Shown piece after piece: positions 1 through 35,850 of a DNA stretch of 35,850 nt (its first letter is position 1; the number at the start of each line of letters is the position of its first letter). The DNA comes from a virus. Under the pieces are notes generated by a model. It was not told the origin of the DNA. It saw only the letters and a program-made list of their open reading frames with translations, and did not search any database. The DNA is taken from positions 1-35,850 of IMG/VR virus record IMGVR_UViG_3300032093_000420; one strand, given 5' to 3'. A program made the position numbers and the translations under genes.

Positions 1-673
1 CTAACATTACATAATCAGCACCTAATGCCAAGGCTTTAATAATATCATCATAATTTTTGAATCCTCCATCTGCGACTATTTTGGTGGTATATCCTTCTTC
101 TTTTTTATGTTGATAACATTCATTAATCAATGACGCCATCGGATAATGAACTCCTGTGTTTGCCGATGTTAAACATCCTGATCCCCCACCAATTCCTACT
201 CTAACATAATCAACCCCTAATTTGGCGTAAGCTTTAAATGCTGCCGGGTTTGCAATATTCCCAATCATAATTGTATGACCAAGATCTTTTCTTTGAAATG
301 ACACAAATCTTTCAACTAAATCATATAATCTTCGCATATGACCGTTCGCGATATCAATCAAGATATTTGGTTGATATTTCGGATAAATTCCAATTGAATA
401 ATCTTCTAAAAAACTTTCAAACTCATCTAATGACAATGATGTAAATATTTTTCCTTTTTTTGAATTTACTTTTACACCTCTTGGTAGGCAAACAATCGTC
501 GCATTGTCTTCAAATATCTTATAATTGTCTTTATCAACTACGGTATCCATTGGTGATACCATAATGGGTAGATAATGTTCGTCGGTAAAAACATCTACTT
601 CTTTTCTTGAGGAAATTTCTGTTAAAGGTTCAGGCACAAGGACTATGTCCTTGAAATCAAACTTGTTTGTCAT
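1..673 (-). CDS. IMP dehydrogenase/GMP reductase-family enzyme, 3' end outside window
   Basis: About 224 N-terminal residues are present; the reading frame runs off the left edge. The protein opens MTNKFDFKDIVLVPEP and continues with SPMDTVVD, DIANGHM, the loop VGIGGGSGCLTS with the presumed catalytic Cys at about residue 167, and VADGGFKNYDDIIKALALG. These are the ordered landmarks of the IMPDH/GMPR (beta/alpha)8 barrel, whose Cys forms a covalent adduct with the purine nucleotide. No CBS insertion is seen, and ANGHM is closer to GMP reductases. It probably acts in guanine nucleotide supply in the infected cell. Only 1 nt separates it from the upstream thioesterase gene, so they are likely co-transcribed. 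The family call is firm; IMPDH versus GMPR is open. Confidence 0.85.
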   Translation of the reverse strand, partial: MTNKFDFKDIVLVPEPLTEISSRKEVDVFTDEHYLPIMVSPMDTVVDKDNYKIFEDNATIVCLPRGVKVNSKKGKIFTSLSLDEFESFLEDYSIGIYPKYQPNILIDIANGHMRRLYDLVERFVSFQRKDLGHTIMIGNIANPAAFKAYAKLGVDYVRVGIGGGSGCLTSANTGVHYPMASLINECYQHKKEEGYTTKIVADGGFKNYDDIIKALALGADYVML

Positions 674-674
674 T

Positions 675-1127
675 TTAAGATTTTTTTGAAAGGGTTTCTA
701 ACTCTTCAAAAGATAATAAACCTCTTCCAAATTGTCCAATTCTTTGACTATATCTTATTTTAACTCTCTCTGAAATTGGTAATGATTGTCCATCATCATC
801 AATTCTAACAAATTTTATTTCTGTTTTTGTTACAACTTCCTGTTCTCCTGTATAAACGTTATGTTTTCTAACTTCAATATTTAAAGTAACAGAAGTTCTT
901 CCGAAATCTTTTACTTCTCCATAAATCTTTATAAGATTTCCGACTTTTATTGGTCTTTTGAAAATCAATTCATTGATTTTAACTGTTACCATTCTTGGCG
1001 TATCGCAAATTTGACAAGCGTAAGCGGCGGCGGCTTCATCTATCCATCCCATCATTTTTCCGCCAAATAAATTACCGTGAACTCCAATATCAGGAGACAT
1101 ACATATTTTTGTTGTAATTAGTTCCAT
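675..1127 (-). CDS. Acyl-CoA thioesterase, hotdog fold (YciA/YkhA type)
   Basis: A 150-residue single hotdog domain, normal for bacterial acyl-CoA thioesterases. Near the N-terminus it has HGNLFGGKMMGWIDEAAA, the family signature that combines an HG.LFGG turn with the long central helix carrying an acidic residue. A basic strand, INELIFKRPIKVGNLI, follows. Family members hydrolyse acyl-CoA to free fatty acid and CoA in the cytoplasm. Start: ATG, with an AT-rich leader and no Shine-Dalgarno. It lies directly upstream of the IMPDH/GMPR-like gene. In a phage it may act on host lipid or CoA metabolism; that role is inference, the fold assignment is strong. Confidence 0.85.
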   Translation of the reverse strand: MELITTKICMSPDIGVHGNLFGGKMMGWIDEAAAAYACQICDTPRMVTVKINELIFKRPIKVGNLIKIYGEVKDFGRTSVTLNIEVRKHNVYTGEQEVVTKTEIKFVRIDDDGQSLPISERVKIRYSQRIGQFGRGLLSFEELETLSKKS

Positions 1128-1173
1128 AACATTACAACAATAATAAGTAAAATTGCAATATTAAACTATTACT

Positions 1174-1677
1174 TTATTTTTTATTAAGCAATTTTCTTAA
1201 CAGATCTTCTTTAGTTAAATAAGGTGAGTTTTGAATTGGTTTTTTCACAATTTTTTTTGTTTCTTGAACAGGTTGAGGTTTTCTTTCTTGAATTTTTGGT
1301 TTGTCCTCAACTCTTGTTAAAGAAATCTCGTTCATTACAATTTTTGGTTTGTCATTTTCTTTTTGTTCTTGAACGACAACATTTACTTTCTTATCTGCAC
1401 CAACAACAAATTCTGAATTCCAAGGTTCAAAATGAACGTCATCAGCAATTACCTCTAACTTCAATAATCCTTTGTCGCCTTCGTTTAAAATACCTTTTAA
1501 TTTTGGTAATTCAAATTCGCAAACACCATTATCAAAAATTTTACCTTTGAATAGGTATGCCATATCGTCGTTTATTTCCAATATAACTCTCGCTTGAGAT
1601 TTTTCCAACGATGTTCCTTCTACTTGTATTGAACATTGGAACTTATTTACCTTATCTGTGAATAATTTATAACTCAT
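1174..1677 (-). CDS. Unknown protein, predicted beta-rich N-terminal domain with charged tail
   Basis: 167 residues, not recognised. The first 100 or so residues alternate hydrophobic and polar positions as in a beta-sandwich (CSIQVEGTSLEKSQARVILE, CEFELPKLKGIL, LLKLEVIADDVHFEPW). A Lys/Glu/Pro/Gln-rich linker follows, and the protein ends in a short basic helix (LLRKLLNKK). That folded-domain, linker, terminal-helix plan is common in phage assembly or scaffold-associated proteins but does not fix a function. It starts 1 nt after the stop of the upstream gene (1679-1993), so the two form a pair. An ORF antisense to it (1224-1550, plus) looks like a shadow. Confidence 0.6.
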   Translation of the reverse strand: MSYKLFTDKVNKFQCSIQVEGTSLEKSQARVILEINDDMAYLFKGKIFDNGVCEFELPKLKGILNEGDKGLLKLEVIADDVHFEPWNSEFVVGADKKVNVVVQEQKENDKPKIVMNEISLTRVEDKPKIQERKPQPVQETKKIVKKPIQNSPYLTKEDLLRKLLNKK

Positions 1678-1678
1678 T

Positions 1679-1993
1679 TTATAATATTACTTTAACTTTT
1701 ATTTGTTGAACTTCCTTAATAAATAGTTCCATTTCCTTAATTGTAACTTTTGTATTTTTATTTTTTACTTTGTTTGATTTAACCTCAACTTCATAACCAT
1801 TTTGTTTTCTTAACTTGATCACAAGACCAATTAATACTTTTTTTTCGTCTTCTGTTAATTTTTTTAAAACTTTTGACGGTCTTACGGCACCCGCCGCCTG
1901 AATTTTCTCAATTAAACATCCTTCAATCCAAGTAATTGGTGCTGTATCCCAACTAAAATCAGCATCATCCCATGCGTAACAAATTGTTGCCAT
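1679..1993 (-). CDS. Unknown small protein, Trp-rich N-terminus and basic C-terminus
   Basis: 104 residues, not recognised. The N-terminus is aromatic and acidic (WDDADFSWDTAPITWIEG). The middle segment (AAGAVRPSKVLKKLTEDEKK) leads into a helix with alternating charges, and the C-terminal third is Lys-rich. Start is ATG at 1993; the stop is 1 nt before the next gene's start. It is divergent from the fibre gene at 2047, with a 53-nt gap that probably holds both promoters. Its place beside structural genes suggests a virion or assembly role, but nothing in the sequence proves it. Confidence 0.55.
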   Translation of the reverse strand: MATICYAWDDADFSWDTAPITWIEGCLIEKIQAAGAVRPSKVLKKLTEDEKKVLIGLVIKLRKQNGYEVEVKSNKVKNKNTKVTIKEMELFIKEVQQIKVKVIL

Positions 1994-2008
1994 AAACCAT
2001 ATTATAAG

Positions 2009-2015
2009 TATTTAT
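2009..2015 (+). promoter_or_regulatory. TATTTAT element upstream of the fibre block
   Basis: GTATTTATAAAC lies 31 nt before the ATG of the first fibre gene. The same TATTTAT heptamer recurs upstream of many genes here and may be a phage promoter box. By orientation it is assigned to the plus-strand structural genes. Confidence 0.4.
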
Positions 2016-2046
2016 AAACATAACAAAACAATTATCATTTTTTTGA

Positions 2047-4077
2047 ATGTCAAATATTTCGGGACAATTAATAAGAGATTCATTTAACTATGTCCTACAA
2101 TCTGATTTAATATCAGGTGTGGTATTTAGAATCGGGGGATCTGTTCCTGTAAATCCAAAATTCACATCAGGTCTAACAGTAAATGCAAATTTTACATATT
2201 CTGATGGTTCTGAATTTCCTGGATATGTTTTGACATGCGATGCTTTGGGAAATGCTGTTTGGGCTCCTGTTTCGGGAGCAACATCAGGTGTTGTGATCAC
2301 AGGTGGAACTTTCGATTATTCGGTTGGAACCTTACAATTAAGAAATTCTAATGGAACAAGTGTAACAATAACAGGTTTAACTGACACTTATGTTACAGGT
2401 GGCACAGTTTCAGGAACATCTATTATTTTTAGTTATAACGATACAAATACTTTTCAGGTTACTGGTATTACTCCTTATAATTTATTTTCATCTTACACCG
2501 CATCCACTCAAGTTACAATTAATAATAAATTAGATGTAAGCGGATTTACCGCATATACAGCTACCACACAACCATTAATTTTAAATGCAGTTACAGGTGG
2601 AACATATTCTAATGGCACTCTTAACTTAATCAATAATTCAGGTGCAACAATACCTATTACTGGATTCACAACAGGAGGAACATCAACAACTGACTCATAT
2701 GTGACAGGATTTACCTTAAATAATGATTTAATTTCATTATCTCAAAATAGGATTGACCAATATTCAGCATTCAGCATAAGTCTATCAGGATATGTAAATA
2801 ACAACACATTTAGTTCTTATACCGCATCCACTCAAGTTACAATTAATAATAAATTAGATGTGAGCGGATTTACCGCATATACAGCTACCACACAACCATT
2901 AATATTAAATGCTGTAACTGGCGGTACATATTCAAACGGAACACTTAATTTAATCAATAATTCAGGTGCAACAATACCTATTACTGGATTCACAACAGGA
3001 ACGACTGATTCCTATGTCACAGGATTTACCTTAAATAACGATTTAATTTCATTATCTCAAAATAGGATTGACCAATATTCAGCATTCAGCATAAGTCTAT
3101 CAGGATATGTAAATAACAACACATTTAGTTCTTATACCGCATCCACTCAAGTTACAATTAATAATAAATTAGATGTGAGCGGATTTACCGCATATACAGC
3201 TACCACGCAACCATTAATATTAAATTCTGTAACGGGCGGAACTTATTCAGGTGGAACACTTTTATTAATCAATAATTCAGGTACAACGATACCGATTACA
3301 GGTTTCACAACAGGAGGAACATCAACAACAGACACATTTGTGACGGGGTTTAGTTATAATAACAATCAAATTATACTAAGTCAAAATAGGGCTGATACTT
3401 TTTCATCATTCACAGTCACACTTTCAGGTCTAGTACAGAATGATGTATTCTCATCTTATACCGCATCCACTCAAGTTACAATTAATAATAAATTAGATGT
3501 AAGCGGATTTACCGCATATACAGCTACCACGCAACCATTAATTTTAAATGCAGTTACAGGCGGAACATATTCGGGTGGAACACTTTATCTAATTAACAAT
3601 TCTGGAACAACAATCTCCATCACAGGATTTTCCAATTTGCAATATTTTATTTCAGCAACAACACCAACACAAATTGTAAATTCAGGGGATAGATGGTTTA
3701 ACACAACAACAGGTATTGAATTAGTTTATATTGATGATGGTGATTCAAAACAGTGGATACAACCATTTTCTGTACCAGGACCCGAAGGGCAAAACATTCA
3801 CTCAACAACAGGGATCACGTCATCACAAACAATAACTTGGGACAAAACATATTGGGGAATAAGTGCAAATACGCAAGTCAATTTAACATTACCTACAACT
3901 TCATCAAAGGATGGTTATTATTTAATTATCAAAGACGAATCCGGTTTTTGCGGTAATTATAGAATAAGATTGACACCTTCAGTGGGATTAATAGATGGTA
4001 ATAATTACGTTGATATGAACATAAACTATATGTCTCTGACTTGTATGGTTAGAAACGGAAATTGGTATTTAATATGA
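2047..4077 (+). CDS. Repeat-containing tail fibre/structural protein
   Basis: 676 residues rich in Thr, Ser, Gly and Asn with very few Lys, typical of extended beta-structured phage fibres. After an N-terminal segment (residues about 1-150) come four units of about 108, 105, 108 and a truncated stretch, each starting SYTASTQVTINNKLDVSGFT and including AVTGGTYSNGTLNLINNSG. The C-terminal 130 residues differ: a WFNTTTGIELVYIDDGD strand pair as in phage fibre-tip proteins, a GPEGQ turn, then a small domain ending NGNWYLI. It starts at ATG 2047 and overlaps the next gene by ATGA. The role in adsorption is inferred from composition and context. Confidence 0.75.
   Translation: MSNISGQLIRDSFNYVLQSDLISGVVFRIGGSVPVNPKFTSGLTVNANFTYSDGSEFPGYVLTCDALGNAVWAPVSGATSGVVITGGTFDYSVGTLQLRNSNGTSVTITGLTDTYVTGGTVSGTSIIFSYNDTNTFQVTGITPYNLFSSYTASTQVTINNKLDVSGFTAYTATTQPLILNAVTGGTYSNGTLNLINNSGATIPITGFTTGGTSTTDSYVTGFTLNNDLISLSQNRIDQYSAFSISLSGYVNNNTFSSYTASTQVTINNKLDVSGFTAYTATTQPLILNAVTGGTYSNGTLNLINNSGATIPITGFTTGTTDSYVTGFTLNNDLISLSQNRIDQYSAFSISLSGYVNNNTFSSYTASTQVTINNKLDVSGFTAYTATTQPLILNSVTGGTYSGGTLLLINNSGTTIPITGFTTGGTSTTDTFVTGFSYNNNQIILSQNRADTFSSFTVTLSGLVQNDVFSSYTASTQVTINNKLDVSGFTAYTATTQPLILNAVTGGTYSGGTLYLINNSGTTISITGFSNLQYFISATTPTQIVNSGDRWFNTTTGIELVYIDDGDSKQWIQPFSVPGPEGQNIHSTTGITSSQTITWDKTYWGISANTQVNLTLPTTSSKDGYYLIIKDESGFCGNYRIRLTPSVGLIDGNNYVDMNINYMSLTCMVRNGNWYLI
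2497..3640 (+). repeat. In-frame tandem repeats in fibre gene (324, 315, 324 bp periods)
   Basis: The string ACCGCATCCACTCAAGTTAC starts at 2497, 2821, 3136 and 3460 (second base changes are few), giving periods of 324, 315 and 324 bp, all multiples of 3. The 315-bp unit lacks three codons (GlyGlySer-like) in the linker near 3000. The fourth unit is cut short at about 3640. Units 2 and 3 are nearly identical over long stretches, which points to recent duplication or gene conversion. Confidence 0.9.
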
Positions 4078-5297
4078 GTTTTATATATAACAACGCCATA
4101 AAATATTCTGACAGCACCAATCTTGATGCTTTTGGTAGATTAAGAACAAGTAATGTAACTTCACTTCTTGAGTATAAACACGTATATGATAAATTACCAA
4201 TTGTTATCAATGAGGTAACGGCAGGAACTGCAACTTCAGTATTTGATAAACCAAACTCTCAAGTTGTAATGAGCGTTTCAACCACAAATGACTATGTGAT
4301 AAGACAAGGAGTTGCAAGGGGTATTTACCAACCAGGTAAAGGACAAATTTTTGAAGCGAGTTTTAGTAATTTTCAACTACAAACTAATGTTATAAAACGA
4401 GTTGGGTATTTTACGACTAGTAGCACAGCTCCTTATAATTCAGTAGTAGATGGTTTTTTGTTGGAATCAAATGGTCAAACAAATACAATATCATTTCAAA
4501 TATGGCAAAGTGGGGTGACAACCTATAGTGCCGCAACTTCATCTTGGTTAACAACAGATTACGATGTTACAAATATAAATTGGTCTAAAACTCAACTTAT
4601 GTTTGTCGATTTTCAATGGCTAGGTGTTGGTAGGGTCAGATTTGGACTCGTGATAGACGGTCAATTTAAATTATTTACTGCCGGTACAGGCACAAATAAT
4701 TTAAATAATGTTTATATGAAATCTCCTAACCAACCGATCAGGTATGAAATAAGAAGCGTCTCTGGTGGAGCAGCAGGAACATTGAATATGATATGTTCTC
4801 AAATATCATTGGAGGGGTCTATAAACTCACTTCAAAAATCATCGTCAGTTACCGCATTTACAGCACAAACTAAACCTACGGCATATGTTACATATCCTAT
4901 TTTAGGTTATAGATTAAATAGTACTTATGAAGGGGCTAATATAACATTAAGTGATATTCAAACTTTGAATATAACTAACCCATCAAAAGCGGATTTTATA
5001 ATTACAGTTCAATATAATCCAACTTTAAGTTCATCGTCTTCTTGGACGGATATTTCTAACACACCTATTCAATATGCGTTATCAACAGGTCAAACAATTA
5101 CCACTGAAGGACATATAATAACCTCTTTTTTAGGTTCAGGTTCGGGAACACAAGTAGATAATTTCGAGTTCAAAGATAATATGATTAAACCAGGTATTAA
5201 AGTTAACGGAACTGCCGACGAAATTTGGATTTGTGTAAAATCTACACTTGACAGTCAAGATTTCAGAGCATCAATAAATTTAAGTTATTTTGACTAA
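4074..5297 (+). CDS. Conserved phage structural protein (LDAFGRLR motif)
   Basis: 407 residues from ATG 4074, which overlaps the previous stop as ATGA; a TTG 12 nt upstream is a less likely start. Near the N-terminus NLDAFGRLRTSNVTSLLEYK is a motif I recall from many phage virion proteins, followed by a beta-rich region with GRVRFGLVIDGQFKLF and a C-terminal domain ending DFRASINLSYFD. It lacks the Thr/Asn repeats of its neighbours, so it is more likely a globular virion or baseplate-associated protein than a fibre shaft. Virion location is inferred from context; the molecular role is unknown. Confidence 0.65.
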   Translation: MSFIYNNAIKYSDSTNLDAFGRLRTSNVTSLLEYKHVYDKLPIVINEVTAGTATSVFDKPNSQVVMSVSTTNDYVIRQGVARGIYQPGKGQIFEASFSNFQLQTNVIKRVGYFTTSSTAPYNSVVDGFLLESNGQTNTISFQIWQSGVTTYSAATSSWLTTDYDVTNINWSKTQLMFVDFQWLGVGRVRFGLVIDGQFKLFTAGTGTNNLNNVYMKSPNQPIRYEIRSVSGGAAGTLNMICSQISLEGSINSLQKSSSVTAFTAQTKPTAYVTYPILGYRLNSTYEGANITLSDIQTLNITNPSKADFIITVQYNPTLSSSSSWTDISNTPIQYALSTGQTITTEGHIITSFLGSGSGTQVDNFEFKDNMIKPGIKVNGTADEIWICVKSTLDSQDFRASINLSYFD

Positions 5298-7444
5298 TGC
5301 CAATTAATTTTCCAAATAATCCGTCATTAAATCAATTATACGACTACGATAATAAAACGTGGGAATGGAATGGTGTATATTGGGAAGTTTATTCTGCGCT
5401 TACAAGTTATGTTTCAACTTCAACATTTAATAATTATACAGGTGTAACTCAACCTTTAATTTATAATTCAATTACAGGTGGAACATATTCAGGTGGAACA
5501 CTTTATTTAATAAATAATTCGGGAGCAACAATCCAAATAACAGGGTTTACCGCAGGTGGATTATCAGGAGATTATTTACCTTTAAGTGGTGGTACAGTTT
5601 CAGGCGGAACTAGATTTACAAGTGGATTGAGTGCAAACACAATATCGGCAACAACTTACCTTAATTTACCTGTTGATGTTTTTGTAACGGGTGGAACTTA
5701 TACAAGTGGTGAAATAACATTTAGGAATATAACTGGCGGAACTTTTACCGTAACAGGAATACCAAGTGGTAATGGTGGTGGAGGTGGTATTGTTTACTAT
5801 TTGAATTTATCTAATTCGCAAACTCCTTATAGGGAATTTAGCCCAATACCAACAACCGCCGCACAACAATCAAGTGGTGTTAGTATTTCAAATGGATCTA
5901 CCGCAACTATAGCAGAATTTTTAACTCCGGTTGGATATCCGAACGCTTTAATATTACCCGGTGGTATTTGGTCTTTTTATTTACATTCTAATAAGTCAAA
6001 CTCAAACGCAATTTTTCAAATATTTGCAGAAGTTTATAAAAGAACTAGTGGAGGAACTGAAACTTTTTTATTTCAAACTGACTCTGAAAGTGTTTTATCA
6101 AATAGTCCGGCAATTGAGATGCAAATTTGTGACGCATATTTTAGTGGGACTCCACTAAATGTGAGTGATAGGTTATTAGTAAAAGTAAGAGCAACAAACA
6201 CATCTAATCAAACACATACGATTACCCTATTTACCGAAGGATCACAACAGTATTCATATGCAACGACAACCTTTTCAATATTAGGATTAACTTGTGATAA
6301 TCTAAGTGGTTGTAGTGTAATTCAAACAATACAGAGTGATATTTCAAACAAATATGATAAAAGTGGTGGAACAATTAATGGAAATGCGTTTATAAATGGG
6401 GGATTAACGGCAACGACAATATCTGCAACAACTTACCAAAACCTACCTACTGATGTAAGAGTAACAGGTGCTACATATTCTGACAATACATTTACTTTTA
6501 TTAACAACACTGGTGGTACCTTTGATGTTTCATTTAATACCGTTACAGGACTGACAGTTAATGGTGATTTATTTATAACAGGAAATACATTTACTGATAC
6601 AATATCTGCAACAACTTACCAAAACCTACCTACTGATGTAAGAGTAACAGGTGCTACATATTCTGACAATACATTTACTTTTATTAACAACACTGGTGGT
6701 ACCTTTGATGTTTCATTTAATACCGTTACAGGATTAACTGCGAACACAATATCGGCAACGACATATCAAAATTTACCAGTAAGTGCCGTCACATCAGGTT
6801 CAGGTATATCAGCAGTAACAAGTAATGGTGTAGTAACTGTTACAAATTTATCACCAGACCAAACTGTTGTAATTACAGGTGGAACAAACATACAAATAGA
6901 AGGATCCTATCCGAATTTTGGGGTTAATTTTACGGGTGCTACAGGTGGTGGAGGAAGTTTTACGGGTGGTACTGTAAGTGGTGAAACCAATTTCACAAAT
7001 GGATTAACGGCAAATACAATATCAGCAACAACAATAACAGGAGATACTTATTTTGGTGATGGATCAAATTTAACGGGAATACCAAGAAATGGACAAATTA
7101 TATCAATTTTTGATGGTCTTGGTGGAGTTGTGCAAACAGGTATAGGGAGAAATTATATTACCATTCCATACACCGGAACTTTAACAGGCTGGACAATCTT
7201 CTCAAGTGTTGTGGGAACAATAGATATTGATTTTTATGATGATAATTATGCAAATTTTCCTCCAACAAGTGCTGATACTATTTTCACTTCAATAAATAGA
7301 CCTAAACTCACCAATACAAATAAAAATCAGGCAACGGGTTTGAATATTTCTTTAACATCGGGTGATATATTAATACCTGAAGTTTTAAGTGTTACAGGAT
7401 GCACAAACGTTGTTGTTAATTTACAAATTATTAGAACGACATGA
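5297..7444 (+). CDS. Tail fibre protein with internal duplication
   Basis: 715 residues. The N-terminus PINFPNNPSLNQLYDYDNKT WEWNG (WxWNG-type) is a common phage fibre/structural opening. Then come Gly/Thr/Asn-rich repeats: SGLSANTISATTYLNLPVDV, TGGTYxSGE and two identical 45-residue units. A non-repetitive domain (about residues 170-340) separates two repeat regions, and a C-terminal domain (about 590-715) has the look of a receptor-binding tip. It shares the ITGGTYSGGTLYLINNSGAT unit with the fibre at 2047, so these genes exchange modules. Its TAATG start overlaps the previous stop by 1 nt and it ends in ATGA with the next gene. Confidence 0.75.
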   Translation: MPINFPNNPSLNQLYDYDNKTWEWNGVYWEVYSALTSYVSTSTFNNYTGVTQPLIYNSITGGTYSGGTLYLINNSGATIQITGFTAGGLSGDYLPLSGGTVSGGTRFTSGLSANTISATTYLNLPVDVFVTGGTYTSGEITFRNITGGTFTVTGIPSGNGGGGGIVYYLNLSNSQTPYREFSPIPTTAAQQSSGVSISNGSTATIAEFLTPVGYPNALILPGGIWSFYLHSNKSNSNAIFQIFAEVYKRTSGGTETFLFQTDSESVLSNSPAIEMQICDAYFSGTPLNVSDRLLVKVRATNTSNQTHTITLFTEGSQQYSYATTTFSILGLTCDNLSGCSVIQTIQSDISNKYDKSGGTINGNAFINGGLTATTISATTYQNLPTDVRVTGATYSDNTFTFINNTGGTFDVSFNTVTGLTVNGDLFITGNTFTDTISATTYQNLPTDVRVTGATYSDNTFTFINNTGGTFDVSFNTVTGLTANTISATTYQNLPVSAVTSGSGISAVTSNGVVTVTNLSPDQTVVITGGTNIQIEGSYPNFGVNFTGATGGGGSFTGGTVSGETNFTNGLTANTISATTITGDTYFGDGSNLTGIPRNGQIISIFDGLGGVVQTGIGRNYITIPYTGTLTGWTIFSSVVGTIDIDFYDDNYANFPPTSADTIFTSINRPKLTNTNKNQATGLNISLTSGDILIPEVLSVTGCTNVVVNLQIIRTT
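6416..6733 (+). repeat. 135-bp direct repeat in fibre gene
   Basis: The stretch from ACAATATCTGCAACAACTTA to ACCGTTACAGGA occurs at 6416-6550 and again at 6599-6733 (period 183 bp, in frame). By eye the two copies are identical at the nucleotide level, including third codon positions. This indicates a very recent duplication or ongoing conversion. Confidence 0.9.
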
Positions 7445-7617
7445 TTAAATTTGCTGAAATAATTAATTACGGAAACTCAATAAGAATAGTTACTCAGGAT
7501 AGTGATTCTAGTGAATATAACGAACCTATAGAGTTTGAACACACTGAAGAAATTGAAACTATTGAGCAATTAATTGAAGTTATACAGAATCATTTTAATA
7601 GTGGTTTACAATTATAG
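7441..7617 (+). CDS. Small acidic protein, unknown
   Basis: 58 residues (MIKFAEIINYGNSIRI ... NHFNSGLQL), starting at ATG 7441 in an ATGA overlap with the fibre gene, which supports real translation. The first third predicts a beta hairpin; the rest is Glu-rich and helical (EETIEQLIEVIQNHF). Lying between fibre genes it could be a small chaperone or assembly factor, as small genes in this position often are. That is inference only. Confidence 0.6.
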   Translation: MIKFAEIINYGNSIRIVTQDSDSSEYNEPIEFEHTEEIETIEQLIEVIQNHFNSGLQL

Positions 7618-7636
7618 TATAATAGAATAGACTAAT

Positions 7637-9688
7637 ATGGCAACATATACAGCAGTGGCAGGTGGTGGTAATTGGAACTCAGCGGCAACATGGGGTGGGG
7701 CAGGATTTCCTATTGCAGGAGATACAGCTATACTTAATGCTACTTCTGGTCAAGTTACAGTAACCGCGAACGCAACTTGTTTGATACTTAACTGCACAGG
7801 GTATGCTAATACACTTACAATCAATAATGGTATTACATTAACAGTTAATGGTGTTGGAGCCACTATTTCTCTTGGCGGAACTATTGCCTCAGGAACAACT
7901 GGTGTATTATCAACAGTCGGAACAAACACGGCTGTAACTATAAATTTCAATGGAATTACAATACCAAGATTAACGGTTGGATATAATAATGGGGTTACAA
8001 CTCCGGTTCAAACAATGACAATTAACGGAACAAATCCAACAGTTCAAAATTTTACTTTTGGGAGTATTGGACGTGTAGTATTATCTGGTACTGAATTAAC
8101 TATAACAAGTTCATTTACGTCTAATGCGACAGGGGTTCCACATCTTTTAAGTGGAACGACATTAAGGTTTTCCGGAACAGTTAGTTATCAAGCAAACGCA
8201 GGTCAAAGACTTGCAATTAATATGACTGTAACAACTGGCAGTACTTTAATATTAAATAGTAATTTTTTAACAGAATCAAGTGTAATTACTTTTCAAACAG
8301 GCAGTTTCTTAACTCATAATAATTTTACGCTTACTCCAAGAGGAACAATCACATTAGACACATCACCAATTGAATGGTATGATATAACACTTGTTGTTGA
8401 TCAAACTACTCTTAATTTAACAAGTGATTTAAACATTACTAATAAAGTAGAAGTCAATGCAAGTGTCTTTGGTACTATATTTAGAATACAATCATCTGGT
8501 GGAACAAGAAATGTAAATATAAAAGGTAGTTTAATATCAATAGCTAGTACAGTAACAGCTGATGGGCTAATCTCTAATTCCACCACAAATTTTAATTTAA
8601 TAGGTACTGGAACTTTAAGAGGTAGATTTAATAATGTTTTGATTAATATTAACACCACAAATCCATTAGGTTATACTATAGGTGATAATACTTTAAATAA
8701 CTTATTGTTATTTACCAATAGTGTTTTAACTTTAGTAGGTACTAGCGTCGCTCAAGTATTTAACTCGTCAAGTTTATTAAGAATTGGTGGTAATCCAGTG
8801 ACTTTGGATACCAATAGGACATCAACTGGTGGAAGCCAAATATTTTGGGCTAATGTAGATCAATTCATTGTTACTTCTGTATTAGTTTTAAACACAGAAA
8901 CAACCTTTAGAGGAAACGCCACATTTAATAATACTTTCACATTAAATGGATCTAAGTGTTTAATTGAGGGTAGTTTTTCAGCACCAAATAGTAGTATTGG
9001 TGGAACAAGTATAATAGAATTAGCCGGGTCAAATAATTCAAATTGGAATAGTGGAACAACTACCACCGCTACTTATCAAAATAATATCACCGTTAATAAA
9101 TCTGGAGGTGCGACCGTATCAATATTAAATTCATTAACTTGGGGATTAGCAGGTAGAACTCTACAAAGAACAGCAGGAAATATTAATCCAGGATCATCAA
9201 CTGTTACAATACCAAATGCGGCGGTTACAATTAATAATATGGTGTTTAATAACCTGACAATAACTGCAGGTCCTACAATAACGCAAAATAGTGGAAATAC
9301 AGTTAATGGAAATTTAACTTGTAATGGTACAACAACATTCTCAGGTACCGCAGGATTTACAACAGGTGGATTTATTTGTACAACAGCAGCATCAACATTA
9401 ACCTTACAATCAGGTGTGACCTACAGTGTAACCTCAAATTTAGATTTATTTGCAACTTTAGCATCTCCTATAATACTAACAAGTAGTTCGGCGGCGGCTA
9501 ATACCAAATTAACTTTATCAAATAACGCAACTCAAAGAGTTTATTTTGTAAGAGCAACAAGAATTGACTCAGGAGATGGTCAAACAATTTGGAATAGTTA
9601 TTCAACCTTATCAACTCCACTTACAAATACGATAAATTGGAATCCAGGTGTAAAACCGGCACCATATAATTTAATATTTATAAGCTGA
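7637..9688 (+). CDS. Beta-helix-like fibre/adhesin protein
   Basis: 683 residues. It opens with GGGNWNSAATWGGAGFP, the GNW..ATW..G..P turn seen at the start of many Bacteroidota surface adhesins and phage spike proteins. Long ladders of short Val/Ile/Leu strands with Asn and Thr turns follow (TLTINNGITLTVNG, TVTIPNAAVTINN), as in right-handed beta-helices. The C-terminal 130 residues are very similar to those of the next gene (RVYFVRATRIDSGDGQTIWN, NTINWNPG), so they probably form a shared end domain. The next gene starts at its stop codon (TGATG). Role in host surface binding is inferred. Confidence 0.7.
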   Translation: MATYTAVAGGGNWNSAATWGGAGFPIAGDTAILNATSGQVTVTANATCLILNCTGYANTLTINNGITLTVNGVGATISLGGTIASGTTGVLSTVGTNTAVTINFNGITIPRLTVGYNNGVTTPVQTMTINGTNPTVQNFTFGSIGRVVLSGTELTITSSFTSNATGVPHLLSGTTLRFSGTVSYQANAGQRLAINMTVTTGSTLILNSNFLTESSVITFQTGSFLTHNNFTLTPRGTITLDTSPIEWYDITLVVDQTTLNLTSDLNITNKVEVNASVFGTIFRIQSSGGTRNVNIKGSLISIASTVTADGLISNSTTNFNLIGTGTLRGRFNNVLININTTNPLGYTIGDNTLNNLLLFTNSVLTLVGTSVAQVFNSSSLLRIGGNPVTLDTNRTSTGGSQIFWANVDQFIVTSVLVLNTETTFRGNATFNNTFTLNGSKCLIEGSFSAPNSSIGGTSIIELAGSNNSNWNSGTTTTATYQNNITVNKSGGATVSILNSLTWGLAGRTLQRTAGNINPGSSTVTIPNAAVTINNMVFNNLTITAGPTITQNSGNTVNGNLTCNGTTTFSGTAGFTTGGFICTTAASTLTLQSGVTYSVTSNLDLFATLASPIILTSSSAAANTKLTLSNNATQRVYFVRATRIDSGDGQTIWNSYSTLSTPLTNTINWNPGVKPAPYNLIFIS

Positions 9689-11352
9689 TGCCTATTTGGA
9701 GAAATACAACTGGAGATGGTTTGTGGGGAACTGCAGGAAATTGGATTGTGGATGGTTCAGGCAATAGTGGAGTACCTACTGCAACAACAGATGCGATTTT
9801 TGATTCTCTTTCTCCCAGTTGTAATGTAAACACAAACGCAAGACCATGTGCTAATTTTACAACAACGGGATTTACCAATACAATAACATTTACATTCGAT
9901 GTTCAGGTAAACGGAAACGTAACACTAGGCGCAGGGATGTTATTTGGAGGTACTGGATTTTTAAACTTACGATTCCTTTCAGCCGGATTAACCCGAAATG
10001 TTAACTGCCCGTCTGCTCTTACGATTCCGCGATTAAGTTACAACGGTAATAACTCAGGAACTATAACATTCACTAATAACACAACAATAACTAATTTAAC
10101 CTGTACAGATGCAAATAATGCTACATACACGTTCAGCCCTGTTACAGGATCGGTAACAATTACAATCAGCGGTGGAACTTTCAACACCAGTTCAATTCTC
10201 AACATTAACGCAAGGGCTATTCTCAACGCAAATACTACCCTAACATTCAGCGGAACTTCTACCTTAACTGCAAATGCAAACGGCTCAATACTTTTAGGCA
10301 GCGGCACTATTCAAACCGCATCCGGTGCGAACCTGACAATTAACAGAAATTGGAATTACACAGGCGGTTCAGGTGGCACAATTAACTTCTCTCAAGGAAC
10401 TGTCACTTTTGGCACTACTACATTTAGACAGACTATTAACTTTACTTTAAATTTTCCAACCTCAGTCGGCGCGTTTAATAATTTTGAGGCTGGCTTTACT
10501 TTAACGATGCAATCAGATGTTGCAGTTGCAGGCACTTACTCCATACCGGGTTTTGGCGGCGAGGTTCATACAATTAACGGTGCATTTAATTTTATTGTAA
10601 GAGGTAACGTGGATATGAGGTCAAGCCAAACAATTGCAGGAAATGCTACTTTTAAATTAGAAACTAACACAAACGCAACATTAGGTGGAAGTAGTAGTGG
10701 TACTATCAGTATTTCAAATTTCATTATTGATAAAGGAACTGGTATTCTAACAATATCACATACCAATTTAACCATTTCAAGTGCAAATTACACAGTTACA
10801 TCAGGAACTATTGTTCATACTGGTACACTAAATTTTAGCAGTAATCAAACAATAACGCACACTGTACCTGCAACTTATAATAATATAAATATTACAGGTA
10901 ACTTAACAACAAAGACATTAAATAGTAATATTTTGAATATTGCAGGAACATTAACTTGTAATACAAACCAAACATTCTCAGGTACAGCAGGATGGACCGC
11001 AGCAAACTTTATTGATACCACAGCAGGAACAACAATAACACTTCAGTCAGGTGTAAATTATACCGTAACTTCAAATTTAAGGTTATTAGGAACAAATGCG
11101 TCACCCATTTTAATATCAAGTTCATCACCAACCACAAGAGCATTTCTTACTTTAAATTACGGAGCTTCAATGTTGTCAGGTGATGGTTTAGTGTCACACG
11201 CCGTATATTTCGTAAGAGCAACTAGAATTGATAGTAGTTTAGGTCAGACAATATGGAACACATTTGGTTCAATTTCTACACCACTTGTAGATACCGTAAA
11301 TTGGAATCCAGGTTCAAGACCAAATCCAACTTCTTATACGTATATCACTTAA
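9688..11352 (+). CDS. Beta-helix-like fibre/adhesin protein, paralogue of its neighbour
   Basis: 554 residues, with the same plan as the protein before it: a GLWGTAGNWIVDGSG.. opening, ladders of short strands, and a C-terminal domain with FVRATRIDSSLGQTIWN and DTVNWNPGSRPNP. The middle third (about 9890-10600) has clearly more G/C and different codon choice than both ends, suggesting an imported module. The start overlaps the upstream stop by one base; the 3' end overlaps the convergent HAD gene by 8 bp. Likely an alternative or accessory adhesin; function inferred. Confidence 0.7.
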   Translation: MPIWRNTTGDGLWGTAGNWIVDGSGNSGVPTATTDAIFDSLSPSCNVNTNARPCANFTTTGFTNTITFTFDVQVNGNVTLGAGMLFGGTGFLNLRFLSAGLTRNVNCPSALTIPRLSYNGNNSGTITFTNNTTITNLTCTDANNATYTFSPVTGSVTITISGGTFNTSSILNINARAILNANTTLTFSGTSTLTANANGSILLGSGTIQTASGANLTINRNWNYTGGSGGTINFSQGTVTFGTTTFRQTINFTLNFPTSVGAFNNFEAGFTLTMQSDVAVAGTYSIPGFGGEVHTINGAFNFIVRGNVDMRSSQTIAGNATFKLETNTNATLGGSSSGTISISNFIIDKGTGILTISHTNLTISSANYTVTSGTIVHTGTLNFSSNQTITHTVPATYNNINITGNLTTKTLNSNILNIAGTLTCNTNQTFSGTAGWTAANFIDTTAGTTITLQSGVNYTVTSNLRLLGTNASPILISSSSPTTRAFLTLNYGASMLSGDGLVSHAVYFVRATRIDSSLGQTIWNTFGSISTPLVDTVNWNPGSRPNPTSYTYIT

Positions 11353-11962
11353 AAACATTCTCATCGTAAAAATCATTATCGGTCTGATAATATAGGTCAG
11401 TAAGACTAGTATTCAAAATTTTGATTGATTTTTGCGATAATTCCAAAGTAAGACCCTCTTTAGTATTTGTTTTAACAAAATGTTCTTTTTGATTAAGTAA
11501 CATATCACTATCATCATCTAATATAACGTAGTTTTTAATCTTACTACTTTCCAAATATTCTAACTGTTTTTCTTTTGACCAATTGATTCTTTGGAAACCA
11601 TTTTCTTTCAAAAAATATTCTATTTCGCATCCCCTCGGAATTGTGTAACTATTTTTTATTCCTTGTGCAGAATGCATACTTGGAGTATTTCCTACAACTT
11701 CCCCCCTTATACCAACAGAATCAAATAGACCTTGCAATCCTTCAATATCATATCCTTTTCTCCAAGTGGATGAAACAACTATTTTAGCTCCAGTATCTTC
11801 AATAATTAAATTAAGATTAGAAACTAAGGTGGGCGAAAACTCCCACCTTTTGTATTCCCCTTTTGTTAATTTTTTCAACTCCCAATTAGGATCCTCGGAT
11901 CTTTGCAAATACCAATCCTGAGAGTTTAAAACACCATCTATATCCAAAAAAATAACTTTCAT
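11345..11962 (-). CDS. HAD-superfamily phosphatase-like protein
   Basis: 205 residues. Motif I is FLDIDGVLN with D7 and D9, the nucleophile and acid of the HAD phosphotransferases. Motif II is VVSSTWRKG (S64-T66), and motif IV is the acidic VILDDDSDM (about residues 147-155), which would bind Mg2+. The DGVLN..SSTWR pattern matches the HAD group found in phage and RNA-repair contexts; the substrate cannot be read from the sequence. It is followed 1 nt later in the operon order by the metallophosphoesterase upstream (11964), so the two may act on related phosphate substrates. Confidence 0.8.
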   Translation of the reverse strand: MKVIFLDIDGVLNSQDWYLQRSEDPNWELKKLTKGEYKRWEFSPTLVSNLNLIIEDTGAKIVVSSTWRKGYDIEGLQGLFDSVGIRGEVVGNTPSMHSAQGIKNSYTIPRGCEIEYFLKENGFQRINWSKEKQLEYLESSKIKNYVILDDDSDMLLNQKEHFVKTNTKEGLTLELSQKSIKILNTSLTDLYYQTDNDFYDENVFK

Positions 11963-11963
11963 G

Positions 11964-12644
11964 TTAATGACTGATCAGATCCCAACTTTTTGTTTCAAAA
12001 TCATATTCTACGGTGATAGGCTCGTTTTGGTACTTATAATCTTCACCCAAGCAGCACGCATTTACAAAAACGGTTCCATCTACTTCTTTTATGTGCCTTG
12101 CAAAATGTATATGACCGCAAGCATGGATTTTTGGTTTAATATCCATAACTTTTTTGTAAAGTTCTTCACATCCCGCTCTCTGTCCTGTGTATGTTTGATC
12201 TAAAATACCAAACAAAGGTCCGTGAGTTAGCAAAATATCTGTATCTTCAGGTATTATTGCCCATTTTTTGGCAATTGCATCTCCACGTTCAACATTAAAC
12301 GCCCAATCATAAAACCGAGGTTGCCAAGGACTACCATAAATTTTAATCCCATCCACAATATAACTCATATCTTGAAGATATATAACACTAGGATAATTTT
12401 CTAATAGATTAGCACACTCTTTTGGATTATCTTGAAAACCAAAATCATGGTTTCCGGCGATAAAAATCTTATGCTCATACCCTTTAATACCATCAAACCA
12501 ATCAAGAAATTGTTTGATTTCATTCATATACCCCTGATTACTGATATCACCACAATGAATCAGTATATCACCACCAGGTAAATCATCTGTAACTTGTTTA
12601 TGTTTTGTGTGAGTATCGCTTATAAATGTTATTGTCTTTTTCAT
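11964..12644 (-). CDS. Calcineurin-like metallophosphoesterase
   Basis: 226 residues with the full metal-binding set in order: ISDTH (D10, H12), CGDIS (D33), GNHDFGF (N65, H66), LLTHGPLFG and CGHIHFARH. These residues bind two metals and define the calcineurin-like phosphoesterase fold. The length and GNHDFGFQ resemble the small MPPED-type group of phosphodiesterases, but the substrate is unknown. The upstream sequence TATATTTG-CAACT-ATG is a good host-like promoter very near the start. It probably heads a two-gene operon with the HAD protein. Confidence 0.85.
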   Translation of the reverse strand: MKKTITFISDTHTKHKQVTDDLPGGDILIHCGDISNQGYMNEIKQFLDWFDGIKGYEHKIFIAGNHDFGFQDNPKECANLLENYPSVIYLQDMSYIVDGIKIYGSPWQPRFYDWAFNVERGDAIAKKWAIIPEDTDILLTHGPLFGILDQTYTGQRAGCEELYKKVMDIKPKIHACGHIHFARHIKEVDGTVFVNACCLGEDYKYQNEPITVEYDFETKSWDLISH

Positions 12645-12649
12645 AGTTG

Positions 12650-12657
12650 CAAATATA
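12650..12657 (-). promoter_or_regulatory. Host-like -7 box TATATTTG for metallophosphoesterase gene
   Basis: On the minus strand TATATTTG fits TAnnTTTG, the Bacteroidota housekeeping -7 element, 5 nt before the ATG. Transcription would begin at or next to the start codon. Confidence 0.5.
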
Positions 12658-12662
12658 TAAAA

Positions 12663-13328
12663 TTAATCCCACCAGTATTCAATTTTTCTTTCTAAAATCA
12701 TAAAAAGAAGTTTTTTTGCTTGCTCATGTTTAGCTTGACCTATTTCTCTTGCTTTATCTTCATCATCCATGTTTTTAAATTCAGGATTACTTTTTGAAAG
12801 TAATCTTGCTTTTGAAGGATTCGATTTTACGTATTTATAGGTTTTATCATATACCACCCTTGAGTTAAGTTCATAAAGATTACCACCATTTTCATCTTTT
12901 TCATCTACAAGGTCAAAGTTGTGATGTTTTTTGATGTATTTGAAGTATTCTACCGAATATTCTTCATTTTTAACTGCGTCAATCAAATTAAGAACAACTG
13001 TCATCCAATAATTTGAAGCTTCAACTCCTGTGTGACGATTGTTTTTAACTATATGATCACGAGTAAATTGAATTTTTCTTTGGAGGATTTCGTAAATGAA
13101 ATTATAGTCCCAATCTCTATCTTTATAGGTGTAAGGCATCCATTTTATTATGGTTTTTACACCTTTGATGAAGCTTTCAATTGAACTGAATGCTCTATAA
13201 ACGTAAAACCCAATATATGTATTTCTATATTTGTAGATCCAATTTAATAAAAGAGTAAAAGGATTATAAATCTTTCTATCCCATTTGCTGTCGGCAGGTA
13301 TTTGAACTTTTTTATAATTTGATTTCAT
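12663..13328 (-). CDS. Conserved phage protein of unknown function
   Basis: 221 residues, basic, with many aromatics. The central part has WMPYTYKDRDWDYNFIYEIL and RHTGVEASNYWMTVVLNLID, a pattern I recall from hypothetical proteins of many unrelated phages (W-x-DRD-W-D followed by a long helix). It is mostly helical; the C-terminus AKKLLFMILERKIEYWWD is a charged helix with terminal Trp. There is no signal peptide or catalytic motif. It has its own host-like promoter (TAACTTTG-TAAT-ATG). Function is not known to me. Confidence 0.65.
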   Translation of the reverse strand: MKSNYKKVQIPADSKWDRKIYNPFTLLLNWIYKYRNTYIGFYVYRAFSSIESFIKGVKTIIKWMPYTYKDRDWDYNFIYEILQRKIQFTRDHIVKNNRHTGVEASNYWMTVVLNLIDAVKNEEYSVEYFKYIKKHHNFDLVDEKDENGGNLYELNSRVVYDKTYKYVKSNPSKARLLSKSNPEFKNMDDEDKAREIGQAKHEQAKKLLFMILERKIEYWWD

Positions 13329-13332
13329 ATTA

Positions 13333-13340
13333 CAAAGTTA
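13333..13340 (-). promoter_or_regulatory. Host-like -7 box TAACTTTG
   Basis: Minus-strand TAACTTTG matches TAnnTTTG and lies 4 nt before the ATG at 13328, again predicting a leaderless transcript. Confidence 0.5.
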
Positions 13341-13360
13341 AGAAAATTTTTTTAATAAAA

Positions 13361-13387
13361 AAACCCAAGAAAAAATTTCTTGGGTTT
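13361..13387 (-). terminator. Rho-independent terminator
   Basis: AAACCCAAGAAA and TTTCTTGGGTTTT form a stem of about 11 bp with a very short loop. Read on the minus strand it ends in a T-run, so it would stop transcription from the 13464-14269 genes. The T-rich right side makes it plausible in both directions. Confidence 0.75.
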
Positions 13388-13463
13388 TGTATATATTGTG
13401 ACAACCTATAAGGAGGTCGGAGATTAATAAATATATTATAAAATAAAAAAATAATCAAGAACC

Positions 13464-13880
13464 TCAAAAAAATTTGTCTGACACCCTCTGTAGCAATGAT
13501 TTTTTGAAATTGGTATTGTGCCTACTTTTGAAATTATCCAATAAAATTTGAATTGAATTTGTAAAATTTGAATTTTTAAGTAAAATATATGCTCCTAAAT
13601 CAGCATCCATTTCATCTTCGGGCACCCTTTCTGTGGTATGCCCTAAAATAATATGTGAAACCTCGTGAGCCTCTATAAATCTTAATACATCTTCATCTAT
13701 TTGGTCTTGGTCAGAAAAAACCTCACCATCCAAAATAACCAAATTATCATTTGGTGATACAAAACCGTAACCATATTCTTCAAATAAAGGTTCAAAATCT
13801 TTATATCTAGGGTTTTGCTCAAAAAGTATGATAACATCAACTTTTGGGCTAAAAATGCTTTTATAACTAATAATATCCAT
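13464..13880 (-). CDS. Zincin metallopeptidase-like protein (HExxH)
   Basis: 138 residues. The centre has EAHEVSHIILGH (HEVSH at 72-76, with H81) followed by EDEMDADLGAYILL (E90, D92). HExxH plus a downstream E-x-D-A is the zinc site of gluzincin-type small peptidases such as the ImmA/IrrE and M48-like families. The N-terminal 60 residues are acidic and strand-rich, without signal peptide or membrane helix, so it is cytoplasmic or virion-borne. It lies 2 nt downstream of another HExxH protein. Target unknown; in ImmA-type systems the target is a repressor, but no repressor is seen here. Confidence 0.65.
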   Translation of the reverse strand: MDIISYKSIFSPKVDVIILFEQNPRYKDFEPLFEEYGYGFVSPNDNLVILDGEVFSDQDQIDEDVLRFIEAHEVSHIILGHTTERVPEDEMDADLGAYILLKNSNFTNSIQILLDNFKSRHNTNFKKSLLQRVSDKFF

Positions 13881-13882
13881 GA

Positions 13883-14269
13883 TTAAATAAGTTTTCTTCT
13901 CTGTAAATATCTAAGACAATTACGATAATGCTTTTTTTCTGAATTTACAGCATCAATTTCCATAGGATGTTGTTCATAACCGTATTTTTTGTAAAGTTTA
14001 TGATACTTCCCCATGTCATAAAGTTTTGGCATTTGAAGAAAATGGGTATATTCGTGAATTACTGTTCTGATAATACCTGATACACTTTTGTGATATACGG
14101 TATTAATGGTAATGATCCTTTCCCAATAAAGACCAAGGTCGTTTGAATGCCTATTGGATACCAACTCAATTTGAGGTAACTCACCTGATTTAAGTGGAGA
14201 CCCAAAAGTATCACAACACCACTGATACGCCAATAAAGCTATACGTTTTTTATTTCTTAACCGTTTCAT
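13883..14269 (-). CDS. SprT/zincin-like metalloprotease-type protein
   Basis: 128 residues from ATG 14269; an in-frame TTG at 14287 lies inside the promoter and is rejected. It has IHEYTHFLQM, an HExxH zinc site, and 26 or so residues later HPMEIDA with a Glu that can be the third ligand. A basic N-terminus (MKRLRNKKR) precedes it. The domain order fits small SprT-like or minimal gluzincin proteins. It forms a two-gene unit with the next zincin (13464-13880), spaced 2 nt apart. The upstream box is TATCTTTG-TGGT-ATG. Protease activity is probable, its substrate unknown. Confidence 0.65.
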   Translation of the reverse strand: MKRLRNKKRIALLAYQWCCDTFGSPLKSGELPQIELVSNRHSNDLGLYWERIITINTVYHKSVSGIIRTVIHEYTHFLQMPKLYDMGKYHKLYKKYGYEQHPMEIDAVNSEKKHYRNCLRYLQRRKLI

Positions 14270-14273
14270 ACCA

Positions 14274-14281
14274 CAAAGATA
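14274..14281 (-). promoter_or_regulatory. Host-like -7 box TATCTTTG
   Basis: Minus-strand TATCTTTG is a perfect TAnnTTTG match 4 nt before the ATG at 14269. Confidence 0.55.
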
Positions 14282-14334
14282 CTTCAATAAAACGAGTAAA
14301 AAAAATCGTATTTTATAACTAACTGATTGTTAGA

Positions 14335-14613
14335 CTATTTTTTTATAGGTTGGAAATTAATAGATCCTTCATCAAATATATGATGATATAACTCTTGTAT
14401 TTTCAATAAGTTTTCCCACCACTTATTGATTTTTGACGCATACGGTTCGTTATTAAAATAATATGATGGTATTATAATATCAATTATAATATGTTTGTCA
14501 TAAACAACATTAATCTCACCTACTTCATACTCAATAGGTTCATCAAACATTTTTGACAAATACTTTTTATCAACAATTTCAAACAATTTGTTTATTTTTT
14601 TGTGATCTATCAT
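14335..14613 (-). CDS. Small protein of the tagged family, unknown
   Basis: 92 residues from ATG 14613 (an upstream TTG two codons earlier is less likely). It opens MIDHKKINKLFEIVDKKYLS, a helix with a L-F-E triplet, and continues DEPIEYEVGEINVVYD. The stretch KKYLSKMFDEPIEYEV resembles GNRYLTKNFITEPYEFDV in the protein at 33672-34013, so the two look like diverged paralogues although 19 kb apart. It starts 2 nt after the stop of the upstream gene. No catalytic motif is visible. Confidence 0.55.
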   Translation of the reverse strand: MIDHKKINKLFEIVDKKYLSKMFDEPIEYEVGEINVVYDKHIIIDIIIPSYYFNNEPYASKINKWWENLLKIQELYHHIFDEGSINFQPIKK

Positions 14614-14615
14614 TT

Positions 14616-14948
14616 TCAAAAATCTGTTAAATTGATCATATCAAGGTATTTTTTGATAGTTCTTCTTTTAACCTCCTCTGACACATCCAAAAATTGGTCC
14701 CCAATTTCAATATAAATTTTATTTACCAAATTTTTCTTATTTGATTCAACAAAAAAATTTTTTTCATCTATAATAATAAAAGGAATATTAACTATCTTAT
14801 AAGAATCTGACATTTTGTCATACCTTTCAATTGGATATGACGTAACTGGGAAGTTACGCCGTAAATATACCAATAATTTATCTGACGTATTGTCAGAGTA
14901 TTTTGATAAAATATCCTCCTTTTCTGAATTTTCAATAATTAACCTCAT
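14616..14948 (-). CDS. Small tagged protein, unknown
   Basis: 110 residues from ATG 14948, giving an N-terminus MRLIIENSEKEDILSKY that fits the recurrent tag (I-I-E). An ATG five codons upstream (14963) overlaps the previous stop as TAATG and is an alternative start. A strand-rich middle (YPIERYDKMSDSYKIVNIPF) and a C-terminal helix (EEVKRRTIKKYLDMINLTDF) follow the N-terminal helix. This helix/beta/helix plan is shared with other small tagged proteins. Function unknown. Confidence 0.6.
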   Translation of the reverse strand: MRLIIENSEKEDILSKYSDNTSDKLLVYLRRNFPVTSYPIERYDKMSDSYKIVNIPFIIIDEKNFFVESNKKNLVNKIYIEIGDQFLDVSEEVKRRTIKKYLDMINLTDF

Positions 14949-14962
14949 ATTGCTAAATATCA

Positions 14963-15850
14963 TTAATAATATTTTAAAACTGAACCATCTTCAAAAATCA
15001 ATATTTTAAGACCACCATAATTAACATCAACAATATTTCCCATAATATCAAAAATTTTAACAGGTTTTTTTTGAATTGTATTAACATATATTGGTTCATA
15101 TATTTTAAACGACCCGTTAAGATCAACCTGAGTTAATCTATAATATGAAATACCATCAAAAGGAAATTTATCAAAATATTTATATTCTTTTTTAGTTGTG
15201 CTATAAACAGAGGTCTTGATTTTCGTTAGATATGCGAAGGTAACTAAATCTTTTGATTTTTCCAAAATAAAATAATCGGAGTTTGTCTCACTCATTGTAA
15301 CCCACTTAGTTATAACTCCACCATATGTTGGTGTTGCTTCAAATGAGGATAATTCAACAGGTAATTGCGTTGACTCAACCCAATATGGACATATTGATGA
15401 TATCCCCTGACAAAAAAAACCTCCTGATGCACTTCCAGTAACACACCAAGAATAATTATGACCAATAATTAAATTTGCAAAAAATTGACCATCTCCAACC
15501 GTATAATCATCCGTTTTATCGCAAAGCGTTAATTGACTGAAAGATACATTACTACAACCCAAAGATGTAAAAGCAAAATTTAAATAAACACCATTACTTT
15601 GTGCTGTAAAATCAAAACAAAATGTAAATGTTTTTTCAGGTTTTGGTAACAAATAACAATATCCGTTTTGTAACAAAAAATCATATGTTGGTATTGGATT
15701 ATCTATGAACTTTACAGGGCCTATTAATGTATCACATATATTTGACTGCGAACCCGACGACAACATCTCAATGTCAAAAGTTTGCCCTTTTTGTGCTAAA
15801 ATAGAATTAGAAAAAGTAAATAGTAATATAAGTAAAAATAGGGATTTCAT
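14963..15850 (-). CDS. Exported Bacteroidota-type surface/secreted protein
   Basis: 295 residues from ATG 15850. The signal peptide MKSLFLLILLFTFSNSILAQ ends before Gln/Lys, as is common in Bacteroidota. Residues about 25-170 form a Cys-containing beta domain. The C-terminal half (LPVELSSFEATPTYGGVITK, SETNSDYFILEKSKD, ISYYRLTQVDLNGSF) closely matches the region that precedes the sorting domain in Bacteroidota secreted proteins, and the tail (KIFDIMGNIV ... IFEDGSVLKYY) resembles a short T9SS-type C-terminal signal. It is therefore likely exported to the cell surface. TATTTAT-TGAT-ATG lies at the start. Its role in infection is unknown; surface alteration is a guess. Confidence 0.75.
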   Translation of the reverse strand: MKSLFLLILLFTFSNSILAQKGQTFDIEMLSSGSQSNICDTLIGPVKFIDNPIPTYDFLLQNGYCYLLPKPEKTFTFCFDFTAQSNGVYLNFAFTSLGCSNVSFSQLTLCDKTDDYTVGDGQFFANLIIGHNYSWCVTGSASGGFFCQGISSICPYWVESTQLPVELSSFEATPTYGGVITKWVTMSETNSDYFILEKSKDLVTFAYLTKIKTSVYSTTKKEYKYFDKFPFDGISYYRLTQVDLNGSFKIYEPIYVNTIQKKPVKIFDIMGNIVDVNYGGLKILIFEDGSVLKYY

Positions 15851-15854
15851 ATCA

Positions 15855-15861
15855 ATAAATA
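15855..15861 (-). promoter_or_regulatory. TATTTAT element of the exported-protein gene
   Basis: Minus-strand GATATTTAT-TGAT-ATG: the heptamer is 4 nt from the start codon, the same distance at which host-like -7 boxes occur in this window. Confidence 0.4.
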
Positions 15862-15902
15862 TCAAAATTTAATGTAATTCAAGTAACTTAACAAAATATT
15901 AT

Positions 15903-15910
15903 TATCTTTG
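15903..15910 (+). promoter_or_regulatory. Host-like -7 box TATCTTTG
   Basis: TATCTTTG-CAAC-ATG: a perfect TAnnTTTG box 4 nt before the start of the gene at 15915. No clear TTTG -33 box is seen 19 nt upstream. Confidence 0.5.
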
Positions 15911-15914
15911 CAAC

Positions 15915-16373
15915 ATGAATATTTTCGTATTAGATACCGACATCGAGAAGTGTGCAAAGGATCACTGCGACAAACATTGTGTTAAAATGATTTTAGAGTC
16001 CTGCCAAATTTTATGTGGCGTGCATTGGTCCATTGGTGGTGACGCTCCTTATAGATTGAGTCATAAAAACCATCCTTGTTCTATTTGGGCTCGTACTTCT
16101 TATTCAAATTATGTTTGGTTAACTGATTTAGGACTTGAACTGTGTAAAGAATATGAGAGAAGATACGGCAAAATACACAAAACTAAATCAGTATTAGAAT
16201 GGTGTTTAACAAATAAACCTAACATACCTGATTTAGGATTAACTCCTCATGCAAAAGCGATGCCTGACGAATATAAGGTTGATGATGTTGTGCAGTCATA
16301 TAGAAATTATTATAAAGAAGGTAAGAAAGATATTTTGAAATGGAAAGATGGTTATAAACCTGAGTGGCTGTAA
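15915..16373 (+). CDS. Conserved phage protein, possibly related to pyrimidine-dimer glycosylases
   Basis: 152 residues. It has MNIFVLDTDIEKCAKDHCDK HCVK, then HKNHPCSIWARTS, YVWLTDLGLELCKEYERRYG and a C-terminal AMPDEYK..SYRNYY. This set is typical of a widespread phage protein that I recall being annotated both as hypothetical and as similar to T4 endonuclease V. The spacing of HKNHP, the aromatic W-L helix and EY..R is reminiscent of that enzyme, but the N-terminal catalytic Thr cannot be verified. It is a single plus-strand gene between minus-strand genes, with its own host-like promoter. Confidence 0.6.
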   Translation: MNIFVLDTDIEKCAKDHCDKHCVKMILESCQILCGVHWSIGGDAPYRLSHKNHPCSIWARTSYSNYVWLTDLGLELCKEYERRYGKIHKTKSVLEWCLTNKPNIPDLGLTPHAKAMPDEYKVDDVVQSYRNYYKEGKKDILKWKDGYKPEWL

Positions 16374-17237
16374 TTAAGCACAACCCCCCTCTTTACAAAA
16401 CATTTGTTTTTCTTTTTCCCTCCTTATCTTCAAACCCGAAAACCCGGGTTTATCGCTTTTAAATGTTAAAATTTTGGCTGCAGCATTTTTAAAATCACCC
16501 TTTTTAACATAATCAATTACTTCATTTTCAGAACTACTACCTCTTAATGAACCACAACCGGCATTAAACGCTAAAGAAGTTAATGTGTCAAACATACTTT
16601 GAGTTATTGGTCTATTAATATTCTTAGATTGCCAATCTGAGAATATTCTTTTAACACAATCAGATGCCGATTGAGCATCTTTTCTTAATATTTTTTCAGC
16701 CGTTGATTGGTTTATTTTATTTTTGGGTTTTGCGTATTCACCCGTATGACCCCACCCTATTGTCCAAACATCACCCGGTACTTTATATGATTGTAATACA
16801 GGTTGGCATTTTGATCCGGCTTTACCTTCCTCACATTTTAAAAAACTAATCAATTGTTCTGACGGTGACAAACTTGTTGGATTTTGTAAATTCAAACTTG
16901 GTTTGCTATATTGAATATCACCTTCTTGATTTATTGTATGAGGAATATTTTTTTGATTTAATAGTTTTACGATCTCATTTTTTTCTGACTCAGTAAATTC
17001 CATAAAAGAATTAACAATATCATAAAAATTTTCCTTATATTTTGTTTCTAATTTCTTATTTAACAATAAAAACATGTTTTTATTAGCAATTTTGTTAATT
17101 GCATCATAAACTTTTTGTTCATCAGTTCCAACACCTGACGTTGCGTTATAAATTTGGTCAGCTAATGACTCAATTTTATCTGTTTTTACTTGCTCAATTA
17201 ATCTTTGTAATTGATTTTCTTTGATGATTAATTCCAT
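16374..17237 (-). CDS. T4-type lysozyme (GH24) with N-terminal tag and annexin-like repeat
   Basis: 287 residues. The N-terminal tag MELIIKENQLQRLIEQVKTD carries I-K-E. Residues about 27-95 read as one annexin-type repeat: SGVGTDEQKVYDAINKI, then KYKENFYDIVNSFMEFTESE and KNEIVKLLN, with the G-x-GTDE turn. Residues about 124-287 are a GH24 muramidase: catalytic Glu at 136/137 in LKCEEGKAG, and WTIGWGHTGEY (T159, H164), then ITQSMFDTLTSLAFNAGCG and the C-terminal SGLKIRREKEKQMF. It cleaves peptidoglycan. With a tag shared by many genes and no signal peptide, it may be a virion lysozyme used at entry; the separate GH19 endolysin would serve exit. Convergent with 15915-16373, stop to stop. Confidence 0.85.
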   Translation of the reverse strand: MELIIKENQLQRLIEQVKTDKIESLADQIYNATSGVGTDEQKVYDAINKIANKNMFLLLNKKLETKYKENFYDIVNSFMEFTESEKNEIVKLLNQKNIPHTINQEGDIQYSKPSLNLQNPTSLSPSEQLISFLKCEEGKAGSKCQPVLQSYKVPGDVWTIGWGHTGEYAKPKNKINQSTAEKILRKDAQSASDCVKRIFSDWQSKNINRPITQSMFDTLTSLAFNAGCGSLRGSSSENEVIDYVKKGDFKNAAAKILTFKSDKPGFSGLKIRREKEKQMFCKEGGCA

Positions 17238-17249
17238 ACGATTATATAT

Positions 17250-17256
17250 ATAAATA
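17250..17256 (-). promoter_or_regulatory. TATTTAT element of the lysozyme gene
   Basis: Minus-strand CATATTTATATATA lies 12 nt before the lysozyme ATG. It belongs to the recurrent TATTTAT set. Confidence 0.35.
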
Positions 17257-17305
17257 TGTGTTGATATTAACTTATTTTATTCATATATTTTTGAAAAATT
17301 AAATT

Positions 17306-17731
17306 ATGAAAAAAATTCAAGACGGAGATACCGTAAAAGTTAATTACACAGGTAAATTTGAAGATGGTTCAGTTTTTGATTCATCATTGGTTGAAGGAAG
17401 ACAACCACTTACAGTAACATTGGGTCAAGGACAACTTATCCCTGGATTTGAGAAGGGTCTGATTGATATGGCGGTCGGAGAAACCAAAACTATTGAGATT
17501 CAACCAAACGAAGCTTATGGTGAAGTGAATGAAGATATGTATCAAGAAGTTGAAAAATCGGTTTTACCCGAGGATTTACAAGTTGGTATGATGTTGCAAG
17601 CTAGCGGTCCGCAAGGTGTTTTTAATGTCTTAGTTAAAGAAATTAAAGAAACAACTGCTGTTTTAGACGCTAATCATCCATTGGCTGGAAAAAAACTATT
17701 TTTTGATTTAGAAGTAGTAGAGGTAGCTTAA
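17306..17731 (+). CDS. FKBP-type peptidyl-prolyl cis-trans isomerase (SlyD-like)
   Basis: 141 residues. The FKBP half has VKVNYTGKFEDGSVFDSS, GQGQLIPGFEKGLIDMAVGE and KTIEIQPNEAYGE, and the segment after it (VEKSVLPEDLQVGMMLQA) is the insert-in-flap region of SlyD-like FKBPs. The end HPLAGKKLFFDLEVVEV closes the FKBP fold. It catalyses prolyl isomerisation and can act as a chaperone; here it may help fold the proline-poor but long fibres, or host proteins. No signal peptide. A strong terminator follows directly, so it is transcribed on its own. Such a gene in a phage is uncommon and probably of host origin. Confidence 0.92.
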   Translation: MKKIQDGDTVKVNYTGKFEDGSVFDSSLVEGRQPLTVTLGQGQLIPGFEKGLIDMAVGETKTIEIQPNEAYGEVNEDMYQEVEKSVLPEDLQVGMMLQASGPQGVFNVLVKEIKETTAVLDANHPLAGKKLFFDLEVVEVA

Positions 17732-17734
17732 ATC

Positions 17735-17764
17735 AAAAACCCCGATTTTGGTCGGGGTTTTTTT
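17735..17764 (+). terminator. Rho-independent terminator after the FKBP gene
   Basis: AAAAACCCCGA and TCGGGGTTTTT form an 11-bp stem with a 6-nt loop (TTTTGG), followed by a T-run. The position directly after the FKBP stop is ideal. Confidence 0.92.
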
Positions 17765-17777
17765 AAAAATATAAAAC

Positions 17778-17933
17778 ATGAAAGTTACAGTTTTAGAAAA
17801 ATTAGGAGAAGATCTTTATCTTGTTATGTCCGATGATGGGCAAACAGCAATTGCCACTCAAACAGATATTGATAATCTTAAAAAAATAGGTAATCTACAT
17901 ACACCACAAAACGAACAAATATCAAATGATTGA
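17778..17933 (+). CDS. Small protein, unknown
   Basis: 51 residues, starting ATG 17778 after the terminator: MKVTVLEKLGEDLYLVMSDD and GQTAIATQTDIDNLKKIGNL. It reads as a beta hairpin followed by a helix, a plausible microprotein. There is no clear Shine-Dalgarno, but the A-rich leader (ATATAAAAC) is like that of other genes here. The next gene's TATTTAT element overlaps its end. No function can be named. Confidence 0.5.
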   Translation: MKVTVLEKLGEDLYLVMSDDGQTAIATQTDIDNLKKIGNLHTPQNEQISND

Positions 17934-17940
17934 TATTTAT
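17934..17940 (+). promoter_or_regulatory. TATTTAT element before the metallopeptidase-like gene
   Basis: GATATTTATCATC lies 17 nt before ATG 17958, plus strand, member of the recurrent set; it would drive the run of three genes ending at 21052. Confidence 0.4.
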
Positions 17941-17957
17941 CATCATATACTTATTAT

Positions 17958-19109
17958 ATGATGAAATTACAAAAAAAATTTATAAATGAGGTATTAGGAG
18001 TTCCTTCTAATATTGAAAATGTCTCAAAAAGATTATTTAATTTCTTTTCTAAAAAAATAGAAGAAGAAGGTCAGAATATTATAGACCCCGATGAAAATTA
18101 CGAATTTGAATTTCAGGGGAGATTTAAAATTGCTGATTTTAATTTTAATACTATCAATTTAAATTTAGGATTTATAGAGACTGAAAAAGTTGATGAAATT
18201 ACCATAATTAATATGGCGTTGGGTATTCAGGCAAGAATGGATCCCACATCTTTAAAGTTAATATCAAGAAAAACTAAAGGAATTAATTTAAGTGTCCGTT
18301 TTGCACTACCTATATCAAAACAAACCAAATTCTCAGAGTTACTTGATTTTGTTCAAATAGAAGAGTTAGAACTTCAATCTTCGTTCTCACATGAATTAAT
18401 GCACGCATTTGAAGATTACAAAAAACCTTATGAAACTCCTGAAGGTAGGGCAAAATACTCTGCATTGCAAAATGTAAGTTTTGGTATTCCACCTTTAAAT
18501 GAATTTGTGTATTATCTTTATTTTGCTTCAGCAACTGAAAATACTGTTAGACCTTCTGAAGTTAATTCAATAATGAAAAAAGGAGATATCAGAAAAGATA
18601 TGTTTGTTGATTTTTTGTTATCAAACAGAGTGTATAAAATGTATAAAGAAATAAATAATTTTTCTTTAAATAATTTTAGAAATGAAATGTTAAATTATAT
18701 GCCAAGAATTAATGAAATATTAAGTATGTCCAATGAGCAAGATAATTTTGAAAATGATATTGATAAAGTGGATAGAATATTAGAATTATATTACATTAAT
18801 TTAAGTAATAAGATGATTGAGCAATATAAAAATTTACTAACTACTGATTTTCATGAAATGTTTATTGGTTTTTCTGGTGATAAACAAAAATTGTATAACG
18901 ATTTTATAAATGAAACTCAAAGATTTAAAAATAACCCTTTAAAATTTTTTGAATATCAGGAGAAAAAAATAAGAAACGTTTCAAATTATATGTTAAAAAA
19001 ATTATCTAAATTGTACGCCCTTATTGAAGATAAAAAATCAATTAAGAATTGGGATCTTCATACTAAAATAAATAAAAAAACTCAGATTGAATCAAAATAC
19101 AGGTATTAA
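17958..19109 (+). CDS. Tagged zincin metallopeptidase-like protein
   Basis: 383 residues. The opening MMKLQKKFINEVLGV carries I-N-E followed by Val and is close in shape to the T4 capsid-targeting sequence MKTYQEFIAEA. HELMHAFED at residues 145-153 gives the HExxH zinc site, and ATENTVRPSEV (E194) about 45 residues later can supply the third ligand. The C-terminal 180 residues are Lys/Asn-rich and helical without a known domain. The HELMH and ENTVRPSEV pair is what I recall from putative phage peptidases. It heads a plus-strand run with 19110 and 19424. It could be a virion-carried protease; that is inference. Confidence 0.6.
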   Translation: MMKLQKKFINEVLGVPSNIENVSKRLFNFFSKKIEEEGQNIIDPDENYEFEFQGRFKIADFNFNTINLNLGFIETEKVDEITIINMALGIQARMDPTSLKLISRKTKGINLSVRFALPISKQTKFSELLDFVQIEELELQSSFSHELMHAFEDYKKPYETPEGRAKYSALQNVSFGIPPLNEFVYYLYFASATENTVRPSEVNSIMKKGDIRKDMFVDFLLSNRVYKMYKEINNFSLNNFRNEMLNYMPRINEILSMSNEQDNFENDIDKVDRILELYYINLSNKMIEQYKNLLTTDFHEMFIGFSGDKQKLYNDFINETQRFKNNPLKFFEYQEKKIRNVSNYMLKKLSKLYALIEDKKSIKNWDLHTKINKKTQIESKYRY

Positions 19110-19427
19110 ATGAAAAAGTTGGATTCGTTAATTGAAAAGGTAATTTATAATTCGTATAAAGATAACATATTTAACGTAGAATTTAGAAATAAAAGAGTTT
19201 ATTTGGGTTCATCTTCTGAGTTACCCGAAGAGGAAAGAACAATAAACGTAACGGTGATTATCATAACCCTTAATAATTTAGATTCCAAATACCAAAATTA
19301 CGAATTGAAAAGTATGCGTAGAGAGATTATAGATAAAATAGATAGTATTTTTAGTCTTAATTATATGTATTATGGTTCAAAGTGGGACTTTGAATTTAAA
19401 GTCGCTGAAGTAAATAATTTATTATGA
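19110..19427 (+). CDS. Small protein of the tagged family
   Basis: 105 residues, starting at the base after the previous stop. N-terminus MKKLDSLIEKVIYNSYKDN is a helix; the rest is beta-rich (FRNKRVYLGSSSELPEEERT, INVTVIIITLNNLD) and ends GSKWDFEFKVAEVNNLL. MKKLDS is shared with the next gene (MKKLDSNIVKIQ). The helix plus beta plan is that of the small tagged proteins further right. It overlaps the next gene by ATGA, so they are translationally coupled. Function unknown. Confidence 0.6.
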   Translation: MKKLDSLIEKVIYNSYKDNIFNVEFRNKRVYLGSSSELPEEERTINVTVIIITLNNLDSKYQNYELKSMRREIIDKIDSIFSLNYMYYGSKWDFEFKVAEVNNLL

Positions 19428-21052
19428 AAAAATTAGATTCAAATATAGTCAAAATACAAAAGATAATGAGGGTCTCTAATTTGATTACTGAAGCATCCAA
19501 AAAAGATGTATTGGTTAATAAAATTGGATTGTCAGAAGAAGTTGCCAATTATTTTGATGAAAAATGTGGAGGTTTAGCGGTTATAATGTTTAAAAAAATG
19601 ATGTCATATCTAAAAGATAGATTTACACATTATAATACCAATTACAACGATAAGGATATAATTGACATTATAAATAAAAATAAGGGTCCTGGTTATACAG
19701 AAAAAGAAAGATTGCAATCTATTATGGATTGGGTTAGAGTTGGTCTTAATGGAAGATTAAATCAATATCAAGATTTAGGTTTTTATGAATTATATGAAAA
19801 ATCAAAAGAATGGCATGATTCATTAAATTTAGGGCAAGGAGATATTAATTACAAAGAAGAAAATGATATTATAAAAGATTTCAGAGATGAAAAAGGTAAT
19901 GGATTTTATTGGGCCGACTTAAATACAAATTCTTCAGATGAAGAATGTAAAAGAATGGGTCACTGCGGAAGGACAGGTTCAAATAACAATTTATATTCAT
20001 TAAGAGAGCAAAGGCAATTACCTGGTGGTAAATTTTCATTAAATAAAAGTCATTTAACCGCATCTATCGGTGATAATGGTATTTTATATCAGTTAAAAGG
20101 ACCGAAAAATAGCAAACCACAAGAAGAATTTCACAAATACATTTTACCATTATTTTTTGTTTTAGGCGGTGGTGGAGAACAGGAGGATTACCTAATACAA
20201 GGTTTTGGTTCTGAATACGCATCAAATTTAGATTTTAAGATTACCGATTTACCTGATGAAACAATAAAAGAACTTTATGATCAAAGACCTGAACTTTTCA
20301 GTGGATATTATTTAAGAAAAAAACTTAAAGAGATGGGTCTTATAGAGATGCCTTCTTTTGGTGAGTTTATACTTAAAATTCCAACCGAATATATAGGTAA
20401 CTATGTTGATGGAGATTTTGTAACACATACAAGAAGATGGACGGATGAAAATGGAAATAAAAGAGAAAAACGTACATATTTTTTTGAGGAGTTATTAACT
20501 GACCCTTGGGATTTTTGGGATAATTGGGAAAATCAAGATTGGAAATCCGCATTGGAATATTATGTAGATAAAGAAAATGAAAAAAAGATTAGAGATTATC
20601 TTATGAGTCTCGCAGAAAATCCTTCGGAATATGAAGACATTTCATTGGAGGAAATGGTAGATGAATTAGATGATGATAACCAAGTTAAAGGAGCCTTAAT
20701 GTCAGCCGCAAATGATTGCGAACGCGATGATTATGTCAATGCTTTACAAGAACACATGAAAGAACTTTTAGAACAGTATGGCGATGTAATAAAATTAGAT
20801 GATCAAGGTGCTGAAATAAAAGTCGATTTACAAAACTTTATTGATAACAACATAGAAAACGATGAATGGTTATTTAGGACCATTGAAAACTGCGGGGAAA
20901 AAAACTCTGAATGTATTTTTGAAGAAATAATTTCAGATTTTAGTTATGATGCACCAAAATGGAATTTTGATGATAGATTTACTCCTGATGTTGATGAAAG
21001 ATTGTTTAATGAGATTTTGTCAGATAGATTGAGCGATTTCATTAAAAATTAG
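19424..21052 (+). CDS. PcfJ-like protein with long N-terminal tag
   Basis: 542 residues, acidic. The N-terminus MKKLDSNIVKIQKIMRVSNL continues ITEA, so an I-T-E|A triplet sits at residues 21-24. The central domain has WADLNTNSSDEECKRMGHCG (C175, H180, C181), LYSLREQRQLPGG, HLTASIGDNGILYQLKGPKN and KPQEEFHKYI. That C..MGHC..SLR..KG.KN pattern resembles the PcfJ-like family found on phages and conjugative elements, whose biochemical role is unknown to me. The rest is strongly acidic (EMVDELDDDNQVKG). Its stop overlaps the convergent membrane-protein gene by 4 bp. Confidence 0.6.
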   Translation: MKKLDSNIVKIQKIMRVSNLITEASKKDVLVNKIGLSEEVANYFDEKCGGLAVIMFKKMMSYLKDRFTHYNTNYNDKDIIDIINKNKGPGYTEKERLQSIMDWVRVGLNGRLNQYQDLGFYELYEKSKEWHDSLNLGQGDINYKEENDIIKDFRDEKGNGFYWADLNTNSSDEECKRMGHCGRTGSNNNLYSLREQRQLPGGKFSLNKSHLTASIGDNGILYQLKGPKNSKPQEEFHKYILPLFFVLGGGGEQEDYLIQGFGSEYASNLDFKITDLPDETIKELYDQRPELFSGYYLRKKLKEMGLIEMPSFGEFILKIPTEYIGNYVDGDFVTHTRRWTDENGNKREKRTYFFEELLTDPWDFWDNWENQDWKSALEYYVDKENEKKIRDYLMSLAENPSEYEDISLEEMVDELDDDNQVKGALMSAANDCERDDYVNALQEHMKELLEQYGDVIKLDDQGAEIKVDLQNFIDNNIENDEWLFRTIENCGEKNSECIFEEIISDFSYDAPKWNFDDRFTPDVDERLFNEILSDRLSDFIKN

Positions 21053-21726
21053 TCGGTTTCCTTTGAAGCGTATTTAACGCCCATAATTGTTCCTATAATA
21101 CTAAAAGCATTTGTTAGTAAAATACCAAATAAATTAGACCAAGTTGATCCGATTATTTGAGTATCCTTGTTATTAAACAAAGCAATGCCATACATCGCAG
21201 TTGTTATTAATCCAACGGTTATAATCACACCTAAAGAAACCTTGACTATTCTTTCAATTAATCTAGTTTGTGTTTTCTTTTGAAGAACATCTAAATCACT
21301 TTCAACTATTTTTTTTGCATTTTCTGCGTCAATTCTAGCTTGTTCTGATTTTAACATCTCTTGTTGTAATTCCAAACTTATTTTTTCATTTTCATCTCTC
21401 CATAAAATTAATTCTCTGTTTTGATTTTCAAGTTGTAATTTTGTATCCTCAACAGATGATAAACTTAATTTAAGTTCGTCCAAAATTCTTTGATTTTCTA
21501 AATTTAAAGATACTAACTCCTCGTTTTTAAATTGGATCTGTTTTGTAATATCTAATCTTTTTCTTCTATGTTCTTTATCCTTTTCTAAACAAGTTTTAAT
21601 ATACTCCTCAAATTGTGTGTCACCAGAATAATCAATAACTCTAATAATATTTCCCTCAAGACATATGTTTTTTGTCTTACAGAGATTTATTAGTTGTTGC
21701 CTTACTTGTTTGCTAAAGTTAATCAT
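21049..21726 (-). CDS. Membrane protein with long coiled coil, coupled to a receiver protein
   Basis: 225 residues. Residues about 50-155 are a heptad-type coiled coil rich in Glu, Lys, Gln and Leu. Two membrane helices follow: about 161-184 (VSLGVIITVGLITTAMYGIA) and about 197-218 (LFGILLTNAFSIIGTIMGVK), with a short C-terminus. This gives a cytoplasmic coiled coil anchored by a hairpin. It starts in an ATGA overlap with the receiver gene, so the two are made together and probably bind each other. The first 45 residues may be a small globular domain. No catalytic motif is seen, so no histidine kinase. Function unknown; membrane sensing or effector action is a guess. Confidence 0.6.
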   Translation of the reverse strand: MINFSKQVRQQLINLCKTKNICLEGNIIRVIDYSGDTQFEEYIKTCLEKDKEHRRKRLDITKQIQFKNEELVSLNLENQRILDELKLSLSSVEDTKLQLENQNRELILWRDENEKISLELQQEMLKSEQARIDAENAKKIVESDLDVLQKKTQTRLIERIVKVSLGVIITVGLITTAMYGIALFNNKDTQIIGSTWSNLFGILLTNAFSIIGTIMGVKYASKETD

Positions 21727-22157
21727 TTGTAAATCTTAAATGGGGCGGTTCTTTTTTTATAACCCTCGTAATCTTTTTTAAATTCTTCTAGTCTTGGTTC
21801 TATATCATCAGATTTAATTATCCAAAATTGAGCACCCGCTTGCAAAGCTTTCGCTTGTTCCTCAGACTCATTTGATGAAGAAATTATTCCGATAACAACG
21901 TTATTACCATATTCAAAGTTTATTTTTCTGACCAATTCAATTCCGTCAAATGTGGAACCAATCATATTTAAATCAACAAAGACACATTCAGGTTTGTCTT
22001 TACCACCTTTTTCATACCACTCTTTAAACATATTGGCCGCCTCATCAGAACTATCTATTGTTCTCATAGATAAACTAATATCAAGCAAAGAGCACGCATC
22101 TTCAAAAACCAAATGAAAAAGAGTTTCATCATCAACAAGTAAAATTGATTCAATCAT
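21723..22157 (-). CDS. Single-domain response regulator (receiver)
   Basis: 144 residues, one REC domain and no output domain. Landmarks: LLVDDE (D9, D10), the phospho-acceptor D62 in CVFVDLNM, IISSSN (switch Ser 93-95), and K115 in FWIIKSDD. All the acidic pocket residues are present, so it can in principle be phosphorylated by a host kinase. Single-domain regulators act through protein contacts, and here the likely partner is the coupled membrane coiled-coil protein downstream. Upstream (33 nt) is a TATTTAT element at 22191-22197 on the minus strand. A receiver in a phage is unusual. Confidence 0.82.
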   Translation of the reverse strand: MIESILLVDDETLFHLVFEDACSLLDISLSMRTIDSSDEAANMFKEWYEKGGKDKPECVFVDLNMIGSTFDGIELVRKINFEYGNNVVIGIISSSNESEEQAKALQAGAQFWIIKSDDIEPRLEEFKKDYEGYKKRTAPFKIYK

Positions 22158-22190
22158 TTCATGTTAGGTTATAATCTCTTTTATTTTACC

Positions 22191-22197
22191 ATAAATA
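22191..22197 (-). promoter_or_regulatory. TATTTAT element of the receiver gene
   Basis: Minus-strand ATATTTATGG lies 33 nt upstream of the receiver ATG; it is a member of the recurrent set, but farther away than most. Confidence 0.3.
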
Positions 22198-22220
22198 TCA
22201 AAAAATATTTATTTGTTTAA

Positions 22221-22227
22221 TATTTAT
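22221..22227 (+). promoter_or_regulatory. TATTTAT element of the endolysin gene
   Basis: AATATTTATCTG lies 15 nt before ATG 22243 on the plus strand. Confidence 0.4.
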
Positions 22228-22242
22228 CTGTAAAATTAAGTT

Positions 22243-23055
22243 ATGTTGAAATTAGGAATGAAAGGTGATGACGTTAAGTTATTACAAACAAAATTAGGTA
22301 TAACGGCTGATGGTGATTTTGGTCCAAAAACCGAAAAGGCTTTAAAGGAATGGCAAACAAAAAATGGTTTGACCGCAGATGGGGTTGCCGGATCTGCAAC
22401 TTTATCAAAATTAGGTATTTTATTAAAAGAAGATGTTTTAATTCAACCAAGCAATTCTTTAAATTATCAAAAACTAAGTGGTATAATACCAACAACAGTG
22501 TTATTAGAAATTCCAGAGACTGCATCTAAATTTAATATCACAACAAATTTAAGATTGGCGCATTTTTTAGCCCAATGTGCTCACGAAAGTGGTAATTTTA
22601 GATTAACAAATGAAAATCTAAATTACTCCCCTGAAGGATTAAGAAAAACATTCGGAAAGTATTTTCCAGGAAACTTATCTGAAACATATGCTAGACAACC
22701 CGAAAAAATTGCATCAAGAGTTTATGGAGGTAGAATGGGAAATGGTGATGAATCAACAAAAGATGGTTGGAAATATCGTGGGAGAGGATACATACAGCTT
22801 ACAGGAAAAGAAAACTATAGAAATTTTTCAAGATTTATAGGTGAAGATTGTGTCGCAAATCCTGATTTAGTATCGTTAAAATATCCGTTAGCATCTGCAG
22901 CATTTTTCTTTAATAGTAATAATCTTTGGTCAATTTGTGATAGAGGTGCCGATGAAGCAACGATAACAGAAGTGACAAGAAGAGTAAATGGGGGAACAAA
23001 TGGTCTTGCAGATAGGATTAAAAAATTCAGAGATTTTTATGAATTATTGACCTAA
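22243..23055 (+). CDS. Endolysin: peptidoglycan-binding domain plus GH19 chitinase-like hydrolase
   Basis: 270 residues. Residues 1-58 are a PG_binding_1 domain: GMKGDDVKLLQTKLGI, DGDFGPKTEKALKEWQ and TADGVAGSATL. Residues about 80-270 are GH19-like: the catalytic Glu is E115 in CAHESGNF, with the partner acid in the following ENLNYSPEGL stretch, then RVYGGRMGNGDE, YRGRGYIQLTG and the terminal RRVNGGTNGLADR. Phage GH19 enzymes act as muramidase-type endolysins. No signal peptide and no nearby holin were recognised. The stop overlaps the convergent tagged gene by 3 bp. It probably works at exit. Confidence 0.88.
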   Translation: MLKLGMKGDDVKLLQTKLGITADGDFGPKTEKALKEWQTKNGLTADGVAGSATLSKLGILLKEDVLIQPSNSLNYQKLSGIIPTTVLLEIPETASKFNITTNLRLAHFLAQCAHESGNFRLTNENLNYSPEGLRKTFGKYFPGNLSETYARQPEKIASRVYGGRMGNGDESTKDGWKYRGRGYIQLTGKENYRNFSRFIGEDCVANPDLVSLKYPLASAAFFFNSNNLWSICDRGADEATITEVTRRVNGGTNGLADRIKKFRDFYELLT

Positions 23056-23375
23056 TAAGGATAGGTCAATTGAGGTATAATTTCATAAATTTCATAACCT
23101 GTAATTTTAGAAAAGGCTGATTTTAATAGATTATGGTATTGTAATGGTTGTAAATTCAAAATTTGATACCATTTCACATAAAATCGATATTCTAATTTAC
23201 ATTCTACAATTGTTTTTGATGTGGTATCTATAATGCAAATCGGATTATTATTAATACCACTAAAGATATATAGGTTATCCTTACAAACAGGAACCTTATT
23301 TATTTTCATGGCTTTAACGATATAATCTATGAAAATTTTTTCTATTTTGTTTTCGGAAATAATCAATTTACTCAT
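23052..23375 (-). CDS. Small tagged protein, unknown
   Basis: 107 residues. N-terminus MSKLIISENKIEKIFIDYIV carries I-S-E followed by Asn and a helix. The beta-rich centre (NLYIFSGINNNPICIIDTTS) and an LLKSAFSKITGYEIYEI C-terminus fit the small tagged family. It is the last of a three-gene unit (23964 to 23052) joined by ATGA overlaps. No domain recognised. Confidence 0.62.
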   Translation of the reverse strand: MSKLIISENKIEKIFIDYIVKAMKINKVPVCKDNLYIFSGINNNPICIIDTTSKTIVECKLEYRFYVKWYQILNLQPLQYHNLLKSAFSKITGYEIYEIIPQLTYPY

Positions 23376-23671
23376 TCTACGTCGTAAAATGTTGTGTTGT
23401 CAAACAGTGGATAATTTTTTTTGAACCAAATAGTTAAAACCCGATCAACATCATGATGATGTAAATTGAATATTTCGCATATTTTCCAATACATATCTTG
23501 ATCAATACCTATACCACCATCAGGATGATATTCAAAAAAGAAATTTTCATTTTCATCCGTAACCCAATAATAATCTACGGACTTATGCTTTTTCAATTTC
23601 AAGTTTTTGAATTTCTGATCAAAATATCTAAACATGATATTTTTCAATTTTTCAGTTAGGTTTGTTTTCAT
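23372..23671 (-). CDS. Small tagged protein, unknown
   Basis: 99 residues. N-terminus MKTNLTEKLKNIMFRYFDQK carries L-T-E before Lys. An aromatic and acidic centre (DYYWVTDENENFFFEYHPDG) is followed by a C-terminal helix and IWFKKNYPLFDN, the W-F-x-x-x-Y/F signature seen again in several neighbours. ATGA overlaps on both sides show co-translation. Likely a paralogue of the other family members; function unknown. Confidence 0.62.
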   Translation of the reverse strand: MKTNLTEKLKNIMFRYFDQKFKNLKLKKHKSVDYYWVTDENENFFFEYHPDGGIGIDQDMYWKICEIFNLHHHDVDRVLTIWFKKNYPLFDNTTFYDVE

Positions 23672-23964
23672 AATGAAGGGACTGTAGGATAATTTGAAAA
23701 ATCATAATCTAACTTATCAGAAAGATAATCTCGTATTAAGTCACTTAAATCACCGTAACTTACTCCGAATAATCCATGCATTTTATGAAATAAATCGGCG
23801 CTTACATTTATTCTAGTTAATAATTTAACAATAGATATTTTATATTGATCTGAATATATCTCATATACGTATTCATCAGAAAATTCATCTTTATTGAATT
23901 GTTCGTATGTAAAAATAGTATCTAAAAATCTATATATAAAATTTGTCATTCTTTCTGATATCAT
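23668..23964 (-). CDS. Small tagged protein, unknown
   Basis: 98 residues; first gene of the three-gene unit. N-terminus MISERMTNFIYRFLDTIFTY has I-S-E before Arg, and a second Met at position 6 is an alternative start. A beta centre (EYVYEIYSDQYKISIVKLLT) leads to DLIRDYLSDKLDYDFSNYP, matching the C-terminal pattern of the family. No named function. Confidence 0.58.
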   Translation of the reverse strand: MISERMTNFIYRFLDTIFTYEQFNKDEFSDEYVYEIYSDQYKISIVKLLTRINVSADLFHKMHGLFGVSYGDLSDLIRDYLSDKLDYDFSNYPTVPSL

Positions 23965-24005
23965 AAATTTTTAATCATTATTTTGATTTATCTTTTCATA
24001 CATAC

Positions 24006-24032
24006 TTTTACGACTTCTCTAATATCGTAAAA
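24006..24032 (-). terminator. Possible weak terminator hairpin
   Basis: TTTTACGA and TCGTAAAA form an 8-bp stem with an 11-nt loop in the gap after the 24087-24323 gene (minus strand). There is no strong T-run after it, so it may be a stabilising hairpin or chance. Confidence 0.3.
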
Positions 24033-24086
24033 CCGAAATAACATTTTTACCCAAGAGATCATTAAATGTAAATATACAAAAAAATA

Positions 24087-24323
24087 TTATAAATTAATAT
24101 CTTGATGATCGGCTATTTTTTCTAACATATCAATGAAGTAATTAAGATCGGCATGAGAAAATTGTTCCTTTTCCACGTCATATTTTTTTATATGTTCTGT
24201 TATTTTCCTTAAATGTTTCAAAACCTTTCTTTTTTTTTCTTCAGGAGATACTTTTTGTTCCTGTATTACTCGACTTACAATATTTTCTAAATCTGATTCG
24301 GTTAATCTAACTATCTTTTTCAT
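24087..24323 (-). CDS. Small tagged helical protein (RLTESDL type)
   Basis: 78 residues from ATG 24323; the longer frame would need a TTG. N-terminus MKKIVRLTESDLENIVSRVI then QEQ: one L-T-E before Ser and a second I-Q-E before Gln after a helix. The rest (PEEKKRKVLKHLRKITEHI, FIDMLEKIADHQDINL) is helical and highly charged. It is the simplest member of the RLTESDL group, almost only tag plus helix. TATTTAT lies 17 nt upstream (24341-24347). Confidence 0.62.
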   Translation of the reverse strand: MKKIVRLTESDLENIVSRVIQEQKVSPEEKKRKVLKHLRKITEHIKKYDVEKEQFSHADLNYFIDMLEKIADHQDINL

Positions 24324-24340
24324 ATTAATTGTTTTTCTTA

Positions 24341-24347
24341 ATAAATA
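24341..24347 (-). promoter_or_regulatory. TATTTAT element of the tagged gene
   Basis: Minus-strand ATATTTATTAAG lies 17 nt before ATG 24323. Confidence 0.35.
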
Positions 24348-24359
24348 TATCAAAATAAT

Positions 24360-24390
24360 TTTGTGGTTTCAAAAAAGTGTTATATCTTTG
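24360..24390 (+). promoter_or_regulatory. Bacteroidota-type promoter TTTG-N19-TATCTTTG
   Basis: TTTG at 24360-24363 and TATCTTTG at 24383-24390 are separated by exactly 19 nt, which is the Bacteroidota consensus (TTTG-N19-TAnnTTTG). ATG 24405 follows 14 nt later. This is the best host-type promoter in the window. Confidence 0.8.
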
Positions 24391-24404
24391 TCAAAAAAAT
24401 AATT

Positions 24405-25157
24405 ATGATGACACATTCAGATATCAAATCAGTAGCACCAGCAGTTTTTGCAACGTCACCTTTATCCAAACTATCAAACAGATATTCATTTGTTCCGACA
24501 TTTGAAATCATTGAAAATTTTGAGAGGGAGGGTTGGAATGTTTCAAATGCAACACAAAGAGGTAAAGGTATTTATTCTCTTCATGAACTTCGTTTAAGAC
24601 ACAATGAGTTACCTAAAGTTGGTGATACCTTAATAGAAGCGATCATCACAAATTCTCACGATGGTTTATCGACCCTTAATATCAAAACAGGTCTTTTCAG
24701 ATTGGTTTGCTCCAATGGACTTACTGTTCCGACATCTTCTTCTGAAGAATATAAAGTCAGACACTCAGGTTTTAATATAGAAGATGTAAAACGAGTAACG
24801 GAAGACTTTTCAAAAAGACTTCCATCTATTCAAGGATCCGTAAATAAAATGATGGAAAGACAATTGACAATAGACGAAAAACTTGATTTTGCAAAAAAAG
24901 CATCTGAGATCAGGTGGTTCGCCGGTAAAGTTCCGGTATCTTTAAACTATGAAGAATTACTTATTCCAAACAGAATTGATGATAATGGCGACACTCTTTG
25001 GCAAACATTTAATGTAGTTCAAGAAAAATTTATTAGAGGTGGAGTTGAATATACAACAGATAAAGGAAGAAAATCAAATCTTAGGACTATCAAAGATATT
25101 CAGGCCTCAAATAGAATTAACACTAAACTTTGGGAACTTACTGAAACTATGTTGTGA
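24405..25157 (+). CDS. DUF932-family phage/plasmid-like protein
   Basis: 250 residues from ATG 24405 (an ATG follows directly; a GTG at 24363 would lie inside the promoter). It reads SVAPAVFATSPLSKLSNRYS, FVPTFEIIENFEREGWNVSN, TQRGKGIYSLHELRLRH and GLFRLVCSNGLTVPTSS, which are the hallmarks of the DUF932 family common on phages and plasmids. The C-terminus has LWQTFNVVQEKFIRGGVEY. The biochemical role of the family is not known to me. With its own host-like promoter and terminator it is probably expressed early. Confidence 0.82.
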   Translation: MMTHSDIKSVAPAVFATSPLSKLSNRYSFVPTFEIIENFEREGWNVSNATQRGKGIYSLHELRLRHNELPKVGDTLIEAIITNSHDGLSTLNIKTGLFRLVCSNGLTVPTSSSEEYKVRHSGFNIEDVKRVTEDFSKRLPSIQGSVNKMMERQLTIDEKLDFAKKASEIRWFAGKVPVSLNYEELLIPNRIDDNGDTLWQTFNVVQEKFIRGGVEYTTDKGRKSNLRTIKDIQASNRINTKLWELTETML

Positions 25158-25166
25158 TTAAAATTT

Positions 25167-25192
25167 AAAAAAGGAACTTCGGTTCCTTTTTT
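25167..25192. terminator. Bidirectional terminator, GGAAC-TTCG-GTTCC
   Basis: AAAAAAGGAAC-TTCG-GTTCCTTTTTT: an 11-bp stem with an exceptionally stable TTCG loop and A- and T-runs at the ends. It lies between the convergent genes at 24405-25157 and 25191-25481 and can serve both. Confidence 0.9.
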
Positions 25193-25481
25193 ATTTCATC
25201 ATAGTTCCCACATAAATATTTTTCAACCCTGTTAGTTCTTGGACTCTGTCTTTAACACCTGCTCTTACATTTCTGAGATATTGTTGTGTATGAAATTCAT
25301 TTTCTCGCATCCAATCGTAATCTAAAGATAACATTATATTATAAGTGGGAAATTCTTCATCGTAATCTGGAGGATAGACATCAAAATCTTTAACTCCACC
25401 TTCAAAATCAATAAGTGAAACAATTTTTTTAATTATTTTAACCATTCTATCAGACTGAACTTCGCTTATCAATATTTTCAT
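25191..25481 (-). CDS. Small tagged protein, YPxDY group
   Basis: 96 residues from ATG 25481. N-terminus MKILISEVQSDRMVKIIKKI carries I-S-E before Val and a helix. FDVYPPDYDEEFPTYNIMLS is similar to CDIYPSDYGLNCNITF in the protein at 26299, and the downstream LRNVRAGVKDRVQELTG aligns with its ALKNRIDKTLGG helix. These two are probable paralogues. The gene ends inside the terminator arm. Function unknown. Confidence 0.62.
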   Translation of the reverse strand: MKILISEVQSDRMVKIIKKIVSLIDFEGGVKDFDVYPPDYDEEFPTYNIMLSLDYDWMRENEFHTQQYLRNVRAGVKDRVQELTGLKNIYVGTMMK

Positions 25482-25483
25482 TT

Positions 25484-25780
25484 TCAATGTATATAGTCAC
25501 CTTTACAAGTAAATTCGTATCTACCATTTTTATATTTGAAAAAAGATCTTACTTTGTCATCAGCTGAAACATTCATTCCTCTGAAAATTCTCTTTACAGT
25601 ACTATCAATTTCCATTTGAATATCACATTCTATTTGTTCATCAAGTATGAAATGAACATCATAATATGAGTTTCTTATTAATTCAAATTCAACTACAGAT
25701 TCTAGCTTTTTAATTTGTGGGTATTTATCCACAACAAATTTATTTAGCAATCTTTCAAAAAGTTTCTGATCTAATCTCAC
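25484..25780 (-). CDS. Small protein of the tagged family, GTG start
   Basis: 98 residues from GTG 25780; no ATG is near. N-terminus MRLDQKLFERLLNKFVVDKY has an L-F-E triplet and a helix. VVEFELIRNSYYDVHFILDE and the later VKRIFRGMNVSADDKVRSFF give the beta-then-helix plan. TATTTAT lies 4 nt before the start, as with other genes here, which supports this start choice. The next gene starts 3 nt beyond the stop. Confidence 0.55.
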   Translation of the reverse strand: MRLDQKLFERLLNKFVVDKYPQIKKLESVVEFELIRNSYYDVHFILDEQIECDIQMEIDSTVKRIFRGMNVSADDKVRSFFKYKNGRYEFTCKGDYIH

Positions 25781-25796
25781 ACAAATAAATATATTA

Positions 25797-26072
25797 TCAG
25801 ACTATTTTTGGATTAACATAAAGGTCGGAGAATGAGTCAGAATCAACAAACTCACTATTCAAATGGTCAACAACTTCTCTTATTATTTCATAATCTTTAA
25901 ACTTATCTCCTTTTGAGGATGTTTTAATTAAAAGAGATATTGCTCCTGCTAAAATGTGTGATGTTTCTTTAACAGTTAGTAGTTCCTGCCCATTCGGATA
26001 TCCTATAGATATGTTAGAACGGTTATTAGCTGTCTCAACGTCAATAATAACCCTTAAACGATTTGAACTCAT
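25797..26072 (-). CDS. Small protein, unknown, no tag
   Basis: 91 residues, beginning MSSNRLRVIIDVETANNRSN. It lacks the tag and reads as two strands, a helix-rich centre (SHILAGAISLLIKTSSKGDK) and an acidic tail. It overlaps the next gene upstream by 4 nt (ATGA), so it belongs to the same run. No motif recognised. Confidence 0.5.
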   Translation of the reverse strand: MSSNRLRVIIDVETANNRSNISIGYPNGQELLTVKETSHILAGAISLLIKTSSKGDKFKDYEIIREVVDHLNSEFVDSDSFSDLYVNPKIV

Positions 26073-26254
26073 ATCATAATTCTTTTAATCTCTTCAGTAA
26101 TTTGGACCAATTGATTTTCTAATTTTCTAATTTCGGATAGTTGTTGTTGATTAAGATCAATATCTTGTCCTTTTATTTCAGAAACTTTATTTTGTATTCT
26201 TGTGTGTAAATTAAGTAACTCACCGTACTTTACCGCTTTTTCTTGATTTGTCAT
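26069..26254 (-). CDS. Small coiled-coil protein
   Basis: 61 residues from ATG 26254; the longer frame needs a TTG. MTNQEKAVKYGELLNLHTRI, then IDLNQQQLSEIRKLENQLVQ and ITEEIKRIMI form heptad-like Leu/Ile positions, so it is a short coiled coil. Its stop overlaps the following gene's ATG. Possibly an oligomeric adaptor; function unknown. Confidence 0.55.
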   Translation of the reverse strand: MTNQEKAVKYGELLNLHTRIQNKVSEIKGQDIDLNQQQLSEIRKLENQLVQITEEIKRIMI

Positions 26255-26298
26255 AGTTTTTTGTTTAAAACATAAGAAAATTTGGATCAAAGAACACT

Positions 26299-26640
26299 CT
26301 ATTCAAAATTTTCCTTTTTTTCTTCATACCACCATTTTTGTTTTTGATATGAGTCTATTGTTGATTGTTGGGAACTTATATTATTTTTAAATATACCACC
26401 TAAAGTTTTATCAATTCTATTTTTAAGAGCATAAGCCATAGCATTATTGAATACGTCAGATTCTTTTTGTGAAAATGGTTTTTTCATTACAAAAGTTATA
26501 TTACAATTCAGTCCGTAGTCACTTGGATAAATATCACAAACAACTTTTAGAAAATTATTAGGTAATTCAAATCTACTAAGTTCTGAGCTCAATATTTTAA
26601 CTACCACATTTTCTAACTTTTCAGCAAAATCTTTTTTCAT
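26299..26640 (-). CDS. Small protein, YPxDY group
   Basis: 113 residues from ATG 26640. N-terminal helix MKKDFAEKLENVVVKILSSE lacks a clean I/L-x-E near the start. VVCDIYPSDYGLNCNITFVM and FNNAMAYALKNRIDKTLGG align with the protein at 25191-25481. The C-terminus is Lys/Glu-rich (YQKQKWWYEEKKENFE). It is a likely paralogue that has lost or changed the tag. Function unknown. Confidence 0.55.
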   Translation of the reverse strand: MKKDFAEKLENVVVKILSSELSRFELPNNFLKVVCDIYPSDYGLNCNITFVMKKPFSQKESDVFNNAMAYALKNRIDKTLGGIFKNNISSQQSTIDSYQKQKWWYEEKKENFE

Positions 26641-26644
26641 AATT

Positions 26645-27013
26645 TTAAAATTCTAAACCTAAACCTTTTAATTTTACATCATATCTATTACTCATATAAT
26701 CTTGAAATCTCCGCGTAGCATCTGAACCTTGATAACCTAGCATCTCCAATTTTTTCATTATCGTCTCAAAAAACTCTTCATCATCAATCCAAAGAGTTCC
26801 ATAAAAATTTTTATGAAATGGTAATTCAGGTTTATACTCTTGTTCGTCATCAGTATAATACATTCTTTGCTCATCCCACTTTTCAGATCTCCATCTACCA
26901 TAACCTTCGTCATCAATTGAGAATTTTAATTCACCAAAAAAATCAAATAAGGTATCGGATATTACCTTATCAACCAAACTTTGGAATTTATTTTCATTTA
27001 TTAAAATTTTCAT
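26645..27013 (-). CDS. Small tagged protein, unknown
   Basis: 122 residues. N-terminus MKILINENKFQSLVDKVISD carries I-N-E before Asn. An acidic aromatic centre (DEGYGRWRSEKWDEQRMYYT) leads to a C-terminal RRFQDYMSNRYDVKLKG, matching the family end pattern. ATG overlaps the upstream stop (ATGA). Function unknown. Confidence 0.62.
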   Translation of the reverse strand: MKILINENKFQSLVDKVISDTLFDFFGELKFSIDDEGYGRWRSEKWDEQRMYYTDDEQEYKPELPFHKNFYGTLWIDDEEFFETIMKKLEMLGYQGSDATRRFQDYMSNRYDVKLKGLGLEF

Positions 27014-27378
27014 ATTTCAGAATATAATGTTTTTATTTTTCCTACGTCTGGAAAATTGGTTTCAAACCATTTCTTCATCGGTTCATACCATAAATCACCA
27101 AACAATGAATTTAATTTGTTCTCTAAATCTGAATTAATATCTAAAATTGGAGATTTTTTAATTCTTTCTAAACCTACGTATGTCTGATCAGACCAATACT
27201 CAGGAAGATATACCATAAAAATATTATCCAATTCTTCATCTCTTATACAAATAGGATAATATTCAGGATCCTCTTGATTGTCTATATGTAATTGATCAAT
27301 ATCAATATTTTGATCTATGTAATTATAGATAAAATTTGATAATTTTTCTTTTTGTGATTCATTTATTAATATTTTCAT
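27010..27378 (-). CDS. Small tagged protein, W-F-x3-F C-terminus
   Basis: 122 residues from ATG 27378; a TTG two codons upstream is rejected. N-terminus MKILINESQKEKLSNFIYNY carries I-N-E before Ser. The middle is acidic (NQEDPEYYPICIRDEELDN); the end has LWYEPMKKWFETNFPDVGKI, the W-F-x-x-x-F signature. TATTTAT lies 14 nt upstream (27393-27399). It heads a run with 26645. Function unknown. Confidence 0.62.
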   Translation of the reverse strand: MKILINESQKEKLSNFIYNYIDQNIDIDQLHIDNQEDPEYYPICIRDEELDNIFMVYLPEYWSDQTYVGLERIKKSPILDINSDLENKLNSLFGDLWYEPMKKWFETNFPDVGKIKTLYSEI

Positions 27379-27392
27379 AATCAATATCTACC

Positions 27393-27399
27393 ATAAATA
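27393..27399 (-). promoter_or_regulatory. TATTTAT element
   Basis: Minus-strand ATATTTATGGTAG, 14 nt before ATG 27378. Confidence 0.35.
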
Positions 27400-27412
27400 T
27401 ATAATAAACAAC

Positions 27413-27419
27413 TATTTAT
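27413..27419 (+). promoter_or_regulatory. TATTTAT element
   Basis: CTATTTATTTAAGTT-ATG: 7 nt before ATG 27427 on the plus strand. Confidence 0.35.
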
Positions 27420-27426
27420 TTAAGTT

Positions 27427-27702
27427 ATGACAGACCAAAATTTATTAAAACTAAGAAGAAGATTAAATTACGATGTATTAAAACAAGAGCTTGATTGGTT
27501 TTTGGAGGATGCCGAACCTTGCGAATTTAATAACGTTGGTGACTTTATTTCTGAATATTGTGATGTTTTAAAGGATAATGCAATTGAATTTTTACCAGAT
27601 GACGTTGAATTGACTCCTAAGTCCAAAGATATTATTTACCATTATATGGTGGATCTTTTTGGAAAATATTTATTTAACTATTACAAAAATTTTTGTTTTT
27701 AA
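27427..27702 (+). CDS. Small helical protein, unknown
   Basis: 91 residues, no tag. MTDQNLLKLRRRLNYDVLKQ, an acidic helical middle (WFLEDAEPCEFNNVGDFISE, DVELTPKSKDIIYHYM) and a C-terminus DLFGKYLFNYYKNF. It is acidic and aromatic like the tagged family but lies alone on the plus strand between minus-strand genes. A hairpin terminator follows. Not recognised. Confidence 0.5.
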   Translation: MTDQNLLKLRRRLNYDVLKQELDWFLEDAEPCEFNNVGDFISEYCDVLKDNAIEFLPDDVELTPKSKDIIYHYMVDLFGKYLFNYYKNFCF

Positions 27703-27706
27703 AAAA

Positions 27707-27757
27707 GTAAGCCTATATCTTGACTATTAAAGTATGAAAGTCAAGCTATAGGCTTAC
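27707..27757. terminator. Long hairpin between convergent genes (19-bp arms)
   Basis: GTAAGCCTATATCTTGACT and AGTCAAGCTATAGGCTTAC pair over 19 positions with one mismatch around a 13-nt loop. On the minus strand the stem is followed by six T residues, so it should terminate the exported-protein gene (27770-28285); a plus-strand T-run is absent. Confidence 0.75.
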
Positions 27758-27769
27758 CAATTAATAGAA

Positions 27770-28285
27770 TTAATCCTCGCAGGTAACTTTGATTAACTTA
27801 TTTTTAGATATCAATTCTCTAAGAAAAATAAAATAATCACCGTTCATTTTTAAATTGTAGGTATATTGGTCATAGGTTCTTCCGTTTGTAAATCTAATTG
27901 CTTTGATTTTCTTTTTACTTAATAAATCAAATTTATCAGCCTCCAAGTCAAAATTTGATTCCCCATCACAATTGAAATCATTCCAAGATAAAAGACTAAC
28001 TTTTGATTGATCGTCAAATAAAAAATCTAAAGTTGAATTTTCAACACAAGAGGATCCGACTCCAACGGAGAGAACATATATTCCGTTATATTTAGCTTTA
28101 CCATCTACGTAAGTTAGCATCACACTAATTATGAACCCTTTTACTTTATCTTTACTACAAAGTAGATCCTCTTTAAAGAACACATATTCTTTTTCGGTCA
28201 TATTGTCTTTACAATATTCAATAACATTTTGAGATTTTGTTATTGATGTAATCATAAGAAAAAAAAGAAACAAAAATGTTTTCAT
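27770..28285 (-). CDS. Exported protein, unknown
   Basis: 171 residues. The N-terminus MKTFLFLFFLMITSITKSQN is a signal peptide ending before Gln/Asn, Bacteroidota style. The mature part has five Cys (EYCKDN, LLCSKD, SSCVEN, FNCDGE, VTCED) and alternating strands, suggesting a disulfide-bonded or metal-binding periplasmic or surface protein. It follows the YceI-like gene by 3 nt. No family recognised. Possibly acts at the envelope during infection. Confidence 0.65.
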   Translation of the reverse strand: MKTFLFLFFLMITSITKSQNVIEYCKDNMTEKEYVFFKEDLLCSKDKVKGFIISVMLTYVDGKAKYNGIYVLSVGVGSSCVENSTLDFLFDDQSKVSLLSWNDFNCDGESNFDLEADKFDLLSKKKIKAIRFTNGRTYDQYTYNLKMNGDYFIFLRELISKNKLIKVTCED

Positions 28286-28288
28286 ATG

Positions 28289-28816
28289 TTAAGCACTTTC
28301 AAGTTGTTCAACAAGTTCGGTCATTTGGATATCCAAATTCAAATTAACTTCATCATCCAAAAGTAATCCCCCAGTTGATAGAGGAGAATTCCAATTAAGG
28401 TCAAAATCTTTTCTGCTTATTTTACCAGAGATTTCAAATCCGTGTTTTGTATTTCCCCAAGGATCCACATTTGCCCCATTATATACCACATTCAAAGAAA
28501 TTGGTTTTGTAATTCCTTTGATTGAAATATACCCATTGATTGTTGGTGAATTAAAATCAAAATACCTTGACATAAAATCAATGGTCGGATATTTTTCACT
28601 ATCAAAAAAGTCAGGACCTACAAGATGTTTATCTCTATCTGTATTATTTGTATTAACAGATGATGTCTTTAAAGAAAATTCAACGCTATATTTATCGTTT
28701 TCCTTTTCTGCTGATCCTTCAAATTCAGAGAAATTACCTCTTACAGTTGAGATCATAAGATGTTTGATTTTGAACCCAATTTCAGAGTGGGTTCTGTCAA
28801 TAATTAGTTTTTCCAT
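28289..28816 (-). CDS. YceI-like lipid-binding protein
   Basis: 175 residues. It starts IDRTHSEIGFKIKHLMISTV, continues RGNFSEFEGS, SSVNTNNTDRDKHLVGPDFF and DSEKYPTIDFMS, and later GISIKGITKPISLNVVYNG-type strands, DPWGNTKHGFEISG and RKDFDLNW. These are the ordered landmarks of YceI, a lipocalin-like barrel that binds isoprenoid-type lipids. It has no signal peptide, whereas many YceI proteins are exported. It is paired with an exported protein downstream. A role with host quinone or lipid carriers is inference; the family call is good. Confidence 0.88.
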   Translation of the reverse strand: MEKLIIDRTHSEIGFKIKHLMISTVRGNFSEFEGSAEKENDKYSVEFSLKTSSVNTNNTDRDKHLVGPDFFDSEKYPTIDFMSRYFDFNSPTINGYISIKGITKPISLNVVYNGANVDPWGNTKHGFEISGKISRKDFDLNWNSPLSTGGLLLDDEVNLNLDIQMTELVEQLESA

Positions 28817-28863
28817 AGTTTAAAATTTTAGAAAAAACTAATAAAAGTTTTTTTAATTGTCAA

Positions 28864-29250
28864 TTAAAAACCGTGAAGCCAAACATCATTAACAGATATT
28901 CCAAGATATTTTCTTGCATATTTTTTCATTATTTCATCAAATATTTTTCTACTTTCATTTTTTTTTAATCTTATTTTAGAGAAATCAAAAATATCTAAGC
29001 TGGTCAAATTATAAACCATATCCAACACAGAAGTAGAAACTTTAAAATCCTCATCACCGTCAGTGTAAAAAATCAACTCATTTTCATCTTCAGAATCCCA
29101 AAACTCATATTCTACCTTTTTACTGATTCTATTTTCAATAAATTTTTGATATAAATTGGGATATTTGATTGAAATTATTTTATCAAAAATTTTAGCATAT
29201 CTTTCTATTGTTAGATCATTTAATTGTTCCTCCGTTATTATAATTTTCAT
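28864..29250 (-). CDS. Small tagged protein, unknown
   Basis: 128 residues. N-terminus MKIIITEEQLNDLTIERYAK carries I-T-E before Glu. Centre KKVEYEFWDSEDENELIFYT is acidic and strand-rich; the end DEIMKKYARKYLGISVNDVW is a helix plus short strand, as in the other family members. ATGA overlap with the upstream gene. TATTTAT lies 5 nt before the start (29256-29262). Function unknown. Confidence 0.62.
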   Translation of the reverse strand: MKIIITEEQLNDLTIERYAKIFDKIISIKYPNLYQKFIENRISKKVEYEFWDSEDENELIFYTDGDEDFKVSTSVLDMVYNLTSLDIFDFSKIRLKKNESRKIFDEIMKKYARKYLGISVNDVWLHGF

Positions 29251-29549
29251 CTATAATAAATATGTTTAAATCCAAATCTTTTTTTTACATACTCATAGGT
29301 CAAATCCCTATATTCATCATAATCCATACCAAACTTTTCTGGGTAGTTTCCAATCAAAGCTGCACCCCAATAAAATAAAGTATCAGGGTCTGAGATACTA
29401 TAACCTAGTATTCCCTCATATCTCGGAGTATCCACACTAACCCAATCTTCTTTTTCATTAACTACAATCTGACTATCTTTAAAGATATATTCGTCAAGAA
29501 ATTTAAAGATTATATTATTTAACCTTTCACTTTCAATTAATAATTTCAT
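29247..29549 (-). CDS. Small tagged protein, unknown
   Basis: 100 residues from ATG 29549; a longer in-frame extension would begin at 29573 inside a promoter-like region. N-terminus MKLLIESERLNNIIFKFLDE has the L-I-E triplet plus helix. An acidic middle (QIVVNEKEDWVSVDTPRYEG) and DEYRDLTYEYVKKRFGFKHI at the end match the family plan. TATTTATG-CTAT-ATG precedes the start by 4-5 nt. Coupled to the next gene by ATGA. Confidence 0.62.
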   Translation of the reverse strand: MKLLIESERLNNIIFKFLDEYIFKDSQIVVNEKEDWVSVDTPRYEGILGYSISDPDTLFYWGAALIGNYPEKFGMDYDEYRDLTYEYVKKRFGFKHIYYR

Positions 29550-29554
29550 ATAGC

Positions 29555-29561
29555 ATAAATA
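29555..29561 (-). promoter_or_regulatory. TATTTAT element, 5 nt from ATG
   Basis: Minus-strand GGTATATTTATG-CTAT-ATG at gene 29247-29549, the same arrangement as at 31287 and 34013. Confidence 0.4.
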
Positions 29562-29571
29562 TACCAAAAAC

Positions 29572-29610
29572 AAAAAAAGGGGGGTAGGGGAATTTCTTTA
29601 AAAAAGTTTT
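29572..29610. repeat. Left copy of a G-rich 40-bp direct repeat
   Basis: Left copy: A-run, GGGGGGTAGGGG, AATTTCTTTAAAAAAGTTTT. The right copy at 30075-30115 has A-run, GGGGGTAGGGGG, ATATTTCGTTAAAAAAGTTTT. The pair brackets a single plus-strand exported-protein gene. Confidence 0.7.
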
Positions 29611-29636
29611 GTATATTAAAAAAAGTTGTAACTTTA
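29608..29636 (+). promoter_or_regulatory. Host-like promoter for exported protein
   Basis: TTTG at 29608-29611 and TAACTTTA at 29629-29636 (one base off TAnnTTTG) are 17 nt apart. ATG 29655 follows. Near-consensus, moderate confidence. Confidence 0.45.
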
Positions 29637-29654
29637 CATAATTAAAACAAAACC

Positions 29655-30059
29655 ATGAAAACCATTCTGTCCATATTATTTTTTGTTATAGTTAAATTAT
29701 CATATTCTCAAATTTTTATCGTTCAATATGATACCATAACTCATTACACTTGTAAAAAAAATATGACAATTGAGGATATGGTTAGAACTAAGGATTTTGA
29801 TATTATTGAAATGTTTTCGGATCCTGGTTTTATTTGCATAAATACAGAATCAATGATGTTCTATGGTAGAAATGGAGAATTCACCATTTCAAAAGTTTTG
29901 GATAAAGAAAAATCCATTGATATTATGTTTGGGGATGAAACCCGTTTAACGATCAGAAAGAGTTTTGACTTAACGTATGTTATGGTCATTCAAGAAGTCA
30001 ATCCCAAAGGTGACAAAAAACACATTTATAGCTTTTCAAATGTTAAATTTGTTAAGTAA
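29655..30059 (+). CDS. Exported protein, unknown
   Basis: 134 residues. Signal peptide MKTILSILFFVIVKLSYSQ ends before Ile with the Bacteroidota-like SxSQ junction. The mature part alternates polar and hydrophobic residues (EFTISKVLDKEKSIDIMFGD) and ends KKHIYSFSNVKFVK. It has only two Cys after cleavage. It stands alone on the plus strand in a minus-strand region and is bracketed by G-rich direct repeats, so it may be a recent insertion. No family recognised. Confidence 0.65.
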   Translation: MKTILSILFFVIVKLSYSQIFIVQYDTITHYTCKKNMTIEDMVRTKDFDIIEMFSDPGFICINTESMMFYGRNGEFTISKVLDKEKSIDIMFGDETRLTIRKSFDLTYVMVIQEVNPKGDKKHIYSFSNVKFVK

Positions 30060-30074
30060 ATAATAACAGATCAT

Positions 30075-30115
30075 AAAAAAAAGGGGGTAGGGGGATATTT
30101 CGTTAAAAAAGTTTT
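30075..30115. repeat. Right copy of the G-rich 40-bp direct repeat
   Basis: Right copy, about 500 bp from the left copy at 29572. The match includes A-run, GGGGGTAGGGG and TTAAAAAAGTTTT. Confidence 0.7.
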
Positions 30116-30131
30116 TATAAATTCTACTTTT

Positions 30132-30491
30132 TTATCCCCACTTAATACCAGAATGCCCTTTTTTAATAAAATTCTCCAAATAATCTTTCATTTTATCCGA
30201 AAAATAATTAACAACAAATTCTGAAGGTAATGACCGAAATACATTAACATTTTCAATTTTTGGAAAGTGTCCATTATATATTAAAGATTTTGACCTTTTA
30301 TCATATTTAAAGAAAAATTCATATCCATGTCTATTTCCCAATATTTTACCATCCTTATAAAGATAAACGGTGCCACTTAATGAATTTCTTCCATCATCTC
30401 CCCAATACAAAAGATCAGTTTTGATTTTTAATTTTTCCAATAATTTGGACATTATATTTTCAGATTGAGCTTCGGTGATTAATATTTTCAT
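30132..30491 (-). CDS. Small tagged protein, unknown
   Basis: 119 residues. N-terminus MKILITEAQSENIMSKLLEK carries I-T-E before Ala, the best T4-like match of all (T4 internal proteins are cut at I-A-E|A). The middle (LYWGDDGRNSLSGTVYLYKD, YEFFFKYDKRSKSLIYNG) is strand-rich; the end SDKMKDYLENFIKKGHSGIK is a helix. No promoter box is clear upstream, where an A/T palindrome (AAAAAAATTTTTTT) is found. Function unknown. Confidence 0.65.
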   Translation of the reverse strand: MKILITEAQSENIMSKLLEKLKIKTDLLYWGDDGRNSLSGTVYLYKDGKILGNRHGYEFFFKYDKRSKSLIYNGHFPKIENVNVFRSLPSEFVVNYFSDKMKDYLENFIKKGHSGIKWG

Positions 30492-30535
30492 ATACCCTTT
30501 TTTTCCAAAAAAATTTTTTTATAACAATGGGAGAA

Positions 30536-30907
30536 CTATCTTCCAATTTGTTTTGCCTGTCGCCTTAATTCCTTAGCTCTAAATTCCAATTCTCTAGCTT
30601 GTCTTAATAGAGAATTTATTTCTTCAGCAGTTTCAGGTGTCATATATTCAATATAATCCGCCATATGACGATTATGTATACCTGACAAAAATTTTTTATT
30701 TGGTATTTTATTAATCTTAACATATTGACCATCTTTCATTAAATGCATAAATTTACCTTGACCCTTATTTACAAGAATCTCAGCATCCCAAGTTCCAGTA
30801 TCATCAATATCACTTTTATTAATAATCCTCATTTTAGGTTCCTCATTAAGGATACGTTTAATAACATTTGTTAAATCTGATTCGGTTAATTTAATTATCT
30901 TTTTCAT
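30536..30907 (-). CDS. Small tagged protein, RLTESDL group
   Basis: 123 residues from ATG 30907; a Met four codons upstream (30919) overlaps the previous stop as ATGA and is an equally possible start. Tag MKKIIKLTESDLTNVIKRIL then NEE: first L-T-E before Ser, second L-N-E before Glu. The body (MHLMKDGQYVKINKIPNKKF) and the helical end EINSLLRQARELEFRAKELR resemble the next protein. A probable paralogue of it. Confidence 0.62.
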   Translation of the reverse strand: MKKIIKLTESDLTNVIKRILNEEPKMRIINKSDIDDTGTWDAEILVNKGQGKFMHLMKDGQYVKINKIPNKKFLSGIHNRHMADYIEYMTPETAEEINSLLRQARELEFRAKELRRQAKQIGR

Positions 30908-30915
30908 ATTCAAAA

Positions 30916-31287
30916 TCATTTAATAATCTTTTGTTCAAGGACTCCAATTAGTTGTTTTTTATAAAGACCGATTATTTTTATATACTCAGAAATTAAATTG
31001 TTTATATTATCTGTTAATCTTTGAATCAATTCCAATTCACGTTCATTTAAAAAATAAAAAGTTGTTTTGGGTAGATCACCCTTCAAATCCTTAACCTTAA
31101 CTATTTTATAATCCCCATCTTTACTTAAATCCAAATAATACGGGGTATAACCTTTTTCAATAAATTCTAAGTTTGAAGCGTTTGAAATTTGGGAACCAAA
31201 TACAATCCTATCATTCTTGGATTCGGTGATCACCCTTTTAACGATATTTGTTAAATCGTGCTCAGTTAATTTAATTATCTTTTTCAT
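30916..31287 (-). CDS. Small tagged protein, RLTESDL group
   Basis: 123 residues from ATG 31287. Tag MKKIIKLTEHDLTNIVKRVI then TES: L-T-E before His and I-T-E before Ser. The body DLSKDGDYKIVKVKDLKGDL parallels the L-x-KDG-x-Y of its neighbour, and both end in a long Leu/Glu/Arg helix. TATTTATG-TTAT-ATG lies at the start. Function unknown; probably virion-loaded if the tag idea is right. Confidence 0.64.
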   Translation of the reverse strand: MKKIIKLTEHDLTNIVKRVITESKNDRIVFGSQISNASNLEFIEKGYTPYYLDLSKDGDYKIVKVKDLKGDLPKTTFYFLNERELELIQRLTDNINNLISEYIKIIGLYKKQLIGVLEQKIIK

Positions 31288-31292
31288 ATAAC

Positions 31293-31299
31293 ATAAATA
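31293..31299 (-). promoter_or_regulatory. TATTTAT element, 5 nt from ATG
   Basis: Minus-strand GGTGGTATTTATG-TTAT-ATG at gene 30916-31287. Confidence 0.4.
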
Positions 31300-31316
31300 C
31301 CACCAAATCAATAAAT

Positions 31317-31544
31317 CTACCGATGAATAAGATATATTATATAACCCTCAATATCCCTTAAAATCTGATTAATGGTATTTCCCTTCGCATCCAAATATTT
31401 AAACTCACCGGAGTCCTTAATATGAACAATTCTTCCATTATTGAAGTATATTCTTTTATTAGTTCGTTTGGTTACAACAATATCATTATAACCTTCCCCA
31501 ACATTTAATGATAATAAAAACTTTTCGGCGTCCTTAAAGGTCAT
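31317..31544 (-). CDS. Small protein, unknown, no tag
   Basis: 75 residues: MTFKDAEKFLLSLNVGEGYN, then strands (DIVVTKRTNKRIYFNNGRIV, IKDSGEFKYLDAKG) and a C-terminal IEGYIIYLIHR. It has the look of a small beta domain with a helical start, not tagged. It lies 29 nt upstream of the previous tagged gene. Not recognised. Confidence 0.5.
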   Translation of the reverse strand: MTFKDAEKFLLSLNVGEGYNDIVVTKRTNKRIYFNNGRIVHIKDSGEFKYLDAKGNTINQILRDIEGYIIYLIHR

Positions 31545-31656
31545 AGGTTTAAATATATGTTTTCATAAAAAAATTTAATAAAATTTAAGATTAAGCGATT
31601 GTAATTGATTGATTTTATTGATATTGAAGAAAGGTGTGTTTATATAATAGTTAGGT

Positions 31657-31854
31657 TCAATCATTAATTTGTTTTGGTTTTAATTGTGTTACATCTATAC
31701 CCATATCATATAGTTCAATCGCTTGGATAAACGATATTGAGGGATGAATTTCATTACTATGTTCTTCTACCCATTTACACGACTTATTTAATCGTCTCTC
31801 CAAACCTCTAAATTCTGGTTTTAATATTTCTGGTAAATCCCAATCTATTTCCAT
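31657..31854 (-). CDS. Small protein, unknown, near cassette region
   Basis: 65 residues from ATG 31854; the longer frame would run through the attC-like site and is rejected. MEIDWDLPEILKPEFRGLER, SCKWVEEHSNEIHPSIS and IELYDMGIDVTQLKPKQIND form three helices. The box TACCTTTG lies upstream at 31871-31878. It is the last gene in minus-strand order after the cassette array and may itself be a cassette whose attC has decayed. Function unknown. Confidence 0.5.
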   Translation of the reverse strand: MEIDWDLPEILKPEFRGLERRLNKSCKWVEEHSNEIHPSISFIQAIELYDMGIDVTQLKPKQIND

Positions 31855-31870
31855 ATTTTTATATTTTTTA

Positions 31871-31878
31871 CAAAGGTA
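31871..31878 (-). promoter_or_regulatory. Host-like -7 box TACCTTTG
   Basis: Minus-strand TACCTTTG matches TAnnTTTG, 16 nt before ATG 31854; it lies just outside attC-like site 1. Confidence 0.4.
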
Positions 31879-31896
31879 AAACAAATTAATGACAAA

Positions 31897-31952
31897 ACCT
31901 AACAAATGATAAACAACATTAAAACGATTGTTTATCATCGGACGTTATGTGT
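31897..31952 (-). repeat. attC-like site 1, 3' of gene 31960-32226
   Basis: In plus orientation ACCTAAC, ATGATAAAC, a 15-nt loop holding ACATTAAAACGAT, GTTTATCAT, then CGTTATGTGTAAT. The arms pair over 9 bp. Read on the minus strand the end is GTTAGGT, an exact GTTRRRY, and the other end is the AAC of ACATAACG. The site starts just after the gene's stop, as in an integron cassette. Confidence 0.65.
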
Positions 31953-31959
31953 AATGTTT

Positions 31960-32226
31960 TTACTCTTCCCAATCTCTGTTTATATATGAAAGTATATCTT
32001 TGGTTTCTTCACAAGTTTTACCAATGAAGTTTTCTAATTTACATTTATGTTCATTTTCATAATGTTGAATCCAATTATCAACACCAAAGATAACTTTCAT
32101 TCTATCATTATATTCTTTTCTAAACATTTCTATGTTGTCCAAACTCAAAACACTACACATAACTTCAGATATATGTAATTTTTTATCTGTACTATCAAGT
32201 TCCGAGTTCTTATTATCTTTATTCAT
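31960..32226 (-). CDS. Cassette-type small protein, unknown
   Basis: 88 residues: MNKDNKNSELDSTDKKLHIS, EVMCSVLSLDNIEMFRKEYN, DRMKVIFGVDNWIQHYENEH and NFIGKTCEETKDILSYINRD. It is acidic and helical, without tag or signal peptide. It is followed within 8 nt by attC-like site 1 and has no obvious promoter, which are features of integron cassette genes. No function recognised. Confidence 0.55.
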   Translation of the reverse strand: MNKDNKNSELDSTDKKLHISEVMCSVLSLDNIEMFRKEYNDRMKVIFGVDNWIQHYENEHKCKLENFIGKTCEETKDILSYINRDWEE

Positions 32227-32290
32227 TATCTTTAAGTTTATTGTTTCAATTTAAGAAAAAACTACATATATCTGTAATAGTTATAAAACA

Positions 32291-32491
32291 TTATAAACGA
32301 CCACCCCATTCAAATTTTATATCATCAATATTATAGTCAATCCCATAATCTTGCTTCAATATATCAACTGCTTTTAGTTTTGCTTCATTTTCATTTGAAA
32401 CAATACCACCTAATCTAACTTCTTTTCCATTTATAGTCATACTGTGATTAGTTCCAGCAAAACTTCCGTTCCAATAAAATTTGATTTCCAT
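32291..32491 (-). CDS. Small protein, unknown, cassette region
   Basis: 66 residues: MEIKFYWNGSFAGTNHSMTI, NGKEVRLGGIVSNENEAKLK and AVDILKQDYGIDYNIDDIKF, ending EWGGRL. It is a compact alpha/beta domain with a Gly-rich turn. Its start lies 13 nt from the GTTATAA end of attC-like site 2, as expected for a cassette gene beginning just after the preceding attC. No clear attC is seen after its own stop. Function unknown. Confidence 0.55.
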   Translation of the reverse strand: MEIKFYWNGSFAGTNHSMTINGKEVRLGGIVSNENEAKLKAVDILKQDYGIDYNIDDIKFEWGGRL

Positions 32492-32503
32492 ACAAATAAC
32501 GTT

Positions 32504-32593
32504 TTATAACAAGGTATATGTGAAATACCTCATAAAGTTTCTACTAATTATTTAAGTTTGTCGTTAGGTACTTCACATATACCCAACCGTTAG
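32504..32593 (-). repeat. attC-like site 2, 3' of gene 32590-32838
   Basis: Plus orientation: TTATAAC, AAGGTATATGTGAAATACCT, 35-nt loop, AGGTACTTCACATATACC, CAACCGTTAG. The arms of 18 nt pair with one mismatch. The minus-strand end is GTTATAA. The site overlaps the stop codon of the cassette gene (TAA at 32590-32592). Confidence 0.65.
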
Positions 32594-32838
32594 CGGTAAT
32601 TTTTAGAACGTCTATATTCCAAATAACCATTGCAAAAACAAATAGTTGTCCAACTAATTGACAATGCCATAATAAACCAATCATCATTCCTAAGTGCTTT
32701 ATCGTAGTTTTTTACAATGGTTAAAAATCCAGCAGATATAATACTACCGAACATAAATAAACCTATGTACTTTAAAACTACCGCTAACAGCACATTGCCA
32801 AAAGTGGGGGTTTCGTTTTTCAAATCAACATTTTTCAT
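32590..32838 (-). CDS. Small membrane protein, cassette type
   Basis: 82 residues. After a polar N-terminus (MKNVDLKNETPTFGN) there are two membrane helices: VLLAVVLKYIGLFMFGSIIS with AGFLTIV, and WFIMALSISWTTICFCNGYL. It ends EYRRSKNYR. Its stop overlaps attC-like site 2. Small two-helix membrane proteins are common in integron cassettes, and their functions are mostly unknown. An antisense ORF at 32717-32917 is a shadow. Confidence 0.6.
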   Translation of the reverse strand: MKNVDLKNETPTFGNVLLAVVLKYIGLFMFGSIISAGFLTIVKNYDKALRNDDWFIMALSISWTTICFCNGYLEYRRSKNYR

Positions 32839-32867
32839 ATTATCAAGTTTTGTGTTTCAATTAAAAA

Positions 32868-32915
32868 TTAGTGGTATAATGCCCCACCTTCGGCAATCCG
32901 CAAAACGTTATAAGT
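32868..32915. other. GC-rich segment, possible half attC
   Basis: GTGGTATAATGCCCCACC, TTCGGCAATCCGC and AAAACGTTATAAG. It contains an AACGTTATAAG end like those of the attC-like sites but no matching opposite arm, and it is clearly richer in G/C than its surroundings. It sits between two cassette genes, where an attC would be expected. Confidence 0.35.
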
Positions 32916-32919
32916 AATA

Positions 32920-33072
32920 TTATTTTTGTTTTAACTTTTCTAATTTAAAAAATTTTCCACACTCATTACATAGAACATCTATAATAGGTAATTCTTTCTT
33001 ACTATAATCATAATTGAAGTGGAAATTTTCTTCATTTCCACATTTAGGACAAACAATTTTTTCTCCTTCCAT
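32920..33072 (-). CDS. Zinc-ribbon microprotein, cassette type
   Basis: 50 residues: MEGEKIVCPKCGNEENFHFN, then LPIIDVLCNECGKFFKLEK. Two CxxC pairs (C8/C11, C35/C38) give a small zinc ribbon, a fold used for nucleic acid or protein contacts. It starts at ATG 33072, preceded by TATTTTTG at 33097-33104 (TAnnTTTG). It lies between the GC-rich segment and attC-like site 3 and so has the position of a cassette gene. Function unknown. Confidence 0.65.
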   Translation of the reverse strand: MEGEKIVCPKCGNEENFHFNYDYSKKELPIIDVLCNECGKFFKLEKLKQK

Positions 33073-33111
33073 AATTTATAATTTTAATCGGTAAAACAAA
33101 AATAATACAAC

Positions 33112-33163
33112 TTATAACAAGGTATAAACCACATTAAAACGATGCTTTATACCCAACCGTTAG
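33112..33163 (-). repeat. attC-like site 3
   Basis: Plus orientation: TTATAAC, AAGGTATAAA, 17-nt loop with ACATTAAAACGAT, TTTATACC, CAACCGTTAG. The arms pair over 8 bp. The loop shares 13 identical nt with site 1, and the ends match site 2. In cassette order it precedes the zinc-ribbon gene. Confidence 0.65.
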
Positions 33164-33225
33164 AAACAATTAGAGTTGGAAACTTTCAGCGTTTTACAGA
33201 ACTTGTCCAACCTGAACTCTAACTA
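33164..33225. other. ORF-less segment between attC-like sites
   Basis: About 62-75 nt with no ORF. AATTAGAGTTGGA on one side faces AACTCTAACTATTTCTAAC on the other, so the ends can pair as GTTAGAAA-x-A-x-TTAGAGTT. It may be a cassette that lost its gene, a folded regulatory RNA, or another attC remnant. Confidence 0.35.
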
Positions 33226-33320
33226 TTTCTAACAACAAATATACAACATTTTTATCAAACAAAAAAATTAATTTGAAACTTTCTACTAAAAAACGTTATA
33301 TATTTGCAATCGTTATGTGT
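33226..33320 (-). repeat. attC-like site 4, 3' of gene 33330-33590
   Basis: Plus orientation: TTTCTAAC, CAAATATACAAC, 47-nt loop, GTTATATATTTG, CAATCGTTATGTGTAAT. The 12-nt arms pair with one mismatch. CGTTATGTGTAAT is identical to site 1, and like there it precedes the cassette gene's stop by a few nt. Confidence 0.6.
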
Positions 33321-33329
33321 AATAATTTT

Positions 33330-33590
33330 TTACCCACCCACATTGAAAGATTTATAAATTTTACTTGTAAAATCTCTATTTCTCAAATCATTCAACAATA
33401 AACGTATTTCTTCAATACTATCCAAAGTTTCAACACTAAATCTAACTTTTGAATTAGTATCATATAAATCATTAAATTTCTTTATACCATTTTTTAAAAT
33501 AACATCCGATATATCATCCATATTTGACAATGGATATTCAATTGATTCGTTAATGTTAAATCTGACAAATTTTTCAATTTGCTTGTTCAT
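33330..33590 (-). CDS. Tagged protein in a cassette context
   Basis: 86 residues. N-terminus MNKQIEKFVRFNINESIEYP has I-N-E before Ser at residues 13-16, which is the spacing of a T4-like targeting sequence. The rest is acidic (MDDISDVILKNGIKKFNDLY) with an SVETLDSIEEIRLLLNDLRN helix. attC-like site 4 follows its stop within 10 nt. It joins the tag system and the cassette array. Function unknown. Confidence 0.6.
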   Translation of the reverse strand: MNKQIEKFVRFNINESIEYPLSNMDDISDVILKNGIKKFNDLYDTNSKVRFSVETLDSIEEIRLLLNDLRNRDFTSKIYKSFNVGG

Positions 33591-33671
33591 ATCAATTCGG
33601 GTTTATTAAAAAATATAATAATAAAAAAAACTAAATCAAAACGCGCATATATTTTCTACATATAATTGGGC

Positions 33672-34013
33672 TCAATTTTTTCTTATATTGATAAACTGAA
33701 CCCTAATAGATGTTTTTCTTGTTTGATGAGTTTCAACATATCCATACATTTTTTTGAATTCTGTTTTAAGAACAGAAATATGAATACCATCACTTGTTTT
33801 TTCTTTCCTTATTTCGGGTTTATATCTGAAAGTATCGGGTATTGGTGGATTGGAATAAACATCAATAATATAATCAGCAATTTGATCATCTCTATCATAT
33901 CTTACCTTAACGTCAAACTCATATGGTTCGGTAATGAAATTTTTTGTAAGATATCTATTACCCAAAGTATTATAAAGTTTGGTCAGTACGGTAGATAGTT
34001 CAGTTAGATTCAT
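33672..34013 (-). CDS. Small tagged protein, unknown
   Basis: 113 residues. N-terminus MNLTELSTVLTKLYNTLGNR carries L-T-E before Leu. The next stretch YLTKNFITEPYEFDVKVRYD aligns with the protein at 14335-14613 and includes another I-T-E. The C-terminal half (GIHISVLKTEFKKMYGYVET, RKTSIRVQFINIRKN) is strand-rich and basic. TATTTATG-TTAT-ATG lies 5 nt before the start (34019-34025). A plus-strand ORF over the same bases (33666-33998) looks like a shadow. Confidence 0.6.
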   Translation of the reverse strand: MNLTELSTVLTKLYNTLGNRYLTKNFITEPYEFDVKVRYDRDDQIADYIIDVYSNPPIPDTFRYKPEIRKEKTSDGIHISVLKTEFKKMYGYVETHQTRKTSIRVQFINIRKN

Positions 34014-34018
34014 ATAAC

Positions 34019-34025
34019 ATAAATA
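34019..34025 (-). promoter_or_regulatory. TATTTAT element, 5 nt from ATG
   Basis: Minus-strand AGTATTTATG-TTAT-ATG at gene 33672-34013; identical spacing to 31287 and 29549. Confidence 0.4.
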
Positions 34026-34035
34026 CTTAATAAAA

Positions 34036-34061
34036 CAAAAAACCCCTCTTTATGGGATGGG
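34036..34061 (-). terminator. Possible weak terminator after gene 34076-34450
   Basis: On the minus strand CCCATCCCATAAAGAGGGG is followed by six T residues. The stem is short (3-4 G/C pairs), so termination is uncertain. Confidence 0.35.
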
Positions 34062-34075
34062 CAGAACTAATTTAA

Positions 34076-34450
34076 TTATTGATTTTGATATCTATCACTT
34101 AAAGGTCCCTGATTTATAATATAAACCTTTTTTGGTATTATATTGAATTTATCTGAGAACCATTTTTTGAAGAAATCAAAAAATAATAAATTATCAGTAA
34201 CTTGGGGAAACCACTTTTTAAGATTACTATAAACAAAATTAGAAATCCATAAAGATTCATCATGTGGGTAATATTGCAATATGTAGGTAGGATTTATCCA
34301 TTGACGCAAATTATCCCCATTATAAACAAATAATGTTGTATGGTCTTTTTTTGGTCTGACATATTTATATCTTACTTTCTTATAAAGAAGATTAAACAAT
34401 TTATTCAGAATTTTAAAAAACTGTTCCTCGCTTATTACGATATCACTCAT
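34076..34450 (-). CDS. Small tagged protein, W-F-x3-F C-terminus
   Basis: 124 residues. N-terminus MSDIVISEEQFFKILNKLFN carries I-S-E before Glu. The middle (KKVRYKYVRPKKDHTTLFVY) is basic and strand-rich, and the end FFDFFKKWFSDKFNIIPKKV repeats the W-F-x-x-x-F signature. TATTTATATATAAA lies 16 nt upstream (34467-34473). Function unknown. Confidence 0.62.
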   Translation of the reverse strand: MSDIVISEEQFFKILNKLFNLLYKKVRYKYVRPKKDHTTLFVYNGDNLRQWINPTYILQYYPHDESLWISNFVYSNLKKWFPQVTDNLLFFDFFKKWFSDKFNIIPKKVYIINQGPLSDRYQNQ

Positions 34451-34465
34451 AATGTAAATTTTATA

Positions 34466-34484
34466 TATAAATACCCAAATTTTC
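34466..34484 (-). promoter_or_regulatory. Conserved 19-nt upstream element, copy A
   Basis: The minus-strand read of TATAAATACCCAAATTTTC is GAAAATTTGGGTATTTATA, identical over 19 nt to 34853-34871 upstream of the next tagged gene. It contains the TATTTAT heptamer and is followed by an A/T palindrome (AAAAAATTTTTTT). Confidence 0.5.
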
Positions 34485-34517
34485 CAAAAAATTTTTTTAG
34501 TATAATGGGGGTATTAT

Positions 34518-34838
34518 TTAAAACCTAACAACTTCCCAAGAAATGTCAGGTCTGTTTTTTGTTCCTCTTTTTACTTTCTTTAAATCCTTCATAGCCTCTT
34601 CCCTTGAGTCATATGATTTTGGGGGATTATCCATTTCTAAATGCATTTTTCTTCTAAACTCAATTGAAGTTGGTATCATGCTATATCCGTCGTCCCCTGT
34701 GTATATAAACATCCCGCGACCACGAATATGGTCGGGGTATGCCACAATATAATATTGGTCTTTGATTTCAGACTCATTAATAATCCTTTTAACCAATCTA
34801 ATTAAATCAGATTCTGTTAATCTTACAACTTTTTTCAT
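34518..34838 (-). CDS. Small tagged protein, RLTESDL group
   Basis: 106 residues from ATG 34838; an upstream extension to 34907 would cover the promoter region and is rejected. Tag MKKVVRLTESDLIRLVKRII then NESEI: L-T-E before Ser and I-N-E before Ser. The body (QYYIVAYPDHIRGRGMFIYT, GDDGYSMIPTSIEFRR) is a small beta domain; the end KRGTKNRPDISWEVVRF is basic. Function unknown. Confidence 0.64.
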   Translation of the reverse strand: MKKVVRLTESDLIRLVKRIINESEIKDQYYIVAYPDHIRGRGMFIYTGDDGYSMIPTSIEFRRKMHLEMDNPPKSYDSREEAMKDLKKVKRGTKNRPDISWEVVRF

Positions 34839-34852
34839 AATATATTTTTGAT

Positions 34853-34871
34853 TATAAATACCCAAATTTTC
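34853..34871 (-). promoter_or_regulatory. Conserved 19-nt upstream element, copy B
   Basis: Same 19 nt as 34466-34484, here 14 nt before ATG 34838. On the plus strand it reads TATAAATA, the T4 late box, but the plus-strand gene begins 68 nt away; the minus-strand assignment is preferred. Confidence 0.5.
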
Positions 34872-34916
34872 TAAAAATTTTTTTTTAACATATCCCCCTT
34901 TTTTCACTTTGAAAGA

Positions 34917-34936
34917 TATTTATAGTAAAGGAGGGA
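34917..34936 (+). promoter_or_regulatory. TATTTAT element and strong Shine-Dalgarno of endonuclease gene
   Basis: TATTTAT at 34917-34923 is followed by AAGGAGGG (34928-34935) 5 nt before ATG 34940. A clear Shine-Dalgarno is nearly unique in this window, hinting that the gene came from elsewhere or needs strong translation. Confidence 0.55.
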
Positions 34937-34939
34937 TAT

Positions 34940-35506
34940 ATGGCGTACAGACCTTACATATGGAGAAAAAATAACCCTGAGAAAAGAACCGAACAAAAAC
35001 GTAGGGAGAAAGTAAGAAGGTTATTAAGAGATAGGGGAATACTACCTGAATCAGGAGAACCTATGAATGAACAACAACAGGAGATATATAACCAAATAGG
35101 CAATAATGACTTTTCATATTGGGATGAGGTTAAGAAGGGAATTAAAAATGATGGGGGTTATGATAAACAAACTTTCACTAAAATAAAACCCCCTGAATAC
35201 GTTATATGGTATAGAGCAAAAGAAAGTTCTAAAAAATATAAGAGAGATTTCGACATAGAAGTTTCAGATATATTCATACCCGAATATTGTCCATACTTGG
35301 GGTTAAAATTAACTACTGATATAAATGATAGGAATAGACCCGATTATTATTCTATAGATAGAATAGACAGTAGTAAGGGTTATGTAAAAGGGAATGTTCA
35401 GATTATCTCTTGGTTAGCAAACACTATGAAAAACAACGCAACGATAGAACAACTTTTGGTTTTTTCTGAAAACGTAATTAAGTTACACAGAGGTCAAATT
35501 TTCTAA
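34940..35506 (+). CDS. HNH/His-Me-finger endonuclease-like protein
   Basis: 188 residues. A basic N-terminus (NPEKRTEQKRREKVRRLLRD) precedes PEYCPYLGLKLTTD and then YYSIDRIDSSKGYVKGNVQI with ISWLANTMKNNATIEQL. The S-I-D-R-I-D..KGY..GN..I.S..AN..K..AT pattern is typical of phage HNH-type endonucleases, with N152 and N161 in conserved places. The Cys pair of classic zinc-stabilised forms is reduced to one Cys (C117). It may be a homing endonuclease or a packaging or restriction-type nuclease. It has a strong Shine-Dalgarno and is flanked by G-rich non-coding DNA. Confidence 0.75.
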   Translation: MAYRPYIWRKNNPEKRTEQKRREKVRRLLRDRGILPESGEPMNEQQQEIYNQIGNNDFSYWDEVKKGIKNDGGYDKQTFTKIKPPEYVIWYRAKESSKKYKRDFDIEVSDIFIPEYCPYLGLKLTTDINDRNRPDYYSIDRIDSSKGYVKGNVQIISWLANTMKNNATIEQLLVFSENVIKLHRGQIF

Positions 35507-35813
35507 TTTTTTTTCCAGAATTTTTTTCGGGAATATGGGGTCCGTACTTGATGAAGGGGATTAAAGGGGGTAAAACACGTCATTTTGTCAGTATATGGTA
35601 GGGGGATACAGGGGAAGAGGGGGGTCCCACACCCTATAACCGTAAGAGGGGGGGACATAATACCCCCCACATTAACAAAAAACATATATGCCCCCTCCCC
35701 CTTATTATATATGATCTATTAAAGTGATGTAAAACTTATGACATATACAAATATTGTTAATAACTTTTTTGTTTGTTTATGTGGGGGGAAAGTTGTATCT
35801 TTGTAATGTGATA
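35507..35813. other. G-run-rich non-coding stretch
   Basis: No credible gene. Many runs of four to seven G (GGGGTCC, AAGGGGATTAAAGGGGG, GTAGGGGGATACAGGGGAAG, AGGGGGG) and a GGGGGGG-ACATAATA-CCCCCC hairpin at 35648-35668. This contrasts with the surrounding A/T-rich DNA. It could form G-quadruplexes or serve as an intergenic regulatory or packaging-related region. An ORF on the minus strand here is low-complexity and rejected. Confidence 0.6.
35772..35803 (+). promoter_or_regulatory. Host-like promoter TTTG-N20-TATCTTTG
   Basis: TTTG at 35772-35775 and TATCTTTG at 35796-35803 are 20 nt apart, near the 19-nt consensus. A start codon follows at 35814. Confidence 0.65.
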
Positions 35814-35850
35814 ATGATTAAGTTCAGTCAAGGGTTGGGGACGTTAATGT
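35814..35850 (+). CDS. Start of a gene cut by the window edge
   Basis: Twelve codons (MIKFSQGLGTLM) from ATG 35814 to the edge, 10 nt after a good promoter box. Too short to identify. Confidence 0.4.
   Translation, partial: MIKFSQGLGTLM

Follow-up and report, generated by a model that had tools for sequence, protein, structure and literature searches.

The window, by which we mean the whole stretch of 35,850 nucleotides that was analysed (IMG/VR record IMGVR_UViG_3300032093_000420, positions 1–35,850; 30% G+C), contains head and packaging genes together with endolysin genes, which set it in the context of a phage genome; the contig is probably a fragment of that genome. The host of the phage is probably a member of the Bacteroidota, judging by its Bacteroidota relatives. 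Six hairpin sites were detected with the covariance models R1 and R2 (E, to be read as rough values, from 1.9e-15 to 2.4e-3), all of them on the minus strand, which is that of the genes (Table 1). Neither the window nor its twin contig L001 contributed to these models, which were built from hairpins of other phage loci. Their matches within the window were confined to the array region, and those on the plus strand were echoes of the same palindromes.

An earlier note had described here an integron-like cassette array in a phage, based on four palindromes (31897, 32504, 33112, and 33226). These palindromes and their shared strings lie where it placed them, and both the models and the covariation of the stems set them apart from chance. 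The description itself was borne out by the six sites, the paired cores, and an attI-like end; its extent has to be enlarged, since two sites with long loops had been overlooked and the array reaches the attI-like sequence at 31641–31653. An early cut-off of our home-made site scanner lost site 3, which the covariance models picked up. The inner palindrome at 32720–32627 was rejected as a site, its cores pairing with neither neighbour, and an Rfam search over the whole window gave no match. Beyond the attI-like end lies an unrelated gene of 75 aa, not a recombinase, and no recombinase of the array-linked family described below was found in the record; with six sites and no recombinase, the window corresponds to a CALIN (at least two attC, no nearby integrase). 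At the opposite side, the 86-aa gene either marks where the array ends distally or belongs to a unit that has decayed.

Table 1: Features of the array in the window. CM, covariance model; E-values are rough, and type C has no model of its own.
Feature	Position	Strand	Remarks
attI-like array end, TAAC followed by TATTATATA	31641..31653	-	sequence TAACTATTATATA, once in window vs 0.02 expected
Cassette gene, 65 aa	31657..31854	-	TAnnTTTG promoter-like string upstream
Hairpin site 1	31896..31951	-	type B; CM R1 E 1.9e-15
Cassette gene, 88 aa	31960..32226	-	predicted hairpin-coded leader MNKDNKNSELDSTDKKLHISEV; alternative in-frame ATG in GTTATG core
Hairpin site, absent from earlier note	32156..32287	-	type C; CM R2 E 2.4e-3; 21-bp stem; loop contains ATG at 32226
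Cassette gene, 66 aa	32291..32491	-	from ORF list; domain/PHROG searches gave no function
Hairpin site 2	32503..32596	-	type A; CM R2 E 1.6e-14
Cassette gene, 82 aa, membrane protein	32590..32838	-	predicted start and leader MKNVDLKNETPTFGNVLLAV within hairpin; TAA stop inside R'' core
Hairpin site, absent from earlier note	32781..32914	-	type C; CM R2 E 1.9e-4; 20-bp stem; long loop contains ATG at 32838
Cassette gene, 50 aa, zinc ribbon-like	32920..33072	-	weak Pfam zinc-ribbon matches; PHROG matches of unknown function
Hairpin site 3	33111..33166	-	type B, short; CM R1 E 9.5e-14
ORF-less mini-unit body	33159..33233	-	GTTAGAAATAGTTAGAGTT ... AACTCTAATTGTTTCTAAC; R'/R'' score 17
Hairpin site 4	33226..33319	-	type A, loop ~40 nt; R'' ACATAAC, R' GTTAGAA; CM R2 E 6.6e-8 and DNA fold
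86-aa gene just before first detected hairpin	33330..33590	-	then R''-like ATTACACATAAC; no start core found

Some features outside the array were also observed. There are two separate endolysin-like genes in this one phage (16374–17237, minus strand, and 22243–23055, plus strand). The gene at 34940–35506 is Endonuclease VII/HNH-like (phrog_3322, E 8.8e-30); a portion is similar to a gene from a Rhizobium phage, annotated there as a sigma-factor decoy. Three neighbouring genes have in common a start region of 67 nt (30842–30908, 31222–31288, and 34773–34839), which encodes a common N-terminus and is unrelated to the hairpins.

Hairpin sites, cassette units, and reading frames

As in attC, the hairpins of the window are folded imperfect palindromes with conserved AAC/GTT cores and a variable stem. 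The stems covary: 68 double-change cells were counted in type B, with 99.7% of positions paired, against 13.4 ± 2.7 after shuffling, and 131 in type A (80 nt) against 31.7 ± 5.2. In type B the loop CGTTTTAATG is kept while the stem varies by compensating changes, and type A behaves likewise. The cores were invariant across the training sets of the models. Classical attC sites have the core consensus RYYYAAC/GTTRRRY, and extrahelical bases of their L stem select the strand; GTTAGGT fits this consensus and GTTATAA does not, and the consensus L stems of types A and B have no single-base bulge, their asymmetry consisting of a 4-5 nt spacer only.

Comparison by blastn indicated that many phages have blocks around the sites in common, not the cassette genes. 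Site 2 is ~94–96% identical to sites on several other viral contigs, and the 16-mer CTAACGGTTGGGTATA, which sites 2 and 3 share, recurs in 35 viral DNA stretches, in most of which it is followed by the second arm and GTTA and then mostly by different genes. Many matches of this 16-mer in genome contigs were discarded as chance, the second arm being missing. Two uncultured phages of 462 kb and 635 kb (LR756500 and LR745206) carry 94% identical copies of the site 1 region and the site 3 hairpin.

In a cassette that forms a circle, start and end cores would make up one site and are therefore expected to pair. In the six window cassettes the complementarity between the start core (GTTA...) and the own end core (...TAAC) reached 106, whereas permutation gave a mean of 42.9; the true arrangement ranked first among all 720, and pairing was present in all six over 15 to 27 positions. 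Across the phage arrays, 201 of 257 units scored at least 8, and in a two-strand scan of the array loci 64% of the cassettes reached at least 9, against 6.5% of random pairs. The small-gene cassettes of the earlier note are present except that one of them (33233–33159) has no ORF; the 89 nt at this mini-unit are 98% identical in L027 (blastn). The cargo consists of small, mostly unknown genes, with 9 Pfam families matched among 107 cassette ORFs.

Each hairpin had been taken as the 3′ end of the preceding gene, and this part has to be reversed. When the same gene was found in two settings, the upstream hairpin was common and the downstream one was not in 8 pairs, and the opposite occurred in 0; two of the 19 same-gene pairs (L082/L104 and L128/L130) differ in both hairpins. 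Blocks common to different phages typically run from the TAAC before a hairpin to the TAAC before the next one; they span a hairpin and the gene downstream of it, and therefore the hairpin lies 5′ of its gene. With the strand set from the spacer asymmetry, 276 ORFs of the phage arrays are on one strand and 10 on the other. In classical integrons attC is located 3′ of the gene and the ORFs point away from the integrase, a layout that was not found in the phage arrays.

Its position ahead of the gene allows the hairpin to carry signals for translation start. The start codon of the own gene and a leader of ~20 residues, in frame through the GTT core, lie within about half of the long hairpins: where the hairpin of such a unit contains an ATG (76 units), the frame through GTT is 0 in 53, 1 in 18, and 2 in 5. 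The frame of the loop ATG passes GTT (Val) into the gene, giving leader families such as MNKDNKNTELDNTDKKLHISDV, NLNISDV, and QLNIGAV, and these leaders are presumably translated from the hairpin ATG. Two window genes (32226 and 32838) are predicted to start in this way; the leader of the second has a similar motif in L005 (HETPTIGNTLLYAV). With a recombination site that doubles as translation start, cassette genes could stay expressible at any landing place.

Recombinase linkage and exchange of units in related phages

The arrays of L027, L029, and L005 end at a tyrosine recombinase gene. A search with this array-linked recombinase detected 171 relatives among viral contigs (the best 80 were retained), together with 4 of a second type. 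At least one site was present upstream of the dedicated recombinase, of ~265 aa, in 60 of 70 related viral loci, and across the 70 loci strict sites occurred at 0.69/kb upstream of the recombinase and 0.008/kb downstream, an 86-fold difference; 10 loci had no upstream site, some of them with little upstream sequence in the record. TAAC followed by TATTATATA precedes most of the 39 recombinase genes listed, with a variable left side and a conserved right side, and usually sits between the array sites and the recombinase gene. Its conservation in the alignment is partly due to the anchoring pattern, and the raw sequences show the motif as well. In classical integrons attI is located between the integrase and the array; the relatives have a site in this position, and the window has the putative site without the recombinase. 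The genes flanking the recombinase loci are phage-like (DNA polymerases, DnaB-like helicases, clamp loaders, and a UvsX-like recombinase).

The linked recombinases keep the catalytic residues R, K, H-x-x-R, H, and Y. The IntI integrase of classical integrons carries an insertion with the I2 helix, and in the alignment this insertion is absent from the linked recombinases, ~48 residues of IntI4 being missing. The earlier note had proposed to search for an integron integrase, and no IntI-type enzyme passed the cut-off in the window, nor in any of the 32 records searched first, which carried arrays or were candidates; on TIGR02249 the linked recombinases reached 145–151 bits (cut-off 265). They are similar to XerA and Xer-like enzymes in their best NCBIfam model (NF040815) and their best solved structure (4a8e, a XerC-like enzyme), but they differ in remaining below the family cut-off (168–190 bits, cut-off 220) and in being linked to cassette arrays. 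In the trees, IntI (support 100/99) and Xer each formed their own clade, separate from the phage and Bacteroidota enzymes. Among the cultured phages of the collection no close relative of the recombinase was found, the best reaching 39.5%.

It is possible, although we consider it doubtful, that the array of the window is a dead remnant, with units that arrived while the lineage had a recombinase, since lost, and that no longer move. An attI-like end without recombinase and a unit without ORF agree with this, as do other arrays in which the recombinase is missing or broken (three stops in G016; truncated and with a stop in G017). However, all six core pairs and stems are intact, which makes a long decay unlikely, and, since viral records are fragments, the absence of the gene is weak evidence. 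The window has an array with an attI-like end and lacks a recombinase; its cassettes therefore probably rely on mobilisation in trans.

The related-phage comparison called for by the earlier note was answered by breakpoints that fall at the sites, and the mobility of the cassettes is suggested by this comparison. In L089, L099, and L100, whose flanks are 97–99.7% identical, the cassettes follow the orders X-Z-P-Q-R-S-W, P-Q-R-S-W-Y-Z, and X-W-Y-Z, respectively; cassettes were thus gained, lost, and reordered with breakpoints at sites, in these relatives and in L148. In L148 one unit of hairpin and gene is present twice (2476–2869 and 5478–5871), 100% identical, and one copy adjoins the attI-like site, which suggests copying or re-insertion at attI. 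The only close relative of the window phage, L001, represents the same phage and matches it at 100% identity across an overlap of 4,712 bases (blastn); an empty, cassette-free counterpart of the locus was looked for and not found.

Some of the junctions in L089, L099, and L100 lie within identical 48-nt repeats and are therefore also compatible with homologous recombination. One could argue from this that homologous recombination has spread the hairpins as repeats with a regulatory function (promoter, leader, or RNA structure) and that the recombinase has another role; type B bodies are also enriched for the promoter-like string TAnnTTTG (25% vs 6% in shuffled sequences), and long hairpins hold start codons. 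We consider this very improbable. The pairing between the end cores of a unit is unexpected for such repeats, the sites show an 86-fold linkage to a recombinase, and shared blocks stop at a TAAC beyond which hairpins of different types follow, so at those borders there is no homology for exchange.

We therefore regard the region, with high though not full confidence, as a phage-borne, integron-like array whose cassettes are mobile and whose format is inverted. The site structure, core pairing, attI-like site, recombinase linkage, permutation, unit boundaries, and reading frames can all be read from the sequences, each unit consisting of the hairpin, a GTTA core, the small gene, and a TAAC core. 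A mechanism can be proposed on this basis. Two hairpin sites would recombine between TAA and C on the gene strand, a point that corresponds to that between G and TT in classical attC, and the excised unit would be circular; its re-insertion would take place at another site or at the attI-like end TAACTATTATATA. The substrate would be a folded single strand. The Xer/XerA-like tyrosine recombinase of ~265 aa, encoded in many relatives directly beyond the attI-like end, presumably catalyses the exchange; the window phage would depend on a recombinase acting in trans, supplied by the host or by another phage infecting the same cell. The cargo may be of benefit.

Relation to integrons and other known systems

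The arrays resemble classical integrons in the cassette array, the paired end cores, the folded sites, and the attI-like site beside a recombinase transcribed away from the array. Unlike in integrons, the recombinase lacks the IntI insertion, the stems have no bulged bases, and the ORFs are directed at the recombinase, each gene having its hairpin on the 5′ side. The integration of CTX-phi by the host XerC/XerD (PMC4792948) also uses a folded single-strand site without extrahelical bases and Xer-like enzymes without I2 helix, but there is one phage site and no cassette array with its own recombinase.

That phages with attC cassettes are hardly known, as the earlier note put it, was too strong. 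In the part of the work of Qi et al. 2023 (PMC9892861) considered here, CALINs are described in virulent phages, including Polaribacter phage P12002L, with attC sites of divergent direction; IntI1 acted on one of its two sites, recombining the bottom strand of attC2 with attI1. P12002L (L259) was matched by the window-independent models at 30004, 30905, 32219, 38031, 38875, and 39118 (minus strand) and at 15190 (plus strand). Considering that a phage tested with IntI1 contains sites of the family, an integron integrase may be able to act on at least part of the window hairpin family.

By comparison with P12002L, which also has attC-like sites and no integrase in cis, the window could be read as an ordinary CALIN, that is, classical attC cassettes from a host integron, moved by the host IntI and without a system of their own; the published phage CALINs, the recombination of attC2 by IntI1, the sites of the window family in P12002L, and the absence of a recombinase from the window are in its favour. 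We judge this reading unlikely, because in the relatives a dedicated recombinase, not of IntI type, and a specific attI-like end accompany the arrays, the hairpins move with the downstream gene, the ORFs are inverted, and the stems lack the bulged base. The inverted unit, leader-coding loops, attI-like end, and linked non-IntI recombinase are not described in the portion of PMC9892861 on which we draw.

Integron-like arrays were also found in Bacteroidota chromosomes (L229, L232, L233, L240, L246, and other loci), beside recombinases of 280–400 aa, many of which have an extra N-terminal part; related recombinases were present in 94 of 296 sampled Bacteroidota genomes (E ≤ 1e-50). The chromosomal and phage arrays are alike in having a hairpin with an asymmetric 5-nt spacer, which in the chromosomes precedes GTT, and a related recombinase. 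They differ in that the chromosomal recombinase is longer, the array is at its 3′ side (none was found at the 5′ side), and the gene orientation is classical (11 of 13), with hairpins 3′ of the genes. The spacer side and the breakpoint side agree, and turning the gene round in the chromosomal form would give an arrangement like that of the phages.

Integrons are commonly treated as IntI systems. We lean, by a small measure, towards an integron lineage of its own in Bacteroidota and their phages, with Xer-like recombinases without the IntI insertion and bulge-free hairpins, in which the phage site supplies start codon and leader. Integrons are reported to be nearly absent from Bacteroidetes (IntegronFinder 2, PMC9024848), and in the open-access PMC literature no description was found of Bacteroidota integrons, integron-like phage arrays, or leader-coding attC of this kind, and the recombinase in cis, the hairpins that code for leaders, and the inverted layout appear to be undescribed. 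It has been speculated that the origin of integrons was viral and Xer-like (PMC4792948). If the lineage is real, it would stand close to the speculated ancestor, a Xer enzyme plus a hairpin, and to a viral origin, for which it would offer a testable model, and phages with their own recombinase, attI-like site, and arrays would constitute a second, virus-borne cassette-exchange system beside IntI.

The recombinases of L087, L131, L082, and others have at least two N-terminal versions on nearly the same catalytic domain. In P12002L, the sites outnumber the two published attC, and several of them adjoin methyltransferase and Mom-like genes.
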